The notes under the pieces: model-generated
The model's input: the letters and a program-made list of their open reading frames with translations, nothing else
Database searches by the model: none
Told to the model about the DNA's origin: nothing
Assembly: GCA_019247695.1 (NCBI GenBank)
Contig: JAFBAP010000162.1
Span: 1-44,185, forward strand
Length of the DNA stretch: 44,185 bases
Direction: 5' to 3'
DNA from: Verrucomicrobiota bacterium
GTDB lineage: Bacteria; Verrucomicrobiota; Verrucomicrobiia; Chthoniobacterales; JAFAMB01
In this document: in pieces, positions 1 to 44,185 of the stretch
How positions within the stretch are numbered: position 1 is the first letter of the stretch
How the letters are laid out: the number at the start of each line of letters is the position of its first letter
Made by a program: the position numbers and the translations under genes

Positions 1-13
1 AAGAGTTCACACG

Positions 14-410
14 GTCACACGGCGGGCACAGCGGGGGTGGCGGGCACAACGACAGAGTTCACACGGCGAACACGGCGAACCACGGCGAACACGGCGGGAA
101 GAGGAAAGGGAAAGAGTTCGGAGTTCGGAGTTCGGAGCGGCATCATTGGGGGCGAGTTGCCGGTGTCAAGCTCCTGTTCCGTGGATCCTTTTCTGCGTTC
201 TCTGCGTGTTCGGCGGATGATTCTGTCTTTCCGCGGTGTGAACGTGCCCCTCGGGGGAGATCGGACCTGGCTCTACGACCCCTCCGAACTCCGAACTCCG
301 AACTCCGAACTTCTTCCCCCTCTTCCCGCCGTGTTCGCCGTGGCTCGCCGTGTTCGCCGTGTGAACTCTGTCGTTGTGCCCGCGTTTAGCCGCCGTGGCC
401 GCCGTGTGAC
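14..410. repeat. Composite mosaic repeat with long inverted arms
   Basis: The left arm (14-137) and right arm (282-410) are imperfect reverse complements of about 125 bases. Each arm is built from short-period units: CACGGCGAA/CACGGCGGG-type units, then GTTCGGA heptamers. The core between them carries the TTCTGCGT/TCTGCGTG unit and GCGGATGATT. The same modules in the same order recur at 11356-11604, 27836-27962, 40715-41098 and 43994-44185. Open frames across this block are read-throughs of the repeat and are not called as genes. A further TTGTGGCATT-type unit at about 431-470 abuts queE. Confidence 0.85.
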
Positions 411-471
411 GGGCGCCCATCGCTAATCCTTGTGGCATGCTTTCACTTGTGGCATTTGTGGCATTCCTTCT

Positions 472-1134
472 GTGGACGACGCGTTAAACAAGACTTTGAC
501 GGTAAACGAGATCTTTCGGTCCATTCAGGGCGAAAGCACCTGGGCCGGCTTGCCCTGCACCTTCGTGCGTCTGACGTTCTGCGACCTGCGTTGTTCCTAC
601 TGTGACACGACTTACGCGTTCTACCGCGGCGAGAAAACCTCACTGGCTGCGATTCTGGAACGGGTCCAACGGTTCGGGGTCAGGCTTGTGGAAATCACCG
701 GGGGCGAACCGCTGCTTCAGAAAAACGTGCATCTGCTCATGACTGCGCTCTGCGACCGTGGCTGCCAGGTCTTGCTTGAGACCAGCGGAGCACACGACAT
801 TTCCCGTGTCGACGCGCGGGTGCACCGCATCATGGACCTGAAAACCCCGGGGAGCGGGGAGGTCCACCGTAACCGGTTGGACAACATCGCGCACCTCACC
901 CAGCGGGACGAGGTGAAGTTTGTGATTGGTTCACGTGAGGATTACCTGTGGTCCAAACGGATGGTTGAGGAATATACCCTCGCGCAACGCTGCCGGTGCG
1001 TGTTGTTCTCGCCTGTTTTTGATCGCATTGAGCCGCGCCGGATCGTTGAATGGCTGCTTGAGGACGGGCTGCCGGTGCGCTTTCAGTTGCAGCTGCACAA
1101 GTTCATCTGGGCTCCGGACACACAAGGAGTATGA
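472..1134 (+). CDS. queE: 7-carboxy-7-deazaguanine synthase QueE
   Basis: Radical SAM enzyme that turns 6-carboxy-5,6,7,8-tetrahydropterin into 7-carboxy-7-deazaguanine, a cytosolic step of queuosine/preQ0 synthesis. About 220 aa, usual for the family. Near the N-terminus EIFRSIQGEST is the family opening, followed by the radical SAM cluster motif CDLRCSYCDT, whose cysteines bind the 4Fe-4S cluster. ITGGEPLLQ is the conserved GGEP SAM-contact motif. The frame stays open up to a TTG at 430, but that stretch is TTGTGGCATT-type repeat; GTG 472 or TTG 496 fits the family N-terminus better, and neither has a clear ribosome binding site. The stop overlaps the queD start by four bases (ATGA), so the two genes are translationally coupled. 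No preQ1 riboswitch was seen upstream. Function is certain; the start is not. Confidence 0.93.
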   Translation: MDDALNKTLTVNEIFRSIQGESTWAGLPCTFVRLTFCDLRCSYCDTTYAFYRGEKTSLAAILERVQRFGVRLVEITGGEPLLQKNVHLLMTALCDRGCQVLLETSGAHDISRVDARVHRIMDLKTPGSGEVHRNRLDNIAHLTQRDEVKFVIGSREDYLWSKRMVEEYTLAQRCRCVLFSPVFDRIEPRRIVEWLLEDGLPVRFQLQLHKFIWAPDTQGV

Positions 1135-1493
1135 GAGCGCGGCTTACGAAGATCTTTCATTTCGAAGCGTCACACGTTCTTCCGCAGGTTCCTGCCGGTC
1201 ACAAATGCGGCAGAATGCACGGCCACAGCTTCAAGGTGGAAGTGAGCATCGAGGGCGCTGTAAACCCTGCGACCGGCTGGATTTACGACCATGCGGTCAT
1301 TTCCGAGGCGATGAAACCGTTGGTTGAACGGCTCGATCACGCCTGTCTCAATGATATTCCCGGCCTGGAGAATCCCACGATCGAACTGATGGCAGCCTGG
1401 TTTTGGGACAAGCTTGCCGGCCCATGCCCCGGGCTCTGCGAGATCGTCATTTACGAAACGCCCGCGGCACGATGCGTGTACCGGGGCGACTAA
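1131..1493 (+). CDS. queD: 6-carboxy-5,6,7,8-tetrahydropterin synthase QueD
   Basis: Zinc enzyme of the 6-pyruvoyl-tetrahydropterin synthase/QueD family; makes the QueE substrate from 7,8-dihydroneopterin triphosphate. 120 aa, the normal bacterial length. Zinc-binding histidines lie in FEASH near the N-terminus and in the following MHGHSF, and the catalytic-type Cys lies in the intervening KCGRMHGH. LDHACLND and ENPTIE are typical family motifs, and the C-terminal YETP glutamate belongs to the pterin-binding site. A strong AAGGAG at about 1123-1128 stands just before the ATG, inside the end of queE. QueC and QueF are not in the window. Confidence 0.95.
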   Translation: MRARLTKIFHFEASHVLPQVPAGHKCGRMHGHSFKVEVSIEGAVNPATGWIYDHAVISEAMKPLVERLDHACLNDIPGLENPTIELMAAWFWDKLAGPCPGLCEIVIYETPAARCVYRGD

Positions 1494-1544
1494 TTGTGGG
1501 TTTTAGCTTTGCGGCGGCGCGCCGGCCTGCTAAGAACGGCGCCG

Positions 1545-2474
1545 ATGGCGGTACGGACAGTTCTTTTTGCCCTGGCCACTTTTTGTGGTCTCCTCGCGGT
1601 CGCACGAGCCGATTTCTTCAATTTCGACCCGACCTCGACGGGGCACGTTACGTACCCGAGCTGGGTGCCTCGCCGGCCGGTTGCCACCGCCCGGGAACAC
1701 GCCGAACTCTCCTTTCCCATCCAGCCGGTGCCGAACGATTACGACCTCGTCCTGACGGCAGTGTTCCAGGAGGAACTCGGCGCATTTCTCAGCGTGTACT
1801 GGCAGGACCGGGATGGTAACCGTCAACTCCTGTGCTCAAACCTGTTCGAGAACATCAACCTTCTTAATCAGCGAACGCTCCTCATCAGCCGGGCGATCAT
1901 GGGAGGACCGGGCAAGGTGATCCTTCAGTCCAGCCATCGCGTTCTGAACGTGCTCCGCGTCCGTCTTGAGTGGGCGCGTCCCGGAGTGGTGCGTCTGGTC
2001 GACAGCGTTCCAAACGGTGCGCTGATCGCCACGGGCGAAAAATTCTATGCGGCTGAAGAAGTGGACGGCAGCCCGCTCACCGCCGTGGCGGACAACTGGG
2101 AGGGTGCCACCCTGACCACGTCGGTTACCGACCAAGCCGAGCGGGTCGAGCAAGGGGTCGTTTTCCCGGTCGGGATTGACGCCAAGGTCAGGCGCGCACG
2201 CGTCGAGGTGCTCGTCAACGGCCTGCCGCTGGACGGTTCCATCCGGCTCTGGGTGAACCGTCAGTTGGCCGGGATCTTGTCTGTGGAAGTGCCTAATCTG
2301 AACGACCCCGGCTATTCCCCGGACGGTACCTTTGTCGGGTGGCGAAAAGCCGTTCTGTTGCTACCGCCGGGTCTGCTCATCGTCGGCGAAAACACCTTCC
2401 AGTTTGAAGGTCCGACCGACCAGCCGCTCGCAATCCGCGATTTCCTCCTGCAGCTTGCGTACGCCCCCAATTGA
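1545..2474 (+). CDS. Secreted protein of unknown function
   Basis: About 309 aa. The ATG at 1545 gives a clean Sec signal peptide (charged MAVR, then a hydrophobic run through LLAVARA, with likely cleavage before DFFNF). The frame continues upstream to a TTG at 1494, but the ATG places the signal peptide correctly. The mature part is rich in beta-prone segments, with no cysteine-rich region, membrane segment or catalytic motif that I recognise; the C-terminal third (LPPGLLIVGENTFQFEG) resembles a jelly-roll or carbohydrate-binding-like fold, which is only an impression. It lies between queD and the secretion operon in the same orientation and could be a substrate or accessory of that machine; this is inferred from position only. 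Confidence 0.7.
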   Translation: MAVRTVLFALATFCGLLAVARADFFNFDPTSTGHVTYPSWVPRRPVATAREHAELSFPIQPVPNDYDLVLTAVFQEELGAFLSVYWQDRDGNRQLLCSNLFENINLLNQRTLLISRAIMGGPGKVILQSSHRVLNVLRVRLEWARPGVVRLVDSVPNGALIATGEKFYAAEEVDGSPLTAVADNWEGATLTTSVTDQAERVEQGVVFPVGIDAKVRRARVEVLVNGLPLDGSIRLWVNRQLAGILSVEVPNLNDPGYSPDGTFVGWRKAVLLLPPGLLIVGENTFQFEGPTDQPLAIRDFLLQLAYAPN

Positions 2475-2516
2475 CTTGTACCCATCCCTATTTGGATCTA
2501 GTCTCCGGGCGGTTGT

Positions 2517-2972
2517 ATGATAACTCCTTGCTCCTCGTGCCGGGCACATCGGCTCGGTTCCTCTCGCTGGTCCGCAGGTTATACCTTAATGGAAATCATG
2601 CTCGTCGTCGCGATTATCGCGGTGATCGCCGGCGGCGTGATCATTAAGATGTCGGGTGCGCTCGACGTCGCGAAAATCCAGCGGGCAGAACAAGACATCG
2701 CCAACATTTACAGCGCCTTGAAACTGTACGAGGCCCGCAACAACCAGATGCCGGACCAAGGCCAGGCTCTGGAGGCGTTGGTCAACCCGCCCAGTACCGG
2801 CACAGCCCCCCCTAATTGGGTCCGGTTGATGGACAGCCTGCCTGTGGACCCCTGGGGTACGCCTTATCAATACCGCAACCCGGGCAAGAGAGACCCATCC
2901 GGGGTAGACGTCTTTTCGTTCGGGCCGGATCGTAAAGAGAGCGGCGACGACATTTATCGCCGCGTGCAATAG
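2517..2972 (+). CDS. gspG: Type II secretion major pseudopilin GspG
   Basis: Major pseudopilin of the type II secretion pseudopilus. 151 aa. The prepilin peptidase site is seen as AGYTLMEIMLVV: cleavage after Gly, with Glu at mature position 5, followed by a hydrophobic helix of about 20 residues. The C-terminal half has GspG hallmarks: the ALKLYEARNNQMPDQGQALEAL helix-turn, VDPWGTPYQY, and VFSFGPD as the calcium-loop region. It is the first gene of an uninterrupted series of pseudopilin, assembly and secretin genes. The 42-base gap before it leaves room for a promoter; a TTGACT at 2471-2476 is visible, but no good -10 box follows. Confidence 0.93.
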   Translation: MITPCSSCRAHRLGSSRWSAGYTLMEIMLVVAIIAVIAGGVIIKMSGALDVAKIQRAEQDIANIYSALKLYEARNNQMPDQGQALEALVNPPSTGTAPPNWVRLMDSLPVDPWGTPYQYRNPGKRDPSGVDVFSFGPDRKESGDDIYRRVQ

Positions 2973-2994
2973 CCACCGAAAAAGGCGTCACGCG

Positions 2995-3507
2995 ATGCCG
3001 TCTGCCCGCCGCCAACCACTCTCCCGAAGACGTCTGCCGCGAGCCGGATTTACCCTGCTTGAGGTATGCGTGGTGCTGTTCATCGTTGCGGTGATCTTTG
3101 TGGTCGCTGCCGTGCCGGCCACCCACCTTTTTAACGAGGAGAAACTTCTCGCGCCGGTTCGCCAGCTCCAAAGCTGCGCCAAGGCCGCCCGGCTGCGGGC
3201 GATGACCAGCCACCAGACCTGCGTGATCCTGTTCGGCGACAACGGTTATGAACTCGCGCTGAGTGATCCGGTTACGGCACATCCCACCGTCGTGCGAGGG
3301 TACCAGCTGCCGCCCAACGTCGACTTGCGGTGCCAGGCCCCCGCCGATACGGAATTTCATTCGGTCGCCGATCTGCACTGGTACTTCGCCCCGAACGGCC
3401 TGTGTGAACCACTCAAGTTCCTGCTCCAGCAAGGCAAAAGCTGGGTTCGCTTTCGTGTTGACCCGCTGACGGCCCGCGTCCAGGATCAGGAAAGCTTTAT
3501 CGATTAA
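2995..3507 (+). CDS. gspH: Type II secretion minor pseudopilin, GspH-like
   Basis: 170 aa. Prepilin-type N-terminus: a basic leader, then RAGFTLLEVCVVLFIVAV with the Gly|Phe cleavage site and Glu at +5. The family's helix continues into QLQSCAKAARLRAMTSHQT, typical of GspH/FimT proteins. The C-terminal half is a divergent beta domain. By order (second after GspG) and by the RAxA-type helix it is placed as GspH; a generic minor pseudopilin is the alternative. AAAAAGG at about 2976-2982 could serve as a rather distant ribosome binding site. Confidence 0.82.
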   Translation: MPSARRQPLSRRRLPRAGFTLLEVCVVLFIVAVIFVVAAVPATHLFNEEKLLAPVRQLQSCAKAARLRAMTSHQTCVILFGDNGYELALSDPVTAHPTVVRGYQLPPNVDLRCQAPADTEFHSVADLHWYFAPNGLCEPLKFLLQQGKSWVRFRVDPLTARVQDQESFID

Positions 3508-3537
3508 CGACGGGATAGCTTTTCTGCCATCCTCGTT

Positions 3538-4029
3538 GTGAAACCTGCCCTGATGCCGAGCCGACGCGTTCACTCTCACCTGCACATTTGTCGAACCAAC
3601 CCTGACGTGCCGCCGTTTCTCCCCGGCCCGGGACGGCGTTCCAGGCCGGGCAAGGCGGCGTTTGTGCTCTGGGAAATGATGCTGGCGTTAATGATTTTCT
3701 GCGTGGTTGCCGTCTCGCTCACCACCGCCCTGCGCCAGGCGATCGACACCGTGATCCTCCTGCGTGATGACGCCCAGACCCGGCATGACTTTGAAAACCT
3801 GTTGAACGAGGCGGCCGTGATCAGACTGCAACCCGGCAAGGAGGATCTGGTCGTGGGTGACGGCCGCATCCATTACGAGCGTGAGGTGGTGCGGTTGCAA
3901 CCGAAAACCATCCATGGTGAGTTGGTGCCGAACCTCTACGACGTCACGATTCGCGCCACCTGGCAGGCGGGCGGCCAGACTCGCACGAACCAGGTCCGAT
4001 CGGTCATTTACCAGCCTGCGTCGGGATGA
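3538..4029 (+). CDS. gspI: Type II secretion minor pseudopilin, GspI-like
   Basis: 163 aa from GTG 3538; an ATG at 3553 is an alternative. The leader is unusually long (about 40 residues, basic and proline-rich) before the prepilin motif KAAFVLWEMMLALMIF. There the residue before the mature Phe is Ala rather than the usual Gly, while Glu at +5 is kept. The remaining globular part is short, as in GspI. The stop overlaps the next start (ATGA). Assignment as GspI comes from position between the H-like and J-like genes; the sequence alone says only type IV pilin-like. Confidence 0.75.
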   Translation: MKPALMPSRRVHSHLHICRTNPDVPPFLPGPGRRSRPGKAAFVLWEMMLALMIFCVVAVSLTTALRQAIDTVILLRDDAQTRHDFENLLNEAAVIRLQPGKEDLVVGDGRIHYEREVVRLQPKTIHGELVPNLYDVTIRATWQAGGQTRTNQVRSVIYQPASG

Positions 4030-4670
4030 GGACCGTGCCAGCCATCCACCCATCCCGTCGATCGGCTCCGCAAGCCGGGTACCTGCTGCTCGAGGTCCTG
4101 CTCGCGCTCGCCATCCTGACCATAATCACCGCCCTCGTGTTCCGAATCATCCAGACCACGGTGCGCACCACGCGCGAGGTGACCTACCTCGAGTCATTGC
4201 AGGAGCGCGTCGACGGCATCAGTGAATTGCTGCGACAGAATTTTACCAATCTGCCTGCCGCAGCGCAGTTTCAGACCAAGACGATTCAGTCGGGAACGGA
4301 ACTGGTCTTCCAGCACGTCGCGTTTCAGTTTGCGACCACCCCGGGGATTCCCGCCTACGGTACCGTCGCCCTCTGCGCGCGGCCGCAGGCGGACGGCCGT
4401 TTGTACCTGGCCTTTTACCAGGAGCCGGAAGACGCTCGCGAACGCCTGATCCAGGCCAATCAGGAGAATGATATCCGCTGGACTCCGATCCTTGGTGACC
4501 TCGACCAGGTTGCATGGAGGTTCTTTGACCCCCAAACCCGCGATTGGCGTGCGGACTGGCCTGCCAACGGCTCCCGGCCCGCGCTGGTCGAGTTAACTTT
4601 CCGGATCTCCGGACAAAGCCAGGTGCACCGGTCCATTTTTAACTGTCCGACAGCCCCGGTCCTGCCATGA
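4026..4670 (+). CDS. gspJ: Type II secretion minor pseudopilin, GspJ-like
   Basis: 214 aa, longer than the other minor pseudopilins, as expected for GspJ. Prepilin motif QAGYLLLEVLLALAILTIITALVF (Gly|Tyr, Glu at +5). The downstream helix is followed by an extended beta domain ending in LVELTFRISGQ. GspJ forms the pseudopilus tip with GspI and GspK. Overlaps both neighbours by four bases (ATGA at each end), indicating tight translational coupling. Confidence 0.8.
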   Translation: MRTVPAIHPSRRSAPQAGYLLLEVLLALAILTIITALVFRIIQTTVRTTREVTYLESLQERVDGISELLRQNFTNLPAAAQFQTKTIQSGTELVFQHVAFQFATTPGIPAYGTVALCARPQADGRLYLAFYQEPEDARERLIQANQENDIRWTPILGDLDQVAWRFFDPQTRDWRADWPANGSRPALVELTFRISGQSQVHRSIFNCPTAPVLP

Positions 4671-5716
4671 ATCATTCCTCTTTGCGCCGACCCTCAGCCC
4701 CATCTCGCCGGACTTCCTCCGGGCGCGAGGCGATGATCGACGCGGGACCGTTCCAGGCGCGGAACCAACGCGGCTCGGCGTTGCTCTTGGTCCTTTTTAC
4801 GATCCTCCTCATCTCGAGCCTCATCATTTCGGCTGTGGAATTTGTGCGTCATGACGTGGACGAATATGCCGTCCTGAACCGGCGCTTTCAGTCCCGGATC
4901 CTGGCGCAGAGTGGGGTGGCTTTCGCTTTGCCTCCGCAGGTGCGCAACGAAGATCGGGACCTGTTGGAGCAAACCCGCAAGGACGGCGGAAAGTTCGAGG
5001 TGATCATCGCGAGCGAGTCAGCCCACCTGAACATCAACTTTGTCCTGCAAACCAACCGCGACTACCTGCTGCAGGCGGTCTTTCGCAAATGGGGCCTGAC
5101 CTCGCGCGAGATCGACCCGGCCATCGCCGGCCTGCACCATTACGTTCAGGACCTAAACGACTCCGATGCCAACGCGGGTGGACTCCAGCCTTCACTGGCC
5201 CCGAACCCGGCACCCACGCCCGCCCAGAGTGCCGGTCAAAACGGCCCCGGAACGTCCGCGGCCGCCCAGCAGCAGTTCCGGCCGTTCACCGCGGTCGAGG
5301 AAATGAGCCTGGTGCCGGAGTTCGCCCCGGTCATGAAACGCCAACCCGACTGGGCGCAATCATTCACAGTCTACGGGGACGGCAAGATCGACGTAAACAC
5401 GGTTGATCAGGACACCCTTCAGCTTGTCACGGGCGTATCGGCCGCTCAGGCCGACCAGTTCGTGAAGTATCGCTGGGGCCGCGACGGCAAACCGTTCACC
5501 GCCGACGACCAGATTTACCGCAGCCTTGAGGACGTCCGGGTACACCTCGGAATGAGCCCGCAACAGTTCCAGGCGGTGCAGGACATGCTGGCGCTGACCA
5601 GCGCGGTGGACCGGATTGAAAGCCGTGGTATGATTGCGGATTTCACGACAACTATTACTGCTATTGTAAATCGAAACTCCGTACCGGCTGGGGTCCTGTT
5701 ATGGCAAGAAAGGTAG
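4667..5716 (+). CDS. gspK: Type II secretion minor pseudopilin GspK-like
   Basis: 349 aa. After a leader of about 35 residues comes RGSALLLVLFTILLISSLIISAVEF, the GspK-type transmembrane start, which lacks Glu+5 as GspK proteins do. LNINFVLQTN and the long alpha domain that follows match the GspK architecture; the C-terminal helix-hairpin region (INVNTVDQDTLQ-type, here DVNTVDQDTLQLVTG) is the other family hallmark. A Pro/Ala/Gln-rich insertion at about residues 180-205 separates the two halves. GspK caps the pseudopilus tip. The end overlaps gspL by 16 bases. Confidence 0.85.
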   Translation: MNHSSLRRPSAPSRRTSSGREAMIDAGPFQARNQRGSALLLVLFTILLISSLIISAVEFVRHDVDEYAVLNRRFQSRILAQSGVAFALPPQVRNEDRDLLEQTRKDGGKFEVIIASESAHLNINFVLQTNRDYLLQAVFRKWGLTSREIDPAIAGLHHYVQDLNDSDANAGGLQPSLAPNPAPTPAQSAGQNGPGTSAAAQQQFRPFTAVEEMSLVPEFAPVMKRQPDWAQSFTVYGDGKIDVNTVDQDTLQLVTGVSAAQADQFVKYRWGRDGKPFTADDQIYRSLEDVRVHLGMSPQQFQAVQDMLALTSAVDRIESRGMIADFTTTITAIVNRNSVPAGVLLWQER

Positions 5717-6936
5717 ATCGCTCTCAAACCTTTCTCGTTCGCGCCGGGCCGGGCGGTGATGATGATTGGGAGCTGTGGACGGCACCCCAGGGTAGAACGC
5801 CGCACCTGGTCCAGCGGCTGAAGAGTCCCCGGGAAGCGCCCGGTCCGACGGTGGTGGCCCTGCCCGCGCAGCAGGTGCTGAGTTTTCCTTGCTGGGTATC
5901 GACCGATGATCGCGGGCTTGCGGGAGAAGTGTTGCAATTGCGGCTGGAGCAATCGGGCCTGGTGCAGCGAACGTCGACCGGTGTGCCCGCCGATTTCCGG
6001 CTGCTCGCAGTCCGGGACGGCCGGTGCCTGGCGGTCGCTACGGTCCTCCAGTCGGACCTGCCCGAGCACCTCGTTTTTGAAAGGGCGGTCCGTTTCGAGC
6101 CGTCCGCCTTTACCCTGCCCCTTTCGCAGGACCGGGTTACGCTCTGGCGGGAAGCCGGTCGCCTCACGTTTGCGATCACGCGGGGAGACGACCCGGTGTA
6201 CCTGCAAACGGCGAGCGGTACGGAGTTGAACGCGGAGTTTCTCCAGGAGCTTAACTGCGTGTTCCTGCAGCTGGAAGGCCAAGGTTTGATCAACCCGTTG
6301 GCGGGGGCGGTGCTCTGGGGCGATTTCACCGACGACGAGGTGCAGGTCCTGCGAAAACGCTTCGCATTTCGCGTGACGGTCGAGCCGCTGCCGGCGCCTC
6401 GGTTGCCTAAGCCGCGTTCGCGGCTTTTGCCGGCGCAGGTGGAAGCTTTACACGCCCGCAAACGGCGGCGCGACCGGGTGCGCCGGCTCGTGACCGGGGC
6501 GCTGATCTTATACCTGGGGTTGGTGGCCTCCCTGATCGGCTACATCTGGTGGGAGCGACTTCAGGTTAAGCAGTTGCAGCTTTCGCTCGCTGCCGGCGCG
6601 CCTACCGTTCAGGCCATTGAGGGCACGGCGGATCGTTGGCGTAACCTGCAATGGGCGGTGGATCCGCAGGTTTACCCACTCGAATTGCTCAATCAGATCT
6701 CGAGCCTGCTGCCTGCGCAGGGGATGCACCTGGCCTCATTTGAGTTGCACAAAGGCAAAGTGACGATCCGCGGCGAAGCCAGCACGGCCCCGGCCGCGTT
6801 CAAGTTCGCGGAGGACGTCAAGGGTAAGTCCGAGTTGCAGATGTTCACGTGGCAGATGCCCAGCCCGAGTCTGCGTCCGGACGGGCGTGCGGAGTTTACC
6901 ATCGAGGGGGAGCCAAAGTTTGCGAAACCTAACTAA
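5701..6936 (+). CDS. gspL: Type II secretion assembly protein, GspL-like
   Basis: 411 aa. The N-terminal cytoplasmic part (about 1-255) has the beta-rich look of the PilM/GspL actin-like fold. A basic stretch (RKRRRDRVRRL) is followed by one membrane segment (LVTGALILYLGLVASLIGYIWW, around residue 270). A periplasmic PilN/ferredoxin-like domain follows, with LLNQISSLLPAQGMHLASFELHKGKVTIRGEA. This layout is that of GspL, which links the GspE ATPase to the inner-membrane platform. Overlaps the ends of gspK and gspM. Sequence divergence from proteobacterial GspL is large, so the name rests on architecture and position. Confidence 0.8.
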   Translation: MARKVDRSQTFLVRAGPGGDDDWELWTAPQGRTPHLVQRLKSPREAPGPTVVALPAQQVLSFPCWVSTDDRGLAGEVLQLRLEQSGLVQRTSTGVPADFRLLAVRDGRCLAVATVLQSDLPEHLVFERAVRFEPSAFTLPLSQDRVTLWREAGRLTFAITRGDDPVYLQTASGTELNAEFLQELNCVFLQLEGQGLINPLAGAVLWGDFTDDEVQVLRKRFAFRVTVEPLPAPRLPKPRSRLLPAQVEALHARKRRRDRVRRLVTGALILYLGLVASLIGYIWWERLQVKQLQLSLAAGAPTVQAIEGTADRWRNLQWAVDPQVYPLELLNQISSLLPAQGMHLASFELHKGKVTIRGEASTAPAAFKFAEDVKGKSELQMFTWQMPSPSLRPDGRAEFTIEGEPKFAKPN

Positions 6937-7447
6937 ATCCGAGCGCCGGCTGAGCGCCTTCCTGGGCCTGTCCGTTTTCGTGATGCTGAATTTTTACGGG
7001 ATCAGCTACTTACTGGACGAGCACGCCGGCCTGGCTCAAAAGATCACCGAACTGCAGGGACAGCAACGATCGAATGACCTCTGGTTGCGCGAGCGCGGGC
7101 TCTGGCTGGCCCGCAAGGAATGGCTGGATACCAAACAGCCGCACGTCACGACCGGTTCCGCCGCCCAATCGGAGTTGCTCGAGTCGCTGACCAGGTCCGC
7201 CAAGGATCACGCCCTGACGATTGACGAACAGAGCTTCGGCGAAACGAAGAACACCGCGGATTACCGCTCGGTGGCGGTCAAGTTGAAACTGACTGGAAAA
7301 CTCGAGGACGTCGTGAAATGGCTGGTGGCGGTCCAGCAGCCCGAGCAGTTTCAGGCGGTGACGAATTTTGTTTTGAAAAGCACGGATGCGCCCCCTAACG
7401 TCAACCTCGAGTTGGAGGTCGCCCGCTGGTATGCCCCGAATGTATGA
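6920..7447 (+). CDS. gspM: Type II secretion assembly protein, GspM/PilO-like
   Basis: About 175 aa. TTG 6920 is chosen because GAGGGGGAG at 6904-6912 lies seven bases before it and because translation then starts just before the membrane anchor; a GTG at 6887 would add 11 residues. One transmembrane segment (FLGLSVFVMLNFYGISYLL) is followed by a short coiled region and a ferredoxin-like periplasmic domain (YRSVAVKLKLTGKLEDVVKWLVAVQQ, residues about 115-140), the pattern of PilO/GspM. It would pair with the preceding GspL-like protein in the inner-membrane platform. Confidence 0.78.
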   Translation: MRNLTKSERRLSAFLGLSVFVMLNFYGISYLLDEHAGLAQKITELQGQQRSNDLWLRERGLWLARKEWLDTKQPHVTTGSAAQSELLESLTRSAKDHALTIDEQSFGETKNTADYRSVAVKLKLTGKLEDVVKWLVAVQQPEQFQAVTNFVLKSTDAPPNVNLELEVARWYAPNV

Positions 7448-8222
7448 GTCTCAGTACGCCGTAAAAACCTCGCCCGAATCGGGAGTCCCGAAGGAGCGCG
7501 GCACCGGCGTCCGTTCCGGCTGGGTTCTCGCGGTGGTGGCAGCGGCCGCATCGGCGTTGGTGCCCGGGGTGCTCGCAAATGACCAGGTTCCGGCCGGTTT
7601 TTCGGCCAGCCGCTACGCCCGGCTCTGGGAACGGAACCCCTTTACGCTGGTCACGCCGGCAGCCCCGCAGGCGACCCCGTCCGTTTTCGAGAAGTTGGCG
7701 CTCGTGAGCTGGTTTCGCGCCGGGAAAGACACGGTGGTCTTCGTTCAGAACACCGAGACCAACGAGGTTCAAAAGATCACGACGACTCCTAACGCTCAGG
7801 GCCTGCGCCTGGTCGAGATACACCCCAGCTCCAATCCCCAGGGGGCCGAGGTCGTTCTTGCGGATAATGCCCAGCAAGGCACGATCCGGTTCCGGATGGA
7901 CGCTCAGCCTGCCGTCGGCACTCCGGGGGTGCAGGGTGCGCCGCCCGGCGTGGCCGGGCAACCGGTGCAGCCCGGGGCGCCGGGGCAACCGGGTGTACCG
8001 GTGCAGCCGGGACAGGGCCGTAATTTCCCGCCGTACAATGCCGGGGCGGTGGCCAATCAAACCCTCAACACGATGCCTCCGGGTCAGGGAGCCGGCAACC
8101 CCGGCGCTTATCCGCGCGGTCCCACGGTTAACGATTACCGGCGCCGGCGCGTCCTGCCCACACCGAATTACAGCGCGCCGAGCCCGCCGCAGGTCAACCC
8201 CAATGGCGTCCGGGCACAGTGA
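7440..8222 (+). CDS. Inner-membrane secretion protein, GspC/PilP-like position
   Basis: About 260 aa from ATG 7440, overlapping the gspM stop by eight bases; ATG 7431 is an alternative. One membrane segment near the N-terminus (WVLAVVAAAASALVPGVLA). The periplasmic part begins with RYARLWERNPF, reminiscent of the start of the GspC homology region, and has a small beta domain (about 85-165). The last 95 residues are low-complexity Gly/Pro/Gln (PGQPG/VQPG-type repeats) followed by a basic tail. Lying immediately before the secretin gene, it may connect the platform to the secretin as GspC or PilP does. No close named relative recognised. Confidence 0.65.
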   Translation: MYESQYAVKTSPESGVPKERGTGVRSGWVLAVVAAAASALVPGVLANDQVPAGFSASRYARLWERNPFTLVTPAAPQATPSVFEKLALVSWFRAGKDTVVFVQNTETNEVQKITTTPNAQGLRLVEIHPSSNPQGAEVVLADNAQQGTIRFRMDAQPAVGTPGVQGAPPGVAGQPVQPGAPGQPGVPVQPGQGRNFPPYNAGAVANQTLNTMPPGQGAGNPGAYPRGPTVNDYRRRRVLPTPNYSAPSPPQVNPNGVRAQ

Positions 8223-8268
8223 TCAAAACGTTATCCCGGTCTAAACCCACCCATCCCCCTCTTCACGC

Positions 8269-10557
8269 ATGCTGCTGCCACGCCTGTTCCTCCTGTTGTC
8301 CCTCGCTGCCGCCGGTTTGAGTTTTGGTCAGCAGCGAACTCCTTTACAACCGGGCGCACCGGAGGCAGCGGGCGACGAAGCAGCGGCCAACGAGCCGAAA
8401 ACGTCGTACCAGGCCGTCAATGCCAGCATTGATTCCGTCCTGCAGCAATACGAAATGCTGACCGGCAAGATCTTGATCCGGGACAGCAATCTTGCGGCTA
8501 ACGCCTTGCCGCTGACCATATCGGTACCGACCCCGGTGCCGCGGGCGGAACTGGCGCGGCTGATCGAAGCCTCGCTGCTTCTGAACAATTACGCCCTCAT
8601 CCCGGCCTCCGAGCCGAACACGATGAAGGTCATCAACGTTAACACCGGAAAGAACCCGCGTAGCGAGGGCGTTCGCCTCTACTCCAGTCCGGAAGGGCTT
8701 CCTGAAGACGATCAGGTGATAAGCTACTATATGAACTTCCGGTACGTGAGCGCCAACGAGGCGCTCACGATCTTTCAGACGCACATTCTGCCCCGGGCGT
8801 ACACCGCGTTTGTGCCGGTCAGCAGTTCCCAAGCGCTGATCATCACGGAAAGCACGAGCGTGATCCGGCAGTTAATCACCCTCCAGCAGCTCATCGACGT
8901 GGCCCCGACCAAGACGGTAACGGAATTCGTTCACCTGGTCCGGGCCGACGCGGAACGGGTCGCCGAAACGCTGAACAAACTGCTGGGCGCGGAAACCGGC
9001 CGCCCGGCCGGTGCGGCCCCGGGACCGCAGCAGGGGGCTGGGGTTTCGCCGATCACCAATCCGGAAGGCGGGTTACTCGGTTCGAACGCGCAGCTGATCC
9101 CCGACACCCGCACCAATCGCATTCTGATCGTATGCCGGCCGCACAATTTGGCTTACCTGCGTAGGCTGGTGGTTGAATTTGACCAGGCTGCCGTCTCATT
9201 TCGCCCGCTCGAGTACCGGCTGCGCTACGTCTCAGCCGGGGAAGTCCTGCCCGTGCTGGCCGATCTGCTGAGCGAAGACCAGGGCAAAAACGGGCAGGGC
9301 GTCACTCCGGGCCAGCAGCTTCAGCAGAATCAGTCGCAAGGAGGCCAGAATCGCGGGGCGAATCTGTTTGGGGGCACGACCAACGCCAATTACGGCGGTT
9401 ATAACCCGGTCAGCGGTTCGGCCGGTTCGGTCGGAGCAGGCCAGGACCTGCTGCAGGAACCCAACGAACAACTCGGCCCGCAGGCAGTCATCGTCGGCAA
9501 AACCCGCATCATTTCAGATTCCAAGGATAACAAGATCCTCGTGATCGGCCCGCCTGAAAGCCTGTCAAAAGTCGAAGCGATTCTGACGAGGTTGGATCGG
9601 CGGCCGCAGCAGGTGTACCTCGCCACGGTGATCGGCCAGCTGCAGCTGACCAAAGACTTTGAGTTCGGCGTGGATTTCGCCCAGCTCTACCGGCACATCT
9701 CCGGGAACGGCACGGGGGTGGCCTCCTCGAATATCAACACCACCGCGGTGTCCAACGGGAACACCATCGTCGAGCCGTCCTCGCTTTCCAATGTAGGCAG
9801 CCTGGTGACGAACGCCATCGGCGGCGCCGCATCCGGCCTGGCCATCTACGGCAAGATTTCCGACGCGGTGGCCGTGCTGATCAAAGCACTCGATAACCGG
9901 GGCAACTTCAAGGTGCTCGCACGGCCGTCTATTTACACCGCGAACAATAAACGCGCCGTGATCTCGAGCGGGCAACGGGTGCCTGTACCCGAGTCGACCC
10001 TGTCGAATGTCAACACCAGCACGGTGACGAACACGAACCAGACCGCCGCGGTCTCCGCCACGATCACGTACGAGGATGTTGAACTCCGGCTGGAAGTGAT
10101 CCCGCTGATCAATTCCAACGGCGAAGTCACGCTCAAGATCGCCCAGATCAATGACTCGCTGGGTAACACCGTGAATATCTCGGGAAATAACGTGCCTGAG
10201 GTTAACAGCCAGCGGCTGACGACCACGGTAACCATCCCGAGCGGTGCGACCGTGGTGCTGGGGGGCTTGATCCAGGAAACTACCCAGAAAAACGACAACG
10301 GCATTCCCTACCTGGATCGCATTCCCTACCTGGGGAACCTGTTTAAAACTCATGGCGAGGTACGGAACCGTTCCGAGCTTCTGGTGTTCATCCAGCCTAC
10401 GGTGGTGAATGACGACACGCAGACGTTGCGCGCGAGTATCAAGGAAGAACGCCGCACCCGCGTCGGCCAGGATACCTATAACCTGGCGCATCCGAGCGAT
10501 TACGCCGCCGGCCCCGTCGATGAGCCGACGCCGAGACGCAATCTGCGTGGTAAGTGA
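8269..10557 (+). CDS. gspD: Type II secretion outer-membrane secretin GspD
   Basis: 762 aa. Signal peptide MLLPRLFLLLSLAAAGLSFG. An N0/STN-like domain (about 45-130) and ring-building N1-N3 domains follow. N1 covers about 145-210; N2 begins at FVHLVRADAERVAETLNKLLG; N3 begins at YRLRYVSAGEVLPVLADLL and contains a Gly/Gln/Asn-rich insertion (about 340-400). The secretin barrel domain has VELRLEVIPLIN, the signature VVLGGLIQE and IPYLDRIPYLGNLF, and ends with ELLVFIQPTVV. It forms the outer-membrane pore. GspE, GspF, GspO and a pilotin gene are absent from the window and must be elsewhere if the system works. Confidence 0.95.
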   Translation: MLLPRLFLLLSLAAAGLSFGQQRTPLQPGAPEAAGDEAAANEPKTSYQAVNASIDSVLQQYEMLTGKILIRDSNLAANALPLTISVPTPVPRAELARLIEASLLLNNYALIPASEPNTMKVINVNTGKNPRSEGVRLYSSPEGLPEDDQVISYYMNFRYVSANEALTIFQTHILPRAYTAFVPVSSSQALIITESTSVIRQLITLQQLIDVAPTKTVTEFVHLVRADAERVAETLNKLLGAETGRPAGAAPGPQQGAGVSPITNPEGGLLGSNAQLIPDTRTNRILIVCRPHNLAYLRRLVVEFDQAAVSFRPLEYRLRYVSAGEVLPVLADLLSEDQGKNGQGVTPGQQLQQNQSQGGQNRGANLFGGTTNANYGGYNPVSGSAGSVGAGQDLLQEPNEQLGPQAVIVGKTRIISDSKDNKILVIGPPESLSKVEAILTRLDRRPQQVYLATVIGQLQLTKDFEFGVDFAQLYRHISGNGTGVASSNINTTAVSNGNTIVEPSSLSNVGSLVTNAIGGAASGLAIYGKISDAVAVLIKALDNRGNFKVLARPSIYTANNKRAVISSGQRVPVPESTLSNVNTSTVTNTNQTAAVSATITYEDVELRLEVIPLINSNGEVTLKIAQINDSLGNTVNISGNNVPEVNSQRLTTTVTIPSGATVVLGGLIQETTQKNDNGIPYLDRIPYLGNLFKTHGEVRNRSELLVFIQPTVVNDDTQTLRASIKEERRTRVGQDTYNLAHPSDYAAGPVDEPTPRRNLRGK

Positions 10558-10585
10558 CCAGAAAACTTCACCGGCAAATGGTGTT

Positions 10586-11353
10586 GTGAGCGGCTGGGAT
10601 CCGGACCTGTACCTTCGCTTCGAGGCTTACCGCACCCGCGCGGCCGCCGATCTTTTAAGCCGGGTTGAACTTGAGGAACCCCGCTTCGTCGTGGATCTGG
10701 GTTGCGGCCCCGGCAACAGCACGGCCCTGCTCGCAAAACGCTGGCCGTCGGCCGCCATCACGGGCGTCGACAACTCGGCTGCGATGCTCGGGCGCGCCCG
10801 TGCGGCCTATCCGGGGATTAACTGGATCCAGGCCGACCTCGCCGGCTGGCGCCCGCCGGACCGTCAGGATTTCATTTTCGCAAATGCCTCCCTTCAATGG
10901 GTGCCGGATCACCGTCCGCTCCTGCAGGGCTTCTGTAACTCGCTGCGTACCGGCGGCGTCCTCGCTTTCCAGGTGCCTTCCATCCACCACCAACCGGCGG
11001 CGGAAGTCTATCACCGGTTGGCCGATACCCCGCCGTGGCGTGCCTTCCGTGTCCCCGATGAACGGCTGACCGTCGAGACCCCCTCCTTCTACCACGACGT
11101 TCTGGCATCCTGGTGCCGTCACGTCGAGATCTGGGAAACGGTCTACCACCACCTGCTCGAGAACCATGAGCAGATGGTGCTCTGGTACCGGAGTACCGGC
11201 CTGCGCCCCTTCCTGGAGAACCTGCCGGATGAAGCCGCGCGCTCAGCTTTTATCGGCGAACTGGTCAACCGTTACCGTGCACGTTTTCCCGCGCTGGCCG
11301 ACGGGCAAGTCCTGTTTCCCTTTCACCGCCTCTTTGTGCTCGCCACCCGGTAA
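10586..11353 (+). CDS. tam: Trans-aconitate 2-methyltransferase-like SAM methyltransferase
   Basis: About 255 aa, close to the E. coli Tam length. GTG 10586 gives an N-terminus (SGWDPDLYLRFEAYRTRAA) that aligns in style with Tam; a GTG at 10547 would overlap gspD. SAM-binding motif I is VDLGCGPGNST; FIFANASLQWVPDH is a Tam-typical motif IV region, and GLRPFLENL and the C-terminal FPFHRLFVLATR also fit. Known family reaction: methyl esterification of trans-aconitate, which relieves inhibition of aconitase. Downstream of the secretion operon but functionally unrelated to it. The stop is immediately followed by a mosaic repeat. Confidence 0.88.
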   Translation: MSGWDPDLYLRFEAYRTRAAADLLSRVELEEPRFVVDLGCGPGNSTALLAKRWPSAAITGVDNSAAMLGRARAAYPGINWIQADLAGWRPPDRQDFIFANASLQWVPDHRPLLQGFCNSLRTGGVLAFQVPSIHHQPAAEVYHRLADTPPWRAFRVPDERLTVETPSFYHDVLASWCRHVEIWETVYHHLLENHEQMVLWYRSTGLRPFLENLPDEAARSAFIGELVNRYRARFPALADGQVLFPFHRLFVLATR

Positions 11354-11355
11354 CG

Positions 11356-11604
11356 GGTTCGGAGTTCGGAGTTCGGAGTTCGGAGCGGCATCCTGGGGCG
11401 TGGATGCGAACGTCAATCTTCGAGTTGCCCAGGTCTTCTTAATCTGTGTCAATCTGTGTAATCTGTGGATGTTTTCTCTTTTCTGCGTCCGTCTGCGTGT
11501 TCTGCGGATGATTTAATCTTTCCTCCGTGGTCGCCGTGGCCCGCCGTGTTCGCCGTGTGAACTCTTACGTGGTGCCCGCCACACCCGCTGTGCCCGCCGT
11601 GTGA
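11356..11604. repeat. Composite mosaic repeat, most complete single copy
   Basis: Modules in order: four GTTCGGA-type heptamers; a linker of about 60 bases beginning CGGCATCCTGG; ATCTGTGT tandem units ending TGTGGATG; TTCTGCGT units ending GCGGATGATT; then CGCCGTGTTCGCCGTG-type units and a final CCGCCGTGTGA. The copy at 43994-44185 has the same order, including a recognisably related linker. It begins directly after the tam stop codon. No credible gene lies in it. The following 120 bases, up to the small lipoprotein, show nothing recognisable. Confidence 0.85.
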
Positions 11605-11724
11605 TCAGTTTTGTACCAGAACGATTTTGACAATGCCGGCGGCGATGATCAAACTGGCCACCTTTGCAGCGCCAAGGCCGTTTGTGCTTATTGTTTATCC
11701 CCCCTACCAGAGGTAATTAAAACT

Positions 11725-11898
11725 ATGTCGCGGATTATCTTTTTGATAGCGTCAGCAATTTCACTGGTCGCGTGCACACACGAGGAAGTCTACAACACCA
11801 CCCCGCCGCCATCGACCACTACGACCGTCAGGCGCACGACCACCGTAACGCAACCCGCGCCTGCCACGACGACCACCACTGTCGTGGCGCCGCAATAA
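11725..11898 (+). CDS. Small Thr-rich lipoprotein
   Basis: 57 aa. The N-terminus MSRIIFLIASAISLVAC is a short lipoprotein signal peptide with a lipobox (LVAC), so the mature protein would start at a lipidated Cys and be anchored in the membrane. The remainder is about 40 residues dominated by Thr, Pro and Val (TTTTVRRTTT-type), disordered-looking. AGAGGT about 10 bases upstream may be the ribosome binding site. The frame is open further upstream, but the signal peptide fixes the start. Function unknown; similar tiny lipoproteins are common in Gram-negative genomes. Confidence 0.68.
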   Translation: MSRIIFLIASAISLVACTHEEVYNTTPPPSTTTTVRRTTTVTQPAPATTTTTVVAPQ

Positions 11899-12040
11899 CG
11901 GTTTGCTGCTGGAGCGGAGGTGCCCGGTCGCGCCGCCGGAGGCGCACCCGGGGTGGTGTGCCGAATCCTGGCCTGGCGCAGGAACGCCGGGCTGACTTGA
12001 GGCTGCGTCGGGGGATAGGGAGGGGGCCAGGCCGCTGTTC

Positions 12041-14899
12041 TTACCCGAAGAGCGACTCCTCAATCCGCAAGTCGTAAGTGTAAGCCCCGGGTGCAGCCGC
12101 TTCCGCCGGCCGCCCGGGCCGGACGGAAGCTTCTTCCGGCGGGACTTCGTGGGCCGCCGAACCGTCGTACCGCCAGGCTTTCACGATCCGTTGGTCTTCG
12201 CGAGACACCACCGCCAACTCCAGCGGTAATTGCACGGCCAGACGCATGTGCAAGGAAGGGTAGAGCGCTGACTTGCGGAACCGAAACGCGGCGACCATGT
12301 CGCGCGCGTCCAGCTTTCGGAACGCGATTTCACGGTGATTCACATAGAGGACGTGCTGGTTGACCCAGTCGGTTTGAGCCACCGCTTCCCACCGCTCCAT
12401 TGACCCGTCGACAAAGCGGCTTGTGTTACCCCCTGCAGTCGGAACCTCGGCCAGCAGCGCCCATGCTTCGAGCGCCCTGCGCATCGTCATCGTCGAGTCC
12501 GGTTCCAGCAGAATCGGAAAGCGCCACCGCCAGATCTCTCGGAAAATGTGCGGATCAAATGCGATGCCGTACTGGGCAAGGTCGCTCAAGACGCCGGTGA
12601 GATCCTGCCACAGGAAGGCGGGCAAGAGGTACTGGTCGTGCAAGCGGTAACCCCAATCTTCCAGCGGCGCCCGGAATGGCCGGTCATGGAGGTAGCAGAA
12701 AAGGGCACGCCAAAGCAGGGCGATGGCCGACGACCACTCGGGATGGGGCAGACTTTCCAGGGCACGGAACTCCAGCAGGCCGCGCGCCCCGGACGGAAAC
12801 TGCCAGAATTTGTCGAAGCTTATCTCGCTTCGATGCGTGTTGCCGGAAAGGTCCGTATGCAGGTGGCGCACCAGTTCGTGAATTTCCTGGCGCCGATCAC
12901 CGCTTTCCAGGTTTTCGAGCTGGCGGTAGGCGAGTTCCAGGTCCAGCAGCAGCTTTCCGCTTTCGTCGGGACGCGGCGCCTGGGATGAGGGACCGACGTA
13001 TTGGCCCGTGAACAGGTAAGCTAACGCGGGGTGATGCTGCCAATAACGAAGGATGGAGGCCAGCCAGACCGGCCGCGTAAAGAACGGATTCTCCTCGAGG
13101 GAGGGCCCGCCGAAGAGAAGGTGGTTGCCGCCCCCGGTGCCTGCAGGGATGCTGCCCGGGCGTGCCGTCGTCAAACCGAGTTCAACGGCAATTTCCTGCA
13201 GCCGTTCCAACCACTGCCGGTACTCAACCCACGTCGGACAGGGCGGCAAATTCACTTCGAGGACGCCGGGATCAGCCGCAAACGAGATGACTGACCAGGA
13301 AGCCGGCAGATCGGGAGGTATGTAGCCTTGCCAACGGACCGGGACGGGTGCCGCGCGGCTGATGATTTGTAGCAAGCCCGCAAAAGGTTCGGGCAGCAGC
13401 GGGGGCAGAAAAATCGCCAGGCTTCCGCCTTGCGGCTCGATGACCAGGGCACGCTTTCTGATCGTGGAAGGCAAGTCGCCGAAAGGAAGGCGCAACCCTG
13501 CCGGTCCATCCGCCGCCGTTAACGTCAGCTTCGGCACACCCCAGTTTTCACCCGTCCACGCGTCGCCGGTGTGATCGAGGGGTAGAACCCAGGCGTGCGG
13601 ACGGTCGTCCGGCCCGGCGTGCGGATCCACCGCCGGCAGCCAGGGTCCGCTTACGCCCAGGGCATCGCCGATCGTTTGGCGGAACCGCTCGATCTCCTCC
13701 TGGGGTAATGCCGGAGACTCCCCGGAACAGGCCCGTTCAGGCAACGATCCTGCGGCCGCCGGATGGTCCATACGGATCACGTTGATCGCCCAACGCGGAT
13801 TGACCTCGCCCGGGTAAATCTTTCCAGGCGTGTAAAGGACCATCGATTCCGGCCATACCTTCTCCGCGATGATGTTCGCAAACCGGTACGCGTACTCCAA
13901 CTTTTCCGGTCCGACCGCTGCGTACGACCATTCCGGGCCTTCAGCCTTTTGCGGAATGAAGGTCGGTTCTCCGCCCATGGTAAGTTGAAGGCCGGCCCCT
14001 GCGAGGTTGGTCTCGACCCGGTGCGCAAGCGTTGTCAGATTCGATTCGGTAACCAATTGTATGTCCAGTTGGGCATCAAACACGCACGCAACCCGTTCTT
14101 GGCCGTAATAACTGCCTTCGATGGCCGCCACATCGATCATATTGACGCCTACCGCGGTCGGAATGAAGCGTTCATCGCAGAAAAATCCATTGGTAGGATC
14201 CAGCCCGACCCAGCCTGCGCCCGGCAGGTAGACCTCAATCCAGGCGTGCAGGCCGCGTTCGGCACGCCGGTCGGCCACCTCGACCTCGAATTCGCAAAAA
14301 AACCCGCTGACCAGCCGCACCGCCAGGCCCAGTTTGCGGAGCAGCACCGCACAGAGCAGCGCGGTATCCCGGCAGGCCCCGCACCTCAGCTCGAGGACTT
14401 CCTTCGGAGACCTGGCCTGCCCCTCGGGACGCACTTCATAGGCGATCCCGCGATGGAACGTACGCAACACGTCCAGCAGCATTTCCACCGTGCCGTGTTT
14501 GCCGTTTAACGACCAGATCTCATCCGTGTTGGCGTCGTCCTCCGGCCTGACCGTCCGGAAAGGGCCCAGCACCTGCCTCTCGTCTTCACTGTATTTGAAC
14601 GGGAACTCAACGGCATGGCCGGCCAGCAGAAAATGAAAAGGATTGCGCGGCCCGATTTCCAGTTCGAGCTGCACACCGATTTCGAGCAATGAACCCGGGC
14701 TCTGCAGAACGCATTTCGCGATCAGATTATCAAAGAGATCCCGCCGGTACTGGACGTCGGCAGGCAGGTTCACGATCGTCTGAAGCCGGTGCGTCACGAG
14801 CGCCTGGTCCGTCCTTGGCAACAACCGGACGGTTTGCGGTGAAAAACTTACCGCTTTTACGTACCGGTACCGCATCACGTTCGAGATCTGGACTCGCAT
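12041..14899 (-). CDS. Transglutaminase-like / DUF2126 large protein
   Basis: About 952 aa. The frame extends 72 codons upstream through a mosaic repeat, so the ATG at 14899 (MRVQISNVMRYRYVKAVSFSP) is preferred. Domain order: bacterial transglutaminase N-terminal beta domain (1-150); transglutaminase-like cysteine-protease fold with catalytic Cys in LRCGACRDTALLC, His in GLHAWIEVYLPG and Asp in LDPTNGF (about 185-280); then a long DUF2126 region starting QLTMGGEPTF. This architecture is known from clusters with circularly permuted ATP-grasp and alpha-E proteins, where a peptide-bond-forming or tagging role has been proposed from gene neighbourhood but not settled. It is the last gene of a three-gene minus-strand cluster. 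The 3' end faces the small lipoprotein gene. Confidence 0.9.
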   Translation of the reverse strand: MRVQISNVMRYRYVKAVSFSPQTVRLLPRTDQALVTHRLQTIVNLPADVQYRRDLFDNLIAKCVLQSPGSLLEIGVQLELEIGPRNPFHFLLAGHAVEFPFKYSEDERQVLGPFRTVRPEDDANTDEIWSLNGKHGTVEMLLDVLRTFHRGIAYEVRPEGQARSPKEVLELRCGACRDTALLCAVLLRKLGLAVRLVSGFFCEFEVEVADRRAERGLHAWIEVYLPGAGWVGLDPTNGFFCDERFIPTAVGVNMIDVAAIEGSYYGQERVACVFDAQLDIQLVTESNLTTLAHRVETNLAGAGLQLTMGGEPTFIPQKAEGPEWSYAAVGPEKLEYAYRFANIIAEKVWPESMVLYTPGKIYPGEVNPRWAINVIRMDHPAAAGSLPERACSGESPALPQEEIERFRQTIGDALGVSGPWLPAVDPHAGPDDRPHAWVLPLDHTGDAWTGENWGVPKLTLTAADGPAGLRLPFGDLPSTIRKRALVIEPQGGSLAIFLPPLLPEPFAGLLQIISRAAPVPVRWQGYIPPDLPASWSVISFAADPGVLEVNLPPCPTWVEYRQWLERLQEIAVELGLTTARPGSIPAGTGGGNHLLFGGPSLEENPFFTRPVWLASILRYWQHHPALAYLFTGQYVGPSSQAPRPDESGKLLLDLELAYRQLENLESGDRRQEIHELVRHLHTDLSGNTHRSEISFDKFWQFPSGARGLLEFRALESLPHPEWSSAIALLWRALFCYLHDRPFRAPLEDWGYRLHDQYLLPAFLWQDLTGVLSDLAQYGIAFDPHIFREIWRWRFPILLEPDSTMTMRRALEAWALLAEVPTAGGNTSRFVDGSMERWEAVAQTDWVNQHVLYVNHREIAFRKLDARDMVAAFRFRKSALYPSLHMRLAVQLPLELAVVSREDQRIVKAWRYDGSAAHEVPPEEASVRPGRPAEAAAPGAYTYDLRIEESLFG

Positions 14900-14914
14900 G
14901 GCCGCAATAAGAAG

Positions 14915-15282
14915 AATGCCGCGAATGCCACAAGCGGAAAAATGCCACGGCAGAAAATGCCACAAATGCCACAAGTGAAAAAACGCCACAAATGAAGAAG
15001 CGGCGGGTAACGCGTAACGGGTAACGAATAGGGAGTGGCGGGTGTATCTTGGGGAAGCGCCGCCCATGTCAAGTCTCTCGTTTCTCTTCCCGTGTGCGAC
15101 GCTAATGCGTGTCAATCTTGATTACCCATAGGATCTGTGGACCTCTTCTCTGCGTATTCTGCAGACATTTTCGCTTTCCCGCCACCCGCCACCCGCCACC
15201 CGCTACCCGTTACGCGACACCCGACACTCTCTTCCATTTGTGGCATTTTCCGCCGCGGCATTCCTTCACCGGAACAGCCTTT
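14915..15282. repeat. Composite mosaic repeat between two transglutaminase genes
   Basis: Left arm: several AATGCCACAAATG-type units (14915-14995) followed by GGGTAACGCGTAACGGG-type units (15003-15028). Right arm in reverse order and complement: CCCGCCACCCGC and CCCGTTACGCG units (15178-15230), then TTTGTGGCATT units (15235-15275). The core (about 15108-15170) holds a degenerate ATCTGTGG and TCTGCGTATTCTGC module. The whole is an imperfect palindrome of about 365 bases that fills the gap between two genes otherwise expected to be co-transcribed. The right edge reaches the last codons of the upstream transglutaminase gene. Confidence 0.8.
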
Positions 15283-16141
15283 TCACCTTGACGCGTACCT
15301 TCAGCACTTGCCGGCCCGAGCTCTTGAACGTGCCGCGGATCGGCGATGCCTCGCGCGCGTCGCGGCCGAACGACACCGCGATGTGCTGCTCGCCGCACCA
15401 CCGGTCGTTCGTCGGGTCTAATGCCACCCAGGTCTGGCCCGGGACAAGGATTTCAACCCAGGCGTGCGTGGCGACCGATCCCACCAGCCAGACCCGTCCT
15501 TTGGCCGCTTCGCTCGGCGGGGTCGTTTCGATGTAGCCGCACACGTACCGCGACGGAAGCCCCGCGGTCCTCGTCACGCTGAGCATCACGTGTGCAAAAT
15601 CCTGGCAGACGCCCGCGCGCTGTTTCCAGATCCTGCCGAGGTCGGTCGAAAACTCGGTCGATCCTGAGTGGTACTTGAACTGGGCGTAAATTGCGTGGTT
15701 AAGCGCTTCTAACCCTGGGCCGAGCGCGGCGTTACCGCCCAGGTAGCGTCTTGCCCACTGCGTTGCGTCACGACCGATCTTCACCATGCCGGTCGGCTGC
15801 AGGTAGTCATACGTGAACGGCAGGGCGTGCGTCAGAATCTGCCGCGCCTCCTGGATCGGGATTTCCAGGCCGGCGGCGGGGAGCCGGGCCGGGAGGGTCT
15901 CGACCACGGCTTCGCTCCTCACCGTCAGTCGCGAGTGCCGGTAAGGAACGGAAACCACGCTGGTCTCATTTCCAAAGTAATCCTTGTAACTGGAAGACCT
16001 TGCGTCCGGTTGCAGCTGGATCCGGTGGGACTCGAGCCGCTGGTTCTCCCGTTGGGGCGGCGTCAGCCGCAGTTCGAGGTGCGCTTCAGCAACCGGTGCG
16101 GTGTATCGATAGTCGGTCACGTGAGTCACCCGAAAGCGCAT
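15266..16141 (-). CDS. Transglutaminase-like cysteine peptidase-fold protein
   Basis: 291 aa, the standard length of this stand-alone family. N-terminal beta domain (MRFRVTHVTDYRYTAPV) is the bacterial transglutaminase N domain. Catalytic triad visible: Cys in RAGVCQDFAHVML, His in ATHAWVEILVPG and Asp in LDPTNDRW. Known neighbours of this family include circularly permuted ATP-grasp and alpha-E proteins, as here. No signal peptide, so a cytoplasmic role is expected. The gap of about 105 bases to the ATP-grasp gene suggests co-transcription; the large repeat separates it from the third gene. Confidence 0.92.
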   Translation of the reverse strand: MRFRVTHVTDYRYTAPVAEAHLELRLTPPQRENQRLESHRIQLQPDARSSSYKDYFGNETSVVSVPYRHSRLTVRSEAVVETLPARLPAAGLEIPIQEARQILTHALPFTYDYLQPTGMVKIGRDATQWARRYLGGNAALGPGLEALNHAIYAQFKYHSGSTEFSTDLGRIWKQRAGVCQDFAHVMLSVTRTAGLPSRYVCGYIETTPPSEAAKGRVWLVGSVATHAWVEILVPGQTWVALDPTNDRWCGEQHIAVSFGRDAREASPIRGTFKSSGRQVLKVRVKVKRLFR

Positions 16142-16247
16142 AAGCGGGCAACATTACCCTATCCGGCCGAAGCGAAAACCCCTAGTTTGGGGTCCGGCCG
16201 TGGAAAGGGGGTGCGTGCGCGGCCTCCGGCTTCGCGTTTCGGGGTCT

Positions 16248-18749
16248 CTAACTGACGATGGTTTCCTGGTTGGCGACCGTGCTTTGGTGGCTCAGGAAGT
16301 TATCGGAGATGATCACGTGCAGCTCCCGCACCGAGCTCAGCAGGTCGTAAACTAACTCCCGGAGCTCAGCCAGTTCCGCGCGTCGGGCGACCCGGATCTC
16401 GGCCTCCGAACCCTGGGGAAAATAGCGATACCAATCGATCCCGCGGATGCGCTGGACCAGGTTCTCAATGAACTCGAGGGTGACCTGCGCCGCGCGGGAG
16501 GCTCGCGGCAAAGAGGCTTCCACCAGGCTGGCGCAACGTTCCAGGCAGAAGATTACTGACTTGGGCATCTCGCGGTTCTGCCAGATTAGTTCCTGCACGG
16601 GAGCCGGTTCGGAGCGCAACTGGTAAATGCGCCGGTAGGCGTCACGACACCCGATCAGGCGGAGAAACGCCGACAACTCGATCTCCACGGGGGGCAGGCC
16701 GCCCGAGCGCTCCGACCGTTCGGCCAGGGAGCGGACGATGCTGGTGCTTGCGTTGGCGGAAGCCACCGAGCGTTCCACGTACTGCCCGAGTTCGCAAAAA
16801 CGCCAGCCGTCATCCAGCAGCATCGACTGCTGTGCCGTGGCAAAAAACTGCGGGATCAGCCCGGTCACCGCTTCAGCGGAGCGACGGATGCTCCGCCGCG
16901 CCAGTTGCTCACTGGCCCGTTCGCGCCAACGGTTGCGATCCGAGAAAACGCGCAGAGCCACCAAAGGCGACCAAGCCTCAGGGCTGATCACTTCGCGCAG
17001 GGTTTCCGCGTTCATCAAGCTTATTCCGACCATCCCGCTGACCGAACCGGCATCGCGGGCGTCGAGCATCATCCGGTAACGTTCGGCCACGTTGCCGATG
17101 GTGCGCCGGCCGCGCCGCCCGGGGAGATCGAGCGGCGGCAGGAGCCGGTCCCAAACCGGACGGTAGAGTTTGCGTTCCGCCGAGGTCAGTTCCTCCATCT
17201 CGAGCGTTTCGATCACGGTGATGATCCTGGAGACGTCCAAGGCGCGCTCAAGGTAGCGGCCCATCCAGTAGAACGCTTCGGCTACACGGCTGGTTACCAG
17301 GCGGCTCGGCAATAGCTTTGACCGGTGAAACGCGCCGGGCCCCAGTTCGGTCGACGGTTCTTCCCGCAAAACCCACGTGTCCTTGCCGCCGCCGCCATGC
17401 TCACTTTCCGTGCGGCCGGACTCGCTCGCCGCCACCCGCGTCAGCGCGCCGTCAAAGACGTGGAAGCCGTTCGCAGTCTGGACACCGTAGATCAGGTGAT
17501 CCTGGCTCCGGCGAACCCGCCGCCCGTTCGCAAAACAGAGCGTCTCGACGGTGTCCATCAGCGGTTGCGCCACGTACAGGTGAGGGGCGCGCCGGACTTC
17601 CAGAAGCGTCGTCTCGTGCAGGCTGGGGGTCATGGTCTTCTCGCCGACCAGCGTCCGAACCTGGAACCGATCAAGGTTGTCCAGCACCATTTCCCGCTGG
17701 TCCAGGTCGCCCAGCCAATACGTCGACAGGGTGGGGAGGAGCGGCCACTCACCAAGGTAGTAGCGAATAATCGCGTTCGAGAAATGGAGGAAGCCCCGGT
17801 CGTCGGCCAACTGCGCCCCGACGCTGTTGATCATCGCCAGGTTGCCTTGCCGAAGGCAATTGACCAGACCGGCCACGCCCGCCCGGCTATCCACCCGAAA
17901 GACCAGCGGGTCCAGCCACGGGTCGGCCAGACGGCTGTAGATCACGTCAACGCGTTCCAGCCCGGAAACCGTTTTCAGAAAGAGGGCATCATTAAGCACC
18001 ACCAGGTCGTTACCCTGCACCAGGGGAATGCCCATGCGGCGCGCCAGGAAGCTGTGCTCGGAGTAGACGGCGCTGCCGGTACCGGGGGTAAGCAGCACGG
18101 CTGCAGGATCAGGCCGGGGCGCCACGCTTCGTAGCCGGATCAGGATCTGCGTCGGGACATCCGCGATGGACGCGACCGAGTAATCCTGAAAGAGTTCCGG
18201 GACAACTCGCGCGAGCAGGCGCCGGTTCTGGATCATGTAGGAAAGACCCGAGGGATGGCTGAAATAGTGGCTTTTGACGACCAGGCGGCCCTCCTGATCG
18301 CGCGCCAGACACAATCCGCTCAGGTGCAGGTAGGCGCCGTGGGTCGGCTTCAAGCCGGTCGCCGCGTGCTGGTAATGCGGGCTGCCGAGCACCAGCGGGA
18401 TCGGCAGCACGCCTTCGCGCAGAATTTCACGCGGCCCGTAGAGGTCCTGCAACAGCGCCTCAAACGCCCGCACCCGTTGTTGAAACCCGCGCACGATCAG
18501 GCCCCACTCCTCTTCGGTGAAGATCTGGGGCAGCAGGTCGCAGAACCACGTATTCTTAAGGCCGCTTCCGGGCACCTCAAACGTCATGCCCAGTTCGCGC
18601 ATCGTCGCGTCTAACCGGTCCTGGAGTTCCCGCAGGTTGGCGGCGGTGGGCACCCGCTCAAGGAGCAGTTGGTAAACCGCCCGCGGCTTGCCATCTACAC
18701 CCATCACCTCATTCCAACGTGAATGGTTTGCTACAGCTTTGCCGCCCAT
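16248..18749 (-). CDS. Circularly permuted ATP-grasp fused to alpha-E domain
   Basis: About 833 aa. The ATG at 18749 is chosen because it places HSRWNEVMGVDGKPRAVY at the N-terminus, the usual opening of this ATP-grasp group; the open frame starts 49 codons earlier, overlapping murJ. Residues about 1-465 are the circularly permuted ATP-grasp region (formerly DUF404/DUF407), with HPSGLSYMIQNRRLL and the VLLTPGTGSAVYSEHSFLARRMG segment. Residues about 485-815 are the all-helical alpha-E (DUF403) domain, starting SRVAEAFYWMGRYLERA. The two domains are often separate neighbouring genes; here they are one polypeptide. ATP-grasp enzymes join a carboxylate to an amine, so an amide-forming step is inferred, with the substrate unknown. 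Divergent from murJ across 129 bases. Confidence 0.93.
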   Translation of the reverse strand: MGGKAVANHSRWNEVMGVDGKPRAVYQLLLERVPTAANLRELQDRLDATMRELGMTFEVPGSGLKNTWFCDLLPQIFTEEEWGLIVRGFQQRVRAFEALLQDLYGPREILREGVLPIPLVLGSPHYQHAATGLKPTHGAYLHLSGLCLARDQEGRLVVKSHYFSHPSGLSYMIQNRRLLARVVPELFQDYSVASIADVPTQILIRLRSVAPRPDPAAVLLTPGTGSAVYSEHSFLARRMGIPLVQGNDLVVLNDALFLKTVSGLERVDVIYSRLADPWLDPLVFRVDSRAGVAGLVNCLRQGNLAMINSVGAQLADDRGFLHFSNAIIRYYLGEWPLLPTLSTYWLGDLDQREMVLDNLDRFQVRTLVGEKTMTPSLHETTLLEVRRAPHLYVAQPLMDTVETLCFANGRRVRRSQDHLIYGVQTANGFHVFDGALTRVAASESGRTESEHGGGGKDTWVLREEPSTELGPGAFHRSKLLPSRLVTSRVAEAFYWMGRYLERALDVSRIITVIETLEMEELTSAERKLYRPVWDRLLPPLDLPGRRGRRTIGNVAERYRMMLDARDAGSVSGMVGISLMNAETLREVISPEAWSPLVALRVFSDRNRWRERASEQLARRSIRRSAEAVTGLIPQFFATAQQSMLLDDGWRFCELGQYVERSVASANASTSIVRSLAERSERSGGLPPVEIELSAFLRLIGCRDAYRRIYQLRSEPAPVQELIWQNREMPKSVIFCLERCASLVEASLPRASRAAQVTLEFIENLVQRIRGIDWYRYFPQGSEAEIRVARRAELAELRELVYDLLSSVRELHVIISDNFLSHQSTVANQETIVS

Positions 18750-18878
18750 TGAACCAGAGGGACCTAACGGGACCGGGCCTTGGATGCAAGTCCGGAGTTG
18801 CTTGTTCGGTTGCGGCCGGGTGGGCACGGTCCCTGAGAAATAGTTGATCCGGGGGCCTGTTACCGTTATCAGCTTCCG

Positions 18879-20483
18879 ATGGCAGTGGCGATGCAAGAGC
18901 GCCAGTCCGCGACCAAGGCGGCCGGCGTCGTGAGTTTGGCGGTGATGTTAAGCCGGGTGCTTGGGTTGTTGCGGGACCTCCTCTTCGCCGCCCTGTTCGG
19001 AGCGGGCCGCAACATGGACGCGTTCATCATCGCGTTTCGTGCGCCCAACCTCCTGCGGGACCTGTTTGCCGAGGGCGCCCTGTCGACGGCCTTTGTCACT
19101 ACCTTTTCACGCAAGATTGCCACTCAAGGCGACCCCTCCGCCTGGCGTCTGGCGGGCAAAATGGCCACGCTCACCGTCGTTTTCATGAGCCTTATTTCAC
19201 TCGCCGGGGTGGTTTTTGCCGACCCGTTGATCGGGGTGTTGGCGCCCGGTTTTGATCCGGCCAAGCGCGCGCTTACGGTCCTGTTGGCCCAGATCATGTA
19301 CCCCTTCATCCTGCTCGTGTCGCTCGCCGCTCTGGTCATGGGCATGCTCAATGCCAAGAATCGTTTCGCCGTGCCGGCCCTGGCCTCCAGTTTCTTCAAC
19401 CTCGGCTCTATCATCGGCGGGATCAGCCTCGGGTACGCGCTGGATCCCCATTTCGGGAATCGTGCCCTGGTCGGCCTGGCAATCGGCACACTCATCGGCG
19501 GCCTGCTGCAGCTCGCGGTTCAGCTGCCCTCCCTCAAGCAGGTCGGGTTCAGCTTCAAACCGGATTTCCGGTGGCGTGATCCCGGCGTCGGCGAGGTGCT
19601 TGCGCTGATGGCGCCCGCCGTCATTTCCAGCAGCGCCGTCCAGGTGAACGTCATGATCAACGGCATGTTCGCTTCCCAGCTCGGTGACGGGCCGGTGAGC
19701 TGGTTGAACAATGCGTTCCGCCTGGTCCAGTTGCCGATCGGGGTGTTCGGCGTCGCGATCGCCACCGTTACGCTGCCCATGGTTTCGCGCAGCGCCGCCC
19801 TGAAGGACAGTGGGGCGTTCCGGGCCACCCTGGCGCGGGCGTTGCGTCTGGCATTCTTTCTGACCATCCCGAGCACCGTCGGTCTCATCGTGCTTGCCCA
19901 TCCGATCATCCGGCTCCTGTATGAGCGTGGCCGGTTCCTGCCCCACGATACGTTTGAGACGGCATCGGTGCTCCAGTTCTACACGGTCGGACTCGTCGCC
20001 TATTCCGGCATCAAGGTGCTGGCGCCCGCCTTCTACGCCATCAACCAGCGCAATACGCCGATGTTTGTCAGCTTTCTGTCCATTGGTGCAAACCTGCTCC
20101 TGAACTGGACTTTCACGTTTCGACTCGGGTTCGGCGAGCGCGGCCTCGCCCTTTCCACCGGGTTGGTCGCCGTCACGAATTTTGTGATCTATTACCTGAT
20201 GATGCGGGCTCATGCGCGCAGCCTCGAGACGGCCCGCCTGTTCCAGAACGTCGTTCGGGTGACCACTGCCGCCCTCGGCATGGGTGCGGTTTGCTGGCTG
20301 GGCAACCGCTGCCTGATCTCGGTCGCGCAGGGTAGAATCCTGCAGCTCGGTGCGCTGGCTCTGGTCGTCGCCTCCGGGGTGGCCGTCTTCCTGGGCTTGA
20401 CCTTCCTGTTTCGGATCGAGGAAATGCACGACATCGTCGCCCTGCTGCGACGCCGCTGGCCCCGCCGGTTACAACGGGCGTAG
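18879..20483 (+). CDS. murJ: Lipid II flippase MurJ
   Basis: 534 aa, close to the usual length. Integral membrane protein of the MviN/MurJ group (MOP superfamily) that moves lipid II across the inner membrane for peptidoglycan synthesis. Seen: VVSLAVMLSRVLGLLRDLLFAALFG at the first helix, with the conserved Arg residues; FRAPNLLRDLFAEGALSTAFV, the family signature; and later RLLYERGRF and VLAPAFYAINQRNTP. About 14 hydrophobic segments can be counted. ATG 18879 or 18891 could be the start. It shares its upstream region with the ATP-grasp gene, transcribed away from it. Confidence 0.95.
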   Translation: MAVAMQERQSATKAAGVVSLAVMLSRVLGLLRDLLFAALFGAGRNMDAFIIAFRAPNLLRDLFAEGALSTAFVTTFSRKIATQGDPSAWRLAGKMATLTVVFMSLISLAGVVFADPLIGVLAPGFDPAKRALTVLLAQIMYPFILLVSLAALVMGMLNAKNRFAVPALASSFFNLGSIIGGISLGYALDPHFGNRALVGLAIGTLIGGLLQLAVQLPSLKQVGFSFKPDFRWRDPGVGEVLALMAPAVISSSAVQVNVMINGMFASQLGDGPVSWLNNAFRLVQLPIGVFGVAIATVTLPMVSRSAALKDSGAFRATLARALRLAFFLTIPSTVGLIVLAHPIIRLLYERGRFLPHDTFETASVLQFYTVGLVAYSGIKVLAPAFYAINQRNTPMFVSFLSIGANLLLNWTFTFRLGFGERGLALSTGLVAVTNFVIYYLMMRAHARSLETARLFQNVVRVTTAALGMGAVCWLGNRCLISVAQGRILQLGALALVVASGVAVFLGLTFLFRIEEMHDIVALLRRRWPRRLQRA

Positions 20484-20820
20484 CGCCCTGCGCGAGTCCC
20501 GGCACCACCCCTCGATGGGCGACCAAAGGCGGTACCCGGTTCACCCCGGGCGTGACCATCGGCGCGGTGGCCGCACTCGCTATGCGGATGAGATTGAAAT
20601 GCGCCCAGGCCGGGGTCCCGGAACGCATCGACGCCAGCTGGAAAATAAATGTTCCGGCCGCCCCCGGCCTTTGGGCGCGCTCCGCTAAAAACTCCTGAAA
20701 ACTCCTGGATTGGGCTGAGGCCCCACATAGATTCCGTCCGGAGCATCGAACCATGGATTGGCTCAGACACGAAAGTCATCCACGTGTGGTGCCCTAATTT
20801 CGCATCAGCTGAACGGCCCT
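20484..20820. other. Intergenic stretch without recognisable gene
   Basis: 337 bases between murJ and treS. Only a short direct repeat (AAAACTCCTG twice, about 20686-20706) was noticed. No convincing terminator, tRNA, riboswitch or repeat module was recognised. The treS frame runs open back to 20758, so the last 60 bases could encode an N-terminal extension. Confidence 0.5.
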
Positions 20821-23800
20821 ATGCAGATCCAAGCAATAGCAACACAAACCCCGGAAGTCACCAAGCCGGCCGCCCCACTGTGGTACAAGGAAGCCCTCAT
20901 TTACCAGATCCACGTCAAAACGTTTGCCGACAGCAACAATGATGGGATCGGAGATTTTCAGGGACTTCACAGCAAGCTCGATTACCTGAAGAATCTTGGT
21001 ATCACGGCCATCTGGGTGATGCCGTTCTATCCTTCGCCGCTCAAAGATGATGGCTACGACATCTCCGACTATTTCAGCGTCAACCCGTCCTACGGTACGG
21101 TGGACGATTTCAAAGCGTTCCTGGACGCGGCGCATGCGACGGACCTGAAGGTAATCACCGAACTGGTCCTCAACCACACGAGTGATCAGCATGCCTGGTT
21201 CCAGAAATCCCGGCGGGCCGCGCCCGGTGACCATTGGCGCGATTTTTACGTCTGGTCGGAGAATCCGGACCGGTACAAAGAGGCGCGCATCATTTTCAAA
21301 GACACGGAAATTTCCAACTGGACCTACGACCCGGTCGCCAAGGCTTATTTCTGGCACCGCTTTTACTCGCACCAGCCCGACCTGAACTACGACAACCCGG
21401 TTGTCCGGACCGAGATGCTGAAGGTCGTCGATTTCTGGCTGGAAATGGGCGTCGACGGTTTGCGGCTGGACGCGGTTCCGTACCTCTTCGAGCGGGAACA
21501 TACCAGCTGCGAAAACCTGGTGGAAACGCACGAGTACCTGCGCCAGCTCCGGACCTACATCGATTCGAAGTACGAAAACCGTATGCTGCTGGCGGAAGCC
21601 AACCAGTGGCCGGATGATGCCGTGGCCTATTTCGGACGCGGGGATGAGTGCAACATGGCTTTCCATTTTCCGATCATGCCGCGCATCTACATGTCGCTGC
21701 ACATGGAAGACCGGTACCCGATCGTGGACATCCTGGATCAGACGCCGAAAATCCCGGACAACTGTCAGTGGGCCATGTTCCTGCGGAACCACGATGAGCT
21801 GACCCTGGAGATGGTCACTGAAGAGGAACGCGACTACATGTACCGCGTTTACGCAAGGGACCCGCGGGCCCGGATCAATCTCGGGATCCGCCGCCGGCTT
21901 GCGCCCTTGCTCGGAAACAACCGTCGCAAACTCGAACTGATCCACGCCATCCTCCTTTCGATGCCCGGAAGCCCGATCCTGTATTACGGCGACGAGATCG
22001 GGATGGGGGACAACATTTACCTCGGCGACCGTAACGGGGTGCGCACGCCGATGCAGTGGAGCGCCGACAAAAACGCCGGGTTCTCACGCGCCAACCCGCA
22101 CTCCCTTTACCTGCCGGTCAACATCGACCCCGAATTCCATTACGAGGCCGTCAACGTTGAGGTTCAGGAAACCAACCTTTCCTCACTCCTCTGGTGGATG
22201 CGCCGCATCATCTCGATCCGAAAGCGGTTTCCGGCGTTCGGGCATGGCGACTTTCAGATGTTGGCGCCGGCCAACTACAAGGTGTTGGCGTTTACCCGCA
22301 CCTATGAAAGCCAGACCGTCCTGGTTGTCATCAACCTGTCGCGCTTTTCCCAATCCGTGGAGCTCGACCTCCATCAATGGGCCGGGTGGACCCCTGAGGA
22401 CACGTTCGGACACGGGCGTTTCCCGGTCATCCGCGACACCCTCTACCCGATCACGCTCGGGCCCAACACCTTTTTCTGGTTGGTCCTGACCCCGCCGGCA
22501 ACCCAGGTCGCCGACAAGGAATGGCTGGTGCCCACCATCGGTTACCGCGGCCAGCCTGACTGGTGGGTCACGCCGGCCGGCCAAAGGTATATTGAAACCG
22601 ATCTGACCCGGTACATTCGCGGGACCCGCTGGTTCCGGAGCAAGAGCCGCCAGATTCTCAACAGCGCGCTCGTCGACGTGGTGCAGATATCCGAACAGAA
22701 CCGGACGCAGTTGCTTCTGATCGCCATCAATTATTCGGAAGGGGCGCGCGACCTCTACGCGTTGCCGACTAAACTGGTCTCCGGAGAAGAGGCGCGTAAG
22801 GTTCAGGTGGAATACCCGATCGCCGTCATGGCCAGACTGGGCTCCGAAAATGACCTGCTCGTCGATGCCATCGCCGCCCCGAGTTTCCACCGGGAATTGC
22901 TCGACCTGGTAGCGCTTACCACGTCCTTGAAATGCCGCTCCGGCCGGCTGGTGCCTACCGCCTCGCAGCGGCTGCGGGCGCTGCTCGACGAATCGCCCGT
23001 TCAAACTTCCCGCACCTTGAGGGTAGAACAGAGTAATAGTTCTATCATCTACGACGACAAAATCTACCTCAAGCTGTTCCGCAAATTGGACGAGGGCCTC
23101 AACCCGGACCTGGAGGTAACTAAACAACTCACCGAGAAGTGCGGGTTCGAGCACGTCCCGCCCTACCTCGGCGACTTGCAGTACGTCGCCTCGGGCCAGG
23201 AACCGGCAGCCCTGGTCATGCTTCAGAAGTTCACGCCCAACGAACAGGATGGGTGGTCCCATACGTTGGAAGCGGTGAACCGGTACTTCGAGCGGGTCCT
23301 GGGCGAACCGACTTTGCCGCCGCCGCCGGCCTTGGGAATCTGGGACCAGATTCCGACTGAACAGCTCCATGTTCTGGAAGGCGTTTACCTTGAAACGGTG
23401 CGGCTCTTGGGACAACGCACGGCCGAAATGCACCTCGCCCTCGCTTCCGATACCGAGTCGCCGGAATTCAGGCCGGAGCCGTTCACCCTTCAGCACCAGC
23501 GTTCAGTGTTTCAGTCGATTCGGAGCGAGACGAAACACACGATGACGATGCTTGGACGTGCGCTGCCCGGTTTGGACGAGCATGCCCGCCAGCTCGCGGA
23601 CCTGGTGCTCACCCGCTCGGCGGACCTGGCCGGTTTTCACGACTACCTGCTGCAGCAGGAGCCGATCGAGATCTACAAAATCCGCATCCATGGGGATTAC
23701 CACTTGGGCCAGGTGCTCTACACCGGCAAAGACTTCATCATGCTGGATTTCGAAGGCGAACCGGCTCGAACCCTGGGTGAGCGCCGGTTGAAACGGTCAG

Positions 23801-24186
23801 GCTTGATCGACGTCGCGGGAATGCTGCGTTCGTTCCATTACGCGGCGCATTATGGCCTCGTCGAGTCGCGCACGATCCGCCCCAACGACCGCGGGATTTT
23901 GGAAGGTTACGCCGACCTGTGGTCCGCCCGGGCCGGCCAGGTCTTCCTGGGCGCCTACCTCGATCGGGCGGGTGACGCGGTCTTTGTGCCCGGAGACCGT
24001 GCCGATTTGAAAGCTCTGCTGCGCAGCTATCTCGCTCTTAAGGCGATGTACGAGCTGCGTTACGAGTTGAATAACCGGCCGAAATGGGTAGCCATTCCGC
24101 TCCGGGGCCTGCTTAACGTCCTCGAAGAAAGCGCCGGGACCGTGCCCCCGGCCGCACCGGTCGGCGAACCCGTTTCGCAGACCTGA
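20821..24186 (+). CDS. treS: Trehalose synthase / maltokinase fusion (TreS-Mak)
   Basis: About 1121 aa. Residues 1-560 are a GH13 trehalose synthase: YQIHVKTFADSNNDGIGDF, the catalytic nucleophile Asp in DGLRLDAV (about 217), the acid Glu in LLAEANQ (about 259) and Asp in LRNHDE (about 325). It interconverts trehalose and maltose. Residues from about 590 to the end are a maltokinase of the aminoglycoside-phosphotransferase fold, with IHGDYHLGQVL and MLDFEGEP near residue 955 as catalytic and metal motifs; it phosphorylates maltose to maltose-1-phosphate. Together they feed GlgE-type alpha-glucan synthesis, but GlgE is not in the window. ATG 20821 is chosen over the upstream in-frame 20758 because WYKEALIYQ then lies at the normal distance. 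Cytosolic. Confidence 0.94.
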   Translation: MQIQAIATQTPEVTKPAAPLWYKEALIYQIHVKTFADSNNDGIGDFQGLHSKLDYLKNLGITAIWVMPFYPSPLKDDGYDISDYFSVNPSYGTVDDFKAFLDAAHATDLKVITELVLNHTSDQHAWFQKSRRAAPGDHWRDFYVWSENPDRYKEARIIFKDTEISNWTYDPVAKAYFWHRFYSHQPDLNYDNPVVRTEMLKVVDFWLEMGVDGLRLDAVPYLFEREHTSCENLVETHEYLRQLRTYIDSKYENRMLLAEANQWPDDAVAYFGRGDECNMAFHFPIMPRIYMSLHMEDRYPIVDILDQTPKIPDNCQWAMFLRNHDELTLEMVTEEERDYMYRVYARDPRARINLGIRRRLAPLLGNNRRKLELIHAILLSMPGSPILYYGDEIGMGDNIYLGDRNGVRTPMQWSADKNAGFSRANPHSLYLPVNIDPEFHYEAVNVEVQETNLSSLLWWMRRIISIRKRFPAFGHGDFQMLAPANYKVLAFTRTYESQTVLVVINLSRFSQSVELDLHQWAGWTPEDTFGHGRFPVIRDTLYPITLGPNTFFWLVLTPPATQVADKEWLVPTIGYRGQPDWWVTPAGQRYIETDLTRYIRGTRWFRSKSRQILNSALVDVVQISEQNRTQLLLIAINYSEGARDLYALPTKLVSGEEARKVQVEYPIAVMARLGSENDLLVDAIAAPSFHRELLDLVALTTSLKCRSGRLVPTASQRLRALLDESPVQTSRTLRVEQSNSSIIYDDKIYLKLFRKLDEGLNPDLEVTKQLTEKCGFEHVPPYLGDLQYVASGQEPAALVMLQKFTPNEQDGWSHTLEAVNRYFERVLGEPTLPPPPALGIWDQIPTEQLHVLEGVYLETVRLLGQRTAEMHLALASDTESPEFRPEPFTLQHQRSVFQSIRSETKHTMTMLGRALPGLDEHARQLADLVLTRSADLAGFHDYLLQQEPIEIYKIRIHGDYHLGQVLYTGKDFIMLDFEGEPARTLGERRLKRSGLIDVAGMLRSFHYAAHYGLVESRTIRPNDRGILEGYADLWSARAGQVFLGAYLDRAGDAVFVPGDRADLKALLRSYLALKAMYELRYELNNRPKWVAIPLRGLLNVLEESAGTVPPAAPVGEPVSQT

Positions 24187-24213
24187 ACCGGCTGCCTGCA
24201 GAGCCCTCACTGA

Positions 24214-24281
24214 GGCCGGGCCGCTTGCCCCGGCCAAACGATGGAGGAGCGAGCGGGCGCCGCCCCCTGCCGGCGGCCCGC
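24214..24281 (+). terminator. Two GC-rich hairpins after treS-mak
   Basis: A stem GGCCGGG/CCCGGCC (24214-24220 with 24229-24235) is followed by a longer one, GCGGGCGCCGCC with GGCGGCCCGC (24253-24281). Neither has a U-tract, so intrinsic termination is doubtful; they may be Rho-independent in name only or may shape the panC leader. Confidence 0.3.
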
Positions 24282-24337
24282 TTGCTTCCATGCAGGATTT
24301 GCGCCCCCGTGGTTCCTGCGCATGTTTGGCTGGTCCA

Positions 24338-25186
24338 GTGCGCCTCATCAATTCTCCCGCTGACCTTCAGCACCTTGTCCGCGGTCTGCCGCGTCCGCTT
24401 GCGTTCGTGCCCACAATGGGCGCTCTTCATGACGGTCACCTTGCCCTAATTACCCGCGCAAAAGAAGTTGCGGCCGGCCGAGGTACGACGATCGTAAGCA
24501 TCTTCGTCAATCCTATCCAGTTCGCGCCTGACGAGGATTTCCAACGTTATCCCAGACCCTTCGAGCAAGACTGGGAAAAGTTAGTCCGGATCGGGTGCGA
24601 CCTGGTGTTCGCGCCTCCGGCCGACGCCATGTATCGGCCGAATGCGTCCGTCTCCATCCATGAAACTTCCTTGAGCCGGACCATGTGCGGCGCATCCCGG
24701 CCGGGACATTTTGACGGGGTCTGCACCGTGGTCACCAAACTGTTCCACCTTGTCCAGCCGGATTTCGCCGTCTTCGGTCAGAAGGATTTTCAGCAGCTCG
24801 CCATCATCCGCCGCCTCGTGCGAGACCTTGATTTTCCGGTCCGGATCATCAGCCTGCCCACCGTGCGCGAGGCGGATGGTCTGGCCATGAGCTCCCGCAA
24901 CGCCTACCTCTCCCCGGAAGAACGTGCCCAGGCGCCGAGCCTGCATCAGGTCCTCGAGGCTGCCGCGGCCCGGGTTCGAGAGAAAACGGTTCTCAGCCCG
25001 GATCAGCTCATTAAATGGATGCGCACGGCCTTGGAAACCGCAGCACCCCTCGCCAAAATCGATTATATCGCCGTTGCCGACCCCGCAACGCTCGAGCCCA
25101 GGCAGGACCTCGACGGCCCCCTCGTTCTGGCCCTGGCCGTTTACCTCGGCCGAACCCGCCTGATCGACAATACCCTGCTGGAGTGA
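24338..25186 (+). CDS. panC: Pantothenate synthetase PanC
   Basis: About 282 aa from GTG 24338, where RLINSPADLQHLV matches the usual N-terminus; an ATG at 24290 would add 16 unusual residues. ATP-dependent joining of pantoate and beta-alanine, the last step to pantothenate, in the cytosol. Motifs: FVPTMGALHDGH (ATP-binding HxGH-type site), SIFVNPIQF, FGQKDFQQL and SSRNAYLSPEER (KMSKS-like loop region). The stop lies four bases before nadB, so the two cofactor genes form a tight pair. Confidence 0.95.
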   Translation: MRLINSPADLQHLVRGLPRPLAFVPTMGALHDGHLALITRAKEVAAGRGTTIVSIFVNPIQFAPDEDFQRYPRPFEQDWEKLVRIGCDLVFAPPADAMYRPNASVSIHETSLSRTMCGASRPGHFDGVCTVVTKLFHLVQPDFAVFGQKDFQQLAIIRRLVRDLDFPVRIISLPTVREADGLAMSSRNAYLSPEERAQAPSLHQVLEAAAARVREKTVLSPDQLIKWMRTALETAAPLAKIDYIAVADPATLEPRQDLDGPLVLALAVYLGRTRLIDNTLLE

Positions 25187-25190
25187 ATCA

Positions 25191-26798
25191 ATGTCAATGC
25201 AGGACTACGACTTCATCATCATCGGCAGCGGCATCGCCGGCCTGACCCTTGCCCTGAAGGTCGCTGCGCATGGACGGGTGGCCATCCTGACCAAACGCCG
25301 GCGATCCGACAGCAGCACCGCATGGGCCCAGGGGGGCGTCGCCGCCGTCACCAGCATTGAGGACTCCTTTGAGCTGCACGTCCAGGATACCCTGATCGCC
25401 GGTGCCGGGCTCTGCGACGAGAAAGCTGTAAAAACAATTGTAAGTCACGGTCCCGCAGCGATTCGCGACCTCATGGCACTCGGAGTTACGTTTAATGAGC
25501 GCGTCCTGGAAAGCGGCAGCCGTGAACTCGACCTCGGCAAAGAGGGCGGCCATTCCAAACGCCGCATCCTGCACCATGCGGATGCTACCGGGCGCGAAAT
25601 CGAGGACAGGCTGCTGGCGGCGGTCGACCGCCACCCGGCCATCGAGATCCTCGAGAACCACATGGCCATCGACCTGATCACGACCGGCAAACTCGGGTAC
25701 ACGGCCGAAGATCGGGTGGTGGGCGTTTACGCTCTCGAAGAGTTGACCGGCAAGGTCAAAACCCTCCGCAGCAACCGGATCATACTCGCCACCGGCGGAT
25801 GCGGGAAGGTGTATCTCTACACGACCAACCCCGCCATCGCCACCGGTGACGGGGTCGCGATGGCATGGCGGACCGGCGCCGCGATCGCCAACATGGAATT
25901 CATCCAGTTTCATCCTACCTGCCTTTTTCACCCTCAGGGTAAATCGTTTCTCATCAGCGAAGCGGTCCGCGGCGAGGGGGGAAAACTGGTTGACGCGCAC
26001 GGCCGTGAATTCATGCACAACTACCACGGAAAGGGCGCATTAGCCCCGCGTGACATCGTCGCAAGGGCCATTGACGCCGAGATGAAACGAACGGGTGCCC
26101 CGTGCATGTACATCGACATCACCCACCAGCCTGCCGGCTTCGTCAAAAAACGGTTTCCGACGATCTACGACACCTGCTTGCAGGTTGGCATCGACATAAC
26201 CCGGGACCCGATCCCGGTCGTGCCCGCGGCCCATTACCAATGCGGGGGCGTAAGGACCGATCTTGAGGGCGCGACGACCCTGCGCGGTCTTTTTGCCGTC
26301 GGTGAAGTGGCGTGCACCGGCCTCCACGGCGCGAACCGGCTGGCCAGCAATTCGCTGCTTGAAGCGGTGGTGATGGCGGGCCGTTGTGCCGGTGCGGTGC
26401 TGCACCCCCGCCACGCCGGCTATCAACAGGACTTCGACCTGCCCGCATGGGAATCGGGGCGCGCCCAGGACGTGGACGAATTGGTCGTGATCTACCACAA
26501 CTGGGATGAAATCCGGCGCCTGATGTGGGATTACGTCGGCATCGTCCGTACCACCAAACGCCTGCAACGCGCCAGTACCCGGTTGCGTAACCTTCGACGC
26601 GAGATCCAGGAATTTTACTGGGACTTCAAGCCCAGCACTGACCTGCTCGAATTGAGAAACCTGTGTACGGTGGCCAGCCTGATCGTGGATTGCGCGCTGG
26701 CGCGGCGGGAGAGCCGGGGATTGCATTTCACCCTCGATTACCCCGAACTGAGGGACGACCGGTTTCTGCGTGATACCATCATCCGCCGTTACGGATAA
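25191..26798 (+). CDS. nadB: L-aspartate oxidase NadB
   Basis: 535 aa. FAD enzyme that oxidises L-aspartate to iminoaspartate, the first step of de novo NAD synthesis. FAD-binding motif IIIGSGIAGLTLAL at the N-terminus; TAWAQGGVAAV is the conserved flavin-contact region; HHADATGREIE, FIQFHPT and VACTGLHGANRLASNSLLE complete the signature. The C-terminal helical domain is present. GGAG near 25181-25184, inside the end of panC, serves as ribosome binding site, so nadB expression depends on panC translation or mRNA. NadA and NadC are not in the window. Confidence 0.96.
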   Translation: MSMQDYDFIIIGSGIAGLTLALKVAAHGRVAILTKRRRSDSSTAWAQGGVAAVTSIEDSFELHVQDTLIAGAGLCDEKAVKTIVSHGPAAIRDLMALGVTFNERVLESGSRELDLGKEGGHSKRRILHHADATGREIEDRLLAAVDRHPAIEILENHMAIDLITTGKLGYTAEDRVVGVYALEELTGKVKTLRSNRIILATGGCGKVYLYTTNPAIATGDGVAMAWRTGAAIANMEFIQFHPTCLFHPQGKSFLISEAVRGEGGKLVDAHGREFMHNYHGKGALAPRDIVARAIDAEMKRTGAPCMYIDITHQPAGFVKKRFPTIYDTCLQVGIDITRDPIPVVPAAHYQCGGVRTDLEGATTLRGLFAVGEVACTGLHGANRLASNSLLEAVVMAGRCAGAVLHPRHAGYQQDFDLPAWESGRAQDVDELVVIYHNWDEIRRLMWDYVGIVRTTKRLQRASTRLRNLRREIQEFYWDFKPSTDLLELRNLCTVASLIVDCALARRESRGLHFTLDYPELRDDRFLRDTIIRRYG

Positions 26799-26858
26799 CG
26801 AATTTATGCCGTGATATTCTCCGGATTTACGACCTTTCCGATTCCACGCGTCCGGATA

Positions 26859-26884
26859 TTGCGCTTTTCGGTAATTGAGCGCAA
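26859..26884. promoter_or_regulatory. Small palindrome upstream of the DPBB-like gene
   Basis: TTGCGCT (26859-26865) and AGCGCAA (26878-26884) are perfect reverse complements with a 12-base loop. Located between nadB and the next gene, 25 bases before its start. No U-tract follows on the plus strand, so it is more likely an operator or leader hairpin than a terminator. Chance occurrence cannot be excluded. Confidence 0.25.
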
Positions 26885-26908
26885 AAATCGCTTGCTGAAA
26901 GGGAGCCT

Positions 26909-27835
26909 ATGCCCGTAAAAGGCAAGGAATCCAACCCCATGCGGCGGCTATTCTTACTCTCGGCGGTGACGGTTTTGTGTGGCGTAGTTGAAGCGTCTGG
27001 CCAGACTCAATACGAGAGCAGCACCGATTTCGCGAAGTACGCCATGAAATTGCGGGAGAATGCCCTCTTGAAGATCGAGCCGAAGGTCATCATGTCTCCC
27101 ACCAAAACCGTGTTCAACGGGTCCGGCCCGCGCTACCTCACCGGCCCTTCCCTCATGGGCCGCGGCGTCCTGAGCCTAAGTCCCGGCCGGTACCCGTGGA
27201 AAACCGGTATCGTCACAACCATTTTCTGGATCGGCGAACACCCGACCGTCAATAACCCCGTTCCGAACGACAAGAGCTCCTGGGACAAATTCTGGACCGC
27301 AAACTACGGCGGCTACGACAATCCGGAACCATCGGCCCGGCGCAATTACGTTCCGGTCAGCTTTGTGCCTCGTCAGAACCCATTCTACGTTGCACTGCCG
27401 TACAATGATATTGAGGGCAGCCACACCAAGCCGGAAGCTGCATCCGTCATTCCCTGGTTTAAGGAAGCATTCGTCAGGGATGGCCAGACGACGCTTAAAG
27501 GTCGCTGGGTGGCCATCCGGCACGGAAGCCGGGTCTGTTACGCGCAATGGGAGGATTGCGGGCCGTTCCGGACGGATCACTGGCAGTACGTGTTTGGAAA
27601 TGAGCGCCCGCGTCCGAACCTCAACCAAGGCGCCGGCCTGGATGTATCACCAGCCATTCGCGATTACCTGGGATTGGGCAACAAGGACATTTGCGACTGG
27701 AAGTTCGTCGAATTCCGCGAGGTTCCAGCGGCGGGTCCATGGGCGCTTTACGGGGACAACAACACGTTTGTGATCCTTCGACATCAAAGTGTCGACCGGT
27801 TCGCCCGCCAAACCGCGTTGCGCGGTGATGAGTAG
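26909..27835 (+). CDS. Secreted protein with putative double-psi beta-barrel
   Basis: 308 aa. AAGGGAG six bases before ATG 26909 supports this start; a second Met at 26939 begins the signal peptide itself (MRRLFLLSAVTVLCGVVEASG), so the N-terminal ten residues may not be needed. In the C-terminal half the pattern GRWVAIRHGSRVCYAQWEDCGPF ... GLDVSPAIRDYLGL resembles the RlpA/expansin double-psi beta-barrel (Asp-Gly-Pro-Phe then LDxS-A--LG). That fold is found in cell-wall-acting proteins. Two cysteines (VCYAQWEDC) could pair. The N-terminal half is not recognised. An envelope or wall-binding role is inferred from the fold resemblance alone. Confidence 0.68.
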   Translation: MPVKGKESNPMRRLFLLSAVTVLCGVVEASGQTQYESSTDFAKYAMKLRENALLKIEPKVIMSPTKTVFNGSGPRYLTGPSLMGRGVLSLSPGRYPWKTGIVTTIFWIGEHPTVNNPVPNDKSSWDKFWTANYGGYDNPEPSARRNYVPVSFVPRQNPFYVALPYNDIEGSHTKPEAASVIPWFKEAFVRDGQTTLKGRWVAIRHGSRVCYAQWEDCGPFRTDHWQYVFGNERPRPNLNQGAGLDVSPAIRDYLGLGNKDICDWKFVEFREVPAAGPWALYGDNNTFVILRHQSVDRFARQTALRGDE

Positions 27836-27962
27836 GCGGGCACAGCGGGTGCGTCCGCCGTGTGCCCTTAATCTGTGTCAATCTGTGTAATCTGTGGATG
27901 CTTTCCCCTTTTCTGCGTTTTTCTGCGTGTTCTGCGGATGATTTAATTTCTCGGCCGTGACC
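27836..27962. repeat. Composite mosaic repeat, short copy
   Basis: GGCGGGCACAGCGGGTG unit, then the ATCTGTGT tandem ending TGTGGATG, then TTCTGCGT units ending GCGGATGATT. Same order as at 11356-11604 but without the GTTCGGA heptamers and linker. It starts immediately after the preceding stop codon. Confidence 0.8.
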
Positions 27963-28025
27963 CCGTACGACGACCGGGAACGAGCCTAACCTTGCCAAGT
28001 TACGCCCCGGCTCATAGAAGGAGAA

Positions 28026-28406
28026 ATGCACGCACTCAAAGCCTTAATCCTGATCCTGGCAGCGGCAGCAGCCCCTGTCGCTCTGCAAGCGCAAGACGTG
28101 ACCCCGAGCCCGAGTCCGGCCAATGGGCCTTCGCCGGCCAAGCGGTTGCACCTGCGCACGGCGGCCCAGACGGCGAGTCCAACGCCCGCGGCCTCCGGGG
28201 CGTCGACCAAGAGTTCCCATCGGGCCCCCGCTCCTCAGGCCAGCCAAGCCCCCGGCGGCGGCAACGGCCAAGTCTGGGCTAATTCCGAAACCCGCGTCTA
28301 TCACAAGGAAGGGTCAAAGTGGTACGGCCGCACCAAGCACGGCAAATATCTGAGTGAAGCCGAAGCCCGGAAAGAGGGTTATAAGGCGGCCAAAGACGAG
28401 AAGTAA
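28026..28406 (+). CDS. Small secreted protein with C-terminal YHKEGSKWYG motif domain
   Basis: 126 aa. GAAGGAG (28018-28024) directly upstream of the ATG is one of the strongest ribosome binding sites in the window. Signal peptide MHALKALILILAAAAAPVALQAQ. A Pro/Ser/Thr/Ala-rich linker spans about residues 25-80. The last 45 residues form a compact motif (VWANSETRVYHKEGSKWYGRTKHGKYLSEAEARKEGY) that resembles the short domain found at the ends of many small exported bacterial proteins, related in pattern to Ada metal-binding-like domains but lacking the cysteines here. Function unknown; probably periplasmic. Confidence 0.75.
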   Translation: MHALKALILILAAAAAPVALQAQDVTPSPSPANGPSPAKRLHLRTAAQTASPTPAASGASTKSSHRAPAPQASQAPGGGNGQVWANSETRVYHKEGSKWYGRTKHGKYLSEAEARKEGYKAAKDEK

Positions 28407-28426
28407 GCGCCGGCGTTGCACCTATC

Positions 28427-28444
28427 AGACCGTATAAACGGTCT
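28427..28444. other. Perfect 7-bp stem beside the MITE-like element
   Basis: AGACCGT (28427-28433), ATAA loop, ACGGTCT (28438-28444). It lies 20 bases after a stop codon and touches the left end of the inverted-repeat element. No U-tract, so a weak terminator at best; it could be an insertion-site palindrome. Confidence 0.3.
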
Positions 28445-28718
28445 AGGCCCAACGGGCCGGGAGAACATAGCCCAGGGTTTACCCTGGGAAGGCATTCTCC
28501 CCCCGACCTAGCCCTGAAAGGGCGGCAGAACCCTCGAGCGACGCCTTCTGCCACCCCTTCAGCAAATCCAACCCGGCGGGGCGGGCGTTTGTTAGGGAGG
28601 GTGTACAGGCCTGACGCCTTAGGAGGGCTCGATCGTGATTTGACGGTTACCCAGGGGGTAAAGCCCTGGGCTATGTTCTTCCGGCCCGTTGGGCCTAAAA
28701 ACCGGCCCGTTGGGCCTA
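28443..28718. mobile_element. MITE-like element with 46-48 bp terminal inverted repeats
   Basis: The left terminus (28443-28488) and right terminus (28650-28697) are near-perfect reverse complements, both beginning TAGGCCCAACGGGCCGG and continuing AACATAGCCCAGGG. About 160 bases lie between them, including CCCTGAAAGGGCGGCAGA. A second copy of the last 17 bases follows at 28702-28718. No open reading frame for a transposase. Structure fits a non-autonomous element; target-site duplication was not evident. Confidence 0.65.
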
Positions 28719-28855
28719 AAGCGGATTCAACCAGCTAGGGAGCATCCTCCGGCGCCGGCACCCCCAGGCCCGTTTGGTTCAATGGGAGGGCGGCGGCCCG
28801 CGCTCAGATTCGTCGTACCGGCTGGGGAGAATGGATGAGTGTGGATGACGGGCTT

Positions 28856-30124
28856 TCAGTGCCGCGAAGGCAACCGGGGCTCGGGCAAAGGGGATGGCTC
28901 GTGACCGTGGCCATGGCGATTGTGCCCAGAGGCATCCTGACCCTGCGAGCCGCGCCGGTGCAGGTACAGCAGGAATGCCCCGAGCGCGATCGCCAACAGG
29001 TTCAGCCAGGCAGTATGATTCCATGCAAACGTCGCGTCGGTCGCAGCGCTCGCGGGACGCGGACCCGCCGGCACCAGGTGCAAGGCGTGAAAGAGCGCAT
29101 CCACCGAAAGACCCGCCAGGACCATCGCCAGGAACAGAACCACGGTAATTCGCAGGGCCGGCCCGTTGCCATAGTACTTACGGTAGATGAGCAACAGCGG
29201 GATAACGATCAGGTCACCGTAAATGAAGGACGCAACGCCGCCGAAGCTGATCCCGCCGCTCCAGAGCACGCTGGCTAGAGGAATATTGCCGACCGAGCAC
29301 ACAAAGCTGGCCATGGCGATCAGCGGGCCCACGAATGCATTCTCGACCGCTTGGAGCCACGCCGGGCCGCCCTGCAGGAACAAGCCTTTCCACCAATCTT
29401 GCGGTACGAGCGTAGCCAGAAATCCGGCGATCAGGAAACCGATCGCCATTTCTTTCCACAGCATGGACCAGTCCATGACAAAGGCGTGGGCGACAGCTTC
29501 GAGCCGGCCGCGCCAATCCGGCCCGGCCGCACCCGCCGGGTGATGATGATGTTGATGGTCATGGCTTTCGCCTTCATCGTGCCCGTGCCCCTGTGCCTGT
29601 CCCTGTCCCTGTCCGTGGTCATGCACGTGGTCATGCACGTGGTGGTGGCAGCAATGCCCGTTTGACTCCTCCGCATTCTCAGCGTGCTCCCGTGCCGCCC
29701 GCTCCACTTTTGGCGTCAGGAGCCACTTGCCCAGCAGCCAGACCCAACCGACCAGAAAGAGCGCGCCGGCCACCTCGGCCGCCACGAAAAGCGGGCCCAT
29801 CCACAGCCACAACACTGCGCCCAGCTCGACTACCAGGTTAGTCGAGGCAAACATGAACGCCAGGGCGGGAATTAGCGCCGCACCCTGCCGGAATGCGCTG
29901 CGGGCCGCGGCCGTCGCGGCGTACGAGCACGAACTGCTGGCGGCCCCGAGCCCGGTGGCCAGGGCCATCGAGCGCAGGTTAGTCCGGCCAAACCAGCGCG
30001 ACATGTTTTCTTTACTTACCAGCACCTGCAGGACGCCGGAGACGGCGAAGCCGAACACCAGCGCCCACGCGGTTTCCCAAAACATTGCGGCCGCGTGGTA
30101 CAGACTCATCCATAACCAGTTCAT
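28856..30124 (-). CDS. UPF0718/ArsP-type permease with His-rich loop
   Basis: 422 aa. Two halves of about four hydrophobic segments each, the layout of the permease family that includes YraQ/ArsP (PF03773). The first half has AASSSCSYAATAAARSAF and FMFASTNLVVELG; the second half repeats the pattern as SFVCSVGNIPLASVLW. Between them, at about residues 155-200, lies a cytoplasm- or periplasm-facing loop of His/Asp/Gly (HCCHHHVHDHVHDHG), likely metal-binding; the C-terminus has another HGHGHE. AAGGGAAGGA sits 10 bases before the ATG. The neighbouring CsoR-type repressor in the same orientation suggests export of copper or a similar soft metal; the metal is inferred. Confidence 0.85.
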   Translation of the reverse strand: MNWLWMSLYHAAAMFWETAWALVFGFAVSGVLQVLVSKENMSRWFGRTNLRSMALATGLGAASSSCSYAATAAARSAFRQGAALIPALAFMFASTNLVVELGAVLWLWMGPLFVAAEVAGALFLVGWVWLLGKWLLTPKVERAAREHAENAEESNGHCCHHHVHDHVHDHGQGQGQAQGHGHDEGESHDHQHHHHPAGAAGPDWRGRLEAVAHAFVMDWSMLWKEMAIGFLIAGFLATLVPQDWWKGLFLQGGPAWLQAVENAFVGPLIAMASFVCSVGNIPLASVLWSGGISFGGVASFIYGDLIVIPLLLIYRKYYGNGPALRITVVLFLAMVLAGLSVDALFHALHLVPAGPRPASAATDATFAWNHTAWLNLLAIALGAFLLYLHRRGSQGQDASGHNRHGHGHEPSPLPEPRLPSRH

Positions 30125-30186
30125 CGTCTGTTATTCCTTCCCTTCAGTTCTTGAATGAAAACGGGCTCGGTCCGGGGTGAACGAAT

Positions 30187-30471
30187 TCAGCGCAGAAAAC
30201 GGTCCAGGGCCGTGCGCAGTTCGGCCGTGAGTTGCTCGGTCGACATGGCTTTGGCTTGCGGGTGCGCCTCCGGGCCGCCGGTGACGCAATGCTCAACGTG
30301 ATTGGACAGCAATTCGACGCCCAGCGCGTCCAGGGCGGAGCGCACCGCCGCGATCTGACTCAACACGTCGAGGCAGTAGCGGTCTTCGTCGATCATGCGC
30401 TGGATGCCTTGGAGCTGGCCGCTGACCCGCTTAAGCCGGGCCTGGATTTTGCGTCGGGAACCGGCGTCCAT
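30187..30471 (-). CDS. CsoR/RcnR-family metal-sensing repressor
   Basis: 94 aa, all helical, standard for the DUF156 family. Metal ligands of the Cys-His-Cys copper type can be placed at RYCLDVL (Cys), LLSNHVEHC (first His and Cys). The N-terminal RLKRVSGQLQGIQRMI helix is the family signature. It binds DNA without metal and lets go on metal binding, so it should control itself and the permease 62 bases downstream. The ligand pattern fits Cu(I) CsoR better than nickel/cobalt RcnR. The operator palindrome lies 10 bases upstream of its ATG. Confidence 0.92.
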   Translation of the reverse strand: MDAGSRRKIQARLKRVSGQLQGIQRMIDEDRYCLDVLSQIAAVRSALDALGVELLSNHVEHCVTGGPEAHPQAKAMSTEQLTAELRTALDRFLR

Positions 30472-30480
30472 GTCCCCATA

Positions 30481-30499
30481 TATACCCCCCAGGGGTATA
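30481..30499. promoter_or_regulatory. CsoR-type operator palindrome
   Basis: TATACCCC (30481-30488), three central bases, GGGGTATA (30492-30499): perfect 8-base arms. This A/T-flanked C-tract/G-tract palindrome is the established operator type of CsoR/RcnR-like repressors. It sits just upstream of the repressor start, where it could cover the promoter. Confidence 0.85.
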
Positions 30500-30591
30500 A
30501 TGCAAGGCGAAAGACGTGCGTTGCCCGCTCGGGGAGTTCAGCCGTCCGGGGTCAGGCGTTCGCGTCGATCCGGCAAGCTGCATAACCGTGG

Positions 30592-31170
30592 TTAGCGGGC
30601 GTGAAACACGGAATCCAGGTCAATGGTGACGTCCGGAAATGCCTTCGGCGACGCGCTGCCTCGCTCGAGGAGCGTTTCTTTGTAGCCGCCTTCTTCCAGG
30701 CGAAAGACGTGCAGGCAATCTTTCTTGAGGTCGACGACCCAATACTCCGGGATTCCAGCGCTCCGGTAAATTCCCGCTTTTTTGATGAGGTCACGCCGGC
30801 GGGTGCTCTTGGCAACCTCCGCCACTAAGAATACGTCCGCCGGCCGCACGTGGTGCTCATCTGTGGCAGCGCCGGTTCGATAAAGCATCAGGTCGGGCTG
30901 GGGCTCATTGTGGTTCGGGATCGGCAACGGCGTAGCCTTGTCGGTCTCAAAACGCCCGCGGTCCTGGCGCTCGAAAGCGCGGCGCAGCTGTCTTACTACC
31001 CGTTCGTGCCTGGGCCCGATTGGAGACATGGGAACGATCCGGCCGTCCAGCAGTTCGACCCGGGCGTCCTCCTCCAGGAGACCCTCTTCCACCAGCCGGT
31101 GATACTCCTCGATCGTGTAGCGGTGTACCGCGTCGAAAGCGAACAGACGGGGTTGGAGATCAGTGGCCAT
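30592..31170 (-). CDS. Uma2 family (DUF820) endonuclease-like protein
   Basis: About 192 aa from ATG 31170 (MATDLQPRLFAFDAVHRYTIEEYHRL); ten extra codons are open upstream. PD-(D/E)XK-type fold of the Uma2 group: VELLDGRIVPMSP early, then PQPDLMLY with the catalytic Asp, FLVAEVAKSTRRRD with Glu and the following basic residues, and KKAGIYRSAGIPEYWVVD, the group's best-conserved stretch. These proteins are widespread and often multi-copy in cyanobacteria and environmental bacteria. A DNA-cleaving role is inferred from the fold. No partner gene is evident nearby. Confidence 0.88.
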   Translation of the reverse strand: MATDLQPRLFAFDAVHRYTIEEYHRLVEEGLLEEDARVELLDGRIVPMSPIGPRHERVVRQLRRAFERQDRGRFETDKATPLPIPNHNEPQPDLMLYRTGAATDEHHVRPADVFLVAEVAKSTRRRDLIKKAGIYRSAGIPEYWVVDLKKDCLHVFRLEEGGYKETLLERGSASPKAFPDVTIDLDSVFHAR

Positions 31171-31300
31171 GCCGGCATTCTCTGGCGTGCAGGGTACCAC
31201 AGCTTTGCAGACCGGCCCAAAGAAGATTACATTTCGCGCCGACGGGACCGAGTTTTCAGCCCTGAAGGGGCGGGGACGGAGGCCACGCCCGGCAAAGCGG

Positions 31301-32509
31301 CTACTTTCGAACTGCGAGGATCAAAAGCGCGTTCTTCGGGTTCCATTGGTAACCAAAGCTGAACGTCAGCGGTTTTGGCGTGCTCGTGGCATAATACTGG
31401 CGAAGGTCGGGTTGATAGTAGTTTTTGAACAGATCGATGGGACCGTTGTACGAACCGAAAAACCGGATGGTCCACTTGTCCGGACCAAAGCTGTGAAGCG
31501 GGATACCGGAGTCATCCTGGAGAATCGACGCGCTGGCCTGCAACAGGTAGTTCCGGGCCGCATTAAAGCTGTTACCGTGGAGGAGGTAGGAAGCGGCCTT
31601 TAGGAAACTATTGGCCGGGCCGAAGTGATCGCAGAAACGGAGCAGGCCCGAATTTCGCTTCAGCCCTTCGTCCGATAGATCCGCGGTGATGTAATATAAC
31701 ACCTTACGAGCACCCGTTGCGCCATCAACGAATGAGATCCTGGCGCCGCGATTACCGCCGAGCGAGGTGTAATCCAGGTTCAGAATTTCTTTGCCGGAGC
31801 GGGCAAGAAAAACAAAGATGATCGGCAGCACGCCTTTGAGGGCGGACTGTTGCGAATAGGCGCGCAATTCCTTCGTCTCGAAGAAGCCGAACTGCAGGAA
31901 CGTGTTCAGCGCGATTTCGAGGTTTTGAAGCGAATTCTGCAAAGCGTCGGGCGGCAGGGATTGCAGTTGCGGGATGGAGTCGGCCGTTTCCAGGCTGACC
32001 AGGATGTAGGCGGTGCAATCCGGATAAAACGCGTCCGGCAGGAGGAAGTCCGGGCCGCTGAAGAAATAGAGGCAGGTCCGGCTTGACCTGGTGGCGGGCG
32101 CGAGGAAGTCGGCTTGCCAGTTGCGAATGTTGCTGAGTTGCCGCTGGTCGAGGCGGGCGAACGCGGCGTCCATGGCGTTGCTGTGCGCGATCCAGCGCGG
32201 GTCTCTGGTCAATCCAGCCAAGGGCGAATCCGGCGACACCGGCATTCCGGCGAGGAATCGAGCGGCGTCGTTGGCGCTGGATGGCCGGGTGACCGGCCGC
32301 GGCGCGGGCGGTTGAGCAGACAAACCCGGAGGTGCCTGAGCCGGCATCGCCCGCAGCACCCGGGGTGATGATGACGAGGGCGGAGCGGCCACCTGCGCCT
32401 GGACGGCGCCCACGACCCCGATGCCGATGATCAAAGCCAGGCTTCGAAGGACGAAACGCGCCGCTTTGCCGAAGCGAGTCCGGGCATACGGTAGACGCAC
32501 AGGTTGCAT
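31301..32509 (-). CDS. Secreted protein of unknown function
   Basis: About 402 aa from ATG 32509, which puts the hydrophobic segment (FVLRSLALIIGIGVVGAVQAQ) at the N-terminus as a signal peptide with a long basic n-region; ATG 32575 is an alternative. A Pro/Ser/Ala-rich linker (about 45-90) leads to a globular domain. Its marked features are CLYFFSGPDFLLPDAFYPDC, IPIIFVFLARSG-like hydrophobic core strands, and a C-terminal stretch SILQDDSGIPLHSFGPDKWTIRFFGSYNGPI. I do not recognise a named family or catalytic residues. Stand-alone, with its start divergent from the nitroreductase gene. Confidence 0.72.
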   Translation of the reverse strand: MQPVRLPYARTRFGKAARFVLRSLALIIGIGVVGAVQAQVAAPPSSSSPRVLRAMPAQAPPGLSAQPPAPRPVTRPSSANDAARFLAGMPVSPDSPLAGLTRDPRWIAHSNAMDAAFARLDQRQLSNIRNWQADFLAPATRSSRTCLYFFSGPDFLLPDAFYPDCTAYILVSLETADSIPQLQSLPPDALQNSLQNLEIALNTFLQFGFFETKELRAYSQQSALKGVLPIIFVFLARSGKEILNLDYTSLGGNRGARISFVDGATGARKVLYYITADLSDEGLKRNSGLLRFCDHFGPANSFLKAASYLLHGNSFNAARNYLLQASASILQDDSGIPLHSFGPDKWTIRFFGSYNGPIDLFKNYYQPDLRQYYATSTPKPLTFSFGYQWNPKNALLILAVRK

Positions 32510-32667
32510 AAGATAGTTTGTTTCAGGCGGGCGGGGTTCGGGTTTATCCCCGGCGTATTCGTGCGATTTGAGCATGATGATGGGCGGCAGGACGGCGGCG
32601 GCCCGGTGAGTGCCCCGAACGCGCAAAAATTCCTGACGGGTCACACCGCCTGCGGTATTCCTCACCT

Positions 32668-33204
32668 GTGAACATCGAGGACGCAATTTTTTCCCGGCGC
32701 ACCATCCATCGGTTCAAGCCTGAGGTGATCGAGCCCGGGTTGCTTGAAGAGATCCTCGCCGCCGGGTTGTGGGCGCAGAATCACCGTTTAACGCAACCGT
32801 GGCGATTCACCGTGGTCGGGCCGGAGACGCAGCGCGCGCTGGCCGGCCTCTACGCCGCGTTCAAACCCGGCGCGAACCCGGAGGCCGCTTCGGAAAAAAT
32901 CATGTCGAAGCCGCTCCTGGTGGCCGTGTCCGTCACCCTGGCGGGGGATGCCCAACAGCGGCGCGAAGATTATGGCGCTGCCTGCTGCGCGATTCAGATC
33001 ATCCAATTGATGGCCTGGAGCCGCGGGATCGGGATGCAGTGGAGCACCAGCCCCTTTACGCGGCTTCCGGAAACGTATGACCTTCTTCATTGCGATCGCG
33101 AGAAGGAAGACCTGATCGGCATCCTCTTTTTCGGTTATCCCGCCGAGATTCCCGCCCCGCCGGGCCGCAAACCCCTCCCCGAGGTATTGCGGCGCGTGCC
33201 GTGA
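32668..33204 (+). CDS. Nitroreductase family protein
   Basis: 178 aa from GTG 32668. FMN-dependent nitroreductase fold: SRRTIHRFKPEVIEPGLLEEILAAG with the FMN-contacting Arg residues at the N-terminus, QPWRFTVVG, and the C-terminal DLIGILFFGYPAE. Substrate unknown; the family uses NAD(P)H to reduce nitro groups, quinones or flavins. Its stop is 12 bases from the thrS stop on the other strand. Confidence 0.9.
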   Translation: MNIEDAIFSRRTIHRFKPEVIEPGLLEEILAAGLWAQNHRLTQPWRFTVVGPETQRALAGLYAAFKPGANPEAASEKIMSKPLLVAVSVTLAGDAQQRREDYGAACCAIQIIQLMAWSRGIGMQWSTSPFTRLPETYDLLHCDREKEDLIGILFFGYPAEIPAPPGRKPLPEVLRRVP

Positions 33205-33215
33205 GGCGGTTCCCT

Positions 33216-35069
33216 TCACGGGAGACGTTCCCGGATCGAGGTCAGAATGTCAGTCACGGCGGCCTCTCGGGGCCGGGCACCGAGATTTCCTTTCCCGTGA
33301 ACGCGTACGCTGATCGAGTTGGCTTCAACGTCACGCTTTCCGAGCACGAGCATGGTATGAACCTTCATCTGCTCGGCCCGGAGAATCTTCCCGTTTACCT
33401 TGTCCGCGGAAAGGTCGAGTTCCGTCCGGACGCCGTGCCGGCGGAGCTCCTGGTAAATGGATTTAGCATAACCCACGACCGCATCTTCCGTAGTGATGGG
33501 CAGGATTCGGACCTGTTCGGGATTAAGCCAGAGCGGAAAATTACCCGCGTAATGTTCGATCAGGAACCCGATAAAGCGCTCATGCGTCCCGAGTGGCGCC
33601 CGGTGGATGCAGAGGGGAGTTTTCTCGACGTTCTCACGGTCTTTATAGACGAGCCCGAAGCGCGGCGGAACGGCGAAATCGACCTGGTTTGTGGCGATGG
33701 TGAACTCGCGTCCGATTGCACTCCAGATCTGCACGTCGATTTTCGGCCCGTAGAAGGCGGCTTCATTCGGGACCTCGATGTGATCTATGTCTGAGCTTCG
33801 CAACACCCGGCGAACCATGTCCTCCGTCTGCAGCCACAGCGCCGGCTCATTGACGAATTTCTCCCCGAGACGCCTTGGGTCGTGCGTCGAGAAGCGCATC
33901 AGGTACCTTTCGATCCCGAAAATCTTGAAGTACTTAACGTACATCTCGTTGACGGCCATGAACTCCTGCTCGAACTGCTCGGGCGTACAGTAGATGTGCG
34001 CGTCGTTCATCTGCATGCAGCGAACGCGCATCAGGCCAAATAGTTCGCCGCTCTGCTCATAGCGGTAGCAGGTCCCGTATTCGGCCAGGCGTAACGGCAG
34101 GTCCCGATAGCTCCTCGGCACCGCGGCATAGAGCTTGTGGTGGTGAGGGCAGTTCATCGCCTTCAGGTAATAGCGATGTTCCGCCGCATCGGGATCGTCG
34201 CGGGTTTCCGTGAGCTCCATCGGCGGAAACATCGAGTCTTGGTAGTAGGGCAGATGGCCGCTCCTGCGATACATGCTCTCCCTCGCGATGTGCGGCGTTC
34301 TGACGCGCTGATACCCCGCCTCAAACTCAGTGTCTTTCGCGAGTTTCTCAAGCTCCTCGATGATCGCGGTGCCGCGCGGCAGCCACAGGGGTAAACCGGG
34401 CCCGACGTCGTCCGGATCGAACGTGAAGAGTTCAAGTTCGTGCCCGAGTTTGCGGTGGTCCCGCGTTTTCGCCTCTTCAAGCATCGTGAAGTAGGCATCC
34501 AGGTCGCGCCGCGTTTTGAAGGCCGTGCCGTAAACCCGCTGCAGTTGCGGATTCCGCTCGTCGCCCTTGTAATAGGCGCTCGCCAGGCCGGTGAGCTTGA
34601 ATGCCCCGATATTTCCGGTGCGCGCAACGTGCGGCCCAGCGCAGAGATCGGTGAAATCACCGTTACGATACAGGGAGATTTCCTCGTCTGCCGGGATCCC
34701 GTGGATGATGTCCAGTTTGAATTTGCTCGGAACCGAGCGGGCCGCCAAAGAAGCCAGGCTTCCCTCCTCGGCCAACCGGACGGCTTCATCGCGGCTGACG
34801 ACGATACGTTCGAAAGGGTGGTTCGCCTTGATCTCCTTCTTCATCTCCTCTTCGATGCGAGGGAAATCCTCCGGCGTGATGCGGTGATCCAGCTCGAGAT
34901 CGTAGTAAAACCCGTTTTCCACGGGCGGCCCGGCAGCGAATTGGGCCTCCGGCCAAAGGCGCAAGATCGCAGTCGCAAGCACGTGCGCGCAGGAGTGGCG
35001 AGTGCGGTACAGTTCGTTTGCCGGGTCGTTCCGCGTGGTCGTCTTTTGTTCAAGTGTTTCTTCAGCCAT
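33216..35069 (-). CDS. thrS: Threonyl-tRNA synthetase, lacking the TGS domain
   Basis: About 617 aa from ATG 35069 (MAEETLEQKTTTRNDP); the open frame upstream has no family resemblance. Class II synthetase charging tRNA-Thr. The protein begins almost directly with the editing domain (YRTRHSCAHVLATAI; later FTDLCAGPHV), so the N-terminal TGS domain found in most bacterial ThrRS is missing. Catalytic core: LWLPRGTAIIEELE (motif 1 region), MNCPHHHKLY with the zinc Cys, RLAEYGTCYRYEQSGELFGLMRVR (motif 2) and the C-terminal motif 3. Anticodon-binding domain at the end (VRILPITTEDAVVGYAKSI). Divergent from the glycosyltransferase gene. Confidence 0.95.
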   Translation of the reverse strand: MAEETLEQKTTTRNDPANELYRTRHSCAHVLATAILRLWPEAQFAAGPPVENGFYYDLELDHRITPEDFPRIEEEMKKEIKANHPFERIVVSRDEAVRLAEEGSLASLAARSVPSKFKLDIIHGIPADEEISLYRNGDFTDLCAGPHVARTGNIGAFKLTGLASAYYKGDERNPQLQRVYGTAFKTRRDLDAYFTMLEEAKTRDHRKLGHELELFTFDPDDVGPGLPLWLPRGTAIIEELEKLAKDTEFEAGYQRVRTPHIARESMYRRSGHLPYYQDSMFPPMELTETRDDPDAAEHRYYLKAMNCPHHHKLYAAVPRSYRDLPLRLAEYGTCYRYEQSGELFGLMRVRCMQMNDAHIYCTPEQFEQEFMAVNEMYVKYFKIFGIERYLMRFSTHDPRRLGEKFVNEPALWLQTEDMVRRVLRSSDIDHIEVPNEAAFYGPKIDVQIWSAIGREFTIATNQVDFAVPPRFGLVYKDRENVEKTPLCIHRAPLGTHERFIGFLIEHYAGNFPLWLNPEQVRILPITTEDAVVGYAKSIYQELRRHGVRTELDLSADKVNGKILRAEQMKVHTMLVLGKRDVEANSISVRVHGKGNLGARPREAAVTDILTSIRERLP

Positions 35070-35189
35070 GTACTCCGGTAGACAAGAATCGCGTAAGCAT
35101 AGCACAACGCATGCGCGGCGAGGGCGCGATTTCACGCCCGCGGAGGAGGGGGTGCCGCCGTAAAAAAGTTGTTCGGTCCATTTGCAACT

Positions 35190-35211
35190 TACGCCTAAGC
35201 AAGTAGGCGTA
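35190..35211. promoter_or_regulatory. Perfect 8-bp palindrome in the thrS/GT9 intergenic region
   Basis: TACGCCTA (35190-35197), AGCAAG, TAGGCGTA (35204-35211). It lies between divergent genes, upstream of the preferred GT9 start at 35242. Could be an operator for either gene or a leader hairpin. No regulator of matching type is in the window. Confidence 0.4.
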
Positions 35212-35241
35212 TCGTTGTTTGAAAGGACCGCCGGCATCTTC

Positions 35242-36456
35242 TTGAAACTTGAATCGCTTCAGTCACGACATTTTTCCCGTATCCTCCTGATTAAACCGTC
35301 GGCGCTCGGCGACGTGGTCCATACCGTCCCGCTGCTGCCGAAATTGCGGACCCGTTACCCGGACGCACGGATTGACTGGTTCATCACGCCGGAAAACGCT
35401 GAGCTGGTGCGGCATCACCCGGCGCTCTCGGGCGTGGTCCTTTTCGATCGGAAAAAGCTCGCGCGTTTCGGCCGGGGCTGGGACGCGACCCTGGAGTCGT
35501 TCCGGCTGCTTGCCGGGTTGCGCCGTGCCCGCTACGAGCTGGTCATCGATCTTCACGGGCAGATGCGCTCGGCCCTTTTCACCCTTGCCACCGGCGCACC
35601 CGTGCGCATCGGGTTCGACCGGCCGGTCAGCCGGGAGCCCACCGAGTCGGAGCATCACGAGCTTCGTAACGTCCCCCAGCGGGGATGGGCCGGGGCGCGA
35701 GAGGGGTCGTGGGTGGCGTACTCGCATCGCATCCCGATCGAGACGCTCGACGTTCACGCCATCGAACGCTACCTGTGGCTCGGGCCGATGCTCGGCCTGG
35801 ATGACGCGCCGCCGGACGAGCGCATTTATCTGTCCCCGGCAGCTGAGGCGGACGCGGAGCGTTTGCTTGGCGGTTTGGTCCGGCAACGCTTTGCCGCCCT
35901 GGCGCCGGGTACGATGTGGGAAACGAAGCATTGGCTGCCGGAACGCTTCGCGGAGGTCGGCCAGTGGTTTGAAGGGCAGGGCGTCGCGGTAGTCGTGCTA
36001 GGAACCAACCAGGACCGCGAGCGGGCGAAGGTTATCGTCGAGCGTTGCCCCGGCGCAGTCGACCTCTGCGGGCGGACGACCCCGGGCCAGCTTGCAGCCA
36101 TCGTGAAGCGAGCCGCCGCCTGCGTGACGAACGACTCCGGCGCCATGCACCTGGCCGTGGCACTCGAAACGCCGGTCGTCGGTGTTTTCGGCCCGACCAA
36201 TCCCGTCCACATCGGTCCTTACGGCCAACCGGAAGCGGTGGTGCGCGCCGGCCTGCCGTGCTCACCGTGCAATTTCCGCAACCTGTCGCAGTGCCCGTTT
36301 GGTCACGCGTGCATGCACCAAGTCAGCGGGGCCATGGTCATCGAGCGACTCGAGTCGGCGCTACGGGAGAAAATGCCACCGGGTGTCGAGTGCCGGGCGT
36401 CGAGCGTCGCGTGCCGGTCACACGGCGGCCACAGCGATCGGGCGGGCACGACGTAA
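35242..36456 (+). CDS. Glycosyltransferase family 9 (ADP-heptose:LPS heptosyltransferase-like)
   Basis: About 404 aa. Start uncertain: TTG 35242 leads to ILLIKPSALGDVVHTVPLL at the usual distance, while the frame is open from TTG 35182. GT-B fold with N-terminal signature PSALGDVVHTVP, VIDLHGQMRSAL, then LAPGTMWETKHWLPERFAEV and the nucleotide-binding VTNDSGAMHLAVAL and GVFGPTNPVHIGPYG. Family role: adding heptose to lipid A-core in the inner-membrane cytoplasmic face. The last 25 or so residues (from VECRASS to the stop) are encoded by mosaic repeat sequence, so the natural C-terminus probably once ended near ESALREKM. Confidence 0.88.
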   Translation: MKLESLQSRHFSRILLIKPSALGDVVHTVPLLPKLRTRYPDARIDWFITPENAELVRHHPALSGVVLFDRKKLARFGRGWDATLESFRLLAGLRRARYELVIDLHGQMRSALFTLATGAPVRIGFDRPVSREPTESEHHELRNVPQRGWAGAREGSWVAYSHRIPIETLDVHAIERYLWLGPMLGLDDAPPDERIYLSPAAEADAERLLGGLVRQRFAALAPGTMWETKHWLPERFAEVGQWFEGQGVAVVVLGTNQDRERAKVIVERCPGAVDLCGRTTPGQLAAIVKRAAACVTNDSGAMHLAVALETPVVGVFGPTNPVHIGPYGQPEAVVRAGLPCSPCNFRNLSQCPFGHACMHQVSGAMVIERLESALREKMPPGVECRASSVACRSHGGHSDRAGTT

Positions 36457-36648
36457 GAGTTCACACGGCGACCACGGCGGGCCACGGCGACCACGGCGGG
36501 AAGAAGGGGGGAAAGCGTTCGGAGTTCGGGGTTCGGCGTTCGGGGCGGAAGAGAATGCCACAAATGCCACAAGCGGAAAAATGCCACAAATGAAGAGGCG
36601 CCGGGCGGCATGGCTTCCCGCCGTGGTCGCCATGCCCGCCGCACAGCC
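36384..36648. repeat. Composite mosaic repeat overlapping the GT9 3' end
   Basis: GTGTCGAGTGCCGGGCGTCG-type units, then CACGGCGACCACGGCGGG units, GTTCGGAGTTCGGGG heptamers and AATGCCACAAATGCCAC units. The GT9 stop codon (TAA in CGACGTAAGAG) falls inside it. The last 50 bases carry an inverted CCGCCGTGGTCGCC unit. Confidence 0.8.
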
Positions 36649-36989
36649 TAGTGCTTCCAAAAGGTCATCAGGATGTTGATAAGAATGCCGATGAGAGTGG
36701 CGAAAAAGAACCACATCATTTGGAATTTAAAGGCATGGAGCTCTTTATGTATTTCCGTCCGAAACCCGGCGAGCTCTTGATGTATTTCCGCCCGAAACCC
36801 GGCGATCTCTTTCTGGAATTCTCCCCGAAGCTCCGCGAACATCCGATCGAGCCGGTCAATGCTCGGTCGTTCCTCGATTGCCGTGCTCATTACTTTGACG
36901 ATATGCTTGGCGTGCTCAGATTCAATACCTGCACCCTCGAGCTCCTCGACTGCGCGTTGAGTGTCCACTCTCTGCTTCCTTTCTATCAT
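36648..36989 (-). CDS. DUF1640-like coiled-coil protein with C-terminal membrane anchor
   Basis: About 113 aa from ATG 36989; a GTG at 36968 preceded by AAAGGAAG is an equally good start. N-terminal RAVEELEGAGIESEHAKHIVKVM resembles the head of DUF1640/CCDC90-type proteins. The middle is a coiled coil made of 11-residue repeats (EIAGFRAEIHQ, ELAGFRTEIHK), and the C-terminus is one membrane helix (MWFFFATLIGILINILMTF). Bacterial members are of unknown role. The repeats correspond to 33-base tandem units in the DNA, so repeat number may vary between strains. Confidence 0.75.
   Translation of the reverse strand: MIERKQRVDTQRAVEELEGAGIESEHAKHIVKVMSTAIEERPSIDRLDRMFAELRGEFQKEIAGFRAEIHQELAGFRTEIHKELHAFKFQMMWFFFATLIGILINILMTFWKH
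36741..36839. repeat. 33-bp tandem repeat inside the DUF1640-like gene
   Basis: Units 36741-36773 and 36774-36806 differ at a few positions only; a third, more diverged unit is at 36807-36839. In frame, each encodes 11 residues, one hendecad of the coiled coil. Confidence 0.8.
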
Positions 36990-37045
36990 CCTCGCTCGGA
37001 CGCGAGCCCCGCTTGGCGGGCGGCGTGAAGGCAGCGCGACTTTTC

Positions 37046-38572
37046 CTACCACAACTGCCGGTCAAGGGTGCGGTACTGGACCGCTTCGGCCAGGTGGTCA
37101 GGTCCGATCCGGTCGGCGCCGGCCAGGTCGGCGATGGTGCGCGCCACTTTGAGGATGCGGTCGTAGGCGCGCGCGCTCAGGTTGAGCGCGCTCACCGCCC
37201 GGCGCAGCAGTTCGGTGGCGTCGGGTTCCAGGGCGCAATGTTTTCGCAACAGTCGCGGGCCCATGCGGGCATTGGCTGAAACCTGGGGTTCGCCGGCAAA
37301 GCGTTGTTGCTGGCGCAACCGGGCGCGGGTAACCCGTTCGCGGATGTCCGAGGAGCCTTCGCCATCCTCGACGGTGGTCAGGTCTTTGAGTTCCATGGCC
37401 GGTACGTCGACGTGCAGGTCGATACGGTCCAGCAGCGGCCCGGAAAGCCGGCTCCGGTATTTAAGCACCTGGGCCGGGTTGCACCGGCACTCGCGCCGGG
37501 TATCGCCGTAATGGCCGCAAGGGCAGGGATTCATGGCCGCCACCAGCATGAACTCCGCCGGGAAAGTCATGGTGCCGGCTGCGCGCGAAATGGTGACCCG
37601 GCCATCCTCAAGGGGTTGGCGCAACACCTCGAGGGTCGAACGGCGAAATTCGGGCAGTTCATCCAAAAAGAGCACGCCGTGGTGCGCCAGGCTGACTTCT
37701 CCGGGCGAGGGGTGGGCGGTGCCGCCCAGCAATCCGGCGTCGGATATGGTGTGATGGGGGCTACGGAAAGGCCGTTCCCAGACGAAGGGGCGTTTGCGGT
37801 CCAACAATCCGCAGACGCTGTGAATCCGGGTTGTCTCGATGGCCTCGGCCAGGGTGAGCGGCGGGAGGATTGAGGGAATGCGCTTGGCGATCATCGATTT
37901 GCCCGAACCCGGAGGGCCGATCATCAAAAGGTTGTGTTCGCCGGCCGCCGCCACTTCGATGGCCCGTTTGACGTGGGGTTGGCCTTTCACTTCGCAAAAA
38001 TCGACTTCGCACCGGGACGCCGGGCGCTCACGCATGGCGACGGCGGGGGTGAGTTCCCGCTCGGCCCGCAGGTAGAGTACCACCTCGGTGAGCGTGGCGG
38101 CGCCAATGACGTCAATGCCGTCGACCATGGCTGCTTCGTCCGCGTTTTGAACCGGCAACACCAGAGTGCGCCGGCCGCGCCGGCGCGCCTCGAGGGCGAT
38201 GGCCAGTGCGCCTTTGACGGGGCGGAGTTGCCCTGAGAGGGCCAGTTCACCGGCAAACAAGAACGATCCCAGGTCAGGCAACCGGCTCTTCTCGTTGAGA
38301 ACCAGCAGGCCAAGGGCGATCGGCAGGTCGAAGCTGGGTCCTTCTTTGCGCAGGTCCGCCGGCGCCAGATTGATCGTGATGCGGCCTTCGGGCCCGCGCA
38401 AGCCGCTGTTGTGAATGGCGCTGAGCACACGATCCCTGCTTTCTTTAACCGCCGTGTCCGGCAGGCCGACCACGGCGATCCTGAAATCGTTGCCCCAACT
38501 GGCGTGGACCTCGGTTTCGACCTCGAAAGCATCGACGCCCACCACGGCCGCGGAATAAACTTTGGAAGGCAT
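37046..38572 (-). CDS. comM: YifB/ComM family Mg chelatase-like AAA+ ATPase
   Basis: About 508 aa, standard length. ATG 38572 gives [19 protein letters not shown], the usual start. N-terminal Lon-protease-like ChlI domain (to about 170). AAA+ domain with Walker [14 protein letters not shown], Walker [11 protein letters not shown] and the [11 protein letters not shown] zinc-finger-like insertion, then the Mg-chelatase C-terminal helix domain ([17 protein letters not shown]). In Gram-negative bacteria ComM is a hexameric helicase promoting branch migration of incoming DNA during natural transformation; whether this bacterium is competent is unknown. Confidence 0.95.
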
Positions 38573-38580
38573 AAAATAGT

Positions 38581-38598
38581 ATAACAAGAATCTGTTAT
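38581..38598. promoter_or_regulatory. Palindrome in A/T-rich promoter region of comM
   Basis: ATAACA, six bases, TGTTAT: perfect 6-base arms, nine bases before the comM start, in an A/T-rich patch (38571-38610) that stands out from the GC-rich surroundings. Probably the promoter zone, with a possible operator; the regulator is unknown. Confidence 0.4.
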
Positions 38599-38706
38599 GT
38601 TATAATATCGTCGCGGCGCAAGGAAATTTGCAAGCCGGCGCGCCCAGAGGGCCGTGCGACGCCGGCATCGAAAAAGGGCTATCCCCGGGATGAGGCGCTC
38701 CCAGAG

Positions 38707-39813
38707 GTGGAAGGACGAGCGGCAGAGCGAAGCTGGAAATTCCGCGTCGACGGGACCGGCCGGCGCCGGGCGTCGGCCACCCATTCGGTCTCCGGCACGG
38801 GCACCGACACAATGCAGATGCGGATGATAGGGGTCGAGGCGCTCTCAAAAGGGCTCCAGGCAGGGGCCGGATCAGGGGTGGAGGACCTCGGGGGCTTGCT
38901 CTCCGGCGCCGCCCGATTTACCGGCGTGGGCACCTTCCTGGGCCTGCTCTTCACGCCGAACACGACGGGCGAAAGGCCCCGGCCGGAAAAGGCGCTCAAT
39001 GATCCGACGTGGTTTCCGGCGGAGGTCACCGATGGCGAGTTGGACCAGTTTGCGGCCGATGCGCAAGCCTCGGGCCGCGAGGCGGCCCGACAAGCGCTGG
39101 TCAATTCCTGGTTAAGCCGCACGGGGGATGACCTGGTCAACTGGGGTATCCGGACCGGCAAGACCTTTCCGCAAGAGGTGCCGGCCGGCGAGATCGTGGC
39201 CTTCTACGGCCGCAAAAAGGCTGAAACAGAGGCCAAGAAAAAGGCCGAAAAGCAGGCGGGGGACGACAACGACGGCGGCAAAGTTGTCGGGACCGAACAT
39301 CCCCATTGCGGTGAGTGGGGTAAGTACGGCGAGCTCGTGAAGAAAAACGAGCGGGCCAAGCGAGCCAACCCCGACGTTTTCCCGCAGGAGGCCCACCACC
39401 TGCCCTCCTTCGCGGCCATGAGGCTTGAGGCTGAACGGGACTTTAACGGGGACAAAGATCTGAATCCCCGTCAAGAACGGGAACTCAAGAACGACCTACT
39501 CGCGCTAGACCTGCCAACTCCCGTTCACCGGAACACGGATACATGTGGCGGGAAGCAGCATTCAGTCGGACCCGATGGCAAGACCACGGTGCAACGCGAC
39601 TCGGAGGACCCGCGCAAAGCATGGGAAAAGGATAAAGAGGATGTCGAGCGATTAAAATTTCCTCGGGGCCAGGAAAAATGCCGTGCGACCACGCACGCCA
39701 GCCTCAAGGAGATGGACGGTGAATCAACAAAAGAAAAGATCGATGGGATCAAGAAGGACGTCGCCGAAAAGTACAAAGACGTTCAAGCCACGCCAAAAGG
39801 TAATGGAAGCTGA
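38707..39813 (+). CDS. Putative polymorphic-toxin-type nuclease, delivery domain missing
   Basis: 368 aa from GTG 38707; later ATGs at 38812, 38818 and 38824 are possible starts. The first 80 residues include GVGTFLGLLFTPNTTG, a hydrophobic patch often seen just before the C-terminal region of polymorphic toxins. A charged Lys/Glu/Ala stretch follows (about 170-190). The C-terminal part has EAHHLPSFAAM and, 50 residues later, LPTPVHRNTDTCGGKQ, a His-His then His-Arg-Thr pattern like HNH/LHH-type toxin nucleases. No signal peptide, PAAR, RHS or other delivery domain is seen. The next gene overlaps its end and looks like the immunity partner. Nuclease activity is inferred. Confidence 0.7.
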   Translation: MEGRAAERSWKFRVDGTGRRRASATHSVSGTGTDTMQMRMIGVEALSKGLQAGAGSGVEDLGGLLSGAARFTGVGTFLGLLFTPNTTGERPRPEKALNDPTWFPAEVTDGELDQFAADAQASGREAARQALVNSWLSRTGDDLVNWGIRTGKTFPQEVPAGEIVAFYGRKKAETEAKKKAEKQAGDDNDGGKVVGTEHPHCGEWGKYGELVKKNERAKRANPDVFPQEAHHLPSFAAMRLEAERDFNGDKDLNPRQERELKNDLLALDLPTPVHRNTDTCGGKQHSVGPDGKTTVQRDSEDPRKAWEKDKEDVERLKFPRGQEKCRATTHASLKEMDGESTKEKIDGIKKDVAEKYKDVQATPKGNGS

Positions 39814-40333
39814 CGAGCATATGGTGCACGCACAAGAAATCATGGACTTGATCGGTCGCTCCGGGCTGGACCCGCGCGTGGCCGGCCTCTTGGAGCGACT
39901 CGGCTTTAAACAGCCGCTGATCGGGTCGGACCGCAGCGACCCGCAGCTGGATGTCGATGAGGAACTCGGCAGGACCTTCGTCATTCTGGATGACACGGTT
40001 GGCACGGATTTTTTGTTTAAGTTTGCGGAGGCGCTGCCCGGCACGTCAGGCCAGCCATTCATGGAGGGCGAGCCCGTATTGATTTCGGTCTTTTTCTACT
40101 CGAAGGCCGAAAGCGCCCTGAAGGGCCTGCCGTTTGGGTTGTCGTTTAAGGACGATTGGGACCGCTGCAGGGCCAAGGTCGCTCAGCCGCCCGCCATCAT
40201 CGACGACCAGATAGTCTGCGACATCTGGACCGATCACCCGGTCTATCGACTCAGCCTCGACTACAGCCGCGATACGGCGAGGCTGATACAAATACCACGC
40301 CCAATGCCGGGCGCACGGCCGCTAGTGGGATGA
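39803..40333 (+). CDS. Putative immunity protein of the adjacent toxin
   Basis: About 176 aa from ATG 39803, overlapping the toxin stop by 11 bases; an ATG at 39821 is the alternative. Small, acidic, without signal peptide or membrane segment, as is typical for cytosolic immunity proteins. The stretch LPFGLSFKDDWDRCRAKVAQPP, followed by DIWTDHPVYRLSLDYSRDTARLIQI, resembles a pattern seen in immunity proteins of bacterial toxin loci (LPxGLxF...R...GxP...Y.L...Y). The assignment rests on that resemblance and the overlap with the toxin-like gene. Confidence 0.65.
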   Translation: MEADEHMVHAQEIMDLIGRSGLDPRVAGLLERLGFKQPLIGSDRSDPQLDVDEELGRTFVILDDTVGTDFLFKFAEALPGTSGQPFMEGEPVLISVFFYSKAESALKGLPFGLSFKDDWDRCRAKVAQPPAIIDDQIVCDIWTDHPVYRLSLDYSRDTARLIQIPRPMPGARPLVG

Positions 40334-40714
40334 CGCGGTCCCATTGATGGGATGGAGGATTGCCGAGCGGGCGCAGAGAGCTCAGCGGCAACGCCGCCGG
40401 CCGGAATCAACGGGCCGGGATTCGTATTCTAACCTGCTCATGCTCAACAACTTATACAGCTCACCCGTTTGGGTGAGAATGACTTGCGAGCCTCGCCGTG
40501 GATTTGGCATGGGCCAAGCAATAACCGCAGCCCATCAAGCCTTCGGTTATGAAATCCATTGCGTTCTCCAAGTGCAGCCCGCGATTCCTCGCTTTCTCGG
40601 TCGAGGCGGCCTCGAGCCTGTCCATGATCCATCACTGGCAGCGAAGCGCGGCCATCGTTCATTTAGCCTTGTCCCGAACTGTGGCAGGTGCCGGCTGCTG
40701 CAGGGAGTTCGGTC
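40334..40714. other. Intergenic stretch, no gene supported
   Basis: 381 bases after the immunity-like gene. Short frames on both strands run through it into the neighbouring repeat, but none has family resemblance or a ribosome binding site. May hold decayed coding sequence; nothing specific recognised. Confidence 0.4.
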
Positions 40715-41098
40715 ACACGGCGGGCACGGTGGAAGCGAATCACACCGCGCCACGGCGGAACACGGCGACCACGGCGGAAAGATAGAACCGTCCGCAGAAG
40801 GACGCAGAAGGACGCAGAAAGGAGGAAAGCATCCACAGATTACGCAGATTACACAGATTAAGGGCACACGGCGGGCACAACGTAAGAGTTCACACGGCGA
40901 CCACGGCGAACACGGCGGGAAGAAGGGGAAAGCCAGGCCGGCGCTTCTTCATTTGTGGCATTCTCTGCCGCTCCGAACCCCGAGCCCCGAACTCCGAACT
41001 CTTTCCCCCTCTTCCCGCCGTGTTCGCCGTGGCTCGCCGTGTTCGCCGTGTGAACTCTTACGTTGTGCCCGCCATACCCGCTGTGCCCGCCGTGTGAC
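40715..41098. repeat. Composite mosaic repeat with inverted arms upstream of the SNF2 gene
   Basis: The left part is a reverse-orientation copy: CACGGCGG units, then CGCAGAAGGACGCAGAA and CAGATTACGCAGATTAC units (40790-40860). Next comes GCGGGCACAACGTAAGAG with CACGGCGAACACGG units (about 40871-40932), a spacer containing TTTGTGGCATT and GAACTCC units, and the reverse complement of the arm (41001-41072). The whole ends with CCGCCGTGTGAC at 41098. Confidence 0.85.
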
Positions 41099-41186
41099 GG
41101 TGTGAGGGCGCTAAACGCTTTATGATCGTCGGGATCCGTGTACGCTGTGCTTGATTTCTGCAGACCTTGCAGAACCCAAGCGCCCG

Positions 41187-42974
41187 ATGAGCAGCTCCAG
41201 GCAACCGGACCTTAAGACTCAACCGCAAAACAGTTCTTCCGACGCCGGCCAACCTGCGTTCCCCTCGGTTCCCGAGGTGCGACTCGAGATCGCGGCGGCG
41301 CAACTGCCCGTGTACGATCGTTCTCAGGCGTATTCAGGCACGGAATCGTTTCGTAGGCTCGAGCGTGCGTCCCTGATGTGGGTTTCGAATCAGTCGGATG
41401 ATTTGCTCTGCCTGCCCTATTGCACGATCGATCACCTCGAGTATCAGCTTCGGACGGCTTTGCGAGTCACGGGCGCTCTGCGTGGGCGGGCGCTGTTATC
41501 CGACGAGGTTGGCCTTGGCAAGACGATTGAAGCCGGGCTCGTGCTGAAAGAGTACCTCACGCGCGGCATGGTGCGCCGGTTTCTCGTGCTCACGGTCCCG
41601 TCCTTGGTAGATCAGTGGGCCGAAGAGTTGGAGAGCAAGTTTTCCCTCTCGTCAGTCACGACGAATCAGCCGCAATTCCGGAACGATCCGGAAAGATTTT
41701 GGAAGGAGGAGAATGCGATCATCGGCTCCATTCATACCTTCAAACAGGATACGCACCTGGCTTTCGCGGTGCACCGGCCGTGGGACATGGTGATCGTGGA
41801 TGAGGCGCATCACTTGCGCAATCGCACATCGAAAGCCTGGGAAGCCGTGAATGCGCTTCAGCGCCAGTTTCTTCTCCTGCTCACCGCCACCCCGGTTCAG
41901 AATTCGATCGAGGAACTCTATAATCTGGTCACGCTGCTGAGGCCCGGGCATTTGCCTTCCCCGCAGGAATTCCGCCGCCGGTTCGTCAATCGGGACCGGC
42001 CGTATGAACCGCGTGAACCCGAACAACTCCGCCAGCTGCTCGGGCAGGTGATGATCCGCAATACCCGGGCGAATGCCGGTATCCGGCTGCCGGCGCGGCG
42101 GGCTGAAACCGTGGTTTACGAGCCGGGCTCCGGCGAGCGTGGTTTTTGGGATGAATGGGAGCGCGAACTGCGTGCCGCCCTTCAAGGTATGAACCTGGCA
42201 AAAGCCAGTTTGTGGGGCCGGCTGCTTCTGCAGGCGGCGGGCAGCAGCCCGGCGGCATGGTTGGATGCACTCGAAAAATTCCCTAAACCGGATTTGGTGA
42301 AACGGTGGAGAACGAAGGCGCTGCTGAAGCAGAGCTGGGAACGAAAGAGCGCCGCCCTACCCGCCTTAAGCCGGACCGAGGGCGGCGTGGTGATTTTCAC
42401 CCAGTTCCTCGCCACCCAGGATGCGTTGGCAGGAGCATTGGCGACGGCCGGAGTGAAGACGTGGCTGCTGAACGGCCAGACTCCGGCAGCCCAACGGCAG
42501 GGCCTCGTCGATTCGTTTCATGAGCAGGGCGGCGCGCTGCTGCTGACCAGGAGTGGAACCGAGGGCCGCAACCTCCAGTTCTGCCACCGGTTGGTGAACT
42601 TCGATCTTCCCTGGAACCCGATGGAGATCGAACAGCGAATCGGACGCCTTCACCGGATCGGCCAGGAACGGGTAGTTGAGATCTATAATCTGGTGCAGGC
42701 CGGCACCCTGCAGGCGCACCTGCTTGAGATTCTGGAAGGAAAGCTGAACTTGTTTGATTTGGTGGTCGGCGAGACGGGGCTCATCCTGGGTGAACGTTTC
42801 ACGAGCGAAGATTTCGAGGAAGAAATCTTCCGGCGCTGGCAAAACGCTGCAGACGACGACGTTGCCGGGGCGCTCAAGACGCTGGGGGATGAACTGAGCC
42901 GCGCCCGCTCCGGTTTCGAAGAGATCAAGCGCCTCGATGAAACCCTGTTTGCGCACGATTACGAAAGCACTTAA
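41187..42974 (+). CDS. SNF2/RapA-like DEAD-box-superfamily helicase
   Basis: About 595 aa from ATG 41187; TTG 41151 is possible. Superfamily 2 SNF2-type ATPase: Q-loop region, Walker A DEVGLGKTIEAG (about 106), DEAH box IVDEAHHLRN (about 205), motif III LLTATPVQNS (about 233), and the second RecA lobe with VVIFTQF, LLLTRSGTEGRNLQF and the signature QRIGRLHRIGQ (about 483-493). All catalytic motifs are intact. Compared with RapA it lacks the N-terminal RNA polymerase-binding Tudor-like domains and has a short helical tail. It forms a two-gene unit with the next gene (15-base gap). DNA- or nucleoprotein-translocating activity is expected; biological role unknown. Confidence 0.93.
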   Translation: MSSSRQPDLKTQPQNSSSDAGQPAFPSVPEVRLEIAAAQLPVYDRSQAYSGTESFRRLERASLMWVSNQSDDLLCLPYCTIDHLEYQLRTALRVTGALRGRALLSDEVGLGKTIEAGLVLKEYLTRGMVRRFLVLTVPSLVDQWAEELESKFSLSSVTTNQPQFRNDPERFWKEENAIIGSIHTFKQDTHLAFAVHRPWDMVIVDEAHHLRNRTSKAWEAVNALQRQFLLLLTATPVQNSIEELYNLVTLLRPGHLPSPQEFRRRFVNRDRPYEPREPEQLRQLLGQVMIRNTRANAGIRLPARRAETVVYEPGSGERGFWDEWERELRAALQGMNLAKASLWGRLLLQAAGSSPAAWLDALEKFPKPDLVKRWRTKALLKQSWERKSAALPALSRTEGGVVIFTQFLATQDALAGALATAGVKTWLLNGQTPAAQRQGLVDSFHEQGGALLLTRSGTEGRNLQFCHRLVNFDLPWNPMEIEQRIGRLHRIGQERVVEIYNLVQAGTLQAHLLEILEGKLNLFDLVVGETGLILGERFTSEDFEEEIFRRWQNAADDDVAGALKTLGDELSRARSGFEEIKRLDETLFAHDYEST

Positions 42975-42989
42975 TCGTCCGGCTCCGAG

Positions 42990-44033
42990 ATGAAGTTTTC
43001 AAAGATCCCCGCGCGCGCCGAGTACCTGATCGATTTCTTTGAAGAAGGCCTCTCGTCACTGGGTGCGATCTGCGAGCGTTCCTGGCACGATCGCCTGGAG
43101 GTCCTGGCGGAAGGTGAGACTGCACGGCTTTGGCGAAACGAAGGCGACTTCTTTTCGGGTGAACTGCATTTTTGCAACGGCGGTTTGCCGGAGACGGGGA
43201 ATCCGGAAACGGAGGTTTTTCCCGGCAGCCCACTAACTTTTAAGCTGGTCGAAGCGATTTGGACCCATAACGCGGTCCATTCCCGGGCCTGCCTCTCAAC
43301 GGGAGGGATCCTGAGGCCGCCGGCGCAGGACGTGGCGCAAAAGCTTTGGCAGGCGCAGTTCGGTCCCTGCGCAGCCTGGCGATTAACCACCCCGTTCCGG
43401 CCGGCCTGGAGTTTCTCGTTGGTCATTGCGCTGCGCTGCGAAATTCAGGCGATCGACCAGAGCTGGAGTTGTCATCGCCTGGCGTTTACTCTGCCCGGCG
43501 GCGAACGTGATGCCTCCCTGGAGTCAACGCTCGAGCAAATGAGCCCTACGGAAACCGCGCCTGAAGGGCCGGACTGGCCGGCGGAGGATGGGTTTACCGT
43601 ATCCGACTGGATCGGACGGGCGCTCGTCAACGAGCTGGCACCGGAGCTCTCCAAAATCAAGGAACGGCAGCAGAACTTTTTACGGCGGGAGCTGAGCCGC
43701 ATCGATACGTACTTCGACAACTATTCTCGTGAGCTGCATAGCCGCATGGCGCGCCAGCGCAAAGAGGACGCCATTAAACGTTATGCCGAGCGCCTCGAGG
43801 CTACACGCGTCGAACACAACCGGCGGCGAGCCGACCAGATCGAGCGTCACACGATCCATCTTCTGCCCCACGTTGACGCTGTGTTGACGGTGGCGGAACC
43901 TGCACTGGTCGCAACGGTCAGCTGCCGGGCCGGCCGCGCGGAACGAAGTACCCGGGCAACTTTTATCCCGCGAGCGCGCCGCTGGCATTTGGCAGAGAAT
44001 GCCACAAATGAAGAAGTGGCGGCTAACGGGTAA
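42990..44033 (+). CDS. Coiled-coil partner of the SNF2 helicase, unknown function
   Basis: 347 aa. N-terminal half (1-215) is a globular domain with several Trp (RSWHDRLEVLAEG, RPAWSFSLVIALRCE) that I cannot assign. Residues about 215-285 are a long charged coiled coil (LSKIKERQQNFLRRELSRIDTY, ERLEATRVEHNRRRADQIERH), followed by a short beta-prone segment HVDAVLTVAEPALVATVSCR. That tail resembles C-terminal parts found with RapA-like helicases, suggesting this protein supplies a module missing from the helicase. The last dozen or so residues (from ENATNEEVAANG) and the stop are encoded by mosaic repeat sequence, so the natural end probably lay earlier. Confidence 0.75.
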   Translation: MKFSKIPARAEYLIDFFEEGLSSLGAICERSWHDRLEVLAEGETARLWRNEGDFFSGELHFCNGGLPETGNPETEVFPGSPLTFKLVEAIWTHNAVHSRACLSTGGILRPPAQDVAQKLWQAQFGPCAAWRLTTPFRPAWSFSLVIALRCEIQAIDQSWSCHRLAFTLPGGERDASLESTLEQMSPTETAPEGPDWPAEDGFTVSDWIGRALVNELAPELSKIKERQQNFLRRELSRIDTYFDNYSRELHSRMARQRKEDAIKRYAERLEATRVEHNRRRADQIERHTIHLLPHVDAVLTVAEPALVATVSCRAGRAERSTRATFIPRARRWHLAENATNEEVAANG

Positions 44034-44185
44034 CGGGTAACGGGTTCGGAGTTCGGGGTTCGGAGTTCGGAGCGGCAGCATGGAGGTGGTTGCGAGTGTC
44101 AACCTTGGAGTTGCCGCCAGGTCCTCTTGATCTGTGTCAATCTGTGTAATCTGTGGATGGATCCTCTTTTCTGCGTTCTCTGCGT
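43994..44185. repeat. Composite mosaic repeat, cut by the window end
   Basis: AATGCCACAAATG unit, GGGTAACGGGTAACGGG units, four GTTCGGA/GTTCGGG heptamers, a linker of about 60 bases starting CGGCAGCATGG, the ATCTGTGT tandem ending TGTGGATGG, then TTCTGCGTTCTCTGCGT at the edge. Same order as 11356-11604. It begins inside the last codons of the preceding gene. Confidence 0.85.

Follow-up and report, generated by a model that had tools for sequence, protein, structure and literature searches.

Among described bacterial repeats, a close parallel to the elements reported here is the BOX element of streptococci, a modular intergenic repeat of the form boxA-boxB(n)-boxC (PMC3049150). Like BOX, the present repeats combine a set order of modules with unit numbers that differ from copy to copy. 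Terminal inverted repeats, as in miniature inverted-repeat transposable elements (MITEs), are present in complete copies and missing from incomplete ones. The identical repeats and unique spacers of constant length that define CRISPR were not found; the units, of 7-10 nt, stand head to tail without spacers, in line with a first-pass annotation that had set these blocks apart from CRISPR. With moderate confidence, we favor the view that they are a family of non-autonomous palindromic intergenic repeats, MITE/BOX-like, that are gained in tolerant spacers and quickly remodelled. With no obvious target duplication in the flanks read and no transposase with matching ends at the Y1 loci, the family is not classed here as a proven MITE.

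The window, a stretch of 44,185 nucleotides, is an entire contig (C162) of a genome of 5.19 Mb in 191 contigs. All seven blocks listed by the first-pass annotation were found close to where it had placed them, far beyond chance (Table 1).

Table 1. Blocks of the repeat family in the window, with their extents in the module scan
Feature	Position	Strand	Module-scan extent	Content
Element 1, complete palindrome	14..410		5-465	Left arm of A words (TTCACACGGCGAACACGGCGAACCACGGCG), B heptamers, linker, E, F, right arm of b and a words
Outer G word array	430..465			Reverse orientation (TTGTGGCATGCTTTCACTTGTGGCATTTGTGGCATT); right-hand closure of element 1
Second block	11349..11604	+	11350-11601	One C word, four B heptamers, linker (11385-11439), three D, E words, F, right arm of a words
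Third block	14910..15252		14924-15247	Left G and C words, diverged linker, single D and E, right inverted C/H-type heptamers and G words; inverted arms 14999-15044/15183-15228
Short copy	27836..27962	+	27856-27943	A-type edge, three D, three E words, F; directly behind stop of gene ending at 27835
Fifth block	36372..36640		36372-36625	G, H, A arm, B heptamers, G array, remnant right A arm
Composite nested element	40710..41098		40674-41094	A arm, e and d words (reversed core), second A arm, inverted G, b heptamers, right A arm; inverted arms detected
Seventh block	43994..44185	+	43998-44175	G, C, B words, linker, D, E; rest cut off by contig end

The arms of element 1 (40-104/319-383) are 98% complementary, and the whole element folds as a single long hairpin (single-stranded DNA minimum free energy of -178.5 kcal/mol; z, -20.6). 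In the block at 11356-11604, an incomplete copy, the left A arm is missing, and no hairpin was found when the block was folded (z, +1.6). Its C word, GTAACGG, supplies the TAA (11351-11353) that is the stop codon of a methyltransferase gene ending at 11353, and in the seventh block a TAA inside the same word (44031-44033) terminates the upstream open reading frame (ORF) at 42990-44033. Two further repeats lie in the window: a 33-bp coding tandem in three copies (36738-36836) inside a small reverse-strand ORF (36648-37052), which is absent at the orthologous place in the sister genome, and, at 28444-28720, another inverted repeat, REP-like and of a separate kind (TAGGCCCAACGGGCCGG...AGCCCAGGG), that comes with a 21-bp tandem.

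The family uses a vocabulary of about nine short DNA words arranged in mirror-image order. Three are 9-mers, D (ACACAGATT), E (ACGCAGAAG), and A (ACACGGCGA), spaced at 9-10(-9) nt, and three are heptamers, B (GTTCGGA), C (GTAACGG), and H (GGTGTCG), spaced at 7 nt. Arm words A, B, C, G, and H face inward from both ends around a linker-D-E-F core, which itself occurs in either orientation. Layering follows a preference, with G, C, and H outside and A and B inside, and the outer words are mirrored on the opposite side as reverse complements just as the A and B arms are. A complete copy begins with GTCACACGGCGGGCACAGCG...GGCGGGCACAACGTAAGAGTTCACACGGCGAACACGGCGAGCCACGGCGACCACGGCGGGAAGAGG...(GTTCGGA)n-GCGGCA linker, followed by ATCTGTGTCAATCTGTGTAATCTGTGGATG-TTCTGCG units-TTCTGCGGATGATT-(TCCGAAC)n and then the reverse complement of the left arm; two other core types, CAAAATTACCCAGCACC... 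and GGGGGAGATCGGACC..., substitute in some copies. The spacing is uneven and polar: longer runs of the D word show (9,10) spacing in 27 of 31 cases and E-word runs in 24 of 26, and (9,10,9) spacing was seen in A-word runs (58 runs). In other genomes the D words were spaced (9,10) 11 times and (9,9) 8 times.

The repeats are abundant throughout the genome. Exact D arrays (ATCTGTGTNATCTGTGG) number 147 in the 5.19 Mb, together with 252 A triplets and 1,037 overlapping B triplets, and the reversed pattern of each was found 0 times. A sample of 822 kb held 87 module clusters, compared with 3 when the sequence was read backward, and in a sample of 1.52 Mb there were 158 dense clusters (median, 230 bp; maximum, 746 bp) occupying ~3.2% of the DNA. 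Order statistics were taken from this 1.52-Mb sample, picked partly by D content; adjacent modules were counted as AB 91, DE 84, EF 67, CH 26, and GC 22, against 5 for ED and 0 for FE, and the excess over shuffles was strong (z, 27 for DE, 27 for EF, and 16 for AB). A mosaic family with a preferred module order that is common across the genome, as first proposed from the window, is thus borne out by genome-wide counts and by order against shuffles, and the genome-wide scan showed neither independently scattered modules nor restriction to a few copies. The order originally described as fixed is indeed strongly nonrandom, but it is palindromic and not a single linear series; that description is extended here by the inverted nesting of the modules, by a 9-10(-9) spacing common to several words, by the position of copies just after stop codons, and by content that turns over at the same spacers in a sister species.

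Placement relative to genes, which were called with our own codon-usage ORF caller, was measured in the same partly D-selected 1.52-Mb sample. Elements were present in 26% of convergent spacers versus ~10% of the others (p = 6e-7). Where an element edge faces a stop codon, the distance to it is no more than 25 bp in 77% of cases, compared with 39% under random placement in the same spacers, while edges facing a start codon showed no comparable closeness effect relative to random placement. Edge words point inward at both gene ends (94:21 at 3' ends and 67:11 at 5' ends), and the orientation of the core is random with respect to transcription (17:16); on these two grounds an orientation linked to genes was rejected.

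Comparison with a sister genome (G001), which is 85% identical and contains 14 D arrays, 15 A triplets, and 14 overlapping B triplets, shows that sites are shared more than their contents. In 60 orthologous spacers, 8 of 11 element sites were also filled in the sister genome versus 5 of 49 others (p = 6e-5). The sharing weakens (p = 0.02) when the comparison is confined to spacers of 180 bp or more, and part of it may therefore reflect permissive spacers. In most cases the shared sites contain different modules. At the C101 site the two genomes are near-identical in the flank up to the edge, where A arms in one face C heptamers in the other, and both retain D and E at the far end; at C26:7376 the D array alone is common to both; and at C109:72181 the outer G and inverted C/G words are common and the interior is replaced. 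For two blocks of the window, the spacer in the sister genome orthologous to 36372..36640 is occupied instead by a linker with C, D, E, and A words, and that orthologous to 40710..41098 by B, G, D, E, and A words. The comparison of orthologous spacers proposed at the outset yielded sites with and without elements, but no exact edges, the sister genome being too diverged: at 85% identity, neither a clean target-site duplication nor a precisely defined, high-identity insertion edge was recovered, and flanks of complete copies, read by eye, showed no obvious target-site duplication.

The blocks at 14-470 and 43994-44185 reach both ends of the contig. In many other contigs, too, a copy lies no more than a few hundred bases from one end, and the assembly is therefore probably interrupted by the repeats. 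Such repeats may account for part of the fragmentation of metagenome assemblies of this kind, whose contigs often stop in them. An assembly artefact as the source of the repeats themselves was rejected; it is opposed by the modules in orthologous spacers of an independent metagenome-assembled genome and in phage contigs.

The words extend well beyond this genome. Within the same family, D arrays are also found in two further genomes (G005 and G010); none were found in 27 genomes from other families of the order. B arrays were seen in several additional genomes of the family and also in a single genome from another family of the order. Across the phylum, D arrays are present in 26 of 289 genomes (control, 0). 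A D-then-E pattern of 23 fixed bases, for which ~0.2 chance matches were estimated, was found in 12 stretches from Verrucomicrobiota, Desulfobacteraceae, Cytophagales, Prevotellaceae, Anaerolineales, and Sedimentisphaerales, and this composite confirms the statement in the first-pass annotation that similar strings are common in some bacterial genomes. In other families and phyla, many D arrays form hairpins (CCACAGATnaCACAGATnnnCACAGAT ... inverse); among 77 D arrays outside this genome, a complementary partner was located inward of the array for 19 and outward of it for 2. As D-word hairpins occur in several other phyla, something probably spreads or copies the D word. DnaA boxes were considered and rejected as an identity for the words: some D hairpins elsewhere begin with TTATCCACA, but this genome has CATCCACA in its copies, and neither E nor A matches such a box.

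One D hairpin belongs to a phage, in the spacer that separates the portal gene from the following one. The same spacer is empty in three relatives (L303, L305, and L307) and filled with different palindromes in three others (L298, L301, and L321), among them a nested pair of CCGCCAAGA and CGCAGAG words. In different relatives (L313, L317, L319, and L320, upstream of the matched gene), palindromic repeats that are unrelated to one another, of the CGTCATTCCCGCG type, the CCCTCTCCC type, and D hairpins, concentrate in this spacer, which acts as a hot spot for them. Many D arrays (5 and 6 in two loci, L285/L291) were also seen on a 29.7-kb contig listed as viral (IMGVR_UViG_3300037264_001851), which is possibly a misclassified bacterial contig.

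In our reading, each unit is a hairpin, both arms of which are arrays of one short word. Units nest inside each other in a preferred layering, whereby spacers turn into mirror-image mosaics. In the mechanism that we propose, copies would be gained where insertion harms little, mostly right behind stop codons and between convergent genes, and new ones would arise by copying or insertion through an enzyme acting in trans. Remodelling would be fast, as arrays slip, copies exchange sequence, and further units insert, so that a site persists while its content changes. The copies themselves would be mainly selfish or neutral.

A selected role at the 3' ends of genes, with the RNA palindromes acting as bidirectional terminators or as barriers protecting mRNA 3' ends, would suit the position of copies directly behind stop codons, the preference for convergent spacers, and the very strong hairpin of element 1. 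However, tolerance predicts the placement equally well, as has been argued for BOX and RUP (PMC3049150), and the random orientation of the core, the many copies without a hairpin, the second block included, the fast turnover of content at the same site in sister species, and the lack of covariation in the core (0 of 37 pairs in 13 cores compared) make this role quite unlikely. The same 13 cores, with no compensatory change, bear on whether the linker-D-E-F core encodes a structured noncoding RNA. The linker is conserved among copies, but Rfam gave 0 matches at gathering score within the window and the core is present in both orientations; the proposal is extremely improbable and was discarded on the empty Rfam result and the absent covariation. 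Origin without any mobility, through arrays growing by slippage in place, mirror halves made by fold-back template switching, and words spread by recombination between copies, is an unlikely account. It would explain why unit numbers vary and why arm variants are common to different elements, as in two that lie ~8 kb apart on C15, and it agrees with the finding that the best match in the sample was the mate in the same element for 6 of 40 arms versus ~0.3 expected. (General co-evolution of arms within a copy was rejected, since this holds for a minority only.) Against it, words, order, and polar 9-10 spacing recur in unrelated phyla and in phages, and slippage yields an even period and not 9-10-9, the same uneven spacing in three different words being presumably hard to obtain by simple slippage.

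Mobilisation of the hairpins by a Y1 tyrosine transposase of the REP/RAYT or TIRYT type seems very improbable, even though Y1 enzymes act on hairpin ends (PMC3733652) and PF01797 genes are present, two in this genome (G000) and one in the sister genome. No transposase gene with matching ends was found when the Y1 (RAYT-type) loci were read: the Y1 gene of the sister genome (G001:C82) is flanked by inverted TAGCCCAGGGTTTACCCTGGGAA repeats of a different family, seen also in the window at 28444-28697, no word arrays were seen as inverted pairs flanking Y1 genes, and no GTAG/CGTC tag was noticed in the arms. With another REP family at the Y1 loci, and without the tagged 20- to 40-nt palindromes and linked RAYT that characterize REP/RAYT systems, such an origin was rejected. 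In G005 (C286), one Y1 match and a D hairpin are ~0.8 kb apart, which we take as coincidence.

Beyond the non-autonomous palindromic repeat that we favor for this genome, a broader and speculative possibility, which we consider doubtful, is a cross-phylum superfamily of hairpins with one spacing rule for the arms and swappable words, made by a single undescribed protein or copying machine reading or writing DNA in steps of 9-10 nt. The rule would be a 7-nt word, a 2-nt gap, a word, a 3-nt gap, and a word, and the interchangeable words would be CACAGAT, CGCAGAA, CACGGCG, and probably CACGAAA/G. Were this true, a widespread machine would be distributing these hairpins among bacteria and phages. 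Short repeats between genes are frequently set aside as low-complexity DNA. In the present family the grammar (word, polar spacing, inward orientation, and layering) lends itself to scoring and searching, and at least five phyla have one word in common; an old, loose observation thereby becomes testable as to whether there is one mechanism and which enzyme drives it.

We could not find this repeat family described in the open-access literature searched: exact D, E, B, and related-word strings returned no paper there, most subscription journals lying outside that literature. The heptameric intergenic repeats of Nostoc and Xanthomonas (PMC4692102) and the TAACTGA repeats of Beggiatoaceae (PMC4679880) are likewise short intergenic heptamer arrays, but those reports apparently describe one heptamer type, whereas three heptamer families and 9-mers in one mirrored order are found here. 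BrickBuilt of Porphyromonas gingivalis (PMC4596501) is also an inverted-repeat element containing a tandem array; it is described as a minisatellite within a MITE, whereas here the inverted arms are the arrays. REP, BIME, and REPIN sequences with RAYT (PMC3733652, PMC2817692, and PMC3116915) similarly are extragenic palindromes that form composite arrays, mostly in convergent or unidirectional spacers. As the first-pass annotation had held, the present elements are distinct from REP, being much longer and built of several unit types, with no GTAG/CGTC tag noticed and no linked RAYT. BOX (PMC3049150) shares with them a fixed module order, variable internal copy number, enrichment between convergent genes, a predicted stem-loop, and inferred mobility. 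Its modules are longer than the 7- to 9-nt words found here, and the present family differs from it further in the mirror-image nesting of several arm types, in a core that is used both ways, and in a word that crosses phyla.

Follow-up and report, generated by a model that had tools for sequence, protein, structure and literature searches.

In RNA polymerase recycling and in phage-defence systems, the SNF2 motor and its tail are normally parts of one protein, and the N-terminal domain of the RNA polymerase recycling ATPase RapA is autoinhibitory. According to the sections of PMC12839542 available, the C-termini of RapA and BrxHII (type 3 BREX) comprise a nuclease-like domain followed by a sheet with two inserted coiled-coil helices, and the available part of PMC8501970 describes contact between the RapA Spacer and RNA polymerase. 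BrxHII and the ARMADA helicase ArmA appear in the literature available as one-piece proteins of RapA-like architecture, BrxHII with an N-terminal Tudor domain. A helicase of this kind split in two was not described in the available text of the literature searched (including PMC12839542, PMC12458937, PMC7641849, PMC3710099, and PMC8501970), although supplements may list one, and the word "split" is absent from the main text of PMC12839542.

Two neighboring genes in a verrucomicrobial MAG probably encode a RapA/DrmD-type SNF2 helicase in naturally split form, and their products would work as one motor. The window, that is, the whole stretch of DNA analysed, is an entire contig of 44185 bases ending 152 bases past the second gene, with the downstream side outside view. 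An initial annotation of an intact SNF2 ATPase and a 347-aa protein 15 bases apart was confirmed by open reading frames (ORFs), motifs, and Pfam matches, both genes lying on the forward strand:

40937..41008, no strand: left copy of a dispersed genomic repeat, outside the system (repeat comparison)
41187..42974, forward: SNF2-type DNA translocase, 595 aa, RapA/DrmD-like core without N-terminal Tudor domain or C-terminal module (ORF, domain matches, tree, dN/dS)
41502..41525, forward: Walker A motif DEVGLGKT, helicase residues 106-113 (sequence; unchanged in sibling species)
41799..41813, forward: Walker B / DEAHH motif, helicase residues 205-209 (sequence; unchanged in sibling species)
42633..42665, forward: motif VI QRIGRLHRIGQ, helicase residues 483-493 (sequence; unchanged in sibling species)
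42975..42989, forward: 15-base spacer between the genes (ORF coordinates)
42990..44033, forward: partner protein, 347 aa, putative C-terminal module (Spacer + CTD-like) of a RapA/DrmD-type helicase, encoded separately (profile-profile match in register)
42990..43604, forward: N-terminal part of the partner, residues 1-205, putative counterpart of the Spacer / degenerate nuclease-like domain (N-part profile match)
43599..43940, forward: partner coiled coil, about residues 204-317, putative counterpart of the helical insert in the RapA/BrxHII C-terminal domain (low-confidence model helix, C-part profile match)
43991..44078, no strand: right, inverted copy of the dispersed repeat (repeat comparison)

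The SNF2 reading frame is open from 41151 (TTG), with an ATG at 41187 giving 595 aa (ending at 42974). In relatives, the two genes overlap by 8 bases at one extreme and lie about 60 bases apart at the other. The repeats noted on both sides are real, with copies dispersed through the genome, and the right copy overlaps the partner and supplies its final ~14 codons. A toxin-like pair proposed upstream, however, had no supporting database match and is absent from the sibling species.

The first gene encodes both domains of a RapA-type SNF2 motor core (SNF2-rel_dom, E 6e-34; Helicase_C, E 1e-15) with intact ATPase motifs and a TATP motif, although its first ~30 residues have a low-complexity look and its structure prediction is poor (pLDDT 31.5). 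The closest solved structures by sequence were an archaeal SNF2/Rad54 helicase and, second, RapA (E 3e-33), yet the NCBIfam RapA model NF003426 scored 196.4 bits against a cut-off of 576. The top-scoring NCBIfam models were those of DrmD, the DISARM SNF2 helicase, at 207.9 and 212.6 bits, with neither cut-off reached (610 and 950). The PADLOC BrxHI|BrxHII model gave 215 bits; BrxHII and ArmA are one-piece proteins, and BREX partners were not seen with the pair. RapA residue 155 is matched by residue 96 of the 607-aa reading (residue 84 if counted from the ATG), leaving no room for the RapA N-terminal (tandem Tudor) domain of 107 residues, which was not found in the helicase; a counterpart of this autoinhibitory domain is missing from the pair. 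The locus had been described as lacking the polymerase-binding domains of RapA, which holds for the N-terminal domain but not for the Spacer/CTD-like module, apparently present as the second gene.

Both genes are intact and under selection. The sibling species retains them with dN/dS of 0.098 for the helicase (594 codons) and 0.122 for the partner (139 codons), and the ORFs are therefore beyond chance. The contigs of the genus stop inside the partner or just past it. The position of the pair beside comM is common to the genus only, and the pair is missing there from all four family genomes in which enough sequence flanks comM, which argues against a conserved housekeeping position. Neither the DUF499 ATPase nor the DUF1156 methylase had a match in the source genome (96.7% complete), so the pair is a solo unit here. 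The 14 window ORFs scanned with Pfam, on a contig that stops 152 bases past the partner, included no DrmA, DrmB, or methylase, a possible difference from DISARM; the missing methylase had been noticed from the start, and DUF499 and a nuclease were likewise not found.

The same pair, in the same order, occurs in another Verrucomicrobiota genome and on plasmids of cyanobacteria, an alphaproteobacterium (Rhodovastum), and haloarchaea. On the plasmids, which come from five cyanobacteria, Rhodovastum, and haloarchaea, the helicase relatives share 34-43% identity (query coverage mostly 76-94%), and the partner follows each of them. On the suggested check for co-occurrence of the two families, 23 of the 24 plasmid records that carry this type of helicase have the partner directly downstream (the odd one being a helicase fragment), and both families co-occur in three Verrucomicrobiota genomes. 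The short-type helicase was found in 2/197 genomes of the order and the partner in 2/387 of the phylum, leaving out one match of 61 columns (E 0.003; genome G302) that sits at about the coiled-coil columns. The proposed two-gene unit of accessory character is thus upheld, as a conserved pair with a patchy distribution in the phylum. All 20 sampled split helicases fall on one side of one branch (support 97/92; 95% of 200 bootstrap trees), and the split form appears old and mobile. A DrmD in genome G273 was considered as a second split precedent and rejected (break inside motif VI, tail frameshifted), and four one-piece SNF2 proteins (L013, L014, L016, and L017; 908-965 aa) were set aside, their match positions implying long N-terminal parts and little past the motor.

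In a split helicase of this kind, the first gene would provide a double-stranded-DNA translocase core and the second the module normally fused to the end of the core in RapA, DrmD, and BrxHII-type proteins, presumably a Spacer domain, resembling a degenerate nuclease, and then a sheet into which a long coiled coil is inserted. Most likely the two products associate into one motor; ATP hydrolysis would move the core along DNA, while the partner would supply substrate sensing or docking and ATPase control. In this bacterium and on cyanobacterial plasmids, the solo pair probably acts on incoming or mobile DNA, stripping or remodelling its complexes with proteins, and it is probably defence-related. 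More tentatively, and on balance doubtfully, the bacterial pair may be a minimal immunity or anti-plasmid module consisting of a motor only, a two-subunit RapA-type translocase whose former tail acts in trans as an exchangeable sensor; the same split motor would have been built into haloarchaeal DUF499-DUF1156 loci and, in another group of haloarchaea, given long arrays of cysteines on its sensor subunit. Such a natural split, at the border of motor and tail, separates two functions fused in RapA, DrmD, and BrxHII, and the subunits can be mixed or swapped to ask whether the tail serves in sensing, docking, or ATPase control.

It is conceivable, if rather improbable, that the pair alone is a complete two-gene anti-phage system, a motor with a sensor/effector that displaces or stalls phage replication or transcription complexes without a methylase or nuclease. 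Bacterial loci from distinct lineages share no flanking genes besides the pair other than plasmid backbone genes, the plasmid-borne bacterial pairs lie near toxin-antitoxin and integrase genes, and the nearest one-piece relatives sit in loci with a methylase and DUF262 or AIPR/Abi genes (tree support 98/93), all consistent with such a system. The pair nevertheless includes no recognisable effector, the partner has no PADLOC model, and no conserved set of defence genes was found near the bacterial pairs.

The expected proximity to defence genes was borne out in haloarchaea but not in bacteria. Split pairs are linked with DUF499/DUF1156 restriction genes on haloarchaeal plasmids: 12 of 12 with a full-length DUF499 at an identity of at least 42% carry the pair 0.2-13.7 kb away, and the same 12 carry a DUF1156 methylase at an identity of at least 50%, so that DUF499, DUF1156 methylase, and SNF2 helicase share one locus in all records of this close DUF499 clade. 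Five of 17 haloarchaeal plasmids with the pair have no close DUF499/DUF1156. The split motor probably fills the helicase place in these restriction-type loci, resembling HMA / BREX-related systems (DUF499, DUF1156 methylase, SNF2 helicase) but with the helicase in two parts and no fused nuclease. The pair points to the helicase of the haloarchaeal loci examined, where the second gene is annotated "hypothetical protein", and searches may therefore miss such systems or count them incomplete. One could regard the bacterial pair, which has neither DUF499 nor DUF1156 nearby, as the leftover of such a locus, retained as a solo helicase after loss of methylase and ATPase; the haloarchaeal linkage and the lack of both genes in the source genome suit this idea, which we consider unlikely. 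Solo pairs are all that was seen in bacteria, those on five cyanobacterial plasmids being intact, and in the genus of the window purifying selection acts on both genes, indicating that decay is not in progress.

For the partner, Pfam, NCBIfam, PADLOC, and PHROGs gave no match beyond one at chance level. Its structure model is poor (pLDDT 45), with some confidence only in a long helix at about residues 204-317, low outside about residues 240-300. The partner-family profile (18 bacterial and haloarchaeal sequences) aligned in register with the C-terminal module lying past the motor of RapA, DrmD, and HMA helicases made in one piece (96-97%, against no more than 43% for reversed controls), and the family as a whole matches the RapA/BrxHII C-terminal module. 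Against 14 C-terminal tails (DrmD, DrmD-like, methylase-linked, Haloferax, and RapA), the probability was 97.0 (E 1e-10), with partner columns 15-315 on tail columns 75-354 of 373 (reversed 36.5%). Leaving out one family at a time gave at least 95.9%, with alignments that always began within columns 8-15 of the partner and 60-75 of the tail (7-37% when reversed), and the best of 30 column shuffles each scored 15.4 and 11.9 versus 77 and 80 for the real profiles. The N-part alone matched that of 26 tails at 89.8% (reversed 0.1%) and that of 12 tails without RapA and HMA at 37.3%; the C-part matched at 64.8% and 41.0% (reversed 2.1% and 1.3%). The link passes through haloarchaeal partners: eight bacterial partners alone (the group of the window) gave 5.7 to 90.6% depending on the set of tails, and bacterial and haloarchaeal partners matched at 92-97% over their whole length and 1.4% over N-parts alone. 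Single-family comparisons were mostly weak, equally so between one-piece families. The order of parts resembles the RapA/BrxHII C-terminal architecture in the published sections available (PMC12839542).

It is quite unlikely that the partner is an unrelated coiled-coil protein traveling with the helicase and matched through coiled-coil bias. Reversed controls do score through the coil, and a PDB search with the partner profile returned no RapA chain, all hits being coiled-coil-like chains with E values no better than 0.07, with no solved structure matched; yet the match persists without the coil and is collinear, beginning right behind the motor whichever family is left out. At the level of profiles and by way of relatives, these comparisons show homology with the C-terminal modules, and the partner most likely represents the tail of a RapA-type helicase made as a protein of its own, rather than one with a novel N-terminal domain, as first supposed. 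The reservation that it might simply be a split C-terminal part of a RapA-type protein therefore largely applies, although the split is most likely an ancient arrangement in two subunits, maintained under purifying selection, and not a recent break.

A RapA-like housekeeping or stress factor, recycling RNA polymerase or remodelling the nucleoid, is very unlikely: the pair shares with RapA, a close solved relative, its motor core sequence and the order core, Spacer, CTD (the partner replacing the Spacer/CTD module that touches RNA polymerase), but it is made of two genes, far under the RapA cut-off, without space for the N-terminal domain, accessory, and patchy in order and phylum, being found elsewhere on plasmids. 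Separately, DrmD models matched one haloarchaeal partner through the coiled coil only (E 0.019), a match unused as evidence, and four scans of viral contigs, which found no partner relatives, returned 16 distant helicase matches.

The initial annotation had described two reading frames 15 bases apart and repeats on both flanks; both were borne out, the repeats as inverted copies of a dispersed GC-rich sequence. Features at this end of the contig are:

38707 to 39813, unannotated ORF without database match
39683 to 40333, unannotated ORF overlapping the preceding one, without database match
40937 to 41008, GC-rich repeat, left copy
41187 to 42974, plus strand, SNF2 helicase (595 aa)
42990 to 44033, plus strand, partner (347 aa)
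43991 to 44078, GC-rich repeat, right copy, inverted

The window spans its entire 44,185-base contig, one of 191 in a 5.19-Mb genome (completeness 96.7%), whose closest relative is the Verrucomicrobiota MAG JAFAUY010000004.1. The helicase ATPase motifs are intact and invariant in the sibling species. With the partner, we found nothing above chance in Pfam, NCBIfam, PADLOC, or PHROGs, and a PDB sequence search returned no match. Pieces of the flanking repeat match 40 further genomic sites; the final ~14 partner codons lie within its right copy, and the partner is ~25 residues shorter at the C-terminal end than cyanobacterial relatives.

Partners were compared by profile with the C-terminal tails of one-piece motor relatives (E. 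coli RapA, DrmD, HMA helicases, and methylase-linked SNF2 proteins), taken from 60 residues beyond motif VI (310–523 residues). Eighteen partners matched 12 tails (DrmD, DrmD-like, methylase-linked, Haloferax) at 96.4% (E 1.3e-9; columns 18–326 on 67–361 of 368), 14 tails including two from RapA at 97.0% (columns 15–315 on 75–354 of 373), and 26 tails with 12 from HMA helicases also added at 96.4%. Leaving out one family at a time from the 26-tail set always gave 95.9% or more with an unchanged start. Reversed-alignment controls reached 7%–37%, or 43% for one set in which the coil carried the score, and the best of 30 column shuffles per set scored 15.4 and 11.9 against real scores of 77 and 80. 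With the coil removed, N-terminal parts matched at 89.8% for the full set and 37.3% for the set lacking RapA and HMA tails, versus 0.1% reversed in each case. Comparing single families mostly gave weak matches, also when both families were one-piece, the exception being HMA against HMA, and the partner profile found no RapA chain in the PDB. The partner runs from an alpha/beta-looking region (~200 residues) through a ~110-residue coiled coil to a short end, an arrangement that follows the one given in excerpts of PMC12839542 (2026) for the RapA/BrxHII C-terminal module: a nuclease-like domain followed by a sheet that has two coiled-coil helices set into it. The possibility raised in the initial annotation, that the partner is a split C-terminal part of a RapA-type protein, is thus most likely for the family as a whole (96%–97%), but the eight bacterial partners alone gave 5.7% to 90.6% depending on the tail set, and the window protein is therefore joined to the tails via its haloarchaeal relatives. 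Bacterial and haloarchaeal partners match at 92%–97% over their whole length, and at 1.4% for N-terminal parts alone.

In a motor-domain tree of 46 rows, with 20 split helicases and 26 one-piece ones drawn from this phylum, from plasmids, and from RapA, all split rows fell on one side of one branch (97/92; 95% of 200 bootstrap trees), with program cautions for long branches, the odd composition of L038, and midpoint rooting. The split clade neighbors methylase-linked one-piece helicases (98/93) and divides into bacterial and haloarchaeal halves. In this sample, the split goes back to one old event and is not an assembly error. An apparent second split, in drmD of DISARM (L080/L092, G273:C28), was rejected: a frameshift inside motif VI yields two ORFs.

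Searching plasmids by tblastn with the helicase revealed relatives of 34%–43% identity on five cyanobacterial, one Rhodovastum, and haloarchaeal plasmids, 24 records in all at E 8e-44 or better. The co-occurrence that the initial annotation proposed to look for was seen in 23 of them: the partner adjoins the helicase on the same strand in 22 by tblastn and was recognized by profile in one more (Halocatena, L046), while the Nodularia record holds a 262-aa helicase fragment without partner. Partner queries matched one record (window), the same six (two bacterial relatives), or 16 (haloarchaeal), none with a partner lacking a helicase. Bacterial loci of distinct lineages had no common neighbor except the pair and plasmid backbone genes.

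A DUF499 ATPase query from one haloarchaeal pair locus matched 19 plasmid records; 12 of these (91%–100% of the query, 42% identity or more) all encode the split pair 0.2 to 13.7 kb away, some distances being measured from match edges rather than gene ends, and the other seven (27%–29% identity, about half length) are absent from the pair list. DUF1156 methylase at 50% or more marked the same 12 records; the next, in Halorussus limi (49%), stands alone, with neither DUF499 nor pair nearby. Close DUF499 is missing from five of 17 haloarchaeal pair records, three of which (L040, L046, L057) form a second group in the helicase tree, each with restriction-endonuclease-like genes downstream. In L040 and L057, which represent a second haloarchaeal locus type, the split SNF2 and its partner occur with a PbeA-like helicase, a 279-aa protein, and a restriction-endonuclease gene. 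The partners at L057:9575–12862 and L046:9660–11690 (1095 and 676 aa) bear very long CxxC/CxxH arrays after the coiled coil, where Pfam gave no match. According to excerpts of PMC12839542 and PMC7641849, operons of DUF499, methylase, and SNF2 genes are restriction-type systems whose helicase is a single protein and often carries a fused nuclease, whereas the haloarchaeal loci encode it in two genes.

Within the phylum, the genome sets counted overlap, so counts are not additive. A single-sequence partner query matched two of 57 relatives, the source genome and G001, the sole other genome of its genus. At E 1e-40 the helicase was found in four of 197 genomes of the order, the short form in those two only; the others (30%–33% identity) lie within 942- and 1020-residue frames. 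At E 1e-45, four of 387 phylum genomes matched: the source, G549, and two with one-piece SNF2 proteins. The G549 helicase, 42% identical to the window's, is followed by a 349-aa partner with a 4-base overlap; it has an additional N-terminal region of ~150 residues (L015:1289–3571). The partner profile matched three of 387: the source, G549, and a weak 61-column match in G302. A syntenic housekeeping position conserved across the phylum, considered in the initial annotation, was not seen, as pair and heptosyltransferase are both missing beside comM in 4/4 family genomes with enough flank.

In G001 (L012/L054, on one contig with L011) the order heptosyltransferase, comM, SNF2, partner is identical, with SNF2 89% identical and the partner 83% across 139 codons up to the contig end; both contigs of the genus stop inside or directly after the partner. 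The dN/dS values (helicase 0.098, partner part 0.122, comM 0.055) show that purifying selection acts on both genes of the pair. The ORFs at 38707–40333, which look toxin/immunity-like and which the initial annotation called a toxin-like pair, are missing from G001 at this site and hence lie outside the unit. An EAHH stretch occurs close to the end of the first.

Core and partner would make one translocase on double-stranded DNA. In RapA, excerpts of PMC8501970 assign restraint of the ATPase to an N-terminal domain and contact with RNA polymerase to the Spacer; since the split form has no space for such a domain, control of the motor would most likely be exerted by the partner. In haloarchaea, the observed linkage suggests a motor of a restriction-type complex. 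Neither DUF499 nor DUF1156 was detected in the window's genome, where the pair would work alone or with unlinked genes. We favor a reading in which the window pair would act on protein–DNA complexes of foreign or mobile DNA.

Two minor observations were made. L056 (CAKLQF020000007.1), a record filed as Acinetobacter phage, looks like bacterial chromosome because the bacterial genes in its stretch include rapA, rluA, and hemL. In the window, a 33-base tandem repeat lies at 36738–36829, inside the minus-strand ORF 36648–37052.
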